NCBI GenBank assembly: GCA_903847205.1
Contig: CAINDA010000025.1
Coordinates: 1 to 64,000 of the forward strand
Source: an uncultured Bacteroidota bacterium
Lineage (GTDB): Bacteria > Bacteroidota > Bacteroidia > 2-12-FULL-35-15
Direction of reading: 5' to 3'
DNA length: 64,000 nucleotides
Below, piece by piece: positions 1 to 64,000 of the stretch (positions within the stretch are counted from its first letter, which is position 1; each line of letters opens with the position of its first letter). The notes beneath the pieces were generated by a model that did not search any database, was not told where the DNA came from, and was given only the letters and a program-made list of their open reading frames with translations. A program made the translations under genes and the position numbers.

Positions 1-282
1 AATGTCTGCAAAAGATGAAAGGTGACTTTGTTTTATCATGCTACAAAAATATAAAACCAATTCGTTATAAAAACCAATGATATCAATACTTTCAAACAAA
101 TTCTTTCTTGAAACTTAATAAATTCACCTTGCAGTGGTCTCTTATTTGAAGCAAAGAGGGAAACTCAGAAAATTAAAGGCAAATAAAGGAAACAAAATCT
201 TTCATATTGGGAGTAAAGAAGGGTGTCAGAAAATAAAAACTATATCTTACGGAAAGTAATTATCCAGATTAACACAAAGGAA
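1..282. other. Intergenic, no gene seen
   Basis: AT-rich sequence at the window edge, downstream of the minus-strand MarR gene. I see no convincing ORF, RNA gene or terminator here. Confidence 0.5.
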
Positions 283-738
283 TTAACCTCTAAGTTTATC
301 TAAAAGAGTATTTAACTGATTAATTTCAGTATTGTTCAAAGCGGAGAGACCTTTATCCAGCCGTTCATCTTCTTTTTCTTCTAATTTTTTGAGTAGATTA
401 ATTCCTTTGGCGGTTATTACAACATCCATACTCCGCCTGTCATTTTCCCTGACAGATCTTTCAAGGAGGCCTTTTTTACGAAGCCCTTCAACAATTCTTG
501 ATGCATCGCTCATGCGGTCAAGCATAAGCTCCCGAATGAGTTTTATAGTAACACCTTCAGGATATTTGTTATGTAAAATATTTAAAATGTTATATTGCTG
601 AAGGCTTAATTTATAAGGTTTTAATATATCCGAATGGAATTGAACAATCCATTTGCCGGTAAAAATAAGATTTACCGTAGCTTTATGGTATGTGTTTCTG
701 AAAGGGTTAACCTGGTGTATTTCTTTTTCAAGCAGCAT
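283..738 (-). CDS. MarR family transcriptional regulator
   Basis: A 151-residue protein of usual MarR length. The centre (about residues 43-110) reads as a winged helix: a helix with SLQQYNILNIL, a recognition helix around DRMSDASRIVEGL, and a wing with the ENDRRSMDV turn, where the DRR motif is the family hallmark. Long helices at both ends would form the dimer interface. MarR proteins usually repress neighbouring genes and respond to small ligands or redox state; the ligand cannot be told from sequence. It is the last gene of a minus-strand run, about 140 nt beyond the Fnr-like gene, and probably has its own promoter. Confidence 0.88.
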   Translation of the reverse strand: MLLEKEIHQVNPFRNTYHKATVNLIFTGKWIVQFHSDILKPYKLSLQQYNILNILHNKYPEGVTIKLIRELMLDRMSDASRIVEGLRKKGLLERSVRENDRRSMDVVITAKGINLLKKLEEKEDERLDKGLSALNNTEINQLNTLLDKLRG

Positions 739-875
739 AATAATTGACCGTAGTCATTGAGTGGTTTTGAAATTTTTTAATTCGGCAATGAAACAATTTT
801 ATAATAGATAAAGACCTTACCGCATTTTCAAATTGATTCAATTCAAACTGATTTCATTTTTTTTGTTCTGAAATA

Positions 876-1580
876 TTATCCTACACCATATTTCTTTACA
901 ATTTCATACAATCCTTTTTCATCAATTAATTTTATTCCTCTTCCTTTTTTTATGATCAATTTTTTCTTTTCAAATTCGCCGAGCTCCCTGCTCACCTGTT
1001 CTGCTGTAACCCCAGTTAAATCAGCAATTTCCTGCCGTGTTAAAGAAACATTTAATGTCCCGTCATCATCGTCTGCTCCAAAAACTTCTTTAATGAAAAG
1101 TAACGCTTCTGCAATTTTCTCTTTCACATTCATCTGAGTCAGATATTTCATTCTGATTTCTGTTTTTCGCAGTTCACGTGAATAGAACTCAACCAGAAGC
1201 AAGGTGAGTTTTGGGTTATTCATAAATACATCATAAAGTGTATCGTTGTCGATAAAACATATAGTAGTATCGCTTAAGGCTATTGCACTTACTGGATATT
1301 TATCATCCCTGGAACCACGGTGACCCAGCACATGGCCTACAGTGGCCAAACGGACAATCAGCTCTCTGTTCTCTGCTCCCCTTGCAACAATTTTAGCATT
1401 TCCATGCTGAATAAAATAAATTCCTTCAACATAGCCTCCTTCTCTGAAAATACAATCTTCTGCCTGATGATTAATTTGAATTTTTTTAAACTCAATTTTA
1501 TCAATCCAGTCAGATGAACATTGCTGTTTAATGAAACAGGCATCACTGTTGCATTCTTTGCAGCTGATTTTGTTGTTCAT
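876..1580 (-). CDS. Crp/Fnr family regulator with N-terminal Cys cluster
   Basis: A 234-residue regulator with an N-terminal cyclic-nucleotide-binding-like beta-barrel (about 25-140), a dimer helix, and a C-terminal HTH (about 165-225). The recognition helix TAEQVSRELGEF keeps the E..SR pattern that in Fnr reads TTGAT/ATCAA half-sites. The first 21 residues hold four cysteines (C7, C10, C15, C21), and C43 follows. This resembles the [4Fe-4S] oxygen-sensing site of Fnr, although the spacing differs from E. coli. It lies near a respiratory cluster, and its paralog at 10036-10764 shares the GHVLGHRG segment. Fnr-type boxes in the window are candidate targets. Oxygen or NO sensing is inference. 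Confidence 0.85.
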   Translation of the reverse strand: MNNKISCKECNSDACFIKQQCSSDWIDKIEFKKIQINHQAEDCIFREGGYVEGIYFIQHGNAKIVARGAENRELIVRLATVGHVLGHRGSRDDKYPVSAIALSDTTICFIDNDTLYDVFMNNPKLTLLLVEFYSRELRKTEIRMKYLTQMNVKEKIAEALLFIKEVFGADDDDGTLNVSLTRQEIADLTGVTAEQVSRELGEFEKKKLIIKKGRGIKLIDEKGLYEIVKKYGVG

Positions 1581-2153
1581 CGTAAATGAATTTGGTAATT
1601 AATTGAACCTAAGTAAAATTCAAATTTTTATTGGATCAAAAATAAAAATGTAAAATTCGCCAGCAATGTGAAGTACAAAGAAACACAAAGTAACACGAAG
1701 AAAACCCCCTTGAATCTCCGTGAACTCTGTGTTCTCAGTTGTAATTTTTTTTAAAGTTGAATCGCATTATTGGTATATTATATGCAATTGTTTTGTCAGG
1801 AGATCTTTAACGACTCTTAAAGCCTGCAGTACATTTGGAATTATCAGCAGAAAGAATCGATTGATGAAGCCAGAACCTAATGTTCTGCGGGAGAATATTT
1901 TTTCTCTGACTTACAAATTTTAATTGTTCTAAATAGGTCTTTTTTTTCTCCCAGTATTTTTGCACGAAAGGGATTTTATAAAGTGCCTAATTATATCTTG
2001 TCAAGATAGTTTACTGTTACGCCGTTCAAAAATTCGCATTTATTAAAAGGTACGCCGTATTTTGGAACTTTGATTCTCATACCCTGCCCATCTCCGTTTT
2101 ATCGAAGAAGGGCAGACTAAAGAAGGTTATCAAAACTCATTTGTATTTACGAA
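1581..2153. other. 573-nt intergenic region
   Basis: Lies between an Fnr-like gene and the DUF5777 gene. It contains low-complexity AAACACRAAG-type runs near 1675-1705 of the kind common in Bacteroidota intergenic DNA, and short ORFs without coding character. I see no RNA gene or clear terminator. Confidence 0.45.
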
Positions 2154-3086
2154 TTATAAATAAAACCGTTTAGTGATATTAAATCCAATTAAATACCGAC
2201 TTTGAGTATAGTCATTTTGGTTAAAGAAGTTGTTTGATTGTGGAAGTATACTTTGGAAGTTGCCGCAAAATATTTGGAATGTATGCGACATCGTTACAAA
2301 TTGCAGTCCAAAGCTTACATTAGGATGCGGGTTATTAGTAGGATGCTGTGTAAGAGGCTGATCATAATTTGCCATGATACCCATACCATCAGTAAGCATA
2401 TAACTTCCCGAAGCCGCAATAGCATAATGAGCGTTGTTCATCTTTGCTTTAATAGTTCCCTCTGTGCTCATATAGCCTTCCACATTATTGAAGTACGATA
2501 AACTTGGTGCTACCTGCAGAGAAAAATTATCAGTAACTTTTCTAGCAATAATTATTTGATTAAAATAGGAAATCCTATCAACATCAGATACAAAATTACC
2601 CGCCTTCGGAATAGTAGATACCGCCATATCGCCAAAATAAGTTACGCTTACCGGGCAGCCATGAGCTACAGCCTGCTTAGCAATTGCATATTTTGCGTTG
2701 CCGTCCCACTGCATCCGTTCTTTGGTAATTCCAAAACCCAGCTGCAGATTATCAATAGGAGTATAGCTTAATCCTAAGTGAATGTTAGCCGGAGCAAATA
2801 CACCGTAAAAATCATTGTATTTGTTATTAATTGTTCCAAAGCGGTGCTGAATGGAAAACTCCAGTGCATTTTTAACCGGCACCATTACAGTTTGGTTGTC
2901 AATAATAAAACTGCCTTTGAAGGTGCTTTTCACACGTTCAACTGCAGCACGTTCAATTGGAACCGCATTGTTCGCGGCCACTTTACTGGTATCCTGCGCA
3001 AAGCTTTGACTGCCGGCAGCTAAAAGCCAAAAGCCAGCAGCAAACAATAAGCAGCGATAATCAGCTTGTTTTATATTTGTTTTCAT
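2154..3086 (-). CDS. DUF5777 family outer-membrane beta-barrel protein
   Basis: A 310-residue protein with a signal peptide (hydrophobic stretch about 10-25, cleavage near SFAQD). It then has alternating beta-strands with aromatic ends, including LEFSIQHRFGTINN, FYGVF and IHLGLSYTPIDNLQLGFGI, which match the DUF5777 beta-barrel pattern, and it ends in a terminal aromatic-hydrophobic pair (FYL) as outer-membrane barrels do. It is the last gene of the NrfD cluster, 85 nt after the small cytochrome gene. The family is common in Bacteroidota next to c-type cytochromes; its role is not known to me. Context suggests a pore or anchor that serves the periplasmic electron carriers. Confidence 0.75.
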   Translation of the reverse strand: MKTNIKQADYRCLLFAAGFWLLAAGSQSFAQDTSKVAANNAVPIERAAVERVKSTFKGSFIIDNQTVMVPVKNALEFSIQHRFGTINNKYNDFYGVFAPANIHLGLSYTPIDNLQLGFGITKERMQWDGNAKYAIAKQAVAHGCPVSVTYFGDMAVSTIPKAGNFVSDVDRISYFNQIIIARKVTDNFSLQVAPSLSYFNNVEGYMSTEGTIKAKMNNAHYAIAASGSYMLTDGMGIMANYDQPLTQHPTNNPHPNVSFGLQFVTMSHTFQIFCGNFQSILPQSNNFFNQNDYTQSRYLIGFNITKRFYL

Positions 3087-3171
3087 TTTATTTTTTTTTA
3101 GTTTTTTAATCTCTTCATGCCCCGCTCAAAAAGAGGGGTGCAGACGAGTTTATTATTTAAAGATTCTTTGT

Positions 3172-3564
3172 TTAGTTTTTCTTTGCACCTTGTTTTATCC
3201 AGGCAAGAGCAAGATTATTGATGTTTCCTGGATTGGTTGCCTGCCCCATCGGCATAGCCGGACTTAGTTTACCTGTTAAGCGCTCGTAAAGGATGCTGCT
3301 TAAGGGATCTTTAACATTGACAAAGTTTCCAGCAGTTAATGAATTGTATGCTTTATCCGAATCTAAATCAGGAGCATGACCTCCAGCTGCATGACAGCCG
3401 CTCAATGCGCAATTTTTAGAAAACAGAGGAACCAGGTCTTTTGAAAAAGAAACTGTTTTGGTAACTACCACCGGCACATCCTTGATGGTAAGAGTTGTAT
3501 CTTTTGCACAACCTGCGATAAACAACACACCCAAAACAACCGCTGTAGTTAATATTTTTTTCAT
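3172..3564 (-). CDS. Small c-type cytochrome-like lipoprotein with CX4CH motif
   Basis: A 130-residue protein with a lipoprotein signal (FIAGC, lipid-modified Cys near residue 19). The mature part has one heme-binding-like motif, CALSGCH (CX4CH rather than CXXCH), followed by PDLDSDKAYNSL and, later, PAMPMGQ, where a Met could be the second heme ligand. CX4CH sites are known from tetraheme cytochromes c3, so covalent heme is plausible. It sits between the b-heme lipoprotein and the DUF5777 barrel in the same operon and is probably a periplasmic electron carrier tethered to a membrane. An unrelated zinc or disulfide role cannot be excluded. Confidence 0.65.
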   Translation of the reverse strand: MKKILTTAVVLGVLFIAGCAKDTTLTIKDVPVVVTKTVSFSKDLVPLFSKNCALSGCHAAGGHAPDLDSDKAYNSLTAGNFVNVKDPLSSILYERLTGKLSPAMPMGQATNPGNINNLALAWIKQGAKKN

Positions 3565-3595
3565 GATGACATAGGTTAATTGTTTTTTAGGATTA

Positions 3596-3625
3596 GGATT
3601 CAGGAATATTGCAACCCCTGAATCC
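3596..3625. repeat. Intercistronic inverted repeat
   Basis: GGATTCAGG at 3596-3604 pairs with CCTGAATCC at 3617-3625 across a 12-nt loop, in the 75-nt gap between the b-heme lipoprotein and the small cytochrome gene. No T-run follows on the minus strand, so it looks like an mRNA-processing or stabilising hairpin rather than a terminator. Confidence 0.55.
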
Positions 3626-3639
3626 TTATTCCTAAATTA

Positions 3640-5085
3640 TTATTTTTTAAAATGCATATGAAGGCCGGCAACAATTGCGTGTTGATTATCTGCACGGTTA
3701 ATCATAGCACCGCAGCCAAATGGCATATCTTCAAGTGTTGAAAAATCTACGTCATTTACTGCATCATTGGTTCCAGACGGACCATTAGATAGTTTACGGC
3801 TTAACAACATTCTCCAGCCTGAGCCAACATATGCTGCATTTGCTGTAACGTCGCCTCGGCTTCCCGTATATGTACCTATAATGCTGCCTGGAATGCAATT
3901 AGCACCATCAATGGCACCGATCTGCTGGTAGTAAAAACTTGATGCGGCATTCCTCGGGTCGATAGTAGTGGCATCTGAAAGTGTAAGTACTCCGAATGAG
4001 TCAACTGCAACAACTTTTTTAGCCAAACCTCCGGCAAGTGTATCGCTCAGCATGATAGCACTGCTTCTGGAAGCAGTGTTGTAAGGATTAGTTCCAAGAG
4101 CCGCTGGAATTACCCAAATAGGAATATTTGCTTTTTTAGATGGTTTGTTGCTGATGGGCATTGTTTGTTTGTTGCTGAACCCGCCGTCTGCTGCATACAC
4201 TCTTGTTGCACCTGGTGATGATACAAGTTTACCTGCTGACTGATATTGAACAGGTATTGAAGCTGATGGACCATTAAGTAACTGCCAATCTCCGTGAACT
4301 TCATTTTTATTTAAGGCACCGCTTTCCCCATAACTGATGCTTGAACCATCATCAATAAAGCAATCGTTTAACTGGTTTGTATTGCATACTTGAAGCATAC
4401 GGCCTCTCCATACATCTAACCTTTCGTTAGGTCCATTAGTGTACATGATACCTCCATCAGCTGCAACAGTTCCACCATAAGTAGAAGCAACGTGGCAGGC
4501 TGCATAGCATGACAACGCATCAAAAGTCTGACAGCTGTGTGCAATGTTCCAAAGGATCACAAATTGATCCTGTGCAAAAGGAGGTCTGTAACTTCCGTCA
4601 GGGCTCAAGTTGGTTAAACTTGATGCAGTTGCTTCCTGAGCCCATCTTTTTGTCATATCGGTTTGAAGAGGATTGAAATACCACTGAGCGCTCATCGCAT
4701 TATGCTGAGGAGTAGTAAATTCAACAAGCATGTATAAATTGGTTGCATCGTACATTGCACGCAGTGATATATCTGTACTGTTGCCAACAAATCCCGTAAA
4801 TGTGTTGTTTCCCAAATCTGGCACTGTTGCGTGTACTGTCAGTTTTGGCGCACTGTTCCAAACTGCTTCAATAGTTCCATCCCAGCGTGCTGCATTGTCG
4901 CCTTGACTTGCAAGAGTTGCTGTTCCTCTCACAACATTAAGTGTGTCTGTGTTTAAAACTGGGGTCGGGGTAGTTGCTGTTGATAAATCAAGCACCTGAT
5001 CATGTTTTGTACAATTGGTCAGCCCCATTAAAATAACTGCTCCCATAATTGGAACAGCTGCTAAATACTTGGTTGTTTTTTTCAT
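3640..5085 (-). CDS. Ethylbenzene dehydrogenase-type heme-binding lipoprotein
   Basis: A 481-residue lipoprotein (signal ending in LTNC near residue 25). The body resembles the EB_dh heme-binding domain found in gamma subunits of type II DMSO-reductase-family enzymes: an early stretch WDGTIEAVW...LTVHATVP, a middle part with LYMLVEFTTPQHN and QDQFVILWNIAHS, and MYTNGPNERLDVWRGRM, the equivalent of the T.GE..DIWHWK region. In that family the domain binds one heme b. It also carries CYAACH (CX3CH), where a c-type site might be expected. There is no molybdenum alpha or iron-sulfur beta subunit of that enzyme family nearby. It may act as a periplasmic electron relay in the cluster. Its own promoter region (5086-5300) contains an Fnr-type box. 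Confidence 0.72.
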   Translation of the reverse strand: MKKTTKYLAAVPIMGAVILMGLTNCTKHDQVLDLSTATTPTPVLNTDTLNVVRGTATLASQGDNAARWDGTIEAVWNSAPKLTVHATVPDLGNNTFTGFVGNSTDISLRAMYDATNLYMLVEFTTPQHNAMSAQWYFNPLQTDMTKRWAQEATASSLTNLSPDGSYRPPFAQDQFVILWNIAHSCQTFDALSCYAACHVASTYGGTVAADGGIMYTNGPNERLDVWRGRMLQVCNTNQLNDCFIDDGSSISYGESGALNKNEVHGDWQLLNGPSASIPVQYQSAGKLVSSPGATRVYAADGGFSNKQTMPISNKPSKKANIPIWVIPAALGTNPYNTASRSSAIMLSDTLAGGLAKKVVAVDSFGVLTLSDATTIDPRNAASSFYYQQIGAIDGANCIPGSIIGTYTGSRGDVTANAAYVGSGWRMLLSRKLSNGPSGTNDAVNDVDFSTLEDMPFGCGAMINRADNQHAIVAGLHMHFKK

Positions 5086-5236
5086 TTTGAATGATTTTAA
5101 AATGTATTGTTTTTGGTTAGTTGGTTAATTGTTTGTTTTGTTTTAGTGTTTTTTTATTTGCCTCTTTTTGTCAGCCTGTTTTTATTGGTTAATGAAGTAT
5201 TCCTTTTTATTACCGGTACAAATTTCTGCGAAAAAC

Positions 5237-5244
5237 CAAACTTA
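5237..5244 (-). promoter_or_regulatory. Candidate -7 element for the b-heme lipoprotein gene
   Basis: The minus strand reads TAAGTTTG, matching the Bacteroidota TAnnTTTG element, about 150 nt upstream of the start codon. The Fnr-type box at 5249-5262 starts five bases upstream, so bound regulator would overlap the promoter spacer, a position that favours repression. This is inference from spacing only. Confidence 0.4.
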
Positions 5245-5248
5245 AAAT

Positions 5249-5285
5249 ATGATTTTTATCAACTTTACAACTGCTTTATCGCAGA
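5249..5285 (-). promoter_or_regulatory. Composite operator copy 3: Fnr-type box plus CTGC palindrome
   Basis: ATGAT-TTTT-ATCAA at 5249-5262, then 7 nt, then CTGC-N6-GCAG starting at 5271 (ACTGC at 5270). The same box, spacing and palindrome occur twice in front of the ferredoxin gene (9659-9695 and 9777-9813). On the gene strand the palindrome lies upstream of the box. A half copy of the CTGCGAAAAA part occurs at about 5224-5235. Confidence 0.6.
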
Positions 5286-5304
5286 AAATTACTACTGGTT
5301 GATT

Positions 5305-5499
5305 TCATTTAACTATTGAATCTGTTTTAATTATACTAATTTTGGACGTACTTATCTTGGCTGAGTCAGTTTTGACTTTCAGAGCATTAAAAGAATCAGT
5401 TTTAATTGTGTTTGTTTTTACAACTGCAGTTTTTACCTTACCAGTTTTTGCCGTATCAGTTTTAACTGCAGTTGTTTTAGTTAACAGCGGTGCTGTTAC
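5305..5499 (-). other. Stop-free Lys/Thr-rich -1 frame extension of the cytochrome gene
   Basis: Directly after the cytochrome c stop codon (5496-5498) the -1 frame stays open for 64 codons and ends at TGA 5305-5307. It encodes a tail of which 27 of 64 residues are Lys or Thr (repeats such as VKTDTAKT, VVKTNTIKTDS). The switch point is an A8 run (5500-5507 on the plus strand as T8) that reads A AAA AAG followed by the stop, the classic slippery heptamer of dnaX. Either programmed -1 frameshifting, transcriptional slippage, a recent frameshift or a base-call error in the homopolymer would explain it. Confidence 0.5.
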
Positions 5500-5933
5500 T
5501 TTTTTTTAGAAAATTCTTTGATGTAGTTTATCACTTGCCAGCGTTGCTCTTCAGTCATTTCTTTTTTGAAAGACGGCATCGGTTTTCTTCCTTCAGTTAT
5601 TTTCCAGAAGATAGCTCCGTCTGTTTGTTTGCCGAAATCCTCTTTTGTAAAATCGCTTACAGGTTTATCTAACTCTGCGCTTTTTGGCCCGTCGCCTTTT
5701 CCTTTTTTACCATGGCAGCTAACGCATGATTTACCAAAAATATCTTTCCCTGCAGCAATACTTTTTTCGTTTGAAGCAACAGGGTTTACTTTTTTATCGG
5801 CATCCGCCGGAGCTGTCCATTTTTCAGGGTTTCCAACGCGCATTGATGTGAATGCAAGAAAGAGTGCCGCCGCACCAATTAAGATAGAACTCGATAATTT
5901 AATTTTGCTGACTTGAATTACAATTGTTTTCAT
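5496..5933 (-). CDS. Monoheme cytochrome c
   Basis: A 145-residue protein with an N-terminal hydrophobic segment (about 12-30) that may be a signal peptide or membrane anchor. One class I cytochrome c domain follows (about 58-140): the heme site SCVSCHGKKGKGDG and a distal ligand in the MPSF segment. The length fits a single-domain carrier of the cbb3-subunit-III-like kind. It is the fourth gene of the NrfD cluster, 103 nt after the Ig-like gene. It ends in KEFSKKK at an A8 tract, after which a 64-codon Lys/Thr-rich frame is open (see 5305-5499), so the true C-terminus may be longer. Likely role: accept electrons from the NrfD/ferredoxin module. Confidence 0.88.
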   Translation of the reverse strand: MKTIVIQVSKIKLSSSILIGAAALFLAFTSMRVGNPEKWTAPADADKKVNPVASNEKSIAAGKDIFGKSCVSCHGKKGKGDGPKSAELDKPVSDFTKEDFGKQTDGAIFWKITEGRKPMPSFKKEMTEEQRWQVINYIKEFSKKK

Positions 5934-6036
5934 AGTGTTTATTTTTTAGTTTTTGTTTGAATTAATTTTCATGCTGCAAATTTGTGAACATTTTAATACG
6001 CCTGAGTTATATAATATTTAATGTAAATTATATAAT

Positions 6037-6924
6037 TCACACATTAGGCATACCGCCTTCTTTTTTTATTTTAAATAATTTTATAACGATGCTAACATAA
6101 ATACTCCACACAATACCAAAGAGTGTTGACAAAGTAATAATGATTGGCCATGGGGCATACACACCCCATAATGCGCGCGGGAAAGGATCCTTGATAATTG
6201 CAAGGGATGTTCCCCAGGCTGCAGGCAATTTACTTTCAATGCTTCCGAATTGTTCATTGTCCTCCATCTTAACTGCAACAGTGATAAGGCCTGCAGTGTC
6301 GCCCGGTATGTTTTTGGAATAGGCGAAAGTAGCGATGCCGTTTTCATCAGTGGTAACTGTATTGTTTTCTCCAGCCGGCATGCTCCCAAATAAGCGCTGA
6401 ACATAAAACTTTAATTCTGCACCTTTTACCGGAACTTCTTTTCCGTCTTTATCCATTTCAGTTAATTTGGCGGTAACCAGATGAGCTGTATCGGCAGGAT
6501 TCAAACTTAAAGTAAGATTTGCTTCCTTGAAATGCATCTGCTCTTCAGTATTTTCATACAGCTTGTCATTTTCAATTTTAGCAACAATGGTAGAAGCCAG
6601 ATTTTCATCCACCGGCAGGCCTTTCTGAAGTTCTATAACCGCACGCCCTTTATTATCAGTACTTGCACTTTTTAGCAGTTGCTGCTCTTTATCATGCACT
6701 GCATAGAAATTCACCTTTGCATTTAAAGCAGGAACAAACCTTCCGTCTTTTTTTACTTTCACAACGGCAACAGCAGTCTTACTGTCAGCCTTTTTGTTAT
6801 ACGACAATCCAATTGTTGCCTCGCTTTTACCCGTTGCTTTTGGCTGGTCCTGCGCAGCTGAGATGTTACAGAACAAACCTGTAATGCTAATCGCAAGAGT
6901 TATTTTTTTTAGAATGCTTTTCAT
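6037..6924 (-). CDS. Ig-like, membrane-anchored exported protein
   Basis: A 295-residue protein of no family I can name. It has a signal peptide (about 8-24, ISAAQD), two Ig-like beta domains (about 38-135 and 140-240), each with a 'G.A.I.L..GLP' or 'NGIATFAYSKNIP' sort of strand pattern like bacterial Ig/Big_1 repeats, and a C-terminal transmembrane helix (about 262-285, WPIIITLSTLFGIVWSIYVSIVIKLF) followed by a basic tail. It would thus hang in the periplasm anchored at the inner membrane. It lies between the NrfD gene and the cytochrome c gene with gaps of 86 and 103 nt, so it probably is a structural or docking subunit of the same complex. Confidence 0.6.
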   Translation of the reverse strand: MKSILKKITLAISITGLFCNISAAQDQPKATGKSEATIGLSYNKKADSKTAVAVVKVKKDGRFVPALNAKVNFYAVHDKEQQLLKSASTDNKGRAVIELQKGLPVDENLASTIVAKIENDKLYENTEEQMHFKEANLTLSLNPADTAHLVTAKLTEMDKDGKEVPVKGAELKFYVQRLFGSMPAGENNTVTTDENGIATFAYSKNIPGDTAGLITVAVKMEDNEQFGSIESKLPAAWGTSLAIIKDPFPRALWGVYAPWPIIITLSTLFGIVWSIYVSIVIKLFKIKKEGGMPNV

Positions 6925-7010
6925 CTTTTTATAATTTTATAATTTGTTAATTGATCTTTTGAAAATTAAATACTTTCATTTTCAAATCCGCTCATTTCCA
7001 AATTGATTTA

Positions 7011-8459
7011 TTAAGCTGGTTGTTTTAATTGTCCGTTACTCACTTTTACTGCTTCTGCCGCTGCTTTAGCATGGTCAGCTATTCTCTGTTTTCCTAATTC
7101 CACAGCAACTTCTTTATCATAATCAATTTCTATACCTTCTTCCACTTCCCATACTGCCATCATTGGGAAAAGTTTTGAAAACATAGTGATAATAAGAAGC
7201 ATCCCTGCTAAACTTGCTGCTTCAACCGAAAACTCAACATAATTTGGAAAATAAGTTGACCACTCTTTTGTAACATCCTGAATAGGAAGGAATGGGTGAA
7301 GCATTGTCGGCACAACAATAAGGTATCTTTTTACCCATGCTCCAATTACAATAACGATGCAGGTAATAACTAGCGGTGTTATTTTTCGCCCCTTAGGGAA
7401 CGACATAATAACGATAGGAATTAATACTGTTCCGAATTGGCATGTCCAGAATATTTTTGAATAATTTCCATAAAACAAATCTGAAAGTAAATGTCCCTCA
7501 GCGGTTGCCATTTTATAAGCTGGTATCCAATATTCATTCATGTTTAAGTAAGCATAAACAAGAGTAAGCGCCAAAACAACTTTTCCAATCAAATCAAAAT
7601 GTCGAGGAGTAAGATATTTTTCAAAGTGATAAATTTTGCGAAATGCTGCCATTCCCAAAATAACTCCTGCAGACCCAGAATACAATGCACCAGCAACAAA
7701 ATAGATACCGAATACAGTACTGTTCCATCCCGGACGAAGTGTCATTGCAAAAATGTAACTTACAACGGTATGCACGGATACTGCCACAGGAATAATTACA
7801 ATTGTCATTGTTCCCATAGTTTTCTCTAATAAGTGCCATTGCGTCTTAGTCCCTTTCCAACCGATGGCCAATTTTGTGTAAAGCCATTTTTTGAATTTTT
7901 TGTAACGTGTATCAACAACAGTTAACCTGTCTCTGCAAAGTGCCATATCTGGTATCATTGGCAGAAAAAGAAAAACTGTACTGCCGGTAAAATAGGTCAT
8001 GATTGAAATAACATCCCACATTAAAGGTGACTGCACTCTTCCGTACATAACAAGGTTTAATATTCTTTCCGGATGACCTAAGTCAATAATTGGCTGAATT
8101 CCCCCAAAGCAAAGAGACACGAAGGTCAACAATTCTGCCGAACGGGTAATCGGTCTTCTCCACTCCTGTTTCGTAATCCGCAGAATTGCCGATACGAGAG
8201 TTCCGGAGTGGCTGATACCTATAAAAAACACAAAAGTTGAAATGTACATTCCCCAAGATACATAATCACGCATTGCAGTTACACCCAAACCATATCTTAG
8301 CTGGCGGATGTAGCAGAATATCCCCCATGCCATAACCGCCAATAAAAACCCAACCCATATTTGAGAGGAGCGTCCAAAAGTTCTTGTAGGGCGAAGACAA
8401 TCTTCGCGAAGGGTTTCTATTTCTTGTTTAAGATCAAATTTTTCAGTTGCCATTTTCAA
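7011..8459 (-). CDS. NrfD/PsrC-family membrane subunit, ActC-like
   Basis: A 482-residue polytopic membrane protein (about ten helices) of the NrfD/PsrC/ActC family, which oxidises or reduces (mena)quinone and passes electrons to a partner iron-sulfur protein. Segments shared with ActC at 16387-17772 include GIxHxGTLxSAxL, a QxWRxxIxRSAE stretch, SPLxWDV, TYF and PDxAxxRDR, so the two are paralogs. The partner is the Tat-exported ferredoxin-like protein encoded just upstream (gap 96 nt, holding a 17-bp hairpin). Nothing in the cluster encodes a molybdopterin catalytic subunit, so the electron acceptor is more likely the cytochromes downstream. The start fits: MKMATEKFDL, though the second Met is also possible. 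Confidence 0.88.
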   Translation of the reverse strand: MKMATEKFDLKQEIETLREDCLRPTRTFGRSSQIWVGFLLAVMAWGIFCYIRQLRYGLGVTAMRDYVSWGMYISTFVFFIGISHSGTLVSAILRITKQEWRRPITRSAELLTFVSLCFGGIQPIIDLGHPERILNLVMYGRVQSPLMWDVISIMTYFTGSTVFLFLPMIPDMALCRDRLTVVDTRYKKFKKWLYTKLAIGWKGTKTQWHLLEKTMGTMTIVIIPVAVSVHTVVSYIFAMTLRPGWNSTVFGIYFVAGALYSGSAGVILGMAAFRKIYHFEKYLTPRHFDLIGKVVLALTLVYAYLNMNEYWIPAYKMATAEGHLLSDLFYGNYSKIFWTCQFGTVLIPIVIMSFPKGRKITPLVITCIVIVIGAWVKRYLIVVPTMLHPFLPIQDVTKEWSTYFPNYVEFSVEAASLAGMLLIITMFSKLFPMMAVWEVEEGIEIDYDKEVAVELGKQRIADHAKAAAEAVKVSNGQLKQPA

Positions 8460-8513
8460 AAGTTTTTAAATTGTTTTAATTTTTTCATTTGCTGATGTTC
8501 ATTGTCAGTGAGG

Positions 8514-8548
8514 ATATCTGACCATAGGTTAAACCTATGGTCAGATAT
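8514..8548. repeat. 17-bp perfect inverted repeat between the ferredoxin and NrfD genes
   Basis: ATATCTGACCATAGGTT at 8514-8530 and its exact complement at 8532-8548 are separated by one base. The hairpin begins 7 bases past the ferredoxin stop codon. No T-run follows on the minus strand, so it probably protects or processes the mRNA and could set the ratio of ferredoxin to NrfD; partial termination is an alternative. Confidence 0.75.
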
Positions 8549-8555
8549 TACTGAA

Positions 8556-9569
8556 TTACATCTGCATACTTCCCATGTCCATTTTCTTTGGTTTGGAGTC
8601 TTTCTTTTCTCCGCTTTCATCTTCTTTCATTTCGGGTACCGGGTATTTTCTGTTCTTTGGCGGCAAATAATATACGCGCGCCTCAGTTCCCAATTCTTCG
8701 AGATGTCTGTAACCATTATTTTCTTCTAACAGCTGGCTTAATTTCACAGTTACTCCAGATCCGTTGGTCACAGCATCTTCATTCTGGTCGCCGAAATAAA
8801 TAACATCCATCGGGCAGCCGCTTACACAGTGAGGCATTTTGCCTTGTCTGAGCATATCCGGGCAGAAATCACATTTTTCAACTGTTCCCATCTTGCGCGG
8901 AAGGCCTCTTTCTGGTGAATAAGGGATATTGCCAACTGCGGCAACTTCCTCTGCGCTCGGTGCGCTCCAGTTAAAGAAACGTGTTGAATAAGGGCAAGCT
9001 GCCATACAAGAACGGCATCCGATGCAGCGTTCATTATCTATTAGTACAATTCCGTCCTGTCTTTTGAAAGTTGCATTTACCGGGCAAACTTTTGTGCAAG
9101 GAGGGTTATCGCAATGAAAACATGGTTTTGGAAAGAAATAAGGCGCTGTGGCTTCTGATTCTTTCATCTTGAAAACTTTGAGCCATTCTCGCTCAGAAGG
9201 AATGTAATGCGCGGTCTGGCAGGCTTCGGTGCATTTTTTGCAGCCATCGCATTTTGCAAGGTCAATCACCATCACAAACTTTTTGTTGGCAATCCCACGG
9301 CGCGCTTCTGTCATTGATACTGGCGGCATATTACATTCCTGCAGGTGGTTAACATCTGCCTCATACACCTTACCGTCGCCTGTATTGAGAACTTTAACTT
9401 TTTCGCCTGGTTCTTTTTCCGAAGAAAAAACTTTCCCCAAGCCCCCGCCTACTACTGTAAGTCCTGCCGCAAGGGCACCAAACTTAAGGAAATTTCGTCT
9501 TCCAGCCTCATTGGATTCTGGGTTGGTTTCGTTTCCGTTTTCTTTATTATCTTCCGTTAGCTGTGACAT
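8556..9569 (-). CDS. Tat-exported four-cluster ferredoxin-like subunit (PsrB/DsrO type)
   Basis: A 337-residue protein. A twin-arginine signal GRRNFLKFGALAAG lies at about 23-36. The body has four cysteine groups: CDGCKKCTEAC, CFHCDNPPCTKVCP, CIGCRSCMAACP and CDFCPDMLRQGKMPHCVSGCP, enough for four [4Fe-4S] clusters, as in PsrB/DsrO/NrfC. The third group is complete, unlike the equivalent group in ActB, where one Cys is missing. The C-terminus is Lys/Met-rich (KKMDMGSMQM), which is unusual and might bind a metal. It is the first gene of the NrfD cluster and would carry electrons between the NrfD quinone site and periplasmic cytochromes. Two composite operators lie upstream. Confidence 0.9.
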   Translation of the reverse strand: MSQLTEDNKENGNETNPESNEAGRRNFLKFGALAAGLTVVGGGLGKVFSSEKEPGEKVKVLNTGDGKVYEADVNHLQECNMPPVSMTEARRGIANKKFVMVIDLAKCDGCKKCTEACQTAHYIPSEREWLKVFKMKESEATAPYFFPKPCFHCDNPPCTKVCPVNATFKRQDGIVLIDNERCIGCRSCMAACPYSTRFFNWSAPSAEEVAAVGNIPYSPERGLPRKMGTVEKCDFCPDMLRQGKMPHCVSGCPMDVIYFGDQNEDAVTNGSGVTVKLSQLLEENNGYRHLEELGTEARVYYLPPKNRKYPVPEMKEDESGEKKDSKPKKMDMGSMQM

Positions 9570-9658
9570 AACTTTAAGTATTTGTTTTTTTTATAATTTA
9601 AAAAGCGATGTTGAAACATTTGTTGTTACAAAGGACATTATATTTGAAAGGGTAAAGA

Positions 9659-9695
9659 ATGATTTTTATCATGGGAGAATCTGCTTTTTCGCAGA
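9659..9695 (-). promoter_or_regulatory. Composite operator copy 1: Fnr-type box plus CTGC palindrome
   Basis: A perfect inverted repeat ATGAT-TTTT-ATCAT at 9659-9672, 7 nt, then TCTGC-N6-GCAGA at 9680-9695. Box to ferredoxin start is about 90 nt. The box resembles an Fnr/Crp site and the second palindrome could be bound by another factor or form a hairpin. Confidence 0.7.
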
Positions 9696-9776
9696 AATGT
9701 TTTTTTTTACAAAAGTCAGACAATTGATGTCGAATCAATAATTTTGCAAAGGAAATTAGCTTAAGGGGGCAAAAGA

Positions 9777-9813
9777 ATGATTTAGGTCATACAACAATCT
9801 GCCTTTTCGCAGA
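9777..9813 (-). promoter_or_regulatory. Composite operator copy 2: Fnr-type box plus CTGC palindrome
   Basis: ATGAT-TTAG-GTCAT at 9777-9790, 7 nt, then TCTGC-N6-GCAGA at 9798-9813. Same orientation and spacing as copy 1, which lies 118 nt away. The two copies and the flanking TTTTCGCAGAAAT sequence look like a duplicated module. Confidence 0.65.
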
Positions 9814-10035
9814 AATCAATTTATAAAATTCTCATTTTTGGATATAGAAAATAGCAGGAAGTGAAGGCCTGTGGCTTCATTTGAATAAAAAAAAATTATT
9901 ACCAGACAGAATCGAAAGAACCAAGTTTTGCGAAGAAGTAAAGAATTATTTGCCCATAAATCAGAATGATCTAACAGGAGGGGTTGAAAGAGAAAACATG
10001 AAAGTCTTAAAAAGACATTGGAGAAATGAATGAAA

Positions 10036-10764
10036 TCAGGAGATGAAATGCATTTTTGGAACAAACTTAAAGTTATAGATAACCAGCATTTGCCGCAATC
10101 CTTCTTCATTTGTTATTCTTATTTTTTTCCCTTCTTTTGCAACGAGTTTTTCTTTTTCAAAATCAGTAAGATTCCGAATAACCTGCTCAACATTGGTTCC
10201 GCAGATGTCCGCGATATCGGCCCTTGTAATATTTGCATTCAATATCTCTCCGCTGGAATTGTAACCGAAAACATCTTTCAGGTATAAGAGAGCAAAAGCA
10301 ACTCTGTCGCGCACCGTCATTTGGGCTAAATAGGTCATTCTTGCTTCTATTCCACGAAGTTCTTCAGAATAAAAAAGCATTAGTTTAACTGTAAAATGAG
10401 GATTATGAAAAAATGCTTTGGAAATAGTTTCATTATCCACAAAACAAATCACCGAGTCATCCATTGCAATAGCGCTGATAGGATAGGTCTCTCCTCCAAA
10501 TCCGCGATGCCCTAAAACATGACCGTCTGTTGCTAATCTGACAATATGCTCTTTGTTATTTAAACCGTTTGAAACAACTTTTATTTTACCGCGTTTTACA
10601 AAATAAAGGCCGTTCACCAAATCACCGGCATTAAAAACATATTGCCCTTTTTCATAAGAGGTTTCTGTCTTGTGCCCCTCAATCAATTGTATCCACTCGT
10701 TCGAACATAATTTCAGGAAACAATTGGGGCTGACGCAGGTAATACAAGAATTTGAATTTTCCAT
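10036..10764 (-). CDS. Crp/Fnr family regulator with N-terminal Cys cluster
   Basis: A 242-residue paralog of the regulator at 876-1580, sharing the GHVLGHRG segment, the sensory barrel, dimer helix and C-terminal HTH. Four cysteines lie at C7, C10, C15 and C20, again suggestive of an Fe-S sensor. The recognition helix differs (NVEQVIRNLTDF in place of TAEQVSRELGEF), so DNA preference may differ. The C-terminus runs a little longer (FKFVPKMHFIS). It stands between the NrfD cluster and the alternative complex III operon, transcribed away from the latter, well placed to control both. A CCCTGT/ACAGGG hairpin at 10805-10821 lies just upstream. Confidence 0.86.
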   Translation of the reverse strand: MENSNSCITCVSPNCFLKLCSNEWIQLIEGHKTETSYEKGQYVFNAGDLVNGLYFVKRGKIKVVSNGLNNKEHIVRLATDGHVLGHRGFGGETYPISAIAMDDSVICFVDNETISKAFFHNPHFTVKLMLFYSEELRGIEARMTYLAQMTVRDRVAFALLYLKDVFGYNSSGEILNANITRADIADICGTNVEQVIRNLTDFEKEKLVAKEGKKIRITNEEGLRQMLVIYNFKFVPKMHFIS

Positions 10765-11419
10765 AAATATTTTTCGGCCGCAATATTATTGTTTTTGAAG
10801 AGACCCTGTTAGATACAGGGAGAATTCATTGATTCACCTGCAAAAAAAGCACCACAAATATAATCTAAAACAATTACATTTAGTATAAAAAAAATGATGT
10901 TTTTTGGCTTTTAAACGAAAACTGAATGTTTTTTTTGCAAAACAGGACTTCCTATTTTTCAAAAAGATGTCAGCCATACAACAAAAAGGTTTCGAAGGCC
11001 TTGGGAAATAAAGTTTAGCATTTTATTTAAAGTCCAATTGTTTTACAAAATTAAAATAATAAACTAAGATTTTTTAAATAATATCCCAGTCATTTAATAA
11101 TGTTAAATGTTTATTATTTTATAAAGAGGCCCCCCCCCCAAAATGAGACATTATTTTCTGATCATAAATTATTCAAAATAACTGATATTATTAATAATTC
11201 AGGGAAACCTGTTTTATTTTATCTGATGCTTTAAAAATGATCAATATTCGTGTCATCCAATGTCGCGTTTCAAAAGAAATGTCTTTAAAGCATCTGTATT
11301 TAAAGGCTAAAGAATGAAAACCGTAAGGCACTGGATGTATGAAAAAGCTATCAGATTAAAATAAAAAGCAGCAAAATTTCATTACCGCTTTTTACAAACG
11401 GCGTCAGCTAAAATTTTAT

Positions 11420-11433
11420 ATGACTTTTGTCAT
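11420..11433 (+). promoter_or_regulatory. Fnr-type box, distal, ACIII operon
   Basis: Perfect inverted repeat ATGAC-TTTT-GTCAT followed by GTTTTATAA. The same box and tail recur at 11483, 63 nt (about six helical turns) downstream. Confidence 0.65.
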
Positions 11434-11482
11434 GTTTTATAAAAATACAGCCTATTTATCAGCCATAAAAAAAAATATTTAT

Positions 11483-11496
11483 ATGACTTTAATCAT
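11483..11496 (+). promoter_or_regulatory. Fnr-type box, proximal, ACIII operon
   Basis: ATGAC-TTTA-ATCAT followed by GTTTTATAA as in the distal copy. Its centre lies about 50 nt upstream of a TAnnTTTG element, which places it near -59, a class I activator position. Confidence 0.62.
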
Positions 11497-11535
11497 GTTT
11501 TATAAGTAGATATCCCTCTATTCGCCTAAAAAATA

Positions 11536-11543
11536 TATTTTTG
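11536..11543 (+). promoter_or_regulatory. Candidate -7 element, ACIII operon
   Basis: TATTTTTG matches TAnnTTTG. A second match, TAGATTTG, lies at 11569-11576, so two start points are possible upstream of the ActA start codon. Confidence 0.45.
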
Positions 11544-11644
11544 ATGTCCCTAATAATATTTTTTTACATAGATTTGTCGATTGAGTAAAAGTACTCCTCT
11601 AAAAAGTAGAGGATTTCATAGAAGCTAACAATTTAGAAATATAT

Positions 11645-12895
11645 ATGGATACAATTTTCATGATACCCCAAAAAAAACTTCTGGCAATTATTTCCTTCCT
11701 GTTTTTATCATTTCTTATCAATTTCAATACTGCTTCTGCACAAGACGCCGAAAAACTATTTAAACAAAACTGCGCAGTCTGCCATAGTTTAGGCAAGAAT
11801 AAAGTTGTTGGTCCCGGTCTAGAGGGAGTTGGCTCCCGTGTTCCAAATGATGCTTGGCTTGCAAAATGGATTAAAAATAACGTAGAAGTTCTAAAAAGCG
11901 GTGATGCTTATGCAGCGAAAATTTTTGCTGAAAACAATAAAGGAAGCATGACTGTCTTCGCCGATTTGAAAGACAATGAAATAACCGCTCTTATTGCTTA
12001 TATAAAAAACCCACCTAAACCGAAAGAGGAAGCTGTAAAAAGTTCTGGTTCCGCTGCAAAGGAAGAAGAAAAGGGAGTTAACCCTCTTGCTGTATTGATT
12101 GGAATAATTGGTTTTTTAGTGATAATAATCGGAGTACTTCGCGGAGTGCGTCATACGCTGCAAAATTTACAAAATGAAAAAGAAGGCAAACCGGAAGAAG
12201 ATGCCATAGGTCCATGGAAAGAAATTAAAAACTGGATGGCATTCCATAAACGAACTGTTGCAGTTATTGCACTTTTTCTTCTTGGAGGAGTGTTATCAGC
12301 AACATGGGACGGTTTGATGGGAATAGGTGTTTACGAAGGTTATCACCCGACTCAGCCTATTGCATTCTCTCATAAAATTCATGCCGGCGATAATGCAATT
12401 AACTGCCAATACTGTCATTCAGGGGTTGAAAGAAGTAAAACAGCAGGCATTCCAACAGTTAATGTATGTATGAACTGTCACAAAGGAATTTCAAAAGGCC
12501 CGGTTACAGGCACTGCTGAAATTGCAAAAATATATGAAGCAGCCGGCTGGAATGCTGAGAAGGGTATTTATGACAAACCTCAGAAACCTATTGAGTGGGT
12601 TAAAGTTCACAACCTTCCCGATTTCGTATTCTTCAGCCACCAGCAGCACGTTAAAGTGGGCAAGCAGGAATGTGCTTCCTGCCATGGCGATGTTAAAGTA
12701 ATGACCACAGTTCAGCAGATGAAACCATTAACAATGGGATGGTGCATCGACTGCCACAAAAAAACAGAAGTTCCGGGAATGAAAGACAACCCGTATTACG
12801 AAAGCCTGCATAAAAAATTAGCGGAAAAATATAAGGGGCAGCCAATTACAGTGGATAAAATGGGCGGCATTGAATGCGCAAAATGTCATTATTAA
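11645..12895 (+). CDS. actA: ActA, multiheme cytochrome c of alternative complex III
   Basis: A 416-residue protein with a signal peptide (to about TASAQD). It carries six CXXCH motifs: CAVCH near residue 42 in an N-terminal monoheme cytochrome domain, then CQYCH, CMNCH, CASCH, CIDCH and CAKCH (about 253-412) in the pentaheme region typical of ActA. A Pro/Lys-rich linker and transmembrane helix (about 145-165), plus a second hydrophobic segment near 200-215, lie between. It passes electrons from ActB to ActE and the oxidase. First gene of the operon. A second Met five codons on (MIPQKK) may be the real start because it gives a more usual signal peptide. Confidence 0.93.
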   Translation: MDTIFMIPQKKLLAIISFLFLSFLINFNTASAQDAEKLFKQNCAVCHSLGKNKVVGPGLEGVGSRVPNDAWLAKWIKNNVEVLKSGDAYAAKIFAENNKGSMTVFADLKDNEITALIAYIKNPPKPKEEAVKSSGSAAKEEEKGVNPLAVLIGIIGFLVIIIGVLRGVRHTLQNLQNEKEGKPEEDAIGPWKEIKNWMAFHKRTVAVIALFLLGGVLSATWDGLMGIGVYEGYHPTQPIAFSHKIHAGDNAINCQYCHSGVERSKTAGIPTVNVCMNCHKGISKGPVTGTAEIAKIYEAAGWNAEKGIYDKPQKPIEWVKVHNLPDFVFFSHQQHVKVGKQECASCHGDVKVMTTVQQMKPLTMGWCIDCHKKTEVPGMKDNPYYESLHKKLAEKYKGQPITVDKMGGIECAKCHY

Positions 12896-13016
12896 AAAAA
12901 ATAAATTCTAATCTCTAAATTCTAAAACTGGATTTTAGAGATTAGTTCAAGAATTTAAAGATTTAATTTTTTAGAATTTAGTAGTTGAGATCAGCATTTA
13001 GAATTTTATAAAAAAT

Positions 13017-16000
13017 ATGGCATCACAAAAATACTGGAAAGGGTTAGGAGAGTTAAACAATAGCCCTGAATTCGTTGAAAACGCAAAAAATGAGTTTGCA
13101 GAGGAAATTCCTCTCGAAAAATTTTTAGGCAGCAGCAGTCTTGTTGAAAACAACGGAACAAACCGAAGAGATTTTTTGAAATTTTTAGGGTTCAGCGTAA
13201 CTGCTGCTTCTTTAGCAGCCTGTGAAACTCCTGTATATAAAACAATACCTTATGTAGTAAAACCCGAGGAAATTACTCCCGGCGTTGCCAACTGGTATGC
13301 TTCCACTTTTTTTGACGGTAATGATTACGCACCGATTGTTGTAAAAACACGCGAGGGCAGACCTATCAAAATTGAAGGTAATACTTTATCAAAAATCACC
13401 AACGGAGGCACCAATGCACGTGTGCAGGCTTCCATCCTTTCATTATATGATTCATCCCGTTTAACAGGACCCACTGCTAACGGCGCTCCATCATCATGGG
13501 AAACAGTTGATAAAGAAATAGGCGCTAAATTAACTGCTATTGCTGCAAAAGGCGGTGCTGTACGTATTTTATCTTCTACTATTATCAGCCCTTCGACTAA
13601 GGCTGTGATCACAGATTTTTCTGCAAAATATCCCAACACTAAGCATGTAACTTATGATGCCGTTTCTTATTCAGGAATAGCAAAAGCAAACGAACAATCG
13701 TTCGGGGAAGAATTAATACCTTCTTATAATTTTGATAAAGCGGAAGTAATTGTAAGTATTGCTGCTGACTTTCTTGCAAATTGGCTGTCGCCAATTGAAT
13801 ATGCAAAACAATATGCAAAAACACGCCGAGTGAGCAAAGAGCACACTAAAATGTCAAAGCATTATCATTTTGAATCTAATTTGTCTCTTACCGGCGCCAA
13901 TGCTGATGAGCGTTACCCTATTAAAGTATCAGAACACGGCAAGGCAGCTGTTAATTTATATAATGCAGTAGCGAAAATTGCAGGTGCTTTAGCATTGCCG
14001 TCATCGGCTTTAGCATGTGATACTTCTCTTTCAAAAATAGCCTCCGAACTTATTGCAGCCAAAGGAAAAGGCTTGGTTGTATGCGGTTCAAACGATACAG
14101 ATGTTCAGTTAATTGTTAACGGCATAAATGAACTTATCGGCAGTTACGGAAAAACAATTGATCTTGAAAATCCTAATTATACACGTCAGGGCGATGATGC
14201 AGCTTTTGCTGCTTTGACAGATGACATGAGCAAAGGTAAGGTTGACGCTATTATTACTTATAATACAAACCCTGTTTATACTTCACCATCGGCTTTAAAG
14301 TTTGCCGAAGCTTATAATAAAGTAGGACTTCGTATTTCATTTGCCGATAGAGCCGATGAAACAGCATCATTGGCAAATTATATCTGCCCGGACCATCACT
14401 ACCTTGAATCCTGGAATGATTTTAATCCTAAAAAAGCACATTACAGTTTATCACAGCCTTCTATTACTCCTTTGTTTGTGAAACCGCGTCATGAAGGAAC
14501 CCGCCAGGCGCAGGAAACTTTATTAGTATGGGCGGGAATTAACGGCGATTACCGTTCATATATTCAAAAAAATTGGAATGATAAGGTGTTCCCTATGCAG
14601 GGTAAGTATATGATGTTTACCGATTTTTGGAATAATTCATTACATGACGGTGCTGTTGAAGTGGGCAAAGGCTTGGAAACTGCAGAAAATTCTAACGATG
14701 CAGCAGCAAAAGATGAACAGCCTTCTGTTAACGGGGCGTATAAAAAAGGAGCGAAAAAAGAAGAAACAAAAACAGTTCCTAAAGTTGATTTATCAGGAGC
14801 AGCAAAAAAAATAGATTCGGTTAAAGGCGGTTCATTTGAATTAGCGATATACGAAAAAGTAGCAATAGGAAATGGTAACCAGGCAAATAACCCATGGCTG
14901 CAAGAATTGCCGGATCCCATTTCAAAAATAACCTGGGACAATTATGTTACTATGTCTCCTTCTGATATGAAGGGCAAGTATAAATTAATGGAGCGTCAGG
15001 ACAGAGAGGCAAGCGTTGTAAAAGTTACATTTAACGGCGTTACTGTTAAACTTCCTATTGTTCCTCAGCCAGGGCAGGCTACCGGCACCGTTGGTATTGC
15101 AGTTGGATACGGAAGAGATAAAGCAGGTAAATTAAGCGTTCAGACGGGAGTTGTTGGACAGAATATTTATCCGTTTGTTCAGATAGCAAACGGCACAATG
15201 GCTTATGCCGCTTTAGATGTCAAAATTGAAAGCGCCAATGAAACTGTTGAAATTGCAGGAACACAGATTCATCATACAATGATGGGGCGCGAAATTGTAA
15301 AAGAAACAATTTTAGAAGAATATAAAAAAGATCCTCAATCAGGAAATCATCCTGAAATGATGCATACTCATGCCGGCAAGGTAAATCCTGCTACCATTGA
15401 CTTGTGGAACGAACATGAAAAATCAGGCCACAGATGGGGAATGACCATTGACTTAAATTCATGTATCGGCTGCGGTGCCTGCGTTGTAGGCTGTACTGCC
15501 GAAAACAATGTTGCTGTTGTGGGTAAAGCTCAGGTTATGAAAACCCGCGAAATGCACTGGCTTCGGATTGACCGTTATTACAGCAGCGACATGTCGAAGG
15601 CGGTTGCTGAAGAAGAGAAGATAGGCGGTATTGATATGTATCTGCAGATGGAAAATCCTGCTCACGAAAACCCTAAAGTTGTTTTCCAGCCGATGATGTG
15701 CCAGCACTGCAACCATGCGCCATGCGAAACAGTTTGCCCGGTGCTTGCTACAAGCCACAGTTCTGAAGGATTAAACATGATGACTTATAACCGCTGTGTC
15801 GGCACCCGTTACTGCGCTAACAACTGTCCGTTCAAAGTAAGACGTTTCAATTGGTTCAACTATAACGAAAATCCTGATTACGTATTTAATCCTGCACAGG
15901 ATGATTTAGGCCGTATGGTTTTAAATCCTGATGTTGTTGTACGTTCACGCGGTGTTATGGAAAAATGCTCTATGTGTGTGCAGCGCGTACAGGCAGGTAA

Positions 16001-16280
16001 ACTGGAAGCTAAAAAAGCAAACCGCAAATTAGTTGACGGCGATATCAGCATGGCCTGCGCACAAGCATGTCCGACAAATGCAATTGTATTCGGCGATTTA
16101 AATGATGACGACAGCGCGATTTCCAAATTGAGAAAAAACGATGAACGCAACTACTTTATTTTAGAGGAGCTGGGAATAAAACCTACTGTATCTTATTTAA
16201 CAAAGGTGAGAAATTGTGATACAACGATTGAAGAAGGAAAAAAAGGTGCGGCTCACGAAGAGAAAAAAGCGGAAGCATAA
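13017..16280 (+). CDS. actB: ActB, fused molybdopterin-like/iron-sulfur subunit of ACIII
   Basis: A 1087-residue fusion. The N-terminal part (about 45-740) is a molybdopterin-oxidoreductase-like fold that carries no cofactor in characterised ACIII; it starts with a variant Tat signal NRRDFLKF followed by a lipobox (LAAC). The C-terminal part (from about 800) is a ferredoxin domain with CIGCGACVVGC, CQHCNHAPCETVCP, CVGTRYCANNCP and CSMCVQR...CAQACP. The third group lacks one Cys, giving three ligands, consistent with the [3Fe-4S] cluster known in ActB. A Lys/Glu-rich insertion (about 560-605) is probably a surface loop. It receives electrons from ActC. Confidence 0.95.
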   Translation: MASQKYWKGLGELNNSPEFVENAKNEFAEEIPLEKFLGSSSLVENNGTNRRDFLKFLGFSVTAASLAACETPVYKTIPYVVKPEEITPGVANWYASTFFDGNDYAPIVVKTREGRPIKIEGNTLSKITNGGTNARVQASILSLYDSSRLTGPTANGAPSSWETVDKEIGAKLTAIAAKGGAVRILSSTIISPSTKAVITDFSAKYPNTKHVTYDAVSYSGIAKANEQSFGEELIPSYNFDKAEVIVSIAADFLANWLSPIEYAKQYAKTRRVSKEHTKMSKHYHFESNLSLTGANADERYPIKVSEHGKAAVNLYNAVAKIAGALALPSSALACDTSLSKIASELIAAKGKGLVVCGSNDTDVQLIVNGINELIGSYGKTIDLENPNYTRQGDDAAFAALTDDMSKGKVDAIITYNTNPVYTSPSALKFAEAYNKVGLRISFADRADETASLANYICPDHHYLESWNDFNPKKAHYSLSQPSITPLFVKPRHEGTRQAQETLLVWAGINGDYRSYIQKNWNDKVFPMQGKYMMFTDFWNNSLHDGAVEVGKGLETAENSNDAAAKDEQPSVNGAYKKGAKKEETKTVPKVDLSGAAKKIDSVKGGSFELAIYEKVAIGNGNQANNPWLQELPDPISKITWDNYVTMSPSDMKGKYKLMERQDREASVVKVTFNGVTVKLPIVPQPGQATGTVGIAVGYGRDKAGKLSVQTGVVGQNIYPFVQIANGTMAYAALDVKIESANETVEIAGTQIHHTMMGREIVKETILEEYKKDPQSGNHPEMMHTHAGKVNPATIDLWNEHEKSGHRWGMTIDLNSCIGCGACVVGCTAENNVAVVGKAQVMKTREMHWLRIDRYYSSDMSKAVAEEEKIGGIDMYLQMENPAHENPKVVFQPMMCQHCNHAPCETVCPVLATSHSSEGLNMMTYNRCVGTRYCANNCPFKVRRFNWFNYNENPDYVFNPAQDDLGRMVLNPDVVVRSRGVMEKCSMCVQRVQAGKLEAKKANRKLVDGDISMACAQACPTNAIVFGDLNDDDSAISKLRKNDERNYFILEELGIKPTVSYLTKVRNCDTTIEEGKKGAAHEEKKAEA

Positions 16281-16386
16281 ACAATTTGAAAATTTGTTAA
16301 TAGCGGTGAATTGAATATTTCAGAAATAATTTCAGCACAGCGATTTATAATTCAGAATATATAATTTATAATTTTTAAGATAAAAT

Positions 16387-17772
16387 ATGCAGCACGATTC
16401 AGAAATTAGGGAGCCGTTAATTCTTGGTAAAAAATCATATCATCAAATTACTGAAGATATTGTAAGACCGATTGAAGGCAAAGCCACGAAACATTGGTAT
16501 ATGCTGCTTACGGCAGCTGTTATCTGTTTTCTTTGGGGAATAGGCTGCTTGTGTTACACTATCGGAACAGGTATTGGTGTTTGGGGTTCAAATAACGGTG
16601 TTGACTGGGCTTGGGATATTACCAACTTTGTATGGTGGATCGGTATCGGCCACGCAGGTACTCTTATTTCAGCGGTATTATTATTGTTCCGCCAAAAATG
16701 GAGAATGGCTATTAACCGTTCAGCTGAAGCGATGACAATTTTTGCTGTTTGCTGTGCAGCAATATTTGTAATGCTTCACACCGGCCGGCCCTGGCTTGAC
16801 TACTGGCTGTTCCCGCTTCCAAATCAATTTGGTTCCTTATGGGTAAATTTTAACTCCCCATTATTATGGGACGTATTTGCAGTATCAACTTATTTTTCTG
16901 TGTCATTAGTATTCTGGTACACAGGCCTTGTTCCTGACTTTGCAATGATCCGCGACAGAGCAGTTAAACCGTTTTCAAAAAAGATGTATGGTCTTTTAAG
17001 TATGGGCTGGGGCGGAAGTGCCCGTCACTGGAGCCGTTTCGAAGAAGTATCATTGGTCCTTGCTGGATTATCAACACCGCTGGTATTCTCCGTTCACTCA
17101 ATTGTATCCATGGACTTTGCTACATCGGTAGTTCCAGGATGGCATACAACTATTTTCCCTCCTTATTTTGTATCGGGTGCTGTGTTCTCGGGATTTGCAA
17201 TGGTGCTTACCCTCCTGCTGATTGTACGTAAAATATACAGACTGGAAAATTATATTACAATTAAACATATTGAATATATGAATATCGTTATCATCGTAAC
17301 GGGTTCAATTGTTGGTGTTGCTTATTTAACAGAGTTATTCATTTCATGGTATTCAGGTGTAGAGTATGAGCAGTATGCGTTTATAAACCGCGCAACCGGG
17401 CCGTATTGGTGGGCTTATGCCTGCATGATGACCTGCAATGTTATATCACCGCAGTTATTCTGGTTCAAAAAACTACGTACTAATTTGATGTTCACATTTG
17501 TGATGTCGATCATTGTAAATATTGGTATGTGGTTCGAGCGTTTTGTAATCATTGTACCTACATTGTGCCGCACATTTGTTCCATCTACATGGAACATGTA
17601 CCATCCAACATTTGTGGATATCGGCATTTTCACAGGAACAATCGGAATGTTTTTTACTTTCTTTCTTTTATTTACCCGTTATTTCCCGGTAATTGCGCAG
17701 TCGGAATTAAAAACTATTGTAAAAGCAACAGGTCAGGAGTTCAAAGAAAAGGCAGCGGCGGCACATCACTAA
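16387..17772 (+). CDS. actC: ActC, NrfD-like quinol-oxidising subunit of ACIII
   Basis: A 461-residue polytopic inner-membrane protein of the NrfD family with about ten helices. It shares GIGHAGTLISAVLLLFRQ, NRSAEAMT, SPLLWDV and PDFAMIRDR with the NrfD protein of the neighbouring cluster. In ACIII this subunit forms a quinol site next to ActB. Third gene of the operon; gaps of about 106 nt on each side are AT-rich with small inverted repeats. Confidence 0.94.
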   Translation: MQHDSEIREPLILGKKSYHQITEDIVRPIEGKATKHWYMLLTAAVICFLWGIGCLCYTIGTGIGVWGSNNGVDWAWDITNFVWWIGIGHAGTLISAVLLLFRQKWRMAINRSAEAMTIFAVCCAAIFVMLHTGRPWLDYWLFPLPNQFGSLWVNFNSPLLWDVFAVSTYFSVSLVFWYTGLVPDFAMIRDRAVKPFSKKMYGLLSMGWGGSARHWSRFEEVSLVLAGLSTPLVFSVHSIVSMDFATSVVPGWHTTIFPPYFVSGAVFSGFAMVLTLLLIVRKIYRLENYITIKHIEYMNIVIIVTGSIVGVAYLTELFISWYSGVEYEQYAFINRATGPYWWAYACMMTCNVISPQLFWFKKLRTNLMFTFVMSIIVNIGMWFERFVIIVPTLCRTFVPSTWNMYHPTFVDIGIFTGTIGMFFTFFLLFTRYFPVIAQSELKTIVKATGQEFKEKAAAAHH

Positions 17773-17877
17773 AAAAACTAAATGCTAATTTCTAAACTTT
17801 ATTGGAGTTTAGGCATCAAATAAAAAATTAGAATTTAGAATTTAAAATTTAAAGTATAGAATTAAATATATTAAGAT

Positions 17878-18396
17878 ATGAGCAATTTAGCAATACACGC
17901 AATTTATGACGACGAAGAGCCTTTAATGGCAAGTGCTGCACAGCTTCGTACGATGGGCGTTAAAGTAAAAGATGTTTTTTCCCCTTTTCCAATTCATGGA
18001 ATAGACGGAGTTATAGGTGTGCCGAGAACACGGATAGCTATCTGCGCTTTCATCTATGGCATTACCGGTTTATGCTTAGCTACCTGGATGATGTGGTATA
18101 TGATGATACACGACTGGCCAACGGATATCGGCGGTAAACCAAGCTTTGCATACTACATGAATGTGCCTGCATTTATTCCCATTTCGTTTGAGTCTACAGT
18201 ACTCTGCGCAGCTCACGGTATGGCAATAACTTATTACTTAAGATGCTGGTTAGTGCCGGGTGCCAAAGCAAAAAACCCTGATTCAAGAACTACCGATGAT
18301 AAATTTTTGATGATTGTTGAAACCAACGAGGATAACTCGAAAAGTATTGAAGCAGCCTTGAAAAGCGGCGGTGCAATAGAAATTTCTTATAAATAA
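17878..18396 (+). CDS. actD: ActD, DUF3341 subunit of ACIII
   Basis: A 172-residue protein of ActD (DUF3341) type. A cytoplasmic N-terminal domain (IYDDEEPLMASAAQLRTMGVKVKDVFSPFPIHGID) precedes two transmembrane helices (about 58-80 and 98-125) and an acidic-basic C-terminal tail. It is a structural subunit that packs against ActC. Its place after ActC is the standard gene order. Confidence 0.93.
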   Translation: MSNLAIHAIYDDEEPLMASAAQLRTMGVKVKDVFSPFPIHGIDGVIGVPRTRIAICAFIYGITGLCLATWMMWYMMIHDWPTDIGGKPSFAYYMNVPAFIPISFESTVLCAAHGMAITYYLRCWLVPGAKAKNPDSRTTDDKFLMIVETNEDNSKSIEAALKSGGAIEISYK

Positions 18397-18482
18397 TTAA
18401 GTACTTAGTATTAAGTACGAAGTACAATGAGGTAATATTAACATCATAATACTCTATACATAATACATAATACACGTTAACA

Positions 18483-19145
18483 ATGAATAAAAAAGTAACA
18501 CGAATTATTTCTTTGATGGCGGTTTTCGGCTGTACAGCAATAGCCTTTACTTCCTGCGAGAAACACGATGCTAACAGTCCGGGTGTTGAATATATGCCTG
18601 ATATGTACCGTTCGCCGTCGTTTGAAACAAATTTAACAACTCTGGTACAAAAATCGGACGGGACATTTGATACTGTGGCAGAAAACAGAAACCCTGCACC
18701 AGGTACAATAGCAAGAGGTTTTATGCCTTATCCATATGCAAATACTCCTGAAGGCTATGAGCTGGCTAAAGTTAATGCTCACAACCCTTTTGAAAGAAAT
18801 GATGCTAATATAAAAGAAGGCGAAGAACTTTACGGAAAGTTTTGTGTTCACTGCCACGGTGCTGCCGGGCAAGGTGACGGCCCTGTTGCCGGGAAATTAC
18901 CCGGACCACCTCCTCCATACACTGCTCCTGATAAAATCAACTTGACTGAAGGAGAAATTTTTCAGCTTATTACTTTCGGTAAAGGTTTGATGGGGCCTCA
19001 TGCTTCACAGGTGAGCCAGGCTGAAAGATGGAAGCTTGTATTATATGTTCAAAAACTGCAGCATCCTGACGGAGTTTTTCCAGCACCGATTGCTGAAGTG
19101 AAAGCTCCTGCTGTGACAGCTAAGGCTAAAAAACATAAAAAATAA
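18483..19145 (+). CDS. actE: ActE, monoheme cytochrome c lipoprotein of ACIII
   Basis: A 220-residue lipoprotein (signal ending TSC at about residue 21) with one heme motif, CVHCHGAAGQGDG, near residue 120, and a methionine ligand candidate in GLMGPHASQV. Residues 30-75 (YMPDMYRSP...RGFMPYPYANTPEG) match the ActE-specific N-terminal arm. The C-terminus is rich in Ala and Lys. ActE is the likely exit point for electrons to the oxidase encoded downstream. Confidence 0.93.
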   Translation: MNKKVTRIISLMAVFGCTAIAFTSCEKHDANSPGVEYMPDMYRSPSFETNLTTLVQKSDGTFDTVAENRNPAPGTIARGFMPYPYANTPEGYELAKVNAHNPFERNDANIKEGEELYGKFCVHCHGAAGQGDGPVAGKLPGPPPPYTAPDKINLTEGEIFQLITFGKGLMGPHASQVSQAERWKLVLYVQKLQHPDGVFPAPIAEVKAPAVTAKAKKHKK

Positions 19146-19248
19146 TTTTTAACACCTTTTACAAAAGGGTTTAAAACTCTTTAGTATTGGGTTTTAAATC
19201 CTGATGATATTAAAATAATATAATTAAAAGATAAATACAGTAAGAGAT

Positions 19249-20475
19249 ATGAATAACTTAAACTATACGTTTACCAATAAAACCAGATACATTACTTTTG
19301 GTTTAATGGCGATAGGTTTAATTACCATTATTGCGGGTTTTATTGCCGATACAGCTCCTGAAGGAGTTGAAAATTATGCTCATACACGTATCTGGGCCAA
19401 CCTGCTTGTTAACGGCTGGTTTTTTATGGGAATCGGTCTATTGGCAACATTCTTTATGGCTTTTCAATACGCTGCGGAAGTGGCCTGGTCGGTAGCAGTA
19501 AAAAGAGTTTACGAAGCAATTTCAAGTTACCTGCCTGTAGGTTCTGTTATTATGATTTTAATATTGATTGCCGGCCAGCTGCACATGCACCATTTGTACG
19601 AGTGGATGGACCCCGCTGTTATTGATAAAACATCGCCGAAATACGATGAGGTGATTGCAAACAAACACGGTTATTTTGCTCCATGGTTTTTTTGGCTGAG
19701 AACAGGCGGTTATTTAATAGTATGGAATTTATTTCAAAGAGGTTTCATTAAACGTTCATTAGAAGAAGATTTACAAGGCGGTACAGCACTTCACTATAAA
19801 AACATCGGCAAGGCAGCCATGTTCCTGGTATTTTTTGCTGTTACTTCTTCAACATCGGCTTGGGATTGGATGATGTCGCTTGATGTTCATTGGTTCAGCA
19901 CAATGTACGGCTGGTACGCATTTGCCGGCATGTGGATTTCCGCAATGATTACAATTATTTTATTTGTCCTTTTTCTAAAACGCAAAGGCTACCTGGAGCA
20001 GGTAAACGAAAGCCATATACACGATTTGGGAAAATGGGTATTTGCTGTTAGTTTCCTTTGGAGTTATTTGTGGTTCTGTCAGTTTATGCTGATTTGGTAC
20101 ACCAATATCCCAGAAGAAATTATTTATTTCCAAGACCGCCTTCATAACTATGGTTATATGGGCCTGATGTGGACTGTATTTTTTATGAATTTTGTTTTCC
20201 CTATGGTATTGTTGATGAGCCGGGATGCAAAACGCAATTATTTCTTTTTAACATTTGTAGGATGTATAATTTTTGCGGGTCACTGGTTAGATGTATTTAT
20301 GATGGTAATGCCAGGCACTGTGCATGGCGCATGGGGCTTAGGCTGGATGGAGATAGGAACTGCCCTGGGCTTTTTGGGACTGCTTTTATTTGTAGTTAAC
20401 AGAGCGCTTTCAAAAGCACCGCTGATGGTTCAAAAACATCCTTATCTGGATGAAACCCTGCATCACCATATTTAA
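19249..20475 (+). CDS. actF: ActF, quinone-binding membrane subunit of ACIII
   Basis: A 408-residue polytopic membrane protein (about ten helices) with the ActF pattern: HTRIWANLLVNGWFFMGIG, SAWDWMMSLDVHWFSTMYGWYAFAG and DAKRNYFFL. It is homologous to ActC/NrfD but lacks the partner-binding features and is the second membrane core of ACIII. Follows ActE as usual. The 103-nt gap before it contains a CCTTTTACAAAAGG hairpin. Confidence 0.93.
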   Translation: MNNLNYTFTNKTRYITFGLMAIGLITIIAGFIADTAPEGVENYAHTRIWANLLVNGWFFMGIGLLATFFMAFQYAAEVAWSVAVKRVYEAISSYLPVGSVIMILILIAGQLHMHHLYEWMDPAVIDKTSPKYDEVIANKHGYFAPWFFWLRTGGYLIVWNLFQRGFIKRSLEEDLQGGTALHYKNIGKAAMFLVFFAVTSSTSAWDWMMSLDVHWFSTMYGWYAFAGMWISAMITIILFVLFLKRKGYLEQVNESHIHDLGKWVFAVSFLWSYLWFCQFMLIWYTNIPEEIIYFQDRLHNYGYMGLMWTVFFMNFVFPMVLLMSRDAKRNYFFLTFVGCIIFAGHWLDVFMMVMPGTVHGAWGLGWMEIGTALGFLGLLLFVVNRALSKAPLMVQKHPYLDETLHHHI

Positions 20476-20527
20476 TCAGCTATAAAACTAGATAGAGCAA
20501 TTTAATAATTCAACAATTATAATCACT

Positions 20528-21493
20528 ATGGTAAAGTTTTTAATTTATGTTACGGTAATTTTAATGGTTTTCGCCATTGGTTATTTAGTCAGGGTATTTG
20601 AGCTTGCTTCAAGTTTAAAAGGAGGCAAATCTCATGAAGTAACCGAAAAGGACAATCGGATAATGTCAAAAGTAATGATGACATTTCTGGTTGCTTTCTT
20701 TGCTTTCGTGATTTGGAATTTGAAAAGCTATGTACCTGTAATGCTGCCCGAAGCGGCATCAGAACATGGTGTGGGATTAGACTGGCTGTTTAATTTCAAC
20801 ATGGCTATACTATTTACAGTATTTACTATTACCCACATTTTCTTATTTTATTTTTCTTACAAGTATTACGGCAGAAAAGGAAATACTGCTACTTATTTTA
20901 CCCACAGCAATAAATTAGAAATGATCTGGACAATAATTCCTGCAATAGTTCTTGCTATTATTATTATTTTCGGGTTAAAAGCATGGAATAAAATTACGGC
21001 TCCAGCTTCGAAAGATGCTATCGTTATTCAGCTTTACGCAAAGCAATTCGATTGGACTGCCCGCTACGCAGGTAAAGACAATGAATTAGGCGCATCTAAC
21101 TACAAACTTATCACCGGTGAAAATTCATTAGGTATGGATAAGGCTGATCCAAAAGGGCTTGATGATATCATTGTAAAAAATGAATTTCATATCCCTGTTA
21201 ATAAAGAAATTGAATTTAAACTAAATGCTAGAGAGGTAATTCACAGCGCTTATTTCCCTCACTTCAGAGCTCAGATGAACTGCGTTCCCGGCATGACTAC
21301 TATGCTGCATTTTACCCCGATAATAACTACTGAACAAATGCGTAAAAAACTGAACAATCCGAAATTTGACTATATTTTATTGTGTAATAAAATATGCGGA
21401 AACAGCCATTATAATATGCAGATGACAATTATAGTTGAATCAGAAGCAGATTACAACGCATGGCTGGCTGCTAAAAAACCATTTTTTCAGTAA
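20528..21493 (+). CDS. coxB: Cytochrome c oxidase subunit II
   Basis: A 321-residue protein with three hydrophobic segments in the N-terminal half and a periplasmic cupredoxin domain (about 165-315). The CuA site is visible: an upstream His in REVIHSAYFPHF and the loop CNKICGNSHYNM near residue 286, with two Cys, His and Met ligands. A Lys stands where many oxidases have Glu in C-x-E-x-C. There is no fused cytochrome c domain. It takes electrons from ACIII-linked hemes. Encoded 52 nt after ActF, so ACIII and the oxidase are co-transcribed. Confidence 0.95.
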   Translation: MVKFLIYVTVILMVFAIGYLVRVFELASSLKGGKSHEVTEKDNRIMSKVMMTFLVAFFAFVIWNLKSYVPVMLPEAASEHGVGLDWLFNFNMAILFTVFTITHIFLFYFSYKYYGRKGNTATYFTHSNKLEMIWTIIPAIVLAIIIIFGLKAWNKITAPASKDAIVIQLYAKQFDWTARYAGKDNELGASNYKLITGENSLGMDKADPKGLDDIIVKNEFHIPVNKEIEFKLNAREVIHSAYFPHFRAQMNCVPGMTTMLHFTPIITTEQMRKKLNNPKFDYILLCNKICGNSHYNMQMTIIVESEADYNAWLAAKKPFFQ

Positions 21494-21635
21494 ATAATTA
21501 ATCAATGAGCAATTGGCATTCAGCAATAGGCAAAAAACTAATAAACGCATAAACTTTTGAACCAATGACCAATGACTAAATAAAGGTATCATTTGGCAAA
21601 TCATTTAAAGTAATAAATTAAGAAATTAAGTAAAG

Positions 21636-23441
21636 ATGGAGAACCACGATCAACAAGCTCACGAACAAATACACAGCCACGAAGAAGAGCACCACAGCGA
21701 ATCATTTGTGTCGAAGTATATTTTTAGTTTTGATCATAAAACTATTTCGCGCCAGTTTTTGATAACTGCTGTAATTATGGCGTTTTTGGCAATGACCATG
21801 TCATTTTTATTCCGTCTGCAATTGGCCTGGCCGGGAGAACATTTCTGGATACTGAATTTTTTATTGGGCGACAAATGGGCGCCGGGAGGAGTACTTGATC
21901 CGGGTATGTATATGGCGCTTGTAACTATCCACGGTACTATCATGGTGTTTATGGTGTTAACAGGCGGATTAAGCGGTACATTCAGCAACCTTTTAATTCC
22001 TTATCAAATAGGTGCACGTGATATGGCTTCTGGTTTTTTAAACATGTTATCGTATTGGTTTTTCTTTTTATCGAGTGTTATAATGCTGTCTGGTTTTCTG
22101 GTTGAAACAGGCCCTGCATCAGGCGGCTGGACTGTTTATCCGCCATTAAGCGCATTACCGCAGGCAATGGACGGCTCTAAACTGGGTATGACTTTGTGGT
22201 TAATCTCTATGAGTTTATTTATTGTTTCGGCATTGTTAGGCGGCTTAAATTACATTGTAACGGTTATAAATTTGCGTACAAAAGGTATGTCTATGACCCG
22301 TCTTCCGCTTACAGTATGGGCATTTTTGGTTACAGCAATTTTAGGCGTGCTTTCTTTTCCTGTACTATTTTCAGCTGCATTGCTTTTGATTTTCGACAGA
22401 AGCTTCGGTACTTCATTTTACCTGTCGGATATTTATATCGGCGGACAAGCCCTTGAACTGAGCGGAGGAAGCCCGATTTTATATGAACACTTGTTTTGGT
22501 TTTTAGGACATCCGGAAGTTTATATCATTATTATACCTGCATTGGGTATTACTTCAGAAATTATATCTGTGAATTCGCGCAAGCCTATTTTCGGCTACCG
22601 CGCTATGATCGGTTCTATTATGGCAATTGGTTTCCTTTCATTTATTGTATGGGGGCATCACATGTTTATAACAGGTATGAATCCGTTTCTGGGCTCTGTG
22701 TTTGTATTCACTACCCTTCTTATTGCTATACCATCGGCAGTAAAGGCTTTTAATTACATAACTACATTGTGGAAAGGTAATATTCAGTACACTCCTGCAA
22801 TGCTGTTTGCAATAGGTTTGGTTTCTACTTTTATTTCCGGCGGATTAACAGGTATTATCCTTGCCGATTCGGCATTGGATATTCCGGTTCACGATACGTA
22901 CTTTGTTGTTGCTCACTTTCATATTGTAATGGGTGTATCTGCTATACTTGGTATGCTTGCAGGTGTGTATCATTGGTTCCCGAAATTATTTCTGCGCCAC
23001 ATGAATAAAAAATTAGGATATATCCATTTCTGGGGAACATTTATTTCCGCTTACGGTGTGTTTTTCCCGATGCACTTTTTAGGATTAGCGGGTGTTCCGC
23101 GCAGGTACTACTCAAACAGTGCATTCCCGATGTTTGATAATTTAGTTAATATAAATGTGATCATTACCTGCTTTGCAATTCTTGCTGCTTTGGTGCAGCT
23201 GGTGTTTTTGTTCAACTTCTTTTATTCTATGTTCCGCGGGCCGAAATCAGTTCAGAATCCTTGGAATGCAAATACATTGGAATGGACAACTCCTATGGCG
23301 AATACGCATGGCAACTGGCCTGGCGCACTTCCTGAAGTTCACCGCTGGCCGTATGATTACAGCAAACCTGGTAAAGAGCAGGATTTTGTTCCTCAGACTG
23401 TGCCTTTAGCGGAAGGTGAAGTTGATGGCGGAGGGCACTAA
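21636..23441 (+). CDS. coxA: Cytochrome c oxidase subunit I (A1-type heme-copper oxidase)
   Basis: A 601-residue polytopic protein with 12 or more helices. The GHPEV motif near residue 290 identifies the A1 group, with the HHMF pair (WGHHMFITG) and HFHIVMG supplying CuB and heme ligands. A His-rich N-terminus (HEQIHSHEEEHHSE) precedes the membrane domain. It reduces oxygen and pumps protons. Last gene of the ACIII-oxidase operon; genes for subunits III and IV do not follow. Confidence 0.96.
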   Translation: MENHDQQAHEQIHSHEEEHHSESFVSKYIFSFDHKTISRQFLITAVIMAFLAMTMSFLFRLQLAWPGEHFWILNFLLGDKWAPGGVLDPGMYMALVTIHGTIMVFMVLTGGLSGTFSNLLIPYQIGARDMASGFLNMLSYWFFFLSSVIMLSGFLVETGPASGGWTVYPPLSALPQAMDGSKLGMTLWLISMSLFIVSALLGGLNYIVTVINLRTKGMSMTRLPLTVWAFLVTAILGVLSFPVLFSAALLLIFDRSFGTSFYLSDIYIGGQALELSGGSPILYEHLFWFLGHPEVYIIIIPALGITSEIISVNSRKPIFGYRAMIGSIMAIGFLSFIVWGHHMFITGMNPFLGSVFVFTTLLIAIPSAVKAFNYITTLWKGNIQYTPAMLFAIGLVSTFISGGLTGIILADSALDIPVHDTYFVVAHFHIVMGVSAILGMLAGVYHWFPKLFLRHMNKKLGYIHFWGTFISAYGVFFPMHFLGLAGVPRRYYSNSAFPMFDNLVNINVIITCFAILAALVQLVFLFNFFYSMFRGPKSVQNPWNANTLEWTTPMANTHGNWPGALPEVHRWPYDYSKPGKEQDFVPQTVPLAEGEVDGGGH

Positions 23442-23464
23442 TGCTTTGTGCTGAATAAGATTTT

Positions 23465-23505
23465 AAACATCCCTGTTTCATATTTGAAACAGGGATGTTT
23501 TTTTT
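23465..23505 (+). terminator. Rho-independent terminator of the ACIII-oxidase operon
   Basis: A 16-bp perfect stem (23465-23480 with 23485-23500), a 4-nt loop TATT and a T-run directly after. It lies 24 nt past the subunit I stop codon. Confidence 0.92.
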
Positions 23506-23810
23506 AATAAGGATTTCGGATTTCAATTGTTCTCAATTATTTTTAGTTCTTTAAAACTGTTTCTGTTTAAAAAGCATTTTTCTTACATAACAATTCTGCT
23601 GAGCAAGAGCATTTTTCTTTCTTTTGCTTCTCCAAAAGAAAGAAACAAAAAAAAAGAGCCCACGAAAACAAACCGCAAGCTTTCGCTTTTCCCGCAAAGA
23701 GCTTACGCTGCACGCTGCGAAACTTCCGGTTCGCACTTTTCGCGGCCATCAACCGCACCTTAGCTTATTTTCTTTCATGTAAAATACTTTTGTGATGTTA
23801 TCTTTACAGC
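23506..23810. repeat. Intergenic element with GC-richer repeat-like sequence
   Basis: Within this 305-nt gap, 23600-23765 contrasts with its surroundings: a purine/pyrimidine inverted pair (TTTCTTTCTTTTG...CAAAAGAAAGAAA), then a block with CCGCAAGC, ACGCTGCACGCTGCG and GGTTCGC. Sequences of this sort recur in Bacteroidota intergenic DNA. Short ORFs on both strands have no coding character. Confidence 0.4.
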
Positions 23811-24464
23811 GTGTATAAACGAAGGCTGTTGTTTTTTTATATTTTGTTTTTCTGTGTTTGCGGCATGGCTGCACAGCCGGCGCTTGATACTATTAAGGAC
23901 TGCCTGAAACAAAGGCCGCAGCTGTTCGGCAAGCTGGATTCCCGCAACTCTTTTATCAGCAACAGCGATGCTAAAATTTTCGGCGCTGCTGCGGGTTTAA
24001 GTTTTGGAAGCCGGCTGCATTTAGGAATAGGCTATAATCAGCTCTATCCTCCCTCCGATAATTTTGATAAGGTAATTTATTATACGAATGCAAACAATGC
24101 ATTAGACAGCTCAAATGCGCTGCTTAAGCTGTTTTATTTTTCTGCTTATGTTGAATACATTTATTATAAAACCAAACATTGGCAGCTGAGCATTCCGCTG
24201 CAGCTGGGAATGGGGCAGACTTATTATCAATACAACAGGCCCGGTGAAAAAATTGATGCTGAAAAACATATTTGTTTTATTTACGAGCCGGCAGTTTCTA
24301 TTGAATATAAATTTATGAAATGGTTTGGCCTTGGCGCTGATATTGGTTTCCGTTTTATGGCCACAGGTTACGGCAGCTTAAACCGGAAATTTAATTCGCC
24401 TACTTATGCTTTTAATTTTATAATTTATTATACCGAAATATATAAATCGGTTTTTAAGAAGTGA
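23811..24464 (+). CDS. Putative outer-membrane beta-barrel protein
   Basis: A 217-residue exported protein with a signal peptide (to about MAAQP). The rest alternates hydrophobic and aromatic strands: FGAAAGLSFGSRLHLGIGYNQLY, FYFSAYVEYIYY, WQLSIPLQLGMGQTYYQY and WFGLGADIGFRFMATGYGS, the look of a small 8-strand barrel. I cannot name a family. It stands alone between two terminator-like hairpins. Confidence 0.6.
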   Translation: MYKRRLLFFYILFFCVCGMAAQPALDTIKDCLKQRPQLFGKLDSRNSFISNSDAKIFGAAAGLSFGSRLHLGIGYNQLYPPSDNFDKVIYYTNANNALDSSNALLKLFYFSAYVEYIYYKTKHWQLSIPLQLGMGQTYYQYNRPGEKIDAEKHICFIYEPAVSIEYKFMKWFGLGADIGFRFMATGYGSLNRKFNSPTYAFNFIIYYTEIYKSVFKK

Positions 24465-24535
24465 GAGTTTGGGAGGCATCAGTGAAAAGATGCTTTAATA
24501 AAATTTGCAAATGATATTCTGCAAGTACTGTGTAT

Positions 24536-24556
24536 GGTAAGCACAGCTTACCTTTT
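24536..24556 (+). terminator. Possible terminator after the barrel gene
   Basis: GGTAAGC-ACA-GCTTACC followed by TTTTAT, 70 nt past the stop codon. Confidence 0.5.
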
Positions 24557-24671
24557 ATAAATGACACGAAGTCTCTTCGCTCTTGCCTGCACAGAACTTC
24601 GCGCCTACTGGGGACCGGCATCAGATATTTTAACTTCAATTTTTTTCATAAAATAATTATTAAAGGGGTTA

Positions 24672-24992
24672 TTATTTTGCAAGAAAGTGTGGTCTAAGAT
24701 TTGACATGTCAAAATTAGAAATACTTTCTGCACAGATTACCGCAGACATTAAATCTAGCCAGTCGTTTTCAGCGTTGCTTTTTGAGTATGATCCGTTGTC
24801 TTTTTGTTCTTTCATTTTTTTTGTTAATTTATCGAAGTAACTTACTTCAAAGAACAAATAATGTCCGTCTCCTTTTGCTGTTGAATTTGCTTCTACGAGT
24901 AATTCTGATTTTGTAGGAGTTGGAAATAGATTTTTCATTAATGCACTGGACATCATTCCTAATTGCTCCATTGTAAGTTGTTTGCGTTTCAT
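24672..24992 (-). CDS. Unrecognised 106-residue protein
   Basis: No family recognised. It is soluble, mixed in charge, with an N-terminal helical part (MEQLGMMSSALMKNLF) and a second part YLFFEVSYFDKLTKKMKEQ, and no signal peptide. Last of five small minus-strand genes (24672-27004) that lie close together and were probably transcribed as one unit. Confidence 0.45.
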   Translation of the reverse strand: MKRKQLTMEQLGMMSSALMKNLFPTPTKSELLVEANSTAKGDGHYLFFEVSYFDKLTKKMKEQKDNGSYSKSNAENDWLDLMSAVICAESISNFDMSNLRPHFLAK

Positions 24993-25048
24993 AAAAATTT
25001 AATTTTAATTGATAATTTTATTTCTAAACAAAATTTTCTAAATGAATA

Positions 25049-25360
25049 TTATTTTCTATTTAAGTCCAAATATATTCGGTCAGCGCCAATCACCATATCT
25101 TGATATTTAGGATGCTGTTTGCCATGTAGTGCCTTGTAAGCATTGTCTCCATTTGCAAAATCTTCTTTCGATTGGATATACAATTTATTGTCCACGGGCT
25201 TAGTATTCTTATATTTGATAATATATATTCTAGCTTTAGCGAATAATAATTCGTGATACTTGTCCGTTCCAAAGTTTTTCGGATTTGATATTTCTTCATT
25301 AACAATTTCAAGCGCTATCTCCAATTTCTCACTTGCTATTAATTTATTGATGTTTTCCAT
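25049..25360 (-). CDS. Unrecognised 103-residue helical protein
   Basis: Mostly helical by eye. The pattern INKLIASEKLEIALEIVNEEISNP...YHELLFAKARIYII resembles one or two TPR-like helix pairs, followed by GDNAYKALHGKQHPKYQDM. No signal peptide. Fourth gene of the small-gene operon. Confidence 0.45.
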   Translation of the reverse strand: MENINKLIASEKLEIALEIVNEEISNPKNFGTDKYHELLFAKARIYIIKYKNTKPVDNKLYIQSKEDFANGDNAYKALHGKQHPKYQDMVIGADRIYLDLNRK

Positions 25361-25490
25361 TTTGTTTTTTTTCTTTTTAGAAGAAGTTCATAATGTATTA
25401 ATGCATTCTTCTATTAACATTTCTTTTTTTTCTAGCATAATATAGAATTAAAATACAAGATTATTTTATTCTACATCCCTTATATAAAGC

Positions 25491-25823
25491 TTAAAAAGGA
25501 TGCATATCAATAAATAACGTTTTATTTTCTTCAATTACGAATATTGATAATCTTTCATTTAAATGTACTTCATCAAAAAAATTATATTCCAGTGTATTTG
25601 AATTTCCATAATAATCTGCTTTGGGTTTTGTTATTTTAAGGCTAAGCTTTCCATTAGTAATTCTTTTTGCACATTCAATTTTAGACGTAAAGGAATTAAA
25701 AAATTGCAATTTCGAGGGGAAGTCAGTTTTCACCTTTTCATCACATAAAAATGGCAGAAACATCCAAGGGTCAAGGTTTATGCAAGATTTGATTAAGTTG
25801 TTTTTGATTGTTTCAAAAGTCAT
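25491..25823 (-). CDS. Unrecognised 110-residue protein
   Basis: No family recognised. Mixed alpha/beta, begins with a helical stretch and DPWMFLPFL, then a beta-rich second half (LSLKITKPKADYYG...LSIFVIEENKTLFIDMHPF). Acid, cytoplasmic by look. Third gene of the small-gene operon. Confidence 0.42.
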   Translation of the reverse strand: MTFETIKNNLIKSCINLDPWMFLPFLCDEKVKTDFPSKLQFFNSFTSKIECAKRITNGKLSLKITKPKADYYGNSNTLEYNFFDEVHLNERLSIFVIEENKTLFIDMHPF

Positions 25824-25905
25824 ATTTTGGTGAGTTGCCTTACAGAATTTTTCATTTAAATTTAGCTGGAAAATTTTAATGATTTTGGATAATTTTTTTA
25901 TTAGA

Positions 25906-26190
25906 CTATTGTTTTGTGAATTTATTTAAGTGCTTAAAAATAATTATATTAAACTGCGGTTCAACTTCCTTAAAAAATAGATTATTAGTATAAGGAGATT
26001 TTATTATTTTAAAACAATATTTTGTAGGCGTTGTATTGTCTTTTTCAATTAGATAATTACAACTGCCGTCTTCTGAATATGCCTTGAAAGATAAATTACT
26101 AATATCTCCCATAGATTTAAAATAAAGTTTTATAGTTATATCATTGAAAGTAATTTCTTCAGTGAATATTTCCAATATATTATTTTTCAT
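25906..26190 (-). CDS. Unrecognised 94-residue protein
   Basis: No family recognised. Beta-rich (ITIKLYFKSMG...SFKAYSEDG, KYCFKIIKSPY) with very high Asn/Lys/Ile content, matching the strongly AT-rich local DNA. Second gene of the small-gene operon, 46 nt after the first. Confidence 0.4.
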   Translation of the reverse strand: MKNNILEIFTEEITFNDITIKLYFKSMGDISNLSFKAYSEDGSCNYLIEKDNTTPTKYCFKIIKSPYTNNLFFKEVEPQFNIIIFKHLNKFTKQ

Positions 26191-26236
26191 GTTGATTATT
26201 TATTTATGGTATGCAGATTTCCTTCCCCTCGTAATA

Positions 26237-27004
26237 TTAACAAAAGCCCCAACACTCAATTTCGGTCAACCAATCCGGGCTATTTACAATCATTGGCAAA
26301 AATTCGGTATCAATATAAGTTGCCACAGGATTGTTTCTAAATAAATTCTCAAAGTAAGCGATTTCATTACAGATAAATTTTATGCCACTTCGGTGAGTTA
26401 TAGATATTAGATTAACAAATTTTTCCTCGTTTGCGAAAATTGCAAACGGGTATAATATTAATTTTTCATCTGCAGTATCTAAAATTATTTTTTTAAGAAC
26501 AGTAACTTCTTTTGAACCATTTGAAAGGCGAACTCCTTGTTTTAGTAAAGATTCGATCAAATCTTCATTAAATAATTTTTTCGATTCGTCGTTGATATTT
26601 TCTAATCTGTTTTTTATTCTGATTGTCGCTTGTCTGACAAGTGACACATTAACCACTTTTAACTTTATCTCTTTTTCGTAATCATCGAAGTCTAATTTAT
26701 CCGTATTTACAGTTTCCGAAGTTGCCATCCAAACAGCATTTGATATATCGTTTACCATATTAGCAGTTAGAGGAAATGGTAACAGCGCAAGATTGTTTTT
26801 TACAAGAGTACAAATGTAGATTACATAGTCAGAGAGTAAGTCTTCAAATCCAGCATGTGAAATGCAATCTGAACTATCTTTAAATAACTTGATAGTATCA
26901 TTTTTAAATTCTCTATTAATCTTTGCAACTCCATAACTCCCGCCAATATTAAGTGCTATCTCAAGAGGATTATTAATAAGACTGTCGTTTCGTGAAATTA
27001 TCAT
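26237..27004 (-). CDS. Unrecognised 255-residue protein, first gene of a small-gene operon
   Basis: Soluble protein without signal peptide or clear motif. The N-terminal half is helical (FEDLLSDYVIYICTLVKNNLALLPFPL); the C-terminal half has beta-like segments and ends with EIECWGFC. A promoter of Bacteroidota type lies at 27071-27100. Function unknown; the AT-rich group of five unrelated small genes looks like acquired DNA. Confidence 0.5.
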   Translation of the reverse strand: MIISRNDSLINNPLEIALNIGGSYGVAKINREFKNDTIKLFKDSSDCISHAGFEDLLSDYVIYICTLVKNNLALLPFPLTANMVNDISNAVWMATSETVNTDKLDFDDYEKEIKLKVVNVSLVRQATIRIKNRLENINDESKKLFNEDLIESLLKQGVRLSNGSKEVTVLKKIILDTADEKLILYPFAIFANEEKFVNLISITHRSGIKFICNEIAYFENLFRNNPVATYIDTEFLPMIVNSPDWLTEIECWGFC

Positions 27005-27070
27005 AAAATTTTAAATAAAAGTTTTGTACTATATCTAAACTGTTTTTAATAATAGTAATGTTTATTCACG

Positions 27071-27100
27071 CAAATATAATCTTATAAAAACGAATGCAAA
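27071..27100 (-). promoter_or_regulatory. Bacteroidota-type promoter of the small-gene operon
   Basis: On the minus strand TTTG (27100-27097), an 18-nt spacer, then TATATTTG (27078-27071), matching TTTG/TAnnTTTG. It lies about 70 nt upstream of the 26237-27004 start codon. Confidence 0.6.
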
Positions 27101-27134
27101 TTTTTAATTGAGAAGTATTTTAACACGCTGATAA

Positions 27135-27175
27135 ACAAAAAAACTCCCTGCAATCATCAGCCTTGCAGGGAGTTT
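27135..27175 (-). terminator. Rho-independent terminator of the fibronectin III gene
   Basis: A 13-bp stem (27141-27153 with 27163-27175) with a 9-nt loop; read on the minus strand it is followed by a T-run (GTTTTTTTGTTT). It lies 25 nt past the stop codon. Confidence 0.85.
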
Positions 27176-27199
27176 AATTTTAATTTAATCTGATGCTGT

Positions 27200-27820
27200 T
27201 TATACAACATGCACCATTATCGGGGTACTCCAGTCCTGCTGTCCGTCAGGAGTAACAAGCGCTACCCTGAACCAGTACTTTGTACCCGGTGCTAAACCAT
27301 TAATGGTGTAATACGCCTGTGTAGTAGTTGCAGCTACTAACCAGGCAGTACTACCAACAGGATCGGTGGTATAGCCCCAGATATAGGACTTTCCGCCGAC
27401 CGGTGAATTAACATCCACACTTCCCGACTGAAGACCCTGCAGTGCGGTAAACACGGTTGCTTTAGCCATGCGTCCGAGCAGAATGCTAAATCCGCTGGTT
27501 AAAGCCATTGTCTGATTTCTGTTGCTTTCAAACTCAACATAACCTGCAAGGGCTTTTAAAATCCGGTTCAGCTCAACCACAGCATCTTTAACTGCCGAAG
27601 TGCTTGCCTTGTTGCCGGGCTGCTGCAGTGCAATTTTGCTTATGAGGTCATTAACCGCGTTCTGCAAAAGAAGAAGAGCCGGATAAGGAGCCGGAAAACT
27701 TGTGTTACCGTTTACAGCCGTGTACACTGCCTGCCCGAATACAGCTAAAAGTACGGCACTTAACCTTTTAAAGGCAAGTGAAATTCTTACTAGTTTCATA
27801 GGTTGTTGAATTGTGCCCAC
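27200..27820 (-). CDS. Fibronectin type III domain protein
   Basis: A 206-residue protein of a Bacteroidota pattern: an N-terminal helical domain (about 10-115: NGNTSFPAPYPALLLLQNAVNDLI..., with paired helices) and a C-terminal fibronectin III domain (about 122-206: YIWGYTTDP...AYYTINGLAPGTKYWFRVALVTPDGQQDWS). No signal peptide. The start may be the Met at codon 8 (27799). Role unknown; the family often occurs in or near mobile or repetitive regions. It has its own terminator. Confidence 0.72.
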   Translation of the reverse strand: MGTIQQPMKLVRISLAFKRLSAVLLAVFGQAVYTAVNGNTSFPAPYPALLLLQNAVNDLISKIALQQPGNKASTSAVKDAVVELNRILKALAGYVEFESNRNQTMALTSGFSILLGRMAKATVFTALQGLQSGSVDVNSPVGGKSYIWGYTTDPVGSTAWLVAATTTQAYYTINGLAPGTKYWFRVALVTPDGQQDWSTPIMVHVV

Positions 27821-28378
27821 ATCACACGGTGTTATTCTTTTTGCTTTAAAAGAAGCAAATTTTGATCCGTTGAGCTGTTAATTCATAATTTGAGAAGAAC
27901 ACCTAAGTAGGGTTGTTTTCATGAGAAAGGCTGTTTTTCTACTAAAACGGAGGGACTGAATGAAATATTGTATGAAATTAATTTATTTTTTTTAAGCTGT
28001 ATTTATTTCATCTGTTTTCATCCTTTCATCATAGAAAGAGGCAGGAGAAGGGATTTGTATGATATATTTCATTTTTGTTTTCAGGCAAAACAAAGCGTTA
28101 TGAGACAAAGCAAAGCTTTTTCAGAGCAATACAAAGCTTTTTCAGAGTAGTGCAAACCTTTTCAGAGCAATGCAAACCTTTTTCAGAGCTATGCAAATCT
28201 TTTCAGGACAATGCAAACCTTTTTGAGGCAATGCAAACCTTTTTCAGAGCAATCTGTTTGGTTTTAAAGAAGCAAATATATTGTAAGCCCCCTAAAGCAA
28301 TTTGAAATTAAAGCACATTAGCTATAAACGCAATAAAGGTTTTTGAAAATAAAATTGTAAATTATTTGATAAGAGACA
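27821..28378. other. Intergenic region with tandem repeat
   Basis: 558 nt without a convincing gene. The right half holds the 7-copy tandem repeat at 28109-28252. ORFs through the repeat are not kept in frame because units alternate between 20 and 21 bp. Confidence 0.55.
28109..28252. repeat. Seven-copy tandem repeat, unit 20-21 bp
   Basis: Unit about TGCAAACCTTTTTCAGAGCAA. Copies start near 28109, 28130, 28151, 28171, 28192, 28212 and 28232. The last copy equals the consensus; the first two have AAAGC for AAACC. There are no spacers, so it is not a CRISPR array. Confidence 0.85.
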
Positions 28379-28933
28379 CTACTCTTTATTAGGATAAATA
28401 GAAAGAGAAATTTTTCCGGGGGCTTTATCGGCAGTAAATGCAGCGCTTTCATCCCTGAGGTTTATTTTTACTTCGCCGAATTTTTCTGATTTTACCGACC
28501 AGATAATATATCCCATATCTGTTTGACTTGCGCCGTAATGCTCATCGAAATAAGTTTTGAATTTATTAAATACGCCGTCGGTTTCTTCTGGGTTGGTAAT
28601 AAAAATATCGGACTGTACTTCGCTTAGTCCTCTTTCATCAAAATTATAGGTGATGTTGTAAGAACCTTTCGCAAGCTTGTATTCATAATACAAATAACCG
28701 TCATCCGTTTCAACAGGCTTGCCGGATTCTTTTGCCTGTATTGAATCCGGCTTGTCACCCAGGCTAAACCCGCGGAACACACCGGCATCGCTGCGCATTA
28801 TGTTCTCGAATTCGGGGCCGTACATTGCAATGGGAGACTTTGATCTGTTACAGGAAAAAAATATAATACTTAACACTGCAAGAGTGGCAGCAATTTTTCG
28901 CATCTGTTTTGGAAAGGAAAACATTGAATTCAT
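28379..28933 (-). CDS. Putative lipoprotein, family unknown
   Basis: A 184-residue protein with a lipoprotein signal ending FFSC; the Met at codon 11 (28903) probably is the real start, as it gives a standard MRKIAATL signal. The mature part is acidic and beta-rich (GYLYYEYKLAKGSYNITYNFDERGLSEVQSDIFI, then MGYIIWSVKSEKFGEVKINL). I do not recognise a family. Located 35 nt downstream of the exonuclease gene on the same strand. Confidence 0.62.
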   Translation of the reverse strand: MNSMFSFPKQMRKIAATLAVLSIIFFSCNRSKSPIAMYGPEFENIMRSDAGVFRGFSLGDKPDSIQAKESGKPVETDDGYLYYEYKLAKGSYNITYNFDERGLSEVQSDIFITNPEETDGVFNKFKTYFDEHYGASQTDMGYIIWSVKSEKFGEVKINLRDESAAFTADKAPGKISLSIYPNKE

Positions 28934-28968
28934 TTATAGCGCGAAGATACTAAGAAAAAAATCAGGGC

Positions 28969-29667
28969 TTATGTATAAAAAATGTTTTTATCCGCAATCA
29001 ACTGATCACCTTTAAACCTTAAGAGCAGCTGGGCAACGGTTATTACATCTTTCTGGCAGTAAACTGCTATGCGTTTGAGATCCTGTTCTTCCCAATAAAC
29101 ACGGGCAACATCGCTGCCATCGATATCATCTTTGGGAGTGGGTATATTAAAAATATTTGCAAGCAGATTAAGTGAGGTATAGCTTTTATAATCGCCGAAT
29201 TTCCAAAGTTCCATTGTATCTAAATGGCTTATTTCCCAAGGCTTTTTGCCGGCTATGTTTAATATTTTAGGAAGTTTGATGCCGTTGATAAGCATACGAC
29301 GGCAGAGAAAAGGAAAGTCGAATTCTTTGCCGTTATGTGCGCATAATAAATGTTCTTTGCGGTTATAATGTTCGCTGAGCAGTGCTGCAAAATTCTGGAG
29401 CAAAAGTTTTTCATCGTTGCCGCAAAATGATTTTATTCGGAATGTTTCATCATTAAAAAAACCGACTGAAACACATATTACTTTTGCAAACTCAGCATAA
29501 ACTCCCGCTTTTTTATACTGTGCCTCGGGGCCTTCGGTTTGCTGAAAGCGGAATTTTGTATCCCAGAGTTTACGCATGCTTTCATCCAGATCGGTATATT
29601 TATAAACTACCGGTGCAGTTTCTACATCTAGAAACAAAACGTTTGAAATTTTTAAATCTTCGAACAT
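28969..29667 (-). CDS. PolB-like 3'-5' exonuclease (DnaQ-like fold)
   Basis: A 232-residue stand-alone exonuclease of the DNA-polymerase-B exonuclease-like family. Exo I is LFLDVETAP (near 12-20), Exo II is CAHNGKEFDFPFLCRRM (about 108-124) and the C-terminal Exo III-like region has YCQKDVITVAQLLLRF, giving the D-E/D/D catalytic set. It probably trims DNA or RNA 3' ends. The gene lies 6 nt after the DUF4153 gene. Confidence 0.85.
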   Translation of the reverse strand: MFEDLKISNVLFLDVETAPVVYKYTDLDESMRKLWDTKFRFQQTEGPEAQYKKAGVYAEFAKVICVSVGFFNDETFRIKSFCGNDEKLLLQNFAALLSEHYNRKEHLLCAHNGKEFDFPFLCRRMLINGIKLPKILNIAGKKPWEISHLDTMELWKFGDYKSYTSLNLLANIFNIPTPKDDIDGSDVARVYWEEQDLKRIAVYCQKDVITVAQLLLRFKGDQLIADKNIFYT

Positions 29668-29673
29668 GGTTTT

Positions 29674-31524
29674 TTATTTTCGTTTTATTAAAACCCTGGC
29701 ATTAACATTATTTATTTTAGTACTGCCGTCTTCATCTAAAGTGCCCGAAATGGCTGTAAAATTAAGCTGTATCGAAAACGCATCAGTTTCTATCTGCAGC
29801 TGCAGCTGCTTATCAGGCACTATATAATTACCATAAGAGGGAGTATTATTACTTTTAATTTTCTTAATAAATTCATTCAAATCAATACTTTCCAAGGCTT
29901 TGGTTTTGCCTGCAATCCACAGCTTACTGCTGTTGAATTTTATGGACAGGGTATCTTTGTCCATAAAAATTTCGTTTTTATTATTATTGTCTTCTGAATT
30001 GTTATAATAATAGCCGCTAAATTCGAAAAAATAATCGAAGCCTTTTATAGATACAGTATTGCCCGGGTTACTGTTTTGAGTCTGAATATAAAAATTCGTT
30101 TCGCCGCTGCGCGAGTAATCTTCATAATTTTCTACTCCCATCAGATCTAAAACAATCCCTCTTTTATTTATATATGACCGCTCCCCGCCTGCCTCTTTTG
30201 CTCTGAAAATTGAATCAAGATTCTGGGTGAACCAAGGCTGCATATTTTTTAATCCATGAACATTATCCAAATAATTTACAAGAGAAGTGATTTTTTGCGC
30301 ATTGCTGCCTTTCAGCATGGGCTCTGCTTTTTTAATACGGCCGTTCACTAATAATTTTTCCTTTATTAATAATTTTTCTAAGCGGTCGCTTTGACTGCTT
30401 TCTGAAATGCTGAATGCGCCCCATGGTCCGAACGAACTGAAAAAAGCAACGATACAAAGCGATACAGGAATCACTTTGATATTTTTTGTTTTGCTGAGCA
30501 GAAAATACGCTGCAATAACTGCAAGCCAAATGGCGAGTATCAAAATAAAATAGCGGTTTTCGGTGATGCCGTATTGCGAAACACGTTTGTAAACAGCTAA
30601 TCCCAAAAGTATAATTAATGGATACAATGCCATGTAAAACCAGCGTGAAAACACTTTTATCCAGCTGTTTTCTTCCCGCTCCCGTATCGGCCAGATAAGC
30701 AGTAATGACAATATCCCGGCAGCTGAAAAACCAATTACTAAATAAGAAACCCATCCACGAGGCAGCTGCATTGCAATAGCTATTTTGGCACCGTATGCAT
30801 ACAGGATAATCAGGTAAACAGTAACCAGGGGAAGCAGCACAAACTGTGTAAATATTTTTAATCCTTTCGGATAATCTGTATTGCCGTCGAGGGTCTCCGT
30901 TTGCTTTGGAACCCCGGATAGGAAGAACCATGTATTAAAAATGCAGGCTAAAAACCACCACAAATCAGCATAATATTTCCATTTTACTTCTACTTTAAAA
31001 AGTTTCTCTACAGCCAGCAAGGCCAATGCCAGCCCAAGATATAAAACACCGGTGTATAAACCGGCTGTTAAAAAACGCAGGAACAATGACTTGTTGAACT
31101 GCCAGAAACCATTGATATGACCGGAACTGATGAAAGGCGAAAACGAAACTAAGAGGTGAAGGCCGATTGTAAACAAAGCAAAACGAACGCCGTCCTGAAG
31201 GCCGAAATCCTTTACATCAGGCAGAGAGAAATAATAACCGGCAATTAAAATTACTGCAGCAGCCTGAAGCATTATACGCTGAACGATAGAATGGTTTTTA
31301 CTTTCAGAAAATAATTCAGCGGCTATAAACAGGCTAAGGCCCAAAGAACAGCACATAATTATTTTCCAAAGACTGTTTACTTCCTTCAGTTTTTCATAAT
31401 CGCAGTGGTTTAAATAAACAGCTGCTGCTGCCGCGATAAGAGCAGCAAGCAAAGCAGGCGGAAATCTTTTAAGCGTATCAGCCGTTTCTCTTAAAAGACT
31501 TTGCAGCGAAGGGAGTTTGAACAT
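29674..31524 (-). CDS. DUF4153 family membrane protein
   Basis: A 616-residue inner-membrane protein. About twelve hydrophobic helices fill residues 20-375, followed by a large soluble domain (about 385-616) with LINKRGIVLDLMG-like and beta-rich segments. The N-terminal pattern (alternating helices, SFSPFISSGHINGFWQFNKSLFLRFLTAGLYTGVLYLGLALAL) fits DUF4153. Function is not known. It shares an operon with the exonuclease and the 134-residue gene. Confidence 0.75.
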   Translation of the reverse strand: MFKLPSLQSLLRETADTLKRFPPALLAALIAAAAAVYLNHCDYEKLKEVNSLWKIIMCCSLGLSLFIAAELFSESKNHSIVQRIMLQAAAVILIAGYYFSLPDVKDFGLQDGVRFALFTIGLHLLVSFSPFISSGHINGFWQFNKSLFLRFLTAGLYTGVLYLGLALALLAVEKLFKVEVKWKYYADLWWFLACIFNTWFFLSGVPKQTETLDGNTDYPKGLKIFTQFVLLPLVTVYLIILYAYGAKIAIAMQLPRGWVSYLVIGFSAAGILSLLLIWPIREREENSWIKVFSRWFYMALYPLIILLGLAVYKRVSQYGITENRYFILILAIWLAVIAAYFLLSKTKNIKVIPVSLCIVAFFSSFGPWGAFSISESSQSDRLEKLLIKEKLLVNGRIKKAEPMLKGSNAQKITSLVNYLDNVHGLKNMQPWFTQNLDSIFRAKEAGGERSYINKRGIVLDLMGVENYEDYSRSGETNFYIQTQNSNPGNTVSIKGFDYFFEFSGYYYNNSEDNNNKNEIFMDKDTLSIKFNSSKLWIAGKTKALESIDLNEFIKKIKSNNTPSYGNYIVPDKQLQLQIETDAFSIQLNFTAISGTLDEDGSTKINNVNARVLIKRK

Positions 31525-31542
31525 TGTTTTTTAGATATAATT

Positions 31543-31947
31543 TTATTTTATCATCACTCCTTTTTTATTAATCAGAGGAACAAGAATAAAATTTTCATCT
31601 TTAATTGTTTCGGGCAGAAAAATATATTTTTTATCATACATCACTTTGTTGATAAAAAAACTTACCCAAAATTCATTATTTAATCCGAATACGGTTTCAA
31701 CAATCGGTTCTATTTTTTTAAAATCATTTGCATCCACTACATCTAAAAAATGGCGTAATGTAGAAGTTTTCACATCTTCATTATTATAAGTGCCATACCC
31801 TTTGGAAGTAACAATTACGGCTTCAATGTTTTCCAGTTTTAAATTTAAAAGGTAAACATTCCATATTGTTTCCTGCAGTTCGTTTTGTTCCTTTACAACA
31901 GCAACCGCGATATTTTCAACAACAGGCGGGATAATATCTTTCTTCAT
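31543..31947 (-). CDS. Conserved hypothetical protein
   Basis: A 134-residue soluble alpha/beta protein (IAVAVVKEQNELQETIWNVYLLNLKLENIEAVIVTSKGYG...). No motif I can name. It is 18 nt upstream of the DUF4153 gene and is likely the first gene of that operon. Confidence 0.6.
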   Translation of the reverse strand: MKKDIIPPVVENIAVAVVKEQNELQETIWNVYLLNLKLENIEAVIVTSKGYGTYNNEDVKTSTLRHFLDVVDANDFKKIEPIVETVFGLNNEFWVSFFINKVMYDKKYIFLPETIKDENFILVPLINKKGVMIK

Positions 31948-32102
31948 ATCCTGATTCGAATTACGAAATTTTATTTGTATGAATGAAATCTGAGTTTGAA
32001 CTGTACAGACTTTAGGGAATTCAGCTATGCAAAAATCTGTTTTATTTATTCCCTAAAAGCTATAAGTGCCTTGTGTTTCCGAATAGAAACAGCTTTATTA
32101 AA

Positions 32103-33272
32103 TTAACCGCCGTACATTTCCAATGCTGCATCGATGTAATAAAACACATCAATTGAATGGTCCTGCCCCGGATGAATTTTTTCCTTTTTATTGCCTAAGC
32201 GTACCACCACCATTTTTTGATCGGGAATACACACAATGTACTGCCCTAAAAGACCGCGTGCATAAAAAATATCATGCCCTTTGTAATTTGGAATCAGCCA
32301 CCAGCAGTAACCGTATTTTGCATTTTTTTTGCCGAAATCATCCATCATGTCAGCCGGTTTTGTTGAGTTTAAAACATACTGAAGTGAAACCAGCTGTCTG
32401 CCGTTCCATTTACCGGAGTCTAAATACAATTGTCCGAGGCGCGAAAAATCTCTTGCATTTGAATTAAAGCAGCAGTATGTTTTTTCCATACCGCCTTCAT
32501 GATCTAAGCTCCAAAGCGCAGTGTTTTTAGCCCCAATAGGCTTCCATAGTTTTTCAGAGGCATACTCGCTTACCGATGTACCGGTAGCTTTTTCAAGAAT
32601 AAAACCAAGCAGCTCTGTGTTGCCGCTCAAATAATTAAATGTTTTACCAGCTGGTTCAGTGCATTTATATTTATACGTTAATTTTTTTATATCGCTTCCG
32701 TAATAAGCTGCGCCGGGATATGCGAAAGGGTTTGCGTAATCCTCATCAAAGTTAATTCCTGATGACATTGTAAGCAGATGTTTGATTGTAAGTTTTGCTT
32801 CTTCGCCCTCTTTAAATTCCGGCAAAAAATCGCTTACAGGCTGATCAACACTTTTTATTTTTCCATCATCAATAGCACAGCCGATTAATATGCTTGTAAT
32901 TGTTTTTGCCATCGAAAATGAATTGGTATGGGAGTCTTCGCCGTAGCCGTCCCAATACTGCTCATGAACAATAGAGTCGTTTTTAAGAACTAAAAAAGCA
33001 ACAGTCTGCATGTCTGCGAATTCTTTTTTATGTCCTTCCGAAATTGTTTTTTTATTGAAAGCTGCGCCTAAATTCCATTTCTGGAAAACTCCTGCTTTTA
33101 CTTCGCGGTTGTCAAATATGGCGTATTCAAAAGCATTAGGTCCTGAGCGCCCTTTCAGATAAGTGTTTGCAATACCTTTGTACAAATAGGTTCTGCCGGA
33201 AATAATAATGGCAAGATTTAAAATAACCAAAATAATAAGGAACCATTTACCGACTTTTTTTAGAATTTTCAT
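32103..33272 (-). CDS. Beta-lactamase-family serine hydrolase
   Basis: A 389-residue class C beta-lactamase/PBP-like serine hydrolase with an N-terminal membrane anchor or signal (about 8-28). The SxxK motif is SMAK (FSMAKTITS, near 123), followed by the tyrosine motif in NYLSGNTELLG and a C-terminal segment RGLLGQYIVCIPDQKMVVVRLG. Substrate unknown: members act as peptidases, esterases or lactamases. Stands alone. Confidence 0.85.
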   Translation of the reverse strand: MKILKKVGKWFLIILVILNLAIIISGRTYLYKGIANTYLKGRSGPNAFEYAIFDNREVKAGVFQKWNLGAAFNKKTISEGHKKEFADMQTVAFLVLKNDSIVHEQYWDGYGEDSHTNSFSMAKTITSILIGCAIDDGKIKSVDQPVSDFLPEFKEGEEAKLTIKHLLTMSSGINFDEDYANPFAYPGAAYYGSDIKKLTYKYKCTEPAGKTFNYLSGNTELLGFILEKATGTSVSEYASEKLWKPIGAKNTALWSLDHEGGMEKTYCCFNSNARDFSRLGQLYLDSGKWNGRQLVSLQYVLNSTKPADMMDDFGKKNAKYGYCWWLIPNYKGHDIFYARGLLGQYIVCIPDQKMVVVRLGNKKEKIHPGQDHSIDVFYYIDAALEMYGG

Positions 33273-33418
33273 GCCTGAACTTTTATGATTTAAATTTTTC
33301 CAAAATTAACCAATTAATTGTTCCATCGATAAAAAAGCAAAAAAACACTTTGAATGGTTTTAATTCCATCAGAAATGATTCTGTTGATAAATTATTATCC
33401 GCTAGAATTTATTTAAAA

Positions 33419-33451
33419 TTTGTATCTTGAAACCTGAAAATTTTATTTTTG
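33419..33451 (+). promoter_or_regulatory. Promoter of the methionine aminotransferase gene
   Basis: TTTG (33419-33422), a 21-nt spacer, and TATTTTTG (33444-33451). The start codon at 33457 lies only five bases on, so the transcript would be leaderless or nearly so. Confidence 0.55.
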
Positions 33452-33456
33452 CATTT

Positions 33457-34611
33457 ATGAAATATCCCAATTTAATCAGCAGCAAACTCCCCAATATAGG
33501 CACTTCTATTTTTGCCGTGATGAGTAAATTAGCGGCAGATAATAATGCTATCAATCTTTCTCAAGGTTTCCCTGATTTCAGCTGCAGCGAAGAGCTGATA
33601 GGTTTAGTAAATAAATACATGCTTGCAGGCTTCAACCAATATGCTCCCATGGCAGGTTTAATGAGCCTTAGAGAGATTATTGCAGAAAAAACAGAGGACT
33701 TGTATTCAGCAAAATATGATCCCGAATCTGAAATCACAATTACAGCAGGCGCCACACAAGCCATATTTACAGCTATTTCAGCACTTATTCATGAAGGAGA
33801 TGAAGTAATTATTTTTGAACCTGCTTACGACTGCTACCAGCCCGCCATTGAATTAAACGGCGGTAAAACTGTTTATTTACAGCTGAAAGCGCCAACCTAT
33901 TCCATTGACTGGGAGGAAGTGAAAAAAGTTATTAATTACCGCACAAAGATGATAATTATTAATACGCCTCACAATCCTACAGGCAGTATTATGACGGCCG
34001 GCGATATGGCAAAACTGGAGAAGCTTACTCAGAGTACCGAAATTATTATTATCAGCGATGAAGTTTATGAGCATATTATTTTTGACGGCTACGAACACCA
34101 GAGTGTATCGCGCTTTCCGAAACTTGCAGAGCGGAGTATAATTATTTCTTCCTTCGGCAAAACATTTCATGCTACGGGCTGGAAAATAGGCTACTGTGTT
34201 GCTCCCAAAAACCTGATGACCGAGTTTCGCAAAGTTCACCAGTTTTTAGTGTTTTGCTGCAACACGCCTATACAGCATGCTCTGGCTGAATATTTGAAAA
34301 AGAAAAACAATTATTTAGAGCTCGGCAGTTTTTATCAGAAGAAAAGGGATTACTTTTTTTCGTTGATTAAAAATTCAAAATTCAGTCTCGAACCTGCTTC
34401 AGGTACCTATTTTCAGCTGCTCCGGTATAATGGAATCAGCAAAGAAAAAGACACAAATTTTGCTGTGCGTTTAACAAAAGATTTTGGTATTGCATCCATT
34501 CCTATTTCTGTGTTTTATCACGATGGTGTTGATAATAAAGTACTTCGTTTTTGTTTTTCAAAAAAGGAAGAAACGCTGGAAAAGGCCGCTGAAATATTGA
34601 ATAAAATATAA
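33457..34611 (+). CDS. Methionine/glutamine-type aminotransferase
   Basis: A 384-residue PLP class I aminotransferase, chosen from the ATG at 33457 since upstream in-frame TTG would extend it into the promoter. Visible elements: SQGFPDFSC near the N-terminus, NTPHNPTGS, ISDEVYEH, and the Schiff-base lysine in SSFGKTFHATGWKIGY (GKTFH.TGWK.GY is typical of the kynurenine/methionine aminotransferase group). It would transaminate methionine or glutamine with a 2-oxoacid such as KMTB. The next gene encodes the omega-amidase that removes the product, a known functional pair. Confidence 0.87.
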   Translation: MKYPNLISSKLPNIGTSIFAVMSKLAADNNAINLSQGFPDFSCSEELIGLVNKYMLAGFNQYAPMAGLMSLREIIAEKTEDLYSAKYDPESEITITAGATQAIFTAISALIHEGDEVIIFEPAYDCYQPAIELNGGKTVYLQLKAPTYSIDWEEVKKVINYRTKMIIINTPHNPTGSIMTAGDMAKLEKLTQSTEIIIISDEVYEHIIFDGYEHQSVSRFPKLAERSIIISSFGKTFHATGWKIGYCVAPKNLMTEFRKVHQFLVFCCNTPIQHALAEYLKKKNNYLELGSFYQKKRDYFFSLIKNSKFSLEPASGTYFQLLRYNGISKEKDTNFAVRLTKDFGIASIPISVFYHDGVDNKVLRFCFSKKEETLEKAAEILNKI

Positions 34612-34695
34612 AGGCCGCTTTCTCTTTGAAAAAGAAAAGCGGATTTAGAAATAAATATACTTCTCCCTCAGAAAGCTGTAAAACCTAGGATTTCT

Positions 34696-35523
34696 ATGAA
34701 CAACTTAAAAATTACCATCATACAATCCAATCTGCATTGGGAAAACAAAGCGGAGAATCTTCAAATGTTTTCTCAAAAAATTAATGCCCTTTCTGAAGCA
34801 GCTGATTTAATTATCCTTCCGGAAATGTTCACAACCGGGTTCAGCATGAGTCCCGAAAAATTTGCTGAGCCTATGGAGGGTGTTACTATGAATTGGATGA
34901 GGAATAAAGCCGCAGAAAAAAAATGTGTTATAACCGGCAGTTTTATTGCTCTTGATAATGGCCGCTATTTTAACCGCCTTGTATGGATGCGTCCCGACGG
35001 TACCTGCAGCACTTACGATAAAAGGCATTTGTTCCGAATGGGCGATGAAAACGGCCAGTACAACGGAGGACAAAAAAAATTAATTGTTGAATTAAACGGC
35101 TGGAAAATCTGCCCCCTGATATGTTACGATCTCCGATTCCCTGTCTGGAGCAGGAATAAACTGATACCCGGCGGCATACTGCAAACCGAGAACATGCAGT
35201 ATCAGTATGAATATGATTTATTAATCTATGTTGCTAATTGGCCTGAAATACGCTCATATCCATGGAAGACGCTGCTGCCTGCACGTGCCATTGAAAACCA
35301 ATGTTATACTGCAGGTTTGAATAGAGTTGGGATTGACGGTAATGGAATTTATCATTCAGGAAATTCTGCTGTGATAAATGCAAAGGGTGAAATAATCAGT
35401 AAAATCAATGCTCATGAAGAAGCTGCAGAAACAATAACATTAAATTATGATGACCTTGTTTCATTTAGAAAATTGTTTCCTGCAATTTTGGATGCCGATA
35501 ATTTTGAAATTAAAAACGACTAA
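34696..35523 (+). CDS. Omega-amidase, nitrilase superfamily
   Basis: A 275-residue carbon-nitrogen hydrolase. The catalytic triad is visible: Glu in LPEMFTTGF, Lys in YDKRHLFRMG, Cys in ICYDLRFPVW. These features match the YafV/Nit2-type omega-amidases that hydrolyse 2-oxoglutaramate and 2-oxosuccinamate. It follows the aminotransferase by 84 nt, so the two likely work in the glutamine transaminase-omega-amidase pathway of methionine salvage. Confidence 0.88.
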   Translation: MNNLKITIIQSNLHWENKAENLQMFSQKINALSEAADLIILPEMFTTGFSMSPEKFAEPMEGVTMNWMRNKAAEKKCVITGSFIALDNGRYFNRLVWMRPDGTCSTYDKRHLFRMGDENGQYNGGQKKLIVELNGWKICPLICYDLRFPVWSRNKLIPGGILQTENMQYQYEYDLLIYVANWPEIRSYPWKTLLPARAIENQCYTAGLNRVGIDGNGIYHSGNSAVINAKGEIISKINAHEEAAETITLNYDDLVSFRKLFPAILDADNFEIKND

Positions 35524-35630
35524 TAACGTCTCTTGAGTTCTAGATAATTCAAATGAACTATTCTTAAAAGAAATTTAAAAAAAGACCTTATCAGTATTAA
35601 GCAGCTAAAACTTTTAAACTAGTAATTCCC

Positions 35631-36317
35631 TTAATCCTTTATGCAGCGGACGCTGCAGCCATCTTTCTTGCTTCCGAAACTCAGATAGCAGCCGGCACTG
35701 CCTCTTGCTAATCCATGATTATATGCAATAGAATCAGTCATTGCTGTATTTGTCCACCACACACCGGAGCTCCTGATGTTGTAAAAAGCAGCCTCACCTG
35801 AACCAAAACGAATACCGCCGGGAAGCGCTGAAAAACCGCTTTCGTTATCCGCGCCTGTGTTCGGATTATCCCAATGCGCAGTGCCTGCTTCTTTCAGCCT
35901 GCCCCCTGATATGGTGTCGAGACCTTTAGTGTTTTCCACTCCAAGAAAAGCCTGCATTGCAGCCCACTCAGCATTTGTCGGCAGATGCCAGCCCGTTGGC
36001 GCGATGCTGCGGCTGTCGTTAACTGCATACCAGTTATATAATCTTCCGTAAACAGAAGCACTGCTGGTATCATTATTATAATTACAGTATGCTCCTTTTG
36101 TTAAAGCTCTCCATTCCGACCCGCCTGTTATATTAGGTATAGGATCACCATTACTGAATTTGGTTACTTTAAGATTTTCTGCCATCCAGCTTTGCAGGCC
36201 TATTTTAACAGTTTTATAAACATTACCGTCTATATCTGTAACAGTTTCTGCAGGGTGCCTGCAGGAATACAGAGTAGCTATTAAGGTTGCTGCATAAAGT
36301 ATAAAGCGGAGTTTCAT
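35631..36317 (-). CDS. FISUMP-domain lipoprotein
   Basis: A 228-residue lipoprotein (signal with LYSC, near residue 19) made of one 'Fibrobacter succinogenes major paralogous domain': DIDGNVYKTVKIGLQSWMAENL, then YGRLYNWYAV, GWHLPTNAEWAAM, LPGGIRFGSG, WWTNTAM and CSVRCIKD at the C-terminus. FISUMP proteins are surface lipoproteins common in Bacteroidota; function unknown. Convergent with the omega-amidase gene. Confidence 0.88.
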   Translation of the reverse strand: MKLRFILYAATLIATLYSCRHPAETVTDIDGNVYKTVKIGLQSWMAENLKVTKFSNGDPIPNITGGSEWRALTKGAYCNYNNDTSSASVYGRLYNWYAVNDSRSIAPTGWHLPTNAEWAAMQAFLGVENTKGLDTISGGRLKEAGTAHWDNPNTGADNESGFSALPGGIRFGSGEAAFYNIRSSGVWWTNTAMTDSIAYNHGLARGSAGCYLSFGSKKDGCSVRCIKD

Positions 36318-36347
36318 AATTCGGATTTGCGGTTTTTTGTTTCATTA

Positions 36348-36974
36348 TTAAATGCCTGATATACTATCAGAATTCAGCAGCGACTTATATTTTAATATCA
36401 TTTCAGCATCAACGTTTTTTTCTTCATTAATTCGAAGCAGGCATTTAAGCCCGGTATAATTTAAAATAAATTCCTCTGAAGCCTTTTCAGTTTTCCCGTT
36501 AAAGATAATACCGGCAACGGGTATATTCCGGCTTTTCAGCATTGCAGCGGATAAAAGAGTATGATTGATGCTTCCCAAATAATTTCTTGAAACAAGTATT
36601 GCCTGGGCCTTAAATTTTTCAATCAAATCAATTACAAAATGTTTATCATTCAATGGCACCATCAAACCTCCTGCACCCTCAATAATCAATGTGTTTGATG
36701 TTTCCGGAAGAATAAATTTTTCCATATCAATTTTTATTCCGTCAACTGCAGCTGCTGCATGAGGCGACATTGCCGCTGACAAACGATACGTTTCAGGATG
36801 AAGTATGGATTTAGTATTGCTTATTAAACTGCGGATTTTTATTGTATCAGAATTATCCAAACTGCCGGCCTGCAATGGTTTCCAATAATCGGCATTTAAC
36901 GTTTCAGTCAAAACCGCAGCTGCCGTGGTTTTGCCGGCATCGGTTCCGATACCGGTAATAAAAAATCGCCTCAT
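36348..36974 (-). CDS. bioD: Dethiobiotin synthetase
   Basis: A 208-residue enzyme that forms the ureido ring of dethiobiotin from DAPA, CO2 and ATP in biotin synthesis. The N-terminus FFITGIGTDAGKTT is the P-loop of BioD, and IIEGAGGLMVPL (near 99-110) is the second nucleotide/substrate segment. Other biotin genes are not next to it. It lies 30 nt upstream of the FISUMP gene on the same strand. Confidence 0.9.
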   Translation of the reverse strand: MRRFFITGIGTDAGKTTAAAVLTETLNADYWKPLQAGSLDNSDTIKIRSLISNTKSILHPETYRLSAAMSPHAAAAVDGIKIDMEKFILPETSNTLIIEGAGGLMVPLNDKHFVIDLIEKFKAQAILVSRNYLGSINHTLLSAAMLKSRNIPVAGIIFNGKTEKASEEFILNYTGLKCLLRINEEKNVDAEMILKYKSLLNSDSISGI

Positions 36975-36997
36975 CTTAAATCAGTTGAAAAATTCAA

Positions 36998-37091
36998 AGT
37001 TTGAAAGTTTAAAGTTAATAAATACTGTGAAACTGTTTTAACACAATATACTTCGCAACTTTCAAACTTTCAAACTTTAAACTTTCAAACT
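36998..37091. repeat. 19-bp inverted repeat with 56-nt loop, made of CTTTCAAA units
   Basis: AGTTTGAAAGTTTAAAGTT at 36998-37016 and its complement at 37073-37091 enclose 56 nt; extra CTTTCAAA copies overlap the right arm. It lies between bioD and the acyl-CoA dehydrogenase gene and may act as a processing or weak termination structure. Confidence 0.6.
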
Positions 37092-37098
37092 ATATTGA

Positions 37099-38238
37099 TT
37101 ATGCAAGCAGTGCTCTTGAAATAACAATACGCTGCACCTCTGAAGTACCTTCATAAATTTGAGTAATTTTTGCATCGCGCATCAAACGCTCAACATGATA
37201 CTCTTTCACAAAGCCGTAACCGCCGTGTATCTGAACAGCTTCAACAGTTGTTTTCATTGCAGTTTCTGAAGAAAAAACTTTTGCCATTGCACTGGCTGTG
37301 GTATAATCCAGGTGCTGGTCTTTCAGCCATGCAGCTTTCAAACAAAGCAGACGTGCTGCTTCTATTTCAGTTGCCATGTCGGCAAGTTTAAATTGAATGA
37401 TTTGATGCTGGCTGATGGGTTTACCAAAAGCTTTGCGTTCTTTGGAGTATGCAAGCGCTAATTCATAAGCACCTGAAGCAATACCCAGCGCCTGAGAAGC
37501 AATACCGATACGTCCGCCGGTTAATGTCTGCATGGCAAATTTAAATCCGAATCCGTCTTCGCCTATCCTGTTTTCTTTTGGAACTTTTACATCCGTAAAC
37601 ATTAATGAATGCGTGTCTGACCCGCGGATACCCATTTTATTTTCTTTCGGCCCTACAACAAAACCAGGCGCTCCTTTTTCTACGATTAATGCGTTGATAC
37701 CGCGATGTCCTTTAGCAGCATCCGTCTGTGCTATTACCAAATATACAGATGCTGAACTGCCGTTGGTAATCCAGTTTTTAGTGCCGTTCAATAAATAATG
37801 GTCTCCCATATCAATTGCGGTAGTTCTCTGTGATGTAGCATCAGAGCCGGCTTCCGGTTCCGACAAACAAAATGCGCCGATGATCTGCCCGGTTGCTAAA
37901 CGTTTTAAATATTTTTCTTTTTGAGCTTCAGTGCCGAATGTTTCCAAACCCCAGCAAACAAGTGAATTGTTTACCGACATCACAACAGAGCATGAAGCAT
38001 CTACTTTCGAAATTTCTTCCATCGCTAAAACATAGGAAATACAGTCCATTCCGCCCCCGCCGTATTTTGTGGAAACCATCATACCTAAGAAACCCAGTTC
38101 TCCCATCTGCTTAATTTCCTCGGCAGGAAATGTCTGGTGCTCGTCGCGTTCAATTACACCTGGCTTTAATACATCGTTTGCAAAATCACGAGCTGCCTTC
38201 TGAATCATTAGGTGCTCTTCGGTTAAATTAAATAACAT
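37099..38238 (-). CDS. Acyl-CoA dehydrogenase
   Basis: A 379-residue flavoprotein of usual length that oxidises acyl-CoA to trans-2-enoyl-CoA. Visible elements: FCLSEPEAGSDA (ACADS_1 signature, FAD contact), NGTKNWITNGS, and the C-terminal QIHGGYGFVKEYHVERLMRDAKITQIYEGTSEVQ, whose Glu in YEGTSE is the catalytic base of the short-/medium-chain type. Likely a short-chain (butyryl-type) enzyme; exact chain length is inference. Confidence 0.92.
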   Translation of the reverse strand: MLFNLTEEHLMIQKAARDFANDVLKPGVIERDEHQTFPAEEIKQMGELGFLGMMVSTKYGGGGMDCISYVLAMEEISKVDASCSVVMSVNNSLVCWGLETFGTEAQKEKYLKRLATGQIIGAFCLSEPEAGSDATSQRTTAIDMGDHYLLNGTKNWITNGSSASVYLVIAQTDAAKGHRGINALIVEKGAPGFVVGPKENKMGIRGSDTHSLMFTDVKVPKENRIGEDGFGFKFAMQTLTGGRIGIASQALGIASGAYELALAYSKERKAFGKPISQHQIIQFKLADMATEIEAARLLCLKAAWLKDQHLDYTTASAMAKVFSSETAMKTTVEAVQIHGGYGFVKEYHVERLMRDAKITQIYEGTSEVQRIVISRALLA

Positions 38239-38354
38239 TTGTATAAATTTTTATGTGGGAAATTCCGTTATTTTTGATAAGCCTGTATGAATGATTTATT
38301 CATTCTGTTGAGGAGCACAAATGTAAATTTTAAATTTTAAATCTGCTAATATTT

Positions 38355-39437
38355 ATGACAAATAGAAACACTCTAAACTATGATGTAATAGGGCTGATGT
38401 CGGGAACTTCGCTTGATGGGACAGATATAGCTTTCTGCAGGTTTATCCTTGATGAAAAAAAATGGTCATTTGAGATCGTTCAGGCCGAAACCATCCCCTA
38501 TTCTTTTCACTGGAAAACAAAGCTGCTGAGTTTAGAAAAAACGGATGCGCTCACGTTTCAGCAGGCAAATATTGATTACGGATTTTACCTCGGCAGAACA
38601 GCCGCCGATTTCATTAAAAAACACAAACTGAAAGTTGATTTTATTTCTTCTCACGGACATACTATTTTTCACCAGCCCGAAAAAAAATTAACCGTGCAGA
38701 TCGGTGCCGGCAGTGCAATTGCAGCCGAAAGCAATTTAACTGCTGTCTGTGATTTCCGATCGCTGGATGTGGTATTAGGCGGACAAGGCGCACCATTGGT
38801 GCCCATTGGCGACAAATTATTATTTTCTGAATTTGATTTTTGCTTGAATTTAGGCGGTTTTGCAAATGTATCCTATCAATACAATGATGAACGTACAGCA
38901 TTCGATATCTGCCCTGTAAACATTGTTATGAATGCAGTCTGCGCCAAACTTGGAAAAGAATACGATAATGAAGGACAAATGGCAAGAGGGGGAAATGTAA
39001 ATGACAATTTACTTCTCGAATTAAATAATCTTCCATTTTACAAACTGCCTCCAGACAGCCCTAAATCATTAGGTAAAGAATGGGTGATAAAAAATATTAA
39101 TCCTCTTTTGGATAAATGTAAACTTTCTGAACAGGATGTTCTTAGAACATTCTGCGAGCATACTGCTGTTCAAATAGGAAATGCTTTGAATAATAAACCT
39201 TCAGGAAAACTGCTGGTGACAGGCGGAGGAACTTACAATACTTTTTTATTAGAAAAAATAAAAGAGAATACCGCTCATCAAATAATTATTCCGGATAAAA
39301 AAACAATTGAATTTAAAGAGGCTTTGATATTTGCCTTTTTGGGTGTGCTGAGAATGCGTAATGAGGTTAATTGCCTGAAAAGCGTTACCGGCGCTGCATA
39401 TGACAATATAGGAGGTGCGGTATATTTAACAAGATAA
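38355..39437 (+). CDS. anmK: Anhydro-N-acetylmuramic acid kinase
   Basis: A 360-residue sugar kinase that opens and phosphorylates 1,6-anhydroMurNAc during peptidoglycan recycling. The N-terminal GLMSGTSLDGTDIAF is the family signature, with SSHGHTIFHQP, GGQGAPLVP, LNLGGFANVSY and VTGGGTYN (ATP-binding actin-like fold) following. Its length fits. It stands between the acyl-CoA dehydrogenase and a bidirectional terminator. Confidence 0.95.
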   Translation: MTNRNTLNYDVIGLMSGTSLDGTDIAFCRFILDEKKWSFEIVQAETIPYSFHWKTKLLSLEKTDALTFQQANIDYGFYLGRTAADFIKKHKLKVDFISSHGHTIFHQPEKKLTVQIGAGSAIAAESNLTAVCDFRSLDVVLGGQGAPLVPIGDKLLFSEFDFCLNLGGFANVSYQYNDERTAFDICPVNIVMNAVCAKLGKEYDNEGQMARGGNVNDNLLLELNNLPFYKLPPDSPKSLGKEWVIKNINPLLDKCKLSEQDVLRTFCEHTAVQIGNALNNKPSGKLLVTGGGTYNTFLLEKIKENTAHQIIIPDKKTIEFKEALIFAFLGVLRMRNEVNCLKSVTGAAYDNIGGAVYLTR

Positions 39438-39448
39438 TATCGAAAATA

Positions 39449-39490
39449 AAATAAAAGCAGCATATTTATTTCAACAGGCTGCTTTTATTT
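39449..39490. terminator. Bidirectional terminator
   Basis: A 13-bp stem AAATAAAAGCAGC (39449-39461) with GCTGCTTTTATTT (39478-39490), 16-nt loop, between the convergent anmK gene and the acidic-protein gene. A/T tracts on both sides suit both directions. Confidence 0.82.
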
Positions 39491-39505
39491 ATCGGGTATT
39501 CTTAA

Positions 39506-39748
39506 TTAAAATTTATCGTCGTAGAATCCTTCATCCTCATCTTCTTCATCAAAACTGCTGTCGAGTTTCAAGTCATCTTCCTCCATGGTGAAGTCTTCTT
39601 CATCATCATTCAAATTGTTTTTCCAATTTTGTTTCTCTTTCTCTTTTAGAGGTTTCAACTTGGGAGTTTTTTTAACCTCTCCTGTTTCCTTTCCCTTAGC
39701 AGTAACTTTTTTAGCTGGACTGCTTTTTGTATTGTTTGGCTTTTTCAT
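39506..39748 (-). CDS. Small charged protein, family unknown
   Basis: An 80-residue protein with a basic first half (KKPNNTKSSPAKKVTAKGK, like a nucleic-acid-binding tail) and a strongly acidic second half (NDDEEDFTMEEDDLKLDSSFDEEDEDEG). Low complexity and probably disordered. Such proteins are common in Bacteroidota; the role is not known. Ends 16 nt from the terminator. Confidence 0.65.
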   Translation of the reverse strand: MKKPNNTKSSPAKKVTAKGKETGEVKKTPKLKPLKEKEKQNWKNNLNDDEEDFTMEEDDLKLDSSFDEEDEDEGFYDDKF

Positions 39749-39929
39749 TGTGAATGAAATTTGTTTTGCAAACTAAATGATTTATTTTTTGTGAATACTA
39801 AATTACCTTTTACAAATCTCTGAATTTTTTTATTTAAACAAAAGTTTTTTTCTAAATAAAATTATACAAATATCGGTTTACCTTTGCCGAAAGTAATATC
39901 TTTTCATAAATAAAGTAACAATTATAATT

Positions 39930-41027
39930 ATGCTATACGATTTTTTACAGCAGACCTTTTTAGGAAACTCAATTGGAAGCTATTGCTGGTTTGCAGTAAT
40001 TATTTTGGGCGGTTTAATTTTTCAAAAATTATTATCAAAACTCTTAACGCTTTTTGTTTTTAAATTTTTACAGCGGTACTCTACAGGCATTGGATACGAT
40101 AAGCTGCTGGCCCTGCTGAAAAAGCCAATGGGCATATTTATCATGCTTATTGTTTTTTATCTGGCATTCGACAGGCTGGAATTCCCTGCCGGGTGGAACT
40201 TCGTACCTATAGAGAAATTTGGTATGAGAATGATATTGTTCCGTTTATTTCAAATTGCAATTGTAATTTCCATTACCTGGGTGATTCTCCGCGTGATTGA
40301 TTTCTTTGGTTTGGTTTTAATGTACCGTGCCTCTAAAACGGAATCAAAAACAGATGATCAACTGGTGCCTTTCATTAAAGACACCATCAAAGTAATTATT
40401 GTTATTTTTTCTGCATTTTTCATACTTGGCGCAATATTCAAATTGAATGTAGCTTCCCTAATTGCCGGTCTCGGCATCGGCGGCTTGGCTGTAGCGCTTG
40501 CTGCAAAAGAATCGCTGGAAAACCTGCTTGGCTCCTTCACTATTTTTCTTGACAAACCTTTTGTAATAGGTGATTTTATTAAGGTTGGCGGTGTGGAGGG
40601 GCATGTTGAAAAAATCGGTTTCCGCAGCACCCGTATCCGAACAGTAGAAAAAAGTTTTGTAACGCTTCCGAACAAAAAGTTAATTGATAATGAGCTGGAC
40701 AACCTTTCGTTCCGCAGCCAGCGACGAGCTAAATTTAATGTTGGTTTAACGTTTGAAACAAAAACAGAACAGTTCAAAAATATTGTTTCAGAAATTTTTG
40801 CCATTATTGAAAATCACGCCCAAATTTCAAAAAAAGAAACCTTGGTAAGGCTTCATGATTTTGATGCTAACGGAGTAAACATTATGGTAATTTACTTTGT
40901 TAACAGCATGGATTATACTGTTTATATGAATGTCCGCGAAGAAATCAACTATAAAATTTTGGAGATAGTAGAAAAAAACGGGAGCAGCTTTGCTCACCTT
41001 ACCTTGCCTCCTTTAATAAAAAAATAA
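39930..41027 (+). CDS. MscS-type mechanosensitive ion channel
   Basis: A 365-residue inner-membrane channel. Four hydrophobic helices (about 15-40, 68-90, 103-130, 150-175) precede the pore helix GLGIGGLAVALAAKESLENLLGS (about 177-200), which is the MscS TM3 hallmark, then the cytoplasmic beta domain with DKPFVIGDFIKVGG-VEGHVEKIGFRSTRIRT. It releases solutes under osmotic downshock. Ends one base from the convergent decarboxylase gene. Confidence 0.92.
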   Translation: MLYDFLQQTFLGNSIGSYCWFAVIILGGLIFQKLLSKLLTLFVFKFLQRYSTGIGYDKLLALLKKPMGIFIMLIVFYLAFDRLEFPAGWNFVPIEKFGMRMILFRLFQIAIVISITWVILRVIDFFGLVLMYRASKTESKTDDQLVPFIKDTIKVIIVIFSAFFILGAIFKLNVASLIAGLGIGGLAVALAAKESLENLLGSFTIFLDKPFVIGDFIKVGGVEGHVEKIGFRSTRIRTVEKSFVTLPNKKLIDNELDNLSFRSQRRAKFNVGLTFETKTEQFKNIVSEIFAIIENHAQISKKETLVRLHDFDANGVNIMVIYFVNSMDYTVYMNVREEINYKILEIVEKNGSSFAHLTLPPLIKK

Positions 41028-41028
41028 T

Positions 41029-42285
41029 TTAAGAAACATTAATTATTTTCTCCGTTTTCATTCCTGATTTCAAATCATTCATCAAAGAATCTATTGTGCC
41101 TCGGGTGATGTGAGACATAACTACAATTTTCCACCACTTCGGCTCATGCTCATAGCTGTCGGCTGCTAGAAAATATTTTTCTGCAATTGAAGCTGTAATA
41201 TCAGCTGCATATACGGCAATAATATTGATATTCGGATTCCTAAAATACCGGATACCAAGGTTATCCAGCCTGCAGCACAAATCGGTTGTTCGATCAACCA
41301 GCGACTGCATTTTTGTTTTCCATCCTTCTGAACCATGGTTGTGAAGCACCATCCACACAGCAACTGCATTTGCTCCTGAACGGCTTCCACATACCGTGTG
41401 GTCTGTTCCGGGCACATACTGCGCTTCCGTTGTTTTCACATACTGCATATAGCCTTTTCTGATCAGAAATATCCCCGTTCCATAGGGTGTTTGAAGCATC
41501 TTGTGTGCATCAATTGTAAAAGAAGTAATATTTTGATTTTTAAATGTATAGCTGTTTTGATCATTTGTAAAAGGGTAAATGAATCCTCCGAATGCCGCGT
41601 CAACATGGAGTTTGTAAGCAATCTTTTTTTCGTTCAAAAAAGCTGTTACTTTATCAATGTCATCCACAGAGCCAAACATTGTAGTGGATAAATTCATATT
41701 GACAATAAAATATTTAATTCCTTTTGCTAAAGCAGCCGCTGTTTTTTTCTCTAAATCGTCAGGGAGCAGCTTCCTGCTTACTTTATCCACTTCAATTACG
41801 ATGGAATTAATGTTCAGAAGATTTACGGATTTTGATAAGGAGTAATGGCTGTCTTCAGAATAAATAACTCCTATTTCATTTACAGATGCCTGATATTGTT
41901 TAATAAAATAGTTGCGGTAAATCCATATAGCCTCAATGTTAGCTTCGGTTCCGCCGGATGCAACATAACCATCCTGTTCATCTTTTTCTCCGCCGAAAAT
42001 CTGCTCAGCACAAAGCTGAATCAATTCATTTTCTAATTCCTGTGTGCCTTTAAATATTCTTTCGGTGCCGCTTAAAGTATGACAGCCTATGTGATTTGGA
42101 TTAGCAATAAGGGTTGAAAGAAATGGGGCATTTTCAAGAAATGGAGCATCTTCATAAAACACTTCCGAATCAAGATAAGTGCCAGGAATCCCTAGTATTG
42201 GCGTTTCACGGTAATTCACATTTTTGTTTAATGCGTCAATTACTCTTTTTTTTATTTTATCAGAGGTCAGTTTAGGCCAATACAT
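41029..42285 (-). CDS. PLP-dependent group II decarboxylase
   Basis: A 418-residue fold-type I PLP enzyme. Key parts: GYVASGGTEANIEAIW (phosphate-binding loop), HVDAAFGGFIYP (Asp that pairs with the pyridine nitrogen) and SFTIDAHKMLQTPYG (Schiff-base Lys after the His). This fits aromatic-L-amino-acid, histidine or glutamate decarboxylases; the substrate is not clear. It is 16 nt after the TauE/SafE gene, so it may be co-transcribed with the cbb3 operon, an unusual partner. Confidence 0.85.
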   Translation of the reverse strand: MYWPKLTSDKIKKRVIDALNKNVNYRETPILGIPGTYLDSEVFYEDAPFLENAPFLSTLIANPNHIGCHTLSGTERIFKGTQELENELIQLCAEQIFGGEKDEQDGYVASGGTEANIEAIWIYRNYFIKQYQASVNEIGVIYSEDSHYSLSKSVNLLNINSIVIEVDKVSRKLLPDDLEKKTAAALAKGIKYFIVNMNLSTTMFGSVDDIDKVTAFLNEKKIAYKLHVDAAFGGFIYPFTNDQNSYTFKNQNITSFTIDAHKMLQTPYGTGIFLIRKGYMQYVKTTEAQYVPGTDHTVCGSRSGANAVAVWMVLHNHGSEGWKTKMQSLVDRTTDLCCRLDNLGIRYFRNPNINIIAVYAADITASIAEKYFLAADSYEHEPKWWKIVVMSHITRGTIDSLMNDLKSGMKTEKIINVS

Positions 42286-42301
42286 ATATTTATTTTTTGT
42301 T

Positions 42302-43012
42302 TTATTTGTGACAGCATTTACTGCACACAGGCCTCACAGCAGACATCTCAGGGCTTACGTATGGTATCCCGAGGTTCAGGCCTCTTAAAATTAAAAGCAA
42401 TGCCATTGCTGCTATAAAAACCGGAACAGCTTTATTTATTTTTTTTCGAAAATTAATATTGATGCTGTTACTAATGAGTGCGGTTGTAAGCATTGCCGGG
42501 AGTGTTCCCAATCCAAAGGCAGCCATAAAAAGACTGCCCTGAATTATATTACCTGATGCCGCAGCACCGGCAATACCCAAATATACCAAACCGCATGGAA
42601 GAAGGCCGTTCAGAGTACCGATTAAAAAAAGCGAAGTGAGGCTGTTTTTTTTAAAGAGGTTTTTTAATTTTTGTTTCACACTTCCTATGTATGAAAAAGC
42701 TGAAGTGAAAACTTTGAATTTATTTACAATTTTATTCGGGAGTAACAGCATTAATAAAACAACTGTTCCTAAAGTAATTGATAAAGCCTGCTGATAGCCG
42801 GCGATTACAATGCTTTGTCCCAGCAGCCCGAATAATGCGCCAAACAATGAATAGGTAAAAATTCTGCCGGAATTATATATTAAAGCTCCTGTAATTTTTG
42901 AAAGCAGCGATTCGCGGTTTAACGGCAGTGCCAGGGCAATAGGTCCGCACATCCCCACGCAGTGGAAGCTTCCTAAAAATCCTAATGCTAAAGCTGTCAA
43001 AAAAACGCTCAT
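42302..43012 (-). CDS. TauE/SafE-like membrane protein of the cbb3 operon
   Basis: A 236-residue polytopic protein, six to seven helices, of the sulfite exporter TauE/SafE (UreH-like) family. Motifs GSFHCVGMCGPIALALPL (near 15-32) and NGLLPCGLVYLGIAGAAA are typical of the small variant found with cco genes, and contain membrane Cys pairs thought to handle copper. The C-terminus ends VRPVCSKCCHK, a metal-binding-like Cys cluster. It follows CcoH by 5 nt. Proposed role: copper delivery to the oxidase. Confidence 0.83.
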   Translation of the reverse strand: MSVFLTALALGFLGSFHCVGMCGPIALALPLNRESLLSKITGALIYNSGRIFTYSLFGALFGLLGQSIVIAGYQQALSITLGTVVLLMLLLPNKIVNKFKVFTSAFSYIGSVKQKLKNLFKKNSLTSLFLIGTLNGLLPCGLVYLGIAGAAASGNIIQGSLFMAAFGLGTLPAMLTTALISNSININFRKKINKAVPVFIAAMALLLILRGLNLGIPYVSPEMSAVRPVCSKCCHK

Positions 43013-43017
43013 TATAT

Positions 43018-43464
43018 CTACGGAATTACAACAGTTTCTTCCTTAAAGTAGGCTGTGTCATTTGATTTCCAGCCAATCTGCATTTTGTACATCCCTTTGC
43101 TTAAATTATTTATCGGGATAAATTGCTGCACATCTTCATTCAACTGAACCGTTGTTTTAAAATCTTTTGAAGCGTCTGAAGGGCGAAAAAAAAGAATTTC
43201 TCCAGTTACCTTTTTCCCTTTAAACACATCAGGAAATTTAAGTTCCATGTTTTTGTCAGTAATAATATGCGATATTTTTTCATCCAAAGCATCGGCATTT
43301 TTTGTTTCATCTATCTTGCTTTGAAATACCAGCTCTTTCTGATAATAATCTTCGCTTACCAGATCAATTTTTTGATTAAAGCACATCACAGCCATCGTTA
43401 CTATCAAGAGAACAAAGCCAATGTATAATATTGCAGTTTTGGCGCCCCAGCTTATTTTTATCAT
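43018..43464 (-). CDS. ccoH: CcoH/FixH family assembly protein
   Basis: A 148-residue protein: one N-terminal transmembrane helix (about 10-30), then a periplasmic beta domain with DLVSEDYYQKELVFQSKID, the FixH/CcoH motif. CcoH helps assemble the cbb3 oxidase. It lies between ccoG and the SafE-like gene with gaps of 10 and 5 nt. Confidence 0.87.
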   Translation of the reverse strand: MIKISWGAKTAILYIGFVLLIVTMAVMCFNQKIDLVSEDYYQKELVFQSKIDETKNADALDEKISHIITDKNMELKFPDVFKGKKVTGEILFFRPSDASKDFKTTVQLNEDVQQFIPINNLSKGMYKMQIGWKSNDTAYFKEETVVIP

Positions 43465-43474
43465 GTTATTTTTT

Positions 43475-44887
43475 TTAATGATGCGCTGTCTGTAAAACCG
43501 GTCCCAAGAAATTAGTCTTTATGGTCTCTATTTTTTTTCCGTGAGAATAAACCCCGATCAGCAATTTTGTTTTGCGGTTTTTAATTTGATTTCGATTAAG
43601 GACTATAAAAAATTCACCGCTGGCAACATTTTCTTTTTTAACATTTATCGAATCGTTTCCCACCATTTTTAACAGACCAATATCAGATTCCATCTTTAAT
43701 GTTACAGGCAATTGTGAATGCGTTTTATTTATTAATTTGATATTATATAAATTACTAATAGAATCGTTTGTCCTCTCCTGGTAAAGCAGTCCAGGTGTCC
43801 GCATCACACTTGCTTCCACATCCGTTCTGCTGAGAAGCAGTGTAACCAATACTCCTAATAATAAAAGCAGCACAGTTGAATATGCGATCATTCTCGAGGT
43901 GATTTTCAGCTTCTGTTTACTAGCAATTCCATTTTCAGAATCAAACCGAATCAGTCCTTTCGGCAAGCCGACACTTTCCATCATGTGATTGCATGCATCA
44001 ATACATGCACCGCAGTTTATACATTCTAGTTGTGTACCATTACGGACATCAACTCCTATAGGACAGACTTTTGCACATTGCCCGCAATCAATACAGCTGC
44101 CTGCTTTACGTTCTTCATTTTTTTTAAATTTCTCCCTCGGCTCGCCTCTTACATAATCATATCCCACAATAATCGAATTTCTGTCAAGCAAAACCCCTTG
44201 CAGTCTCCCATAAGGACACACCACAATACATACCTGCTCACGGAACCATAGATAAACAAAAAAGAATACTGCTGTAAAAATTATTAGTGAAATAAATGCT
44301 CCAAGATTTTGTGACAATCCCTGATTATACATATCAAGCACTTCATCCATACCGATGATATATGCTAAAAAAGTATTTGCTATGATAAAGGAAACAAGAA
44401 AGAAAATACTGATCTTAGAGCTTTTTTTAATGATTTTTTCAGTATCCCATTTTTGTTTGTTCAGTGCCTTTTGACGACCGGCATCCCCTTCTATCCAGAA
44501 CTCAATTTTCCTGAAAACCATTTCCATGAAAATGGTCTGTGGGCAGGCCCATCCGCAAAACAAGCGCCCGAACACAACAGTGAACAACACAATAAACACA
44601 ATGAACGTTAACATTCCAAGAACAAAAAGAAACATATCCTGAGGCCAAAACACTGCACCGAACAAAATAAATTTCCGTTCTGTGATATTAGCCAAAAAAA
44701 GCGGTTCCCCGCCAGCTTTAATAAATGGAAGTATAAAAAAAACAAGTAAATAAACGACACTTAAAACACTTCGTTTATTGTACAATTTACCTTTCGGTTG
44801 TTGTGCATAAATCCACGCCCTGCCGCCTTCCTTATCAATTGTTGCAATAGAATCACGAAACGATTCTTTGCTGTCTGTAGTTTTCAT
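43475..44887 (-). CDS. ccoG: CcoG, cbb3 oxidase accessory iron-sulfur protein
   Basis: A 470-residue membrane protein with the CcoG/FixG order: N-terminal helices, FCGWACPQTIFMEMVFRKIEFWIEGD, VCPYGRLQG, then two ferredoxin motifs CIDCGQCAKVCP and CINCGACIDACN (about 255-300), a further helix and a periplasmic Ig-like C-terminal domain. In other bacteria CcoG reduces copper for the oxidase. One nt separates it from ccoP. Confidence 0.94.
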   Translation of the reverse strand: MKTTDSKESFRDSIATIDKEGGRAWIYAQQPKGKLYNKRSVLSVVYLLVFFILPFIKAGGEPLFLANITERKFILFGAVFWPQDMFLFVLGMLTFIVFIVLFTVVFGRLFCGWACPQTIFMEMVFRKIEFWIEGDAGRQKALNKQKWDTEKIIKKSSKISIFFLVSFIIANTFLAYIIGMDEVLDMYNQGLSQNLGAFISLIIFTAVFFFVYLWFREQVCIVVCPYGRLQGVLLDRNSIIVGYDYVRGEPREKFKKNEERKAGSCIDCGQCAKVCPIGVDVRNGTQLECINCGACIDACNHMMESVGLPKGLIRFDSENGIASKQKLKITSRMIAYSTVLLLLLGVLVTLLLSRTDVEASVMRTPGLLYQERTNDSISNLYNIKLINKTHSQLPVTLKMESDIGLLKMVGNDSINVKKENVASGEFFIVLNRNQIKNRKTKLLIGVYSHGKKIETIKTNFLGPVLQTAHH

Positions 44888-44888
44888 A

Positions 44889-46079
44889 TTATTTTTTATT
44901 CACGGCCGGCACATTATCAATTTTTGGCAATGCCTGCAGGCTGTCCTTTTTCACAGAATCTTTGGGAATAGCTGTTTCTACAAATAAATCTCCCTGAGGC
45001 GCTTTTCCATTTGGCGGATTGCTGCCATGAATTGTTTTGATATAACTTGCTGTTTCATTAATCTGCACCGGCGATAAATCTGCCTGCCATGATTTCATCC
45101 CTTTATCAGGCCAGCCGTATTTTATTGTAGAAAAAATATTTTTAATGCTGCCGCCGTGTAACCAATAGTCATCAGTTAAATTCGGGCCCACCCCGCCCTC
45201 TCCTAATTTTCCGTGGCAGGCAAAACAATTTGCTTTAAAAATCGCTTCCCCTTTTGCTAACTCCTCTTTATCGGTTAACATCTTCACATTGCCTTCACTC
45301 ACATTGCCTGCACTGTTTTTTTCATAGGCAGTTTTTGCCGCTGCCGCTTCAGTGATTGATTTATTGTATTCGGCAATCTGCAGATCTCCTGTGGCCGTTA
45401 CATGATAGTGAACCAAATAGATGACAGCAAAAACTATGGTTGCATAAAACCCGTATTTCCACCATGGAGGAAGGTCATTATCCAATTCGCGGATGCCGTC
45501 GTAATTGTGATCCATTAGTATGTCTGCTTCTTTCTCTATTGCCACAGAGGCATTCAAGCGTTCTAATAAAGACGGCCCTTCTTTTTGAATTACAATTTCT
45601 GCTGCCTCTTTTCTTACCAATAATTTAATTGCGCTTATTAAAACAAATATTATCAATAGTTCAAAACAAATTATTGCTATTAATAAATAAAACACTCCCC
45701 CGTTTAATCCCATAAAACCAGATATTTTTGCAGGCTGAATTACCTCCTGAGCAAAAGTTGTTTTACTTGCAGCCATCAGCATAGTGAGAATAATTACACT
45801 GAGGATTTTTCCGTTTTTGTTTTCTGCAGTTTTCTTGTTTTTTACTGCTTCTGCGACACTTGTGAGCGCACCTCCCAAAATAGATATTACAATCAGCAGT
45901 AATATAACAACTGCCAAAAGCACATCAAACAAAGGATTTGCGAATACAGATAAGGTATCGACTGCTTTAGGTGCATTGTTCTGTGCAAAAAGACTTAAGC
46001 TGAATAAAAGTGTTAAACCCGTCAATAAATATTTTGCACTTTTATTGTTTTTGAAATGGATGGCGATAATTTGTTTCAT
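44889..46079 (-). CDS. ccoP: CcoP, cbb3 oxidase subunit III (one heme)
   Basis: A 396-residue protein when started at the ATG at 46079 (MKQIIAIHF), which leaves a 10-nt gap after ccoQ; the upstream in-frame Met would overlap ccoQ. It has a signal-like start, helices near 40-65 and 115-140, a central helix (WWKYGFYATIVFAVIYLVHYHV) and one cytochrome c domain (CFACHGKLGEGGVGPNL). Classical CcoP has two hemes; only one CXXCH is present here. It delivers electrons to CcoNO. Confidence 0.9.
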   Translation of the reverse strand: MKQIIAIHFKNNKSAKYLLTGLTLLFSLSLFAQNNAPKAVDTLSVFANPLFDVLLAVVILLLIVISILGGALTSVAEAVKNKKTAENKNGKILSVIILTMLMAASKTTFAQEVIQPAKISGFMGLNGGVFYLLIAIICFELLIIFVLISAIKLLVRKEAAEIVIQKEGPSLLERLNASVAIEKEADILMDHNYDGIRELDNDLPPWWKYGFYATIVFAVIYLVHYHVTATGDLQIAEYNKSITEAAAAKTAYEKNSAGNVSEGNVKMLTDKEELAKGEAIFKANCFACHGKLGEGGVGPNLTDDYWLHGGSIKNIFSTIKYGWPDKGMKSWQADLSPVQINETASYIKTIHGSNPPNGKAPQGDLFVETAIPKDSVKKDSLQALPKIDNVPAVNKK

Positions 46080-46089
46080 AGTAAATCTT

Positions 46090-46272
46090 TTAAAAAGGTT
46101 CCGGTTCATTGGTTTTATCAAGCGGTATATTTTTCATTTCTGTAATATGCTCCTTACTTACTTTAAAAGTCCATAAAGTAAGCAGTACAAAAAATGTAAA
46201 AAATATAGTCAATGATACCAAAGGGTATATGCCTATTCCTGCTATTGATTCTAAATAATTAATGAATTTCAT
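46090..46272 (-). CDS. ccoQ: CcoQ-like small subunit
   Basis: A 60-residue single-helix membrane protein (helix about 14-36, YPLVSLTIFFTFFVLLTLWTF) with a charged C-terminus. Position between ccoNO and ccoP, and size, identify it as the CcoQ-type stabilising subunit. Confidence 0.8.
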   Translation of the reverse strand: MKFINYLESIAGIGIYPLVSLTIFFTFFVLLTLWTFKVSKEHITEMKNIPLDKTNEPEPF

Positions 46273-46279
46273 TTTGCGT

Positions 46280-48409
46280 TTATCTTTTTTGCGATACTGT
46301 ATGACTTGCTTTAATATCTTTCCCTAATCTCTGTAAATAGGCGATAACAGCAATAATTTCACGATCGTTGGCTGTTTCAATTTTATCATTCTTCAAGCTT
46401 CCTGAAATAGAATTTGCCTGAATAATCAAATCTTTGTTAGCAATTTTATCATATCCTTCCGGATAAGGAACACCTAATTTTATCATTGCCCTTATTTTTG
46501 CTGGTGTGCTTGCGGTATCTAACGCATCATCAAGTAAAAAGGCATAGGTGGGCATAATAGAACCAGGTGACATAGATGTAGGATCCATCATGTGGTTATA
46601 ATGCCATGAATCAGGGTATTTACCTCCTACACGGGCCAAATCCGGGCCTGTGCGTTTTGATCCCCATTGAAATGGATGGTCATACACAAATTCGCCTGCT
46701 TTAGAATATTCACCATAACGCTCCGTATCAAAGCGCAGTGGGCGTACCATCTGAGAATGACAGGTATAGCAGCCTTCACGTATATAAATATCTCTTCCTT
46801 GCAATTCAAGCGGTGTATAAGGCTTTACGCTGGCAATAGTGGGTATGTTTGATTTCACGAGGAAGGTTGGAATCATTTCAATTGCACCGCCGATAAGGAT
46901 TACAAGAAGACTCACAAGCATCAGCTGAACAGGTCTGCGTTCAATCCATCGGTGCCAGTGCTCGCCTTCATGACTGCCTTCAGTTTTTGCCAAAGCAGGT
47001 GCCTCTGCCTCTTCATTTTCAAGTAACGAACCTGCTCTCACTGTTTTAATTAAATTGTACGTCATCATAACAAAACCAGATAAATACATTACTCCGCCCA
47101 GTGAGCGCATAATGTACATCGGCCTTAATTGTATTACAGTTTCCAGGAAGTTGGGATATTTTAAAAATCCTTCAGCAGTAAATTCCTGCCACATCAGGTA
47201 TTGTGTAAAGCCGGCCCAATACATCGGCACAGCATAAAATAAAATCCCTAGTGAACCCAGCCAGAAATGCCAGTTTGCCAGTTTAAGAGAGTATAAATTT
47301 GTACGGAAAATTTTCGGAATCAGCCAGTATAAAACACCGAATGTTAAAAATCCATTCCAGCCTAATGCACCAATGTGAACGTGTGCAATAACCCAATCAG
47401 TGAAATGTGCTACTGCATTTACTTTTTTAAGCGCAAGCATCGGCCCTTCGAAAGTGGCCATTCCATAGGCAGTTACAGCTACCACCATAAATTTAAGCAC
47501 AACGCTTTCTCGCACTTTATCCCATGCTCCCCGGAGCGTTAACAAGCCGTTGATCATACCGCCCCAGGAAGGAGCAATCAGCATTATAGAGAATGCGGTA
47601 CCAAGTGACTGCGCCCAATCAGGGAGTGCTGTATACAACAAGTGATGGGGGCCTGCCCAGATGTATAAAAAAATTAATGCCCAGAAGTGAATGATTGATA
47701 ATCGGTAAGAATATACAGGACGTTCAGCCGCTTTAGGAATAAAATAATACATCAATCCCAAATAGGGCGTCGTCAGGAAAAACGCAACTGCGTTGTGCCC
47801 ATACCACCATTGCACAAGCGCATCCTGAACTCCAGCATAACCTGAATAACTTTTTAGAAAAGAAACAGGAAGTTCAACTGAATTAACAATGTGCAATATC
47901 GCCACTGTTACAAATGTTGCAATGTAAAACCAAATGGCTACATACAAATGACGTTCTCTCCTCTTGATAATAGTGCCGAACATGTTCCATCCGAATACAA
48001 CCCATATCAATGTAATAGCAATATCAATAGGCCATTCCAACTCCGCATATTCTTTACCGGTAGTTATGCCGAAAGGAATTGTAAGTGCGGCAGCAACAAT
48101 AATTAACTGCCAGCCCCAAAAATGTATTTTACTCAATTTATCACTAAACATACGTGCTTTACATAAACGCTGCAGTGAATAATACACACCCATAAACATT
48201 CCGTTTCCTACAAATGCAAAAATTACCGCATTGGTATGTAAGGGCCTTAATCGTCCAAAAGCTGTCTGCGGCAGTATATTTAATGAAGGGAAAATAAGCT
48301 GTAATGAAACCCAAAGTCCGGCAAGCATTCCAACTAACCCCCACAGTATTGTTGCAAAAGCAAACTGCTTTACTATTTTATTATCATACGAAAATTTTTC
48401 TACTTCCAT
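46280..48409 (-). CDS. ccoNO: Fused CcoN-CcoO, cbb3 oxidase subunits I and II
   Basis: A 709-residue fusion. CcoN (about 1-470) has twelve helices and the heme-copper ligands (PLHTNAVIFAF, WYGHNAVAFFLT, GPHHLLYTA, DWVIAHVHIGALGWNGF). A linker (about 475-500) and a helix precede CcoO (about 520-709) with its c-heme CYTCHSQMVRPLRFDTERYG near 548. The fusion is a known Bacteroidota form of the microaerobic high-affinity oxidase. Third from the promoter after ccoS; CcoQ follows by 7 nt. Confidence 0.95.
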   Translation of the reverse strand: MEVEKFSYDNKIVKQFAFATILWGLVGMLAGLWVSLQLIFPSLNILPQTAFGRLRPLHTNAVIFAFVGNGMFMGVYYSLQRLCKARMFSDKLSKIHFWGWQLIIVAAALTIPFGITTGKEYAELEWPIDIAITLIWVVFGWNMFGTIIKRRERHLYVAIWFYIATFVTVAILHIVNSVELPVSFLKSYSGYAGVQDALVQWWYGHNAVAFFLTTPYLGLMYYFIPKAAERPVYSYRLSIIHFWALIFLYIWAGPHHLLYTALPDWAQSLGTAFSIMLIAPSWGGMINGLLTLRGAWDKVRESVVLKFMVVAVTAYGMATFEGPMLALKKVNAVAHFTDWVIAHVHIGALGWNGFLTFGVLYWLIPKIFRTNLYSLKLANWHFWLGSLGILFYAVPMYWAGFTQYLMWQEFTAEGFLKYPNFLETVIQLRPMYIMRSLGGVMYLSGFVMMTYNLIKTVRAGSLLENEEAEAPALAKTEGSHEGEHWHRWIERRPVQLMLVSLLVILIGGAIEMIPTFLVKSNIPTIASVKPYTPLELQGRDIYIREGCYTCHSQMVRPLRFDTERYGEYSKAGEFVYDHPFQWGSKRTGPDLARVGGKYPDSWHYNHMMDPTSMSPGSIMPTYAFLLDDALDTASTPAKIRAMIKLGVPYPEGYDKIANKDLIIQANSISGSLKNDKIETANDREIIAVIAYLQRLGKDIKASHTVSQKR

Positions 48410-48421
48410 AATTGTTTTTTA

Positions 48422-48649
48422 TTAAAAGATATTTTTGTTTGTTGTTTTATCGGTTTTACAAATGCTGTTTTTTTCGTCATGAGATTGTTTCAGAATTTTT
48501 TCCGGCTTTGGTACATTTTCAAAAAGCATCCTGACTGAAGGCGTGTAAGCATCATCGAACTGCCCTGTTTTCATGCTCCAGATAAAAGCGAAAAGAAAAC
48601 CAGCAGCTAATAAAATACTTGCTCCTATTAAAATAAATAACACACTCAT
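48422..48649 (-). CDS. ccoS: CcoS family oxidase assembly protein
   Basis: A 75-residue protein with one N-terminal helix (VLFILIGASILLAAGFLFAFIWS) and the CcoS element KTGQFDD-AYTPSVRMLF. It helps insert redox cofactors into cbb3. First gene of the operon, 12 nt from ccoNO. Confidence 0.88.
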   Translation of the reverse strand: MSVLFILIGASILLAAGFLFAFIWSMKTGQFDDAYTPSVRMLFENVPKPEKILKQSHDEKNSICKTDKTTNKNIF

Positions 48650-48670
48650 ATTTCTTAATTATTGGCGTTT

Positions 48671-48678
48671 CAAAAATA
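48671..48678 (-). promoter_or_regulatory. -7 element of the cbb3 operon
   Basis: TATTTTTG on the minus strand. The Fnr-type box centre at 48707.5 lies 33 nt upstream, that is near -41, and no -33 TTTG with normal spacing is present, so the promoter looks activator-dependent (class II). Confidence 0.6.
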
Positions 48679-48700
48679 GAATTCAATTTTCAAAATAATT

Positions 48701-48714
48701 ATGACGCTTGTCAT
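48701..48714 (-). promoter_or_regulatory. Fnr-type box of the cbb3 operon
   Basis: Perfect inverted repeat ATGAC-GCTT-GTCAT, 51 nt upstream of the ccoS start codon. Confidence 0.7.
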
Positions 48715-48992
48715 GTTTTTCATAAAAAGCATTGCAGCATATTTTTTTTAATAAATCAATAATCACAAACAGAAATATTACTGAATAAGGCAGGATGAGG
48801 CATTTGGAGACCTAACAGATGAATTATACTTCCAGGAAAATAATGATTTATGTCTCATTTAAAAAAGCAGAAATAACGACTTTCCAAAGAAAAGTTTTCT
48901 CATTGAAGAAATTACTTGAACTGAGAATTAATGATTTTGGTAATTAGAAAGAGGAGATGAGTTTTGTTAACCGGCAGGGATTCTAAATAAAA

Positions 48993-51407
48993 TTAAAGCC
49001 CTTTTCGTTTAGCAATAATTGTAGTAGAAAGCATCGCCGACAAAACTATAGAAACGGAACTTATCGGCATTAGAATAGCAGCTATTACCGGGGATAAGGT
49101 TCCCTGAACTGCAAATGACAACCCGATCAGATTATAAGCGAGAGATATGATAAAAACACCGGTTATAATTTTTTTATTTGCTTTGGCAAGCCCAATAAAA
49201 GCAGGAATCTTGAAAAATGAAGAGCCGTCTAATATAGCATCGCAGGCAGGCGAAAAATTATTAGTATCATCTGATACAGCTATTCCAATATCACTTTGTT
49301 TTAAAGCTCCTGCATCGTTAAGCCCGTCACCAATCATCATTACCTTTCTGCCCTCCTGCTGAAGTTTCTGTACAAAAAACATTTTTTCTTCCGGCTTTTG
49401 ATTAAAAAACAAATCTGCTTTTTTACCGAAAATCATTTCCAATGTATTTCTCTCCGAATCATTATCACCAGATAGCAATTTTAAATTATATTTTTCAGAG
49501 AGCTCAGTTACAAGTCCATTCAGGCCATTCCGATAAGTATTATCAAAGCTGAAATACCCGATTACTTCCCCATCAATCATTAAAAAAACTTTTGCAGAAG
49601 AATTATTTTCTGAAGAAACGAAGCCTGTAACAAAATATTCTGATCCTAGAATTACATATTTTTCATCAACATATCCTTTTATTCCCTTGCCCGGGATTTC
49701 TTCAAATCTGCCGACACTAAGAATTTTATTTTTAATAAACTGTGAATGAATTTTTCGGCTTAGGGGATGTGATGACTGTGCCGCAAGAGATGCAGTAATC
49801 TGCAATTCGTAATCACTTAATTCAGGCCCGGTAAAATTCACTGTCGAGCCGTGGGTAATAGTTCCGGTTTTGTCAAACAGCACAGTGTCTGTTTTAGCCA
49901 GCTTTTCAATAACAGCTGCGTTTTTCAGATAAAATTTATTTCGCCCCATTATGCGCAGAATGTTGCCGTTTGCAAAAGCCGCTGTAAGTAATAACCCGCA
50001 GGGGCATGCTACAAGTAGAACTGCAGTAAGTGCATTCAAAATTTTGCTGCTGTCGGTAAACAGCCAGTACAATGCCGACAGCGCCGCTATGCTTAAAACA
50101 ACAGGTGTAAAATATTTATTAATTTTATCTACAAATGTTTGTCCGTTATGCGCCTGCTGTCCCTGATCACCCTTATTCCAAAGCTGAGTCAGGTAGCTTT
50201 GAGAAGTAGGATTTACTACTTCCAGCTCAACTGCACCATCCAATTGTTTACCGCCTGCATAAATAAATTCGCCGGCCAGCTTTTTAACAGGAGCTGATTC
50301 GCCGGTAATGAAGCTGTAATCGATATGTGTCTGCCAGCTCAGTAAAATTGAATCAGAAGGAATTAATTCATTGTTACGGATAATTATCCGGTCGCCTTTT
50401 TTTAACTCCGAAACAGGCTGGTTTAATTCATCTCCATTTTCTTTTTTAATAGTTACGCCAACAGGGAAATAAGATTTGTAGTCACGTTCAAATGAAAGTG
50501 TTTCATACGTTTTGTTTTGAAAATAACGTCCCAGCAGCATAAAGAAAACTATGCCTGACATGGAATCCATGTATCCTGCACCTGTATGGCTGAGGATATC
50601 ATATATACTGCGAAGAAAAGTAACAAGTATTGCGAGCGCAATCGGCCCATCGATATTCAGATAACGCTGGCGTAGACTTTTCCAGGCAGAAACAAAAAAA
50701 CTGGAAGCACTGTAAAAAAATACTGGAAGCGACAGAAATAAATTGAGGTAACCAAAAAAATATTTAAAGTTTTCAAGGTCTTTGAAATTCCCGAATGAAA
50801 AATATTCGGGAAAACTTAACATCATAATATTCCCAAAACAAAAGCCGGCCAAGCCGATTTTAAGTATCTGTTTTTTGTCAGATGTTCCTGCAGGTTTATG
50901 TTCCAGATCACTTAAGTTAATCAAGGGCTCATATCCGATGTGCGCTAAGAGCGCAGCAACTTCGGAAAGCTTAATAAAACGCGTATCGAAAACAACGGAT
51001 GCTTCTTTTCTTAAAAAATTTACAGAGCAGCTTACAATTCCTTTATGAATTCTATGCAGATTTTCCAACAGCCAAATGCAGGAGCTGCAATGAATTTTTG
51101 GAATATAAAAAGTAATATGCGTATTACTGCCGTTAGTGAAGCGAATCAGTTTACTGCTGACCTGATCGCTGTCGAGATAATTATACTTTCCCGTATAAGA
51201 AAATTTTTCGGGCGAAACACCGGGAGAAGCATTAAGATTATAATAAGTGCAGAGACTGTTTTCTTTTAAAAGATCATAAACTAATTTACAGCCTTCACAG
51301 CAAAAACTTTTTTCATCAAATTGTACTGCGTCTGTTTTGCAGTTGTCACCGCAATGATAGCATACAGTCTGTTCCGATTTATCCCTTTTATAATTGTCAG
51401 TTCTCAT
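48993..51407 (-). CDS. ccoI: CcoI, copper-exporting P-type ATPase for cbb3 assembly
   Basis: An 804-residue P1B-type ATPase. Order: a Cys-rich N-terminus (CYHCGDNC, CCEGC), a heavy-metal domain (CSSCIWLLE near 106), transmembrane helices, TGES, the ion-binding CPC (VACPCGLLL near 467), the phosphorylated Asp in DKTGT (near 512) and GDGLNDAGAL (near 694). The N-terminal zinc-ribbon-like part is typical of CcoI/FixI, and the location upstream of the cco operon agrees. It supplies copper for the oxidase. Confidence 0.94.
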   Translation of the reverse strand: MRTDNYKRDKSEQTVCYHCGDNCKTDAVQFDEKSFCCEGCKLVYDLLKENSLCTYYNLNASPGVSPEKFSYTGKYNYLDSDQVSSKLIRFTNGSNTHITFYIPKIHCSSCIWLLENLHRIHKGIVSCSVNFLRKEASVVFDTRFIKLSEVAALLAHIGYEPLINLSDLEHKPAGTSDKKQILKIGLAGFCFGNIMMLSFPEYFSFGNFKDLENFKYFFGYLNLFLSLPVFFYSASSFFVSAWKSLRQRYLNIDGPIALAILVTFLRSIYDILSHTGAGYMDSMSGIVFFMLLGRYFQNKTYETLSFERDYKSYFPVGVTIKKENGDELNQPVSELKKGDRIIIRNNELIPSDSILLSWQTHIDYSFITGESAPVKKLAGEFIYAGGKQLDGAVELEVVNPTSQSYLTQLWNKGDQGQQAHNGQTFVDKINKYFTPVVLSIAALSALYWLFTDSSKILNALTAVLLVACPCGLLLTAAFANGNILRIMGRNKFYLKNAAVIEKLAKTDTVLFDKTGTITHGSTVNFTGPELSDYELQITASLAAQSSHPLSRKIHSQFIKNKILSVGRFEEIPGKGIKGYVDEKYVILGSEYFVTGFVSSENNSSAKVFLMIDGEVIGYFSFDNTYRNGLNGLVTELSEKYNLKLLSGDNDSERNTLEMIFGKKADLFFNQKPEEKMFFVQKLQQEGRKVMMIGDGLNDAGALKQSDIGIAVSDDTNNFSPACDAILDGSSFFKIPAFIGLAKANKKIITGVFIISLAYNLIGLSFAVQGTLSPVIAAILMPISSVSIVLSAMLSTTIIAKRKGL

Positions 51408-51648
51408 TTCTTAATTGCTCATTCTTTACTTAATGACAAAATACAATAGTGCTTTTTTTTACCCCGCGGATGCATGATTGAAGATAACAAATATAAAAAA
51501 ATAATTCGGTGCTGAAGAAGAGCAGAAAACACTATGGCTGTTTAAGGACAGTAAAAAACGGCTCTTTAATTTGTTCTTAATTATAAATTATTTTGTCAAA
51601 ACATCTAAGAACAATTGAATGAAAAATATAATTAAAACAAACTTTTCA

Positions 51649-52491
51649 TTATAAAAAATCAATTGCCGCTGCAGCGTGATTATCCGGCAAAGCAAGCAAA
51701 GGAACATGTGTATGAAAAGCTAATTTTTTACTGACACTCCTATGGAACATGCGCTCCAGCAGGCTGTAACGATGAGGAATTACGGCCAGCATATCTGCAT
51801 AATGCTCTTCTACAAATTCATTGATCCCTTCAGCAAGATCCTCCTTTTCAGAAAAATAATAAAGGTGCTCTACATCATTCAGTTTATTTTCCATCTTTAT
51901 TTCTGTCATTGTTTCTTCCACAGAAACATATTCCTTTTTCTTTTTTACATTCACAATATATATTTTAGAACCAAAGGTTTTCATCAGCGTTTTTAAAGCA
52001 TCAATTGCATACATATCGGTTCCTGGATCATAATCACATGCAAAAACAATTTTTTCTGGTTTTTTATATACTGTATTTTCCGGGATAACAAGTACAGGTG
52101 TTTTTGCTTTTCGCAGAACATCCGTGGTAATACTTCCCAGGATCATTTCACTTAATTTGCCGGCACCCTTCATTCCCATAACAATAAGTCCCGCATTTTT
52201 TCCTTCCTCCAATATTTCATCAACGGCTAATCCCATTTTCGCCGCATAATTTACTTCAACACCTGTTTTTTTCATAAGGCACTCTGCTTCTTTTTTCAGC
52301 AGTATTTCGTTATCTTTTTGAAGTTCGTCCGGGCTTATTATTATTACCGGAACTTCCGAAACAGGCACCGGCACATGAAATATATGGAGTAAAAGCACTG
52401 AGGCTTTTATTTCTTTTGCAAGGTTAACGGCATATTCAGCAGCAGTGCTGGCTGCTTCAGAAAAATCAGTTGGAACTAGAATTGTTTTCAT
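51649..52491 (-). CDS. Tandem universal stress protein
   Basis: A 280-residue protein with two UspA domains (about 1-145 and 150-280). The first carries the ATP motif G-2x-G-9x-G-S (GMKGAGKLSEMILGS); the second, more diverged, does not show it. Such proteins are often induced by anoxia or stress. It is 39 nt downstream of the unknown gene at 52531, which has an Fnr-type box upstream, so both genes are probably controlled together. Confidence 0.88.
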   Translation of the reverse strand: MKTILVPTDFSEAASTAAEYAVNLAKEIKASVLLLHIFHVPVPVSEVPVIIISPDELQKDNEILLKKEAECLMKKTGVEVNYAAKMGLAVDEILEEGKNAGLIVMGMKGAGKLSEMILGSITTDVLRKAKTPVLVIPENTVYKKPEKIVFACDYDPGTDMYAIDALKTLMKTFGSKIYIVNVKKKKEYVSVEETMTEIKMENKLNDVEHLYYFSEKEDLAEGINEFVEEHYADMLAVIPHRYSLLERMFHRSVSKKLAFHTHVPLLALPDNHAAAAIDFL

Positions 52492-52530
52492 TGTATTACA
52501 TTTAACATTTAATTATGACTCTAAATAATT

Positions 52531-52929
52531 TCAGCAGCTACTCCCCATTGATTGTTCTTTTAATGTCTCATTCATTTCTTCAGCATTATAATCGAGCTCA
52601 GAGAGTTTCCAATTCTTTTCAGCGATTGATGACACCCATGAGCTTTCTGATTTTTTCAAAACCCGGAGATTTACACCAAAATTTTTCCTGAAATGCTGTT
52701 CGAGAATGCGCACTTTTTGGCTGCCATTAATACTTACGCGCCCTGATATATGCGTATGGCGGATTTCGCCCAACGTTTTATTTGTATCAGTAATTTGATT
52801 TTCTTTTGCAAATATTTTATTTTCCTTTAATTCAAACCCGAAAAATACTAGTTTAAGATAAGGAAAATGACTCCGGAATTCTTTCTCAATTTCGTAAAGC
52901 CTGCTGCTATCATCAATGATGATTTCCAT
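52531..52929 (-). CDS. Unknown conserved-looking protein upstream of UspA
   Basis: A 132-residue soluble protein, no family recognised. Mixed alpha/beta with YLKLVFFGFELKENKIFAKENQI, a central HTHISGRVSINGSQKVRILEQHFRKNFG, and a C-terminus ending GSSC. Acidic at the end. It lies 39 nt ahead of uspA and behind an Fnr-type box (53009-53022), so it is a candidate low-oxygen gene. Confidence 0.6.
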   Translation of the reverse strand: MEIIIDDSSRLYEIEKEFRSHFPYLKLVFFGFELKENKIFAKENQITDTNKTLGEIRHTHISGRVSINGSQKVRILEQHFRKNFGVNLRVLKKSESSWVSSIAEKNWKLSELDYNAEEMNETLKEQSMGSSC

Positions 52930-53008
52930 TATTTCACGATTTAATAATTAGCATCGCAAATATGACCGCTATTACGTAAATGGCGAATGATGCCGGTCAC
53001 AAGTTAAT

Positions 53009-53022
53009 ATGACTTTTATCAT
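53009..53022 (-). promoter_or_regulatory. Fnr-type box of the unknown/UspA operon
   Basis: ATGAC-TTTT-ATCAT, 80 nt upstream of the 52531-52929 start. A near match to TAnnTTTG (CATATTTG, minus strand, 52964-52957) is about 55 nt away. Confidence 0.58.
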
Positions 53023-53107
53023 GCCGCTGGAATAGTATTGACTGCAAAAAGAATAAAATCAGAGGGAAAAGACAAACGACAGAATAAAAACAAACAGAAA
53101 AAAAGTC

Positions 53108-53488
53108 TTATTTAGCAAATGCAATAATATGACCATCTGGGTCCTTGCAGTAAGATACTGTGTCTTCCCAATCTCTTGCTGTAGTTTTACTGATCTCTTT
53201 AGGACCTGCATTCACTCCGTTTATAAGAGACTCTTCAGGATTTTCAACAAACAAGTAAAGTTCACATCGGGGAATGCCGTTTCCAAGTTCAGAATTTTTT
53301 GTCTGCGGGCAGATAATTTTTGCTATCCCGGTTTCCGGCATCAGCCCGAGTTTAAAATTTTCATTCAGTTTAAACGCTGTCATGCCTGGAACATTTAAAA
53401 CTGGTTTTTGATTTAATATCTTTTCATAGAAATCCTTACTGAGTGCCTGATCCGAAACATAAAGAATTATGCGGGGAAGCTTTTTCAT
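53108..53488 (-). CDS. VOC (glyoxalase/dioxygenase-fold) protein
   Basis: A 126-residue single VOC domain, with ILYVSDQALSKDFYEKIL at the N-terminus and the C-terminal DTVSYCKDPDGHIIAFAK typical of the fold. Substrate unknown; members include glyoxalases, bleomycin resistance proteins and small dioxygenases. Stands alone. Confidence 0.82.
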   Translation of the reverse strand: MKKLPRIILYVSDQALSKDFYEKILNQKPVLNVPGMTAFKLNENFKLGLMPETGIAKIICPQTKNSELGNGIPRCELYLFVENPEESLINGVNAGPKEISKTTARDWEDTVSYCKDPDGHIIAFAK

Positions 53489-53587
53489 TACAGCTTTTAT
53501 AAAATTTAAATCCTTCGAATAGAGCGATTTTTTTTCGAATTACAATCAGAATCCCCTCCCGATTGCTGTTTAAATTAACCCAATGCT

Positions 53588-53992
53588 TTATTTTCTAAAA
53601 ACGGTTCCTTTAAACAAAGCGACTATTTTATCATTTTGATTTCTGACCGTTACATGATATATGCCGATTTTATTTGAAAGGCTCATTTCTTCTGCAAAAG
53701 CTGTAATCACGTCTCCTTCCTTTAATGACCCGGTGTGTGAAATACTAGTTTCAATTGAAACGCTCATTCCACCGTATGAGTTGGATGCAAAAGCCAGGGC
53801 GCTGTCGGCCAAAGAATAGGTAATGCCTCCATGAGCAATGCCAAAACCATTAAGCATTTCTTTTCGGATGGTCATTCGCAGCCTGCAGCGGCCTTCCTCA
53901 ACTTCAAGCCGTTCAATTCCCAACCACTGACTGAACCAATCTTTTTCATACATTTTGCTCACAATTTTTTCAGGCAATGAATTATCCGGCAT
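53588..53992 (-). CDS. PaaI-type hotdog thioesterase
   Basis: A 134-residue hotdog-fold thioesterase. HGGITYSLADSALAFASNSYG is the family signature with the conserved Asp at the helix start; the preceding MLNGFGIAHGG fits PaaI (phenylacetyl-CoA type). It hydrolyses aryl- or acyl-CoA. There are no phenylacetate genes next to it. Confidence 0.86.
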   Translation of the reverse strand: MPDNSLPEKIVSKMYEKDWFSQWLGIERLEVEEGRCRLRMTIRKEMLNGFGIAHGGITYSLADSALAFASNSYGGMSVSIETSISHTGSLKEGDVITAFAEEMSLSNKIGIYHVTVRNQNDKIVALFKGTVFRK

Positions 53993-54326
53993 CTCCTTTT
54001 CTTTAAATGAATTCTAAAAATTAATGCCAAAGATATTTATTTTTATGTCCTTTTGGGATCCTAATGAAATAGTTTTACTGAAAATTCAATTGGTTTTATA
54101 AAAATACTTCAAACTTATTTTGACGATTTACGTATTGAGAGCTATTCCATATTCCTTGAATTATTTATAACAAATAATACAGGTTAAACAGGTTAAAATC
54201 CTGCGGGTTATTAAAGGTTTTCCAGCCTGCAGCTTTTTTTCTTTTACTGCATCTTACTATAAATAAATAATTTTCTAATTAAATTTTTTGTTATATCTTC
54301 ACACACTATAAACTATAGTAAAACAG
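53993..54326. other. Intergenic region
   Basis: 334 nt, AT-rich, between divergent genes. No clear promoter or RNA gene seen. Confidence 0.4.
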
Positions 54327-54776
54327 ATGGCAAAAAAAAATTACATTTTACTTATTTTACTTACCATAATCTTTTCTTCTTCCAGGAAGGCTGCAGCCCA
54401 AACCAGTCCCAATTGGCAGGTTCTTTATTTAGATGTTGCTGCACATACTATTGTTGACGGCGTTGAGGCATTTTCTCAAGTTAATAAATGTAAAGGAGAA
54501 GATCTTGTATATCTTAAACTTATTAATCACAATCCCTACCCTGTAAAAATAAAGTGGTTTGATGCGGTTCAGACCCCTGATTTAAAATGGATAAAAAAGG
54601 ATAATATAATAGAGAAAAAATCTGTTACTGTTGAAGCGAACACAGAAATTAAAGGCGATTGCTCTGATAATAATTATTCCGAATGCATCATTAAATTAAA
54701 AAACTTTATTGATTCCCAAAAAGATTTTAAACAATATGCTGTTTATCATTTTCAAGTTGTACCGGCAGTTAAATAA
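54327..54776 (+). CDS. Secreted protein, family unknown
   Basis: A 149-residue exported protein with a signal peptide (about 5-24, KAAAQTSP). The body is beta-rich: WQVLYLDVAAHTIVDGVEAF, VYLKLINHNPYPVKIKWFDAVQT, and two Cys pairs (CKGED, CSDNNYSEC). No family recognised. It precedes the giant repeat protein gene by 68 nt on the same strand and might be an accessory factor. Confidence 0.6.
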   Translation: MAKKNYILLILLTIIFSSSRKAAAQTSPNWQVLYLDVAAHTIVDGVEAFSQVNKCKGEDLVYLKLINHNPYPVKIKWFDAVQTPDLKWIKKDNIIEKKSVTVEANTEIKGDCSDNNYSECIIKLKNFIDSQKDFKQYAVYHFQVVPAVK

Positions 54777-54844
54777 TTTTTTATTTTCCTTTTTAGAAGC
54801 TTTTATAATATCAAAAACATATTTTCTTTTATAACGAGGCAAAA

Positions 54845-57800
54845 ATGATTATAAAACTACCTGCATTAAACTTTATTTTAAAAATAACCCGGAAGAACAC
54901 ATTTTTATTTGTGCTTTTTGGTTTGTCTTTTTTATTGCCTAAAATCGGGCATTCACAATCAACATCCACTACGGTTTATTGGAGTTCAGGCTGGTGCAGC
55001 ATCTGCGGAGGATCATCTTATGCGTGTAATCCGCCATGGTCAGGAAGCGGAAATTGGAATAATGGTATAAGAAATTTTGGAGACCCCATTCCCGCAGGAT
55101 GTACAATTACCAATACTTGTGTAACTGTAAATAAAGCAGACTGCGGTTATGGAACTATGTGCGTTTCCATAAACGGCATAAATATTAATTGTGCCGGCCC
55201 GGTAGGAGACTGCTGGTGCGGTAACTGCTGGCCTCAGACATTTTGCCTAGGAGGAGCTATCCCTGGTTACAATTACGGAGGTACAAACAGTGTGCAAATT
55301 ACTATCAGCGGTGGAGGAGGCGAGCAGGCAGTTTGTGTTTCTAGTGCAGTAATATCTTTCAATTATTCCTGTTGTACGCAATCCGTTAACCCATCAGGTG
55401 CTTCTGCCAGCCCAAACCCTGTCTGCGCAGGAGGTTCAACAACTTTGAGTGTATCTGGCGGATCACTTGGAACAGGTGCCTCATGGAGATGGTACACAGG
55501 AGGCTGCCCAGGCTCATTGGTTGGTACTGGTGCTTCAATCAGCGTTTCACCTGGTTCCACTACAACTTATTATGTGAGAGCTGAAGGAAGCTGCAACAAT
55601 ACAATCTGCCAGCAGGTTACAGTTAACGTCAATGCCTCTTCAAGCGGTCCATCGTCAGCATCCGCCAGCCCTAATCAAATTTGCGGCGGATCATCAACTT
55701 TAACAGAAATCGGCGGCTCACTCGGTGTGGGAGCATCCTATCGATGGTACACAGGCGGCTGCGGCGGAACATTTGTAGGTTCAGGATCTTCAATCAGCGT
55801 ATCTCCAAGTTCAACAACAACCTATTATGTGCGGGCAGAAGGTACCTGCAACAATACGCCCTGCCAGCAGGTTACAGTTAATGTGAGTTCTTCTTCTTCG
55901 GCTCCTTCTTCAGCTTCTGCAAGCCCCAGCTCTATATGCAATGGCGGGACTACCACATTAACACAAAACGGCGGGTCACTTGGCACAGGAGCGTCTTATC
56001 TATGGTATTCAGGGGCTTGCGGCGGAACATTTGCTGGAAGCGGCTCGTCCATAAATGTTTCCCCCGGCTCTACTACTACCTATTATGTATTAGCCTCCGG
56101 GACCTGCAATACTACAGCCTGCGCACCAGTAAATGTCACGGTTAATTCTGCACCTGTGGCAACAGCCTCACCTGCAACCCAGACTGTTTGTTCTGGAAGC
56201 CCAACTTCAATTGCTTTATCAAGTTCTGTCGGTGGAACAAATTTTACATGGGCGGTCAGTCAATCAGGTGTTTCCGGAGCCTCAAATGGGAGTGGAGCTT
56301 CCATTAATCAAATTTTATCCACCACCGGAAATTCTACCGGAACTGTTTTATACACTGTTACACCCTCTGCCAGCGGCTGTTCCGGAAATCCAATAATTGT
56401 AACTGTTATTGTTAATCCTATTCCGAATGCCACTGCAATCCCATCAACACAGATAATTTGCGGAGGAGGAGTTACGTCTATTTCCTTAAACAGCAACGTT
56501 GCAGGTACAGCTTTTAACTGGACTGTTTTTCAAACAGGCGCAGCAGGGGCCGCTTCAGGATCAGGTTCAACCATAGCCCAGACAATTGTAGCAACCGGCA
56601 ATACACCGGGCACTGCAGTATATACCATCACACCCGCTACAGGCAGCTGTACCGGGGCTCCAATTACTGCAACTGTGACGGTAAACCCTATTCCAGTTGC
56701 ATTAGCAACTCCTTCCACGCAGACAATATGCTCCGGCGACGCACCTTCGATTGCTTTAACAAGCACTGTTTCCGGTACTCTATTCAACTGGACTGCAAAT
56801 CAGGTGGGTACTACAGGGGCATCAAACGGAAGCGGTTCCACCATTGCTCAAACTTTGCTTGCAACCGGTTCAACTGCCGGCACTGTTACTTATACTGTTA
56901 CACCGTCTGTGGGTGTCTGCACGGGGATACCTATTTTAGTAACTATTACTGTAAATCCAAAGCCGGTTGCAGCGGCAACCCCGGCATCTCAAACGTTTTG
57001 CTCTGGCGGGACTTCAACAATTGCCTTGTCAAGTACTCTTCCCGGAACTATTTTTTCCTGGACAGTGGTTCAAACCGGAGTAACAGGCGCTGCGCTTGGA
57101 AACGGCTCTTCAATATCTCAAACATTAACTGTTACAGGAACAACTCCAGGTACTGCAGTTTACACAGTGACCCCAAGCGTTCCCGGAGGATGCGTCGGGA
57201 ACCCGATAAATATTACCGTAACTGTTAATCCAATTCCTGTTGTAAGTGCAACACCAGCATCACAAACTGTTTGTTCAGGTGCTGCCACTTCTATTGCTTT
57301 AACAAGCACTGTTGCCGGTACAACTTATTCCTGGACTGAAAGTCAGACAGGCGTAACAGGAGCCACAGCTGCAGGAGGAGCAACTATTGCTCAAACCTTA
57401 ACAGCAACCGGAACAATTCCCGGGACTGTTGTATATACGGTTACGCCTACATCCCCAAGCGGATGTGTCGGTTCCCCGATTACCGTTATAGTAACTGTGA
57501 ATCCAAGCCCTGTGGCCACTGCCACCCCTTCGGCTCAGACAATCTGCTCCGGCGACCCGACTTCTATAGCTTTAACAGCAAACATTCCCGGAACCACTTT
57601 CTCCTGGACAGTTATACAAGCAGGCGTTTCCGGCGCTTCTCCGGGAAGCGGTATCAGTATTGCTCAGACTTTGTCTGCAACAGGTTCTACCAGCGGCACT
57701 GCCACTTATACTATTACTCCTGCCTTGAGCGGCTGTAATGGAGCACCGATTATAGTAATTATTACAGTAAAACCTCAGCCTGTTGTAACAGCAACACCGC

Positions 57801-60800
57801 CGGCACAATCAATCTGCTCGGGAGCAACAACAGCTATTGCATTAACAAGCAATGTTCCGGGTACCACTTTTGCATGGACGGTAAGCCAATCAGGTGTATC
57901 AGGAGCAACACCAAGTTCTGGGTCTACTATCGCACAAACCTTAACACTTACTGGTTCCAGCTCCGGTTCTGCAATTTACACAATTACTCCCACCGTAAAC
58001 GGATGTACAGGAAATCCCCTGGTTGTTACTATTACAGTAAACCGTCAGGATAATCCGGCTTTTAATTATGCATCAGCTACCTATTGCCAGATAGAACCTA
58101 ACCCGACACCTGCAATTACAGGATTGGCCGGAGGTACTTTTACAGCGGTTCCTGCTGGTTTGGTATTTGTGAATGTTAATTCTGGTCAGATAAATTTATC
58201 AGCCAGCAGCCTTGGTACCTATGCTGTAACATATCATACAAATGGCACCTGCCCTGCTACCAGTACTGTAAGCGTTACAATTTCAGGAGTGCTTGATGCG
58301 ACTTTCAGTTATGCGACAACACCGCCAATCTGCCAGTATGGAAGTAATTTATTACCCACCTTCCCTCCAGGTTCTAGTGCCGGTACGTTTACTGCCACAC
58401 CTGCCGGTTTGGTATTTGTAAATCCCGGAACCGGGGAGATTGATTTAACATTAAGCACGCCGGGTATTTTATATACCGTTACTAATACAATTGCCCCAAG
58501 CGGAGGCTGTGCAGGTGATATTAAAACATCCACTGTAATAATTAATACTGCACCGATTGTTACAGCAACCCCAGCTGCTCAGACACTTTGTTCCGGAAGT
58601 CCTACATCTATTGCTTTAACAAGTACAATACCAGGAACCACATTTTCATGGACTGTGGTACAAACGGGAGTTTCAGGGGCTGTGGCAGGAAACGGCGCTT
58701 CTATAGCTCAAACTTTATCCACTACCGGAACAATTACAGGAACTGCTGTTTATACGATTATACCAACCACGCCAGGCGGATGTCCTGGTCTGCCGATTAC
58801 CGAAACAATTACAGTAAACCCTGTTCCAGTGCTCACCACAACACCGGCTGCATTGACCATCTGCTCAGGAAGTATTGCTTCAATTGCTTTAACAAGTAAT
58901 GTATTAGGCACCTTCTTTTCCTGGACAGTAACACAGACTGGTGTAACAGGCGCGGCTATTGGCTCCGGTGCATCAATTTCACAGACCTTAACAACATCGG
59001 CCCCGGTTCAGGGAACAGCTGTCTATATTATTACCCCTCTTGCAAATGGCTGCAGCGGAACTCCTGTAACTGTTACCATTACAGTAAACCCTGTGCCGGT
59101 TTTAACGCCGACTCCAGCTACGCAAACTATATGCTCCGGCGATGTAAGTTCTATATCTTTGACAGGCGACGCTGCAGGCACAACATTTGCCTGGACATTT
59201 AATCAAACCAATGCTTCCGGAGCTTCCGACGGCAATGGTGCTGTAATTGCACAAATACTTACTGCAACTTCTACTGTTCCTGGGATCGTAACATATACAA
59301 CCACACCAACTGCAGGCGCATGCTCCGGCACCCCTGTTATAATTACGGTTCAAGTAAACCCTAGACCAGTTTTAACCGCAACACCGCCATCGCAGTCCTT
59401 TTGTTCTTTTGGCTCAACATCCATTGCATTATCAAGCAATGTTACTGCTACAACCTATGCCTGGACAGTTGCTCAAACCGGAGTAACAGGGGCTGTTCCC
59501 GGCAACGGTTCAGTTATTCTTCAAGCTTTGTCAACAACCGGAAATGCGCCCGGTACTGCTATTTATACAATAACACCAACTGCAGACGGATGTACCGGCA
59601 CACCAGTAAAGGATACGGTAACGGTTAATCCAATACCTGATGTAACTGCAACCCCGACCTCTCAGACATTTTGTTCCGGAGGCGTTACTTCTATTGCATT
59701 AACGGGCAGTGTAGCTGGAACCGTTTTTTCATGGACAGCTGTTCAGGCAGGAGTTTCAGGCGCATCTTCAGCAACAGGGGCTGCCATCAATCAAACCCTT
59801 TCTACTACCGGCCCCGCTCAAGGAACAGCTGTTTATTCAATTACTCCTTCTGCACATGCCTGCCTGGGGTCACCTATTTCTGTTACAATTACTGTAAATC
59901 CAAGACCTGTTGCTGCAGCCAGTCCTATTTCGCAGACAATCTGTTCAGGAGAAACACCCATTATACCTTTAACAAGTGATATTTCGGGCACCACTTTTAT
60001 TTGGACAGTCACTCAAACTGGTGCAACCGGCGCGTCGGGAAGTAACGGTACAATAATCTCTCAGACATTAACCGCCACCGGTATAACTGCCGGCAGGGTA
60101 ATTTATTCTATTACTCCTACTGCAGGCCCATGCCCCGGAACAACTATTTTTGACACAGTTACTGTAAGCCCTCGTCCAGTATTAACAGCAACTCCTCCCG
60201 CACAGACAATCTGTTCAGGATTCGCCCCTTCTATACTATTAACAGGCAACGTAGCAGGTACAACGTTTATTTGGACTGCCGGCGAAACCGATGTAAGCGG
60301 TGCTACAATTGGAACAGGAGATACTATTGCCCAGGTATTACATAATATCAGCATGTCTTCTCTTCCCGGTACCGCTATTTATACAGTTACTCCTTCCGCC
60401 GGCTCCTGCGCCGGCACACCTGTTAACATTCCAATTACAGTTTTACGTACGGATAATGGCGCATTTTCATATACTTCCGGTACGTATTGCCAGTCAGCAC
60501 CAAACCCAACACCAACAATTACTGGTCTGCCTGGCGGCGTATTTTCATCCACTCCGGCAGGCTTATCATTAAATCCAGTCACAGGTTTTATTACAACATC
60601 GACCAGTGCCCTTGGCACCTATGCACTTTCCTATACTACAAACGGCCCCTGCCCGAAAGTGGTAACCATTAATATGACGATAACTCTCACTCCGAATGCC
60701 TCGTTCACTTATTCAGGTTCCCCTTTCTGTCAATTTGGAACTAACCCAGTCCCTGTTTTTTCACCCGGTGCAAGTGCGGGTATTTTCACCTCAACTCCTT

Positions 60801-63800
60801 CAGGTGTTGTATTTGTTAATGTTAATACCGGTGAAATTGATTTATCAACAAGCCCGGCTGGAACATATTTAATTACTAATACAATTCCTCAGGGAGGTAC
60901 ATGTCCTGCGCAAATCGCAACATTTACAATAACAATCAATCCTGCCCCTACAGCAACTGCAACACCATCTTCACAAACTATATGTACCGGAAGTTCAACA
61001 TCATTTGTTTTAACGAGTACAATGCCAAGCACTCTTTACAGCTGGAGTATTATTCAAATTGGCGCTTCGGGCGGATCTGCGGGAACCGGCCCTTCAATTG
61101 TTCAGACATTAACCACTACCGGCCTCGTTCCGGGTATTGTAGAATATACGGTTACACCAACTGCAGGAGGCTGTGCAGGTCTTCCTATTAATGTTAATTT
61201 GACAGTAAATCCAATTCCAAATGCTACCGCAGTGCCATCTGCACAAATAATATGTTCAGGAAATTCAACGGCTATTGCTTTGACCAGTGATATTACCGGT
61301 ACAACCTTTGCATGGACGGTTGTTCAAAGCGGCACATCAGGTGCGGCAATCGGATCAGGGCCTATTATTGCTCAGACATTAGCCACAACAGGGGCTGTTC
61401 CTGGAACTGCGGTTTATACCATTACACCTACAGCCGGCGGCTGTACCGGCCCTCCAATTTCTGTTACAATTACAGTAGACCCTCTGCCCTCTGCTATAGC
61501 AACACCAACTGCGCAGACACTCTGCTCTGGGGATTCTACTTCAATAGCTCTGACAAGCAACGTTCCGGGAACAACTTTTACCTGGACTGCAGCACAAAGC
61601 GGAGCCTCGGGGGCTTCTGCCGGCAACGGAACTCATATTGTACAGGTTTTATCAGCAACTTTTGGTTCTACTCCCGGCACTGTAACTTATGCAATTACCC
61701 CGTCTGTTAACGGCTGCCCAGGAGCACCGACAACTGTAATTATTACTGTTAATCCAAAACCTACTGCCACGGCTTCGCCTTCGCAGCAGACTATCTGCTC
61801 CGGTACAGCTACATCCATTTCTCTGACAAGTACAATACCCGGTACTACTTTTGCCTGGACAGTGGTGCAGACTGGTGCTTCAGGTGCAGCGCCGGGAACC
61901 GGTCAAAATATTGTGCAAACTATTACTGCAACCGGTTCTATTCAAGGAACGGCTGTTTATACAATAAGACCAACCGTTACAGCAACCGGATGTATAGGAA
62001 TCCCTATAATAGTTACTGTAACAGTTGACCCTACTCCGGTTGTGACAGCGACTCCAGCGTCTCAGACAATCTGCTCTGGAAATACAACATCGATTGCATT
62101 AAGCAGCAATGTAACAGGAACAACATTTGCATGGACAGAAAGCGAAAACAACGTAACAGGAGCGGCAGCCGGAAACGGTGCTTCTATTGCTCAAACATTA
62201 ACAGCTTCTGTTGCCGGAACAGCATTGTATATCGTTACTCCTTTAGCCGCGGGCTGTCAGGGACTGCCTGTTTCAGTAACTGTAACAGTTAAACCGTCGC
62301 TAATTGCTACCGCAATTCCTTCCACTCAGACTATATGTTCCGGCACTGCACCATTAATAGTATTAACAAGTAATGTTGCCGGAACGACCTTCCTTTGGAC
62401 CGCCTTCCAGACAGGCGTAACAGGGGCCTCGCCGGGAATTAATGACACAATCGCCCAGACTCTGACAGCAACCGGTACTACCGCAGGTACTGTGGTTTAT
62501 ACAGTCACTCCAACCGCCGGCGCTTGCACAGGGACTCCGATTATAGTGACAATAACTGTTGATCCCCCAATTATTGCAACCGCCACACCATCTTCACAAT
62601 CTTTCTGTACAGGAGGAACAACCAATATATTATTAACAAGTAATGTTTTGGGAACTGCTTTTTCGTGGACCGTAGTACAGACGGGTGTAACAGGGGGCAC
62701 ACCCAGTACAGGCACAACAATTGCACAAACCTTATCTACTACAGGACCTGTCAACGGCACTGCTGTTTATACTATTACCCCCACAGCAAACGGCTGTATA
62801 GGAACACCGATTACAGCAACGATTACCGTTAAACGCCTTGACAGCGCCGCGTTTGTTTATCCTTCAGCAACTTATTGTTTGTCAGGAGCTGACCCAACAC
62901 CTATTATTACTGGATTACCCGGCATTTTTTCTTCCACCACTCCTCCGTTCAGTTTGTCGATTAATCCATCAACAGGAACAATTCACTTAGCGGCAAGTGC
63001 TTTGGGAACATACACTGTTGCCTATACCACCAGCGGTTCATGTCCTAACACTACTTCTATTAATGTAACCATTAACAGCACTACCCCGTCTGCAAGTTTC
63101 AGTTACCTTGGCTCTCCTTTCTGCCAGTATGGAACCAACCCTGCTCCTATCTATGGTGCAGGTGCAAGTGCCGGTATATATTCTGCAGTTCCTGCAGGTT
63201 TAGTATTTGTGCATGTAAATACCGGCGAAATTGATTTACAGCATAGTCAGCCGGGTACATATACAGTAACTAATTTTATTCCGGTGAGCGGAACATGCGC
63301 GTCAGCTACTGCAACATATTCAATTACTATTATTGGTGCACCGGCAGCTACAGCAACCCCTCCGCTGCAAACAATCTGCTCCTTACATTCTACTCTAATA
63401 GTTTTGACAAGCTCAATGCCTTCGACAACTTATGCCTGGACAGTGCTTCAGTCGGGTGTTTCCGGAGCATCAGCGGGAAGCAATGATTCAATTCTTCAGA
63501 CATTGTCCACCACCGGGTTCATTCCGGGAACTGCAGTATATACGATAATACCTACTGCCGGAACATGCCCCGGGCATCCGATTACTGCAACAATTACTGT
63601 TGATCCTTGTCCGATTATTACAGCTGTTCCTTCTACTCAGGTAATATGCTCCGGAAATAATACGTCAATAAATATCACCAGTAATATTGCAGGTACTACT
63701 TTTGCCTGGACTCAGACTGAAACCCTTGCCACCGGAGCTTCAAACGGAACAGGCCCAAGCATTGTACAAACGCTTACAGCAACCGGCACCGGCGCAGGCC

Positions 63801-64000
63801 ATGTTACTTATAATATTACCCCTACAGTTAACGGCTGTGTGGGTATCCCTGTACCGGTTACTATTACAGTTGATCCTTTGCCTGTTGTTACTGCAACGCC
63901 AACTGTTCAGACAATCTGCTCCGGCGATACCACATTAATTCTTTTATCGAGTACTGTTGCCGGTACTACTTTTTCATGGACTGCAAGTGAAATAGGTGTT
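54845..64000 (+). CDS. Giant secreted PKD-like/Ig-like repeat protein, 3' end outside the window
   Basis: An uninterrupted frame from ATG 54845 to the window edge (3052 codons, no stop). A signal peptide ends near SQSTS (about residue 38). A Cys-rich unique N-terminal domain follows (to about 180), then three Ig-like domains of about 84 residues (183-432; pattern SGGSLGTGASWRWYTGGC...STTTYYV). From there about 24 PKD-like domains of about 90 residues (TATP..QTICSG...SIALTS...FSWT...TP..GGC.G.PI.VTITVNP, two Cys each) alternate with three pairs of a second domain (AFNYASATYCQ...AGTFTATPAGLVFVN..TGEIDLS). Likely a type IX-secreted surface adhesin; the C-terminal sorting domain would lie outside. 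Short ORFs on the other strand or frames here are shadows. Confidence 0.9.
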   Translation, partial: MIIKLPALNFILKITRKNTFLFVLFGLSFLLPKIGHSQSTSTTVYWSSGWCSICGGSSYACNPPWSGSGNWNNGIRNFGDPIPAGCTITNTCVTVNKADCGYGTMCVSINGININCAGPVGDCWCGNCWPQTFCLGGAIPGYNYGGTNSVQITISGGGGEQAVCVSSAVISFNYSCCTQSVNPSGASASPNPVCAGGSTTLSVSGGSLGTGASWRWYTGGCPGSLVGTGASISVSPGSTTTYYVRAEGSCNNTICQQVTVNVNASSSGPSSASASPNQICGGSSTLTEIGGSLGVGASYRWYTGGCGGTFVGSGSSISVSPSSTTTYYVRAEGTCNNTPCQQVTVNVSSSSSAPSSASASPSSICNGGTTTLTQNGGSLGTGASYLWYSGACGGTFAGSGSSINVSPGSTTTYYVLASGTCNTTACAPVNVTVNSAPVATASPATQTVCSGSPTSIALSSSVGGTNFTWAVSQSGVSGASNGSGASINQILSTTGNSTGTVLYTVTPSASGCSGNPIIVTVIVNPIPNATAIPSTQIICGGGVTSISLNSNVAGTAFNWTVFQTGAAGAASGSGSTIAQTIVATGNTPGTAVYTITPATGSCTGAPITATVTVNPIPVALATPSTQTICSGDAPSIALTSTVSGTLFNWTANQVGTTGASNGSGSTIAQTLLATGSTAGTVTYTVTPSVGVCTGIPILVTITVNPKPVAAATPASQTFCSGGTSTIALSSTLPGTIFSWTVVQTGVTGAALGNGSSISQTLTVTGTTPGTAVYTVTPSVPGGCVGNPINITVTVNPIPVVSATPASQTVCSGAATSIALTSTVAGTTYSWTESQTGVTGATAAGGATIAQTLTATGTIPGTVVYTVTPTSPSGCVGSPITVIVTVNPSPVATATPSAQTICSGDPTSIALTANIPGTTFSWTVIQAGVSGASPGSGISIAQTLSATGSTSGTATYTITPALSGCNGAPIIVIITVKPQPVVTATPPAQSICSGATTAIALTSNVPGTTFAWTVSQSGVSGATPSSGSTIAQTLTLTGSSSGSAIYTITPTVNGCTGNPLVVTITVNRQDNPAFNYASATYCQIEPNPTPAITGLAGGTFTAVPAGLVFVNVNSGQINLSASSLGTYAVTYHTNGTCPATSTVSVTISGVLDATFSYATTPPICQYGSNLLPTFPPGSSAGTFTATPAGLVFVNPGTGEIDLTLSTPGILYTVTNTIAPSGGCAGDIKTSTVIINTAPIVTATPAAQTLCSGSPTSIALTSTIPGTTFSWTVVQTGVSGAVAGNGASIAQTLSTTGTITGTAVYTIIPTTPGGCPGLPITETITVNPVPVLTTTPAALTICSGSIASIALTSNVLGTFFSWTVTQTGVTGAAIGSGASISQTLTTSAPVQGTAVYIITPLANGCSGTPVTVTITVNPVPVLTPTPATQTICSGDVSSISLTGDAAGTTFAWTFNQTNASGASDGNGAVIAQILTATSTVPGIVTYTTTPTAGACSGTPVIITVQVNPRPVLTATPPSQSFCSFGSTSIALSSNVTATTYAWTVAQTGVTGAVPGNGSVILQALSTTGNAPGTAIYTITPTADGCTGTPVKDTVTVNPIPDVTATPTSQTFCSGGVTSIALTGSVAGTVFSWTAVQAGVSGASSATGAAINQTLSTTGPAQGTAVYSITPSAHACLGSPISVTITVNPRPVAAASPISQTICSGETPIIPLTSDISGTTFIWTVTQTGATGASGSNGTIISQTLTATGITAGRVIYSITPTAGPCPGTTIFDTVTVSPRPVLTATPPAQTICSGFAPSILLTGNVAGTTFIWTAGETDVSGATIGTGDTIAQVLHNISMSSLPGTAIYTVTPSAGSCAGTPVNIPITVLRTDNGAFSYTSGTYCQSAPNPTPTITGLPGGVFSSTPAGLSLNPVTGFITTSTSALGTYALSYTTNGPCPKVVTINMTITLTPNASFTYSGSPFCQFGTNPVPVFSPGASAGIFTSTPSGVVFVNVNTGEIDLSTSPAGTYLITNTIPQGGTCPAQIATFTITINPAPTATATPSSQTICTGSSTSFVLTSTMPSTLYSWSIIQIGASGGSAGTGPSIVQTLTTTGLVPGIVEYTVTPTAGGCAGLPINVNLTVNPIPNATAVPSAQIICSGNSTAIALTSDITGTTFAWTVVQSGTSGAAIGSGPIIAQTLATTGAVPGTAVYTITPTAGGCTGPPISVTITVDPLPSAIATPTAQTLCSGDSTSIALTSNVPGTTFTWTAAQSGASGASAGNGTHIVQVLSATFGSTPGTVTYAITPSVNGCPGAPTTVIITVNPKPTATASPSQQTICSGTATSISLTSTIPGTTFAWTVVQTGASGAAPGTGQNIVQTITATGSIQGTAVYTIRPTVTATGCIGIPIIVTVTVDPTPVVTATPASQTICSGNTTSIALSSNVTGTTFAWTESENNVTGAAAGNGASIAQTLTASVAGTALYIVTPLAAGCQGLPVSVTVTVKPSLIATAIPSTQTICSGTAPLIVLTSNVAGTTFLWTAFQTGVTGASPGINDTIAQTLTATGTTAGTVVYTVTPTAGACTGTPIIVTITVDPPIIATATPSSQSFCTGGTTNILLTSNVLGTAFSWTVVQTGVTGGTPSTGTTIAQTLSTTGPVNGTAVYTITPTANGCIGTPITATITVKRLDSAAFVYPSATYCLSGADPTPIITGLPGIFSSTTPPFSLSINPSTGTIHLAASALGTYTVAYTTSGSCPNTTSINVTINSTTPSASFSYLGSPFCQYGTNPAPIYGAGASAGIYSAVPAGLVFVHVNTGEIDLQHSQPGTYTVTNFIPVSGTCASATATYSITIIGAPAATATPPLQTICSLHSTLIVLTSSMPSTTYAWTVLQSGVSGASAGSNDSILQTLSTTGFIPGTAVYTIIPTAGTCPGHPITATITVDPCPIITAVPSTQVICSGNNTSINITSNIAGTTFAWTQTETLATGASNGTGPSIVQTLTATGTGAGHVTYNITPTVNGCVGIPVPVTITVDPLPVVTATPTVQTICSGDTTLILLSSTVAGTTFSWTASEIGV
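56140..64000 (+). repeat. Higher-order repeat: 7 PKD-like plus 2 YCQ domains, period about 2.4 kb
   Basis: PKD-like units (about 270 nt) run from 56140 to 58045 (seven), 58560-60450 (seven), 60945-62835 (seven) and from 63335 (three so far). The YCQ pairs lie at about 58045-58560, 60450-60945 and 62835-63335, spaced about 2400 nt. This repeat of repeats suggests growth by duplication of a 9-domain block. Confidence 0.85.

Follow-up and report, generated by a model that had tools for sequence, protein, structure and literature searches.

EB_dh domains form the gamma subunits of molybdenum enzymes, in which they bind a heme b non-covalently through Met and Lys ligands. In MtrCAB, where a large barrel encloses a multiheme cytochrome, and in Cyc2, where a cytochrome domain is fused to a porin of 16 strands, heme proteins are encoded with an outer-membrane barrel and are linked to a quinol dehydrogenase. 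ACIII (ActABCDEF) includes a pentaheme subunit (ActA), a protein with a molybdopterin-like half and a ferredoxin half (ActB), two NrfD-type subunits (ActC and ActF), ActD, and the cytochrome ActE. NrfD-type subunits, whose quinone-site residues have been defined, also occur with Fe-S partners and no molybdenum subunit in NrfABCD, MccACD, NhcABCD, and DsrMKJOP (PMC8076601). In the first three of these systems, an NrfC/NrfD-type pair trades electrons with c-type cytochromes.

The window that we analyzed, a 64,000-nucleotide stretch of DNA from an uncultured Bacteroidota bacterium, contains a four-gene NrfD module (Fe-S subunit, NrfD, Ig-like protein, and monoheme cytochrome c) next to a trio of genes for an EB_dh protein, a small cytochrome, and a DUF5777 barrel. 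The original prediction had noted that the NrfD/ferredoxin pair and EB_dh occur here without a molybdenum subunit. The absence is real, but the point was overstated, as NrfD/Fe-S pairs of this kind are common.

Composition of the seven-gene set

We annotated the genes of the window with Pfam and NCBIfam models (Table 1). The row of seven minus-strand genes at 2154–9569 is present in full as originally described, and the families agree. Two of the family matches fall slightly short of the model's cut-off: the EB_dh protein is borderline by sequence (33.0 bits versus 33.3), and the Ig-like protein scores 33.9 bits with the Ig/Big_1 model (cut-off 34.9). Sequence searches against the PDB gave no match for either the Ig-like protein or the barrel. 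A gene-free gap of 410 nt separates the cytochrome c gene from the EB_dh gene.

Table 1. The seven genes, nearby regulators, and predicted operators, by position in the window.
Feature	Position	Strand	Remarks
MarR-family regulator	283..738	-	also adjoins type-A clusters in relatives
Fnr-like regulator	876..1580	-	N-terminal CX2CX4CX5C
DUF5777 outer-membrane barrel	2154..3086	-	DUF5777 5e-68; 12 strands predicted
Small lipoprotein cytochrome	3172..3564	-	CX4CH and Met-Pro motif
EB_dh-fold lipoprotein	3640..5085	-	invariant CX3CH and His469
Fnr/Crp-type palindrome ATGATTTTTATCAA	5249..5262	.	upstream of EB_dh
Monoheme cytochrome c	5496..5933	-	CXXCH, Met119; resembles ActE
Periplasmic Ig-like protein, C-terminal transmembrane anchor	6037..6924	-	Big_1-like; module member in relatives too
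NrfD quinone-binding membrane subunit, nearest ActC of ACIII	7011..8459	-	PF03916 5e-30; TTG start
Fe-S subunit (DsrO/NrfC/ActB2-like)	8556..9569	-	Fer4_11 1e-22; Tat signal RRNFLKFG; 16 Cys, four clusters
Fnr/Crp-type palindrome ATGATTTTTATCAT	9659..9672	.	upstream of Fe-S gene
Fnr/Crp-type palindrome ATGATTTAGGTCAT	9777..9790	.	upstream of Fe-S gene
Fnr-like regulator	10036..10764	-	N-terminal CX2CX4CX4C

As originally proposed, the NrfD subunit is ActC-like: its nearest solved relatives are the ActC subunits of ACIII (206 bits). Residues D126, S144, and D149 are at least 99% conserved and align with H131, S157, and D162 of the window genome's own ActC, which belongs to an ACIII that begins at 11645. 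An Asp in place of the His of ActC is also seen in DsrP, Qrc, and Psr (PMC8076601). Together, the PF03916 match and these conserved residues on the periplasmic side identify a quinone-site subunit of the NrfD type, and the Cys motifs and Tat signal of its neighbor identify the Fe-S partner. Within cluster 1 of the Fe-S protein, the second Cys (C110) is present in the window protein and in only 13 of 70 relatives.

Describing the set as ACIII-like is half right. It shares with ACIII the kinship of NrfD to ActC, an Fe-S subunit that resembles ActB's ferredoxin half, a cytochrome c like ActE, and a quinone site on the periplasmic side. However, ActA, the molybdopterin-like half of ActB, ActD, and ActF are all lacking among the seven genes, the quinone position in TMH2 has Asp instead of His, and the Ig-like protein and the outer-membrane trio are additions. 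The set differs from NrfABCD, MccACD, and NhcABCD in having monoheme lipoproteins with CX3CH and CX4CH motifs instead of a multiheme catalytic cytochrome. Nor is it a DsrMKJOP complex: the models for DsrO (on the Fe-S protein) and DsrP gave 182.1 and 117.4 bits, versus cut-offs of 200 and 350, and there is no DsrM, DsrK, or DsrJ in the cluster.

Recurrence across Bacteroidota

We collected relatives by scanning genomes with EB_dh alone, using the tighter of two EB_dh alignments (the broader one was too diverse). This identified 80 loci, all from Bacteroidota or unclassified uncultured bacteria, with source habitats that include lakes, permafrost, and soil (according to the titles of the records). 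Among the 47 loci with long flanks, EB_dh and the barrel are together in every case, and the Fe-S/NrfD pair is present in 46. The gene order is conserved in two recurring arrangements. One is that of the window (Fe-S, NrfD, Ig, cytochrome, EB_dh, small cytochrome, barrel). The other is EB_dh, small cytochrome, barrel, cytochrome, an ORF of 90 amino acids with a Tat signal (in parentheses in our gene order), Fe-S, NrfD, Ig. Because it recurs across Bacteroidota, the seven-gene set is a real unit and not a chance co-location.

The two halves also occur apart. The four-gene NrfD core can be found without the trio, and a few loci have the trio without an adjacent NrfD. At three loci (L035, L072, and L073), the core adjoins a porin-like protein of 400 amino acids and a monoheme lipoprotein of 90 amino acids; at another (L050), it adjoins a NarG-like nitrate reductase and NarK; it also stands by itself. 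In a tree of NrfD proteins, those linked to the trio fall into several clades with trio-free modules in between, and the forced changes number 5 for order A and 7 for order B. This implies that the NrfD module and the trio were joined repeatedly, although the tree has a few long rows, which makes the exact number of joinings unsure. Repeated joining of the halves argues for a working link between them.

Enzymes encoded near the trio

At locus L080, the trio has an ArrA-like enzyme for a neighbor. The Fe-S subunit of this enzyme carries a T9SS sorting domain, which would place the enzyme on the cell surface. The ArrA-like enzyme of genome G042, which adjoins the trio there, has a homolog in just one further genome (G093) of 394. 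In G093, the trio is not adjacent to this homolog, whose C-terminal stretch, judged by eye, is similar to that of L080. The arrangement at L080 is our strongest clue to a role of the trio at the cell exterior, but with one genome, it is a hint and not a rule.

To return to the window genome, a profile search for the molybdenum subunit of DMSO-reductase-family enzymes (PF00384) had no matches in the whole assembly, which is estimated by the completeness tool to be 100% complete; control genomes were positive. PF00384 was also absent from five other genomes that carry the set (for four of them, completeness is not given). In the closest type-A genomes, PF00384 has a single strong match, a protein of 900–940 amino acids near a NuoEF-like gene (550 amino acids) and FdhD/molybdenum-cofactor genes. 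We read this protein, from its sequence and its neighbors rather than from a family search, as a cytoplasmic NAD-dependent formate dehydrogenase. The catalytic cytochrome c552 of nitrite reduction, NrfA (PF02335), was missing from the window genome as well (the E. coli control was positive), and NirK had no match there. With its molybdenum alpha subunit missing from the genome, the set is not a type II enzyme of the DMSO reductase family (EbdABC, NxrABC, or NarGHI), and without NrfA, it is not an NrfABCD nitrite reductase.

Since PF00384, NrfA, and NirK are all without a match, these searches indicate that EB_dh here is no gamma subunit awaiting its partners, at least not for an enzyme of the DMSO reductase family. 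The idea that the set serves as an adaptor to some molybdenum enzyme from another locus does draw on the usual role of EB_dh domains and on the ArrA-like neighbor in G042. Nevertheless, the lack of PF00384 in the window genome and in the five others, and the finding that the nearest relatives carry only a cytoplasmic NAD-type formate dehydrogenase, make it very improbable. For molybdenum enzymes of the DMSO reductase family, the original suggestion that the set is a scaffold for an enzyme from elsewhere in the genome is thus contradicted.

Candidate hemes

The predicted structure of the EB_dh protein (mean pLDDT of 74) matched EbdC (Z of 17.5 over 199 residues, rmsd 2.6) and NxrC (Z of 16.7 over 211 residues, rmsd 3.0) far above unrelated structures, so by its model the protein has the EB_dh fold. 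Unlike these two gamma-type subunits, it is a lipoprotein with about 270 residues of insertions, and it has no molybdenum or Fe-S partner subunits of their kind. It also differs in its invariant motif: C193-x3-C197-H198 and His469 are each found in 84 of 84 sequences, while the candidate ligand for a heme b, Met111, is found in 63 of the 84. In the quinol dehydrogenases CymA and ImcH, CX3CH has been documented as an atypical heme motif (PMC6295460). Because CX3CH and the distant His are invariant, the heme is probably of the c type, and the original label of "b-heme" is doubtful.

The two cytochromes of the set have conserved motifs as well. In the small lipoprotein, CX4CH is found in 95 of 100 sequences and a Met-Pro motif in most, and cytochrome c has both CXXCH and Met119 in all 82 sequences. 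Taken together, the motifs suggest that cytochrome c, EB_dh, and the small lipoprotein carry a series of three c-type hemes.

The lipobox Cys of the lipoproteins is 99–100% conserved. Their N-termini, CTKxDQV and CxKD, have Lys at +3 in 76 of 83 and 90 of 100 sequences, respectively, with a single acidic residue. They lack the K-(D/E)2 that, close to the +1 Cys, marks surface-exposed lipoproteins (LES) in the other families from which that signal was derived (PMC5080379).

The DUF5777 barrel

The barrel is 12-stranded in its model (pLDDT of 88), and the fold resembles those of KdgM/NanC, COG4313, and FapF (Z of 17–18). With this number of strands, it would be too narrow to sheathe a cytochrome as MtrB does, which argues against an Mtr-type conduit. 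The set has heme proteins encoded with a barrel and a predicted quinol dehydrogenase in common with MtrCAB and Cyc2. It differs further from them in that each cytochrome has one heme motif, the cytochrome and barrel genes are separate with no fusion, and we saw no sequence match to either system. Four residues of the barrel are nearly invariant among 105 sequences (H81, K132, and K183 at 100%, and H268 at 99%). We considered a bis-His heme inside the barrel (H81/H268) but do not propose it, as the two residues sit at opposite strand ends in the strand layout.

DUF5777 was found in 62 of 148 genomes sampled across the phylum, mostly beside YceI lipoproteins and often with a small heme lipoprotein. 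The window genome has a second copy, which is beside a YceI-like protein (by sequence similarity) and has no cytochrome. The YceI/monoheme lipoprotein/DUF5777 trio shares its barrel and small-cytochrome families and its compact arrangement with the trio of the window, where EB_dh seems to take YceI's place and the NrfD module is attached. Because YceI is the usual partner of DUF5777, and in this one case without a cytochrome, the barrel may serve to transport or bind a small molecule instead of conducting electrons.

Predicted regulation

Palindromes of the Fnr/Crp type (TGAYNNNNRTCA) precede both halves of the set (Table 1). Elsewhere in the window, TGAYNNNNRTCA sites lie before ACIII (at 11420 and 11483) and before the cbb3 oxidase operon (at 48701), and two more, at 52987/53009, form a 22-nt pair. 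If one mismatch is permitted, the 14-mer occurs 19 times in the window versus 8.4 expected, and none of 100 shuffles reached 19. Among the relatives, 46 of 62 regions have TGAYNNNNRTCA within 250 nt upstream of EB_dh; first-order Markov sequences, which served as the control, gave a mean of 1.43 and a maximum of 6. The relatives' sites cluster near -104 and -82, and 15 of their 22 pairs are spaced by exactly 22 nt.

Both Fnr-like regulators in the window, as well as most regulators linked to window-type clusters, have an N-terminal CX2CX4CX3-5C. FNR-type regulators combine an N-terminal Cys cluster with a CRP fold and a helix-turn-helix for TGA half-sites. The Cys motifs, the Crp/Fnr domains, and the TGAYNNNNRTCA sites together fit regulators of this type with predicted cluster and binding, and by these features the operon is predicted to be under Fnr-type control. 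Given the Fnr-type sites and Fnr-like regulators, and the same motif before ACIII and cbb3, we consider it most likely that the system is switched on along with ACIII and cbb3 when oxygen is low. This agrees with the low-oxygen expression that had been suggested at the outset.

Discussion

We put the chances at about even that the set is an Fnr-controlled, molybdenum-free menaquinol dehydrogenase that feeds a three-heme relay to outer-membrane lipoproteins. This reading is supported by the identities of the genes, their synteny, the conserved cofactor motifs and operators, and the absence of molybdenum, NrfA, and NirK partners from the window genome. The narrow barrel, the usual pairing of DUF5777 with YceI, and lipoprotein N-termini that lack K-(D/E)2 count against it. 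NrfD would oxidize menaquinol at the periplasmic face and pass electrons to the Tat-exported Fe-S subunit. From there, the monoheme cytochrome c would shuttle the electrons through the periplasm to EB_dh (with its CX3CH heme) and the small CX4CH cytochrome, both of them heme lipoproteins at the outer membrane beside the 12-stranded barrel; the Ig-like protein would anchor or dock the periplasmic parts. We infer the direction of flow, the order of the carriers, and the outer-membrane position of both lipoproteins, and likewise the use of a final acceptor at the outer membrane or by way of it. More tentatively, the set may represent a form of respiratory export specific to Bacteroidota: quinol electrons would reach a cell-surface acceptor by way of monoheme lipoproteins, with their CX3CH and CX4CH hemes, and a narrow 12-stranded barrel, with no multiheme cytochrome. 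One NrfD core would then have swappable outer modules: EB_dh, the porin with a monoheme lipoprotein, or, in one genome, the T9SS-tagged ArrA-like enzyme. This is possible, but we would not bet on it.

Alternatively, only the Fe-S, NrfD, Ig, and cytochrome c proteins might be respiratory, as a small relative of ACIII that feeds cbb3 at low oxygen. The trio would then be a redox-dependent unit for import or ligand binding, a variant of YceI/monoheme/DUF5777, perhaps for a quinone-like or other hydrophobic molecule. The kinship to ActC and ActE, the occurrence of each half without the other, the usual pairing of DUF5777 with YceI, and a barrel fold like that of solute channels are all consistent with this. 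But both halves are together in 46 of 47 loci, were apparently joined repeatedly, and have an operator in common, and we are rather doubtful of this alternative. Electrons could also flow inward, with the heme lipoproteins oxidizing a donor at the surface and cytochrome c supplying the electrons either to an oxidase (cbb3 or caa3) or, by way of NrfD, to quinone. NrfD enzymes can work in both directions, both cytochrome oxidases are encoded within the window (the cbb3 operon with the same operator), and a monoheme cytochrome with a barrel recalls the Cyc2 iron oxidases (PMC6344600). The set has neither the fusion nor the wider barrel of Cyc2, however, and the relatives (Mucilaginibacter, Ferruginibacter, and Limnovirga) belong to heterotroph lineages with no known inorganic donor, so we judge inward flow to be unlikely.

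We found no description of this cluster in the open-access literature, and DUF5777 likewise had no matches there. Many Bacteroidota of soil and fresh water that are regarded as plain aerobes have this conserved, putative electron chain with its predicted control by oxygen. Should the acceptor be extracellular, a very abundant phylum would gain a way of respiring on humics, metals, or surface enzymes, one that is overlooked at present because searches look for multiheme cytochromes. These proposals can be tested in Limnovirga soli, Mucilaginibacter frigoritolerans, and Ferruginibacter paludis, which are named strains in culture that were among the 80 loci of the scan.

The closest EB_dh relatives of the window protein are in other families (62–67% identity), and sampled members of the genus have no EB_dh or only distant ones, which suggests that the window genome may have acquired the trio by transfer.

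A putative low-oxygen regulon

Fnr/Crp-type palindromes of the form TGAYNNNNRTCA lie upstream of the ACIII operon (at 11420 and 11483) and the cbb3 oxidase operon (at 48701), and a pair of them (52987/53009) precedes a small ORF at 52531-52929. That these three and the seven-gene set have this palindrome in common suggests a single putative low-oxygen regulon in the window.

Other partners of the NrfD core

The window's genome encodes a second Fe-S/NrfD/Ig/cytochrome module. Downstream of it lie a HemA-like gene and genes for a beta-propeller-like protein, an 11-CXXCH cytochrome, and an Fnr-like regulator. At L050, the core adjoins NarK and a NarG-like nitrate reductase. At three other loci, it adjoins a porin-like protein and a CXXCH lipoprotein, which form a second type of barrel/monoheme pair. 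The ArrA-like molybdenum enzyme at L080 and L188, which is accompanied by a TorD chaperone, is possibly surface-exposed in these Bacteroidota.

Related loci and their features
Feature	Location	Remarks
ArrA-like molybdenum enzyme	L080:1177-5925	T9SS sorting domain ends Fe-S subunit (model hit)
ArrA-like molybdenum enzyme	L188:1422-6281	Fe-S subunit C-terminus resembles that in L080
Second Fe-S/NrfD/Ig/cytochrome module of window's genome	L032:8380-16975	contig C26
NrfD core	L050:1-9948	single ORF fuses Ig and cytochrome c
Porin-like protein (~405 aa) and 90-aa CXXCH lipoprotein	L035:4822-6353; L072:3914-5446; L073:14294-15800	
HmuY-like lipoprotein or TonB-dependent receptor genes upstream of EB_dh (examples)	L161:2341-2988; L160:6565-8646; similar loci	
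Separate Tat-signal ORF	L133:13908-14180	second gene order

Variation among relatives

In the second gene order (EB_dh/small cytochrome/barrel first), the Fe-S protein has its Tat signal region split off into an ORF of ~90 aa (L133 and 32 other loci). Cluster 1 of this protein is one Cys short, which suggests a [3Fe-4S] cluster. In some relatives, the region upstream of EB_dh encodes HmuY-like heme-binding lipoproteins (at 8 loci) and TonB-dependent receptors (also at 8 loci). Widely in Bacteroidota, DUF5777 neighbours YceI, often with a small heme lipoprotein as well (L193/L195, L197-L225).
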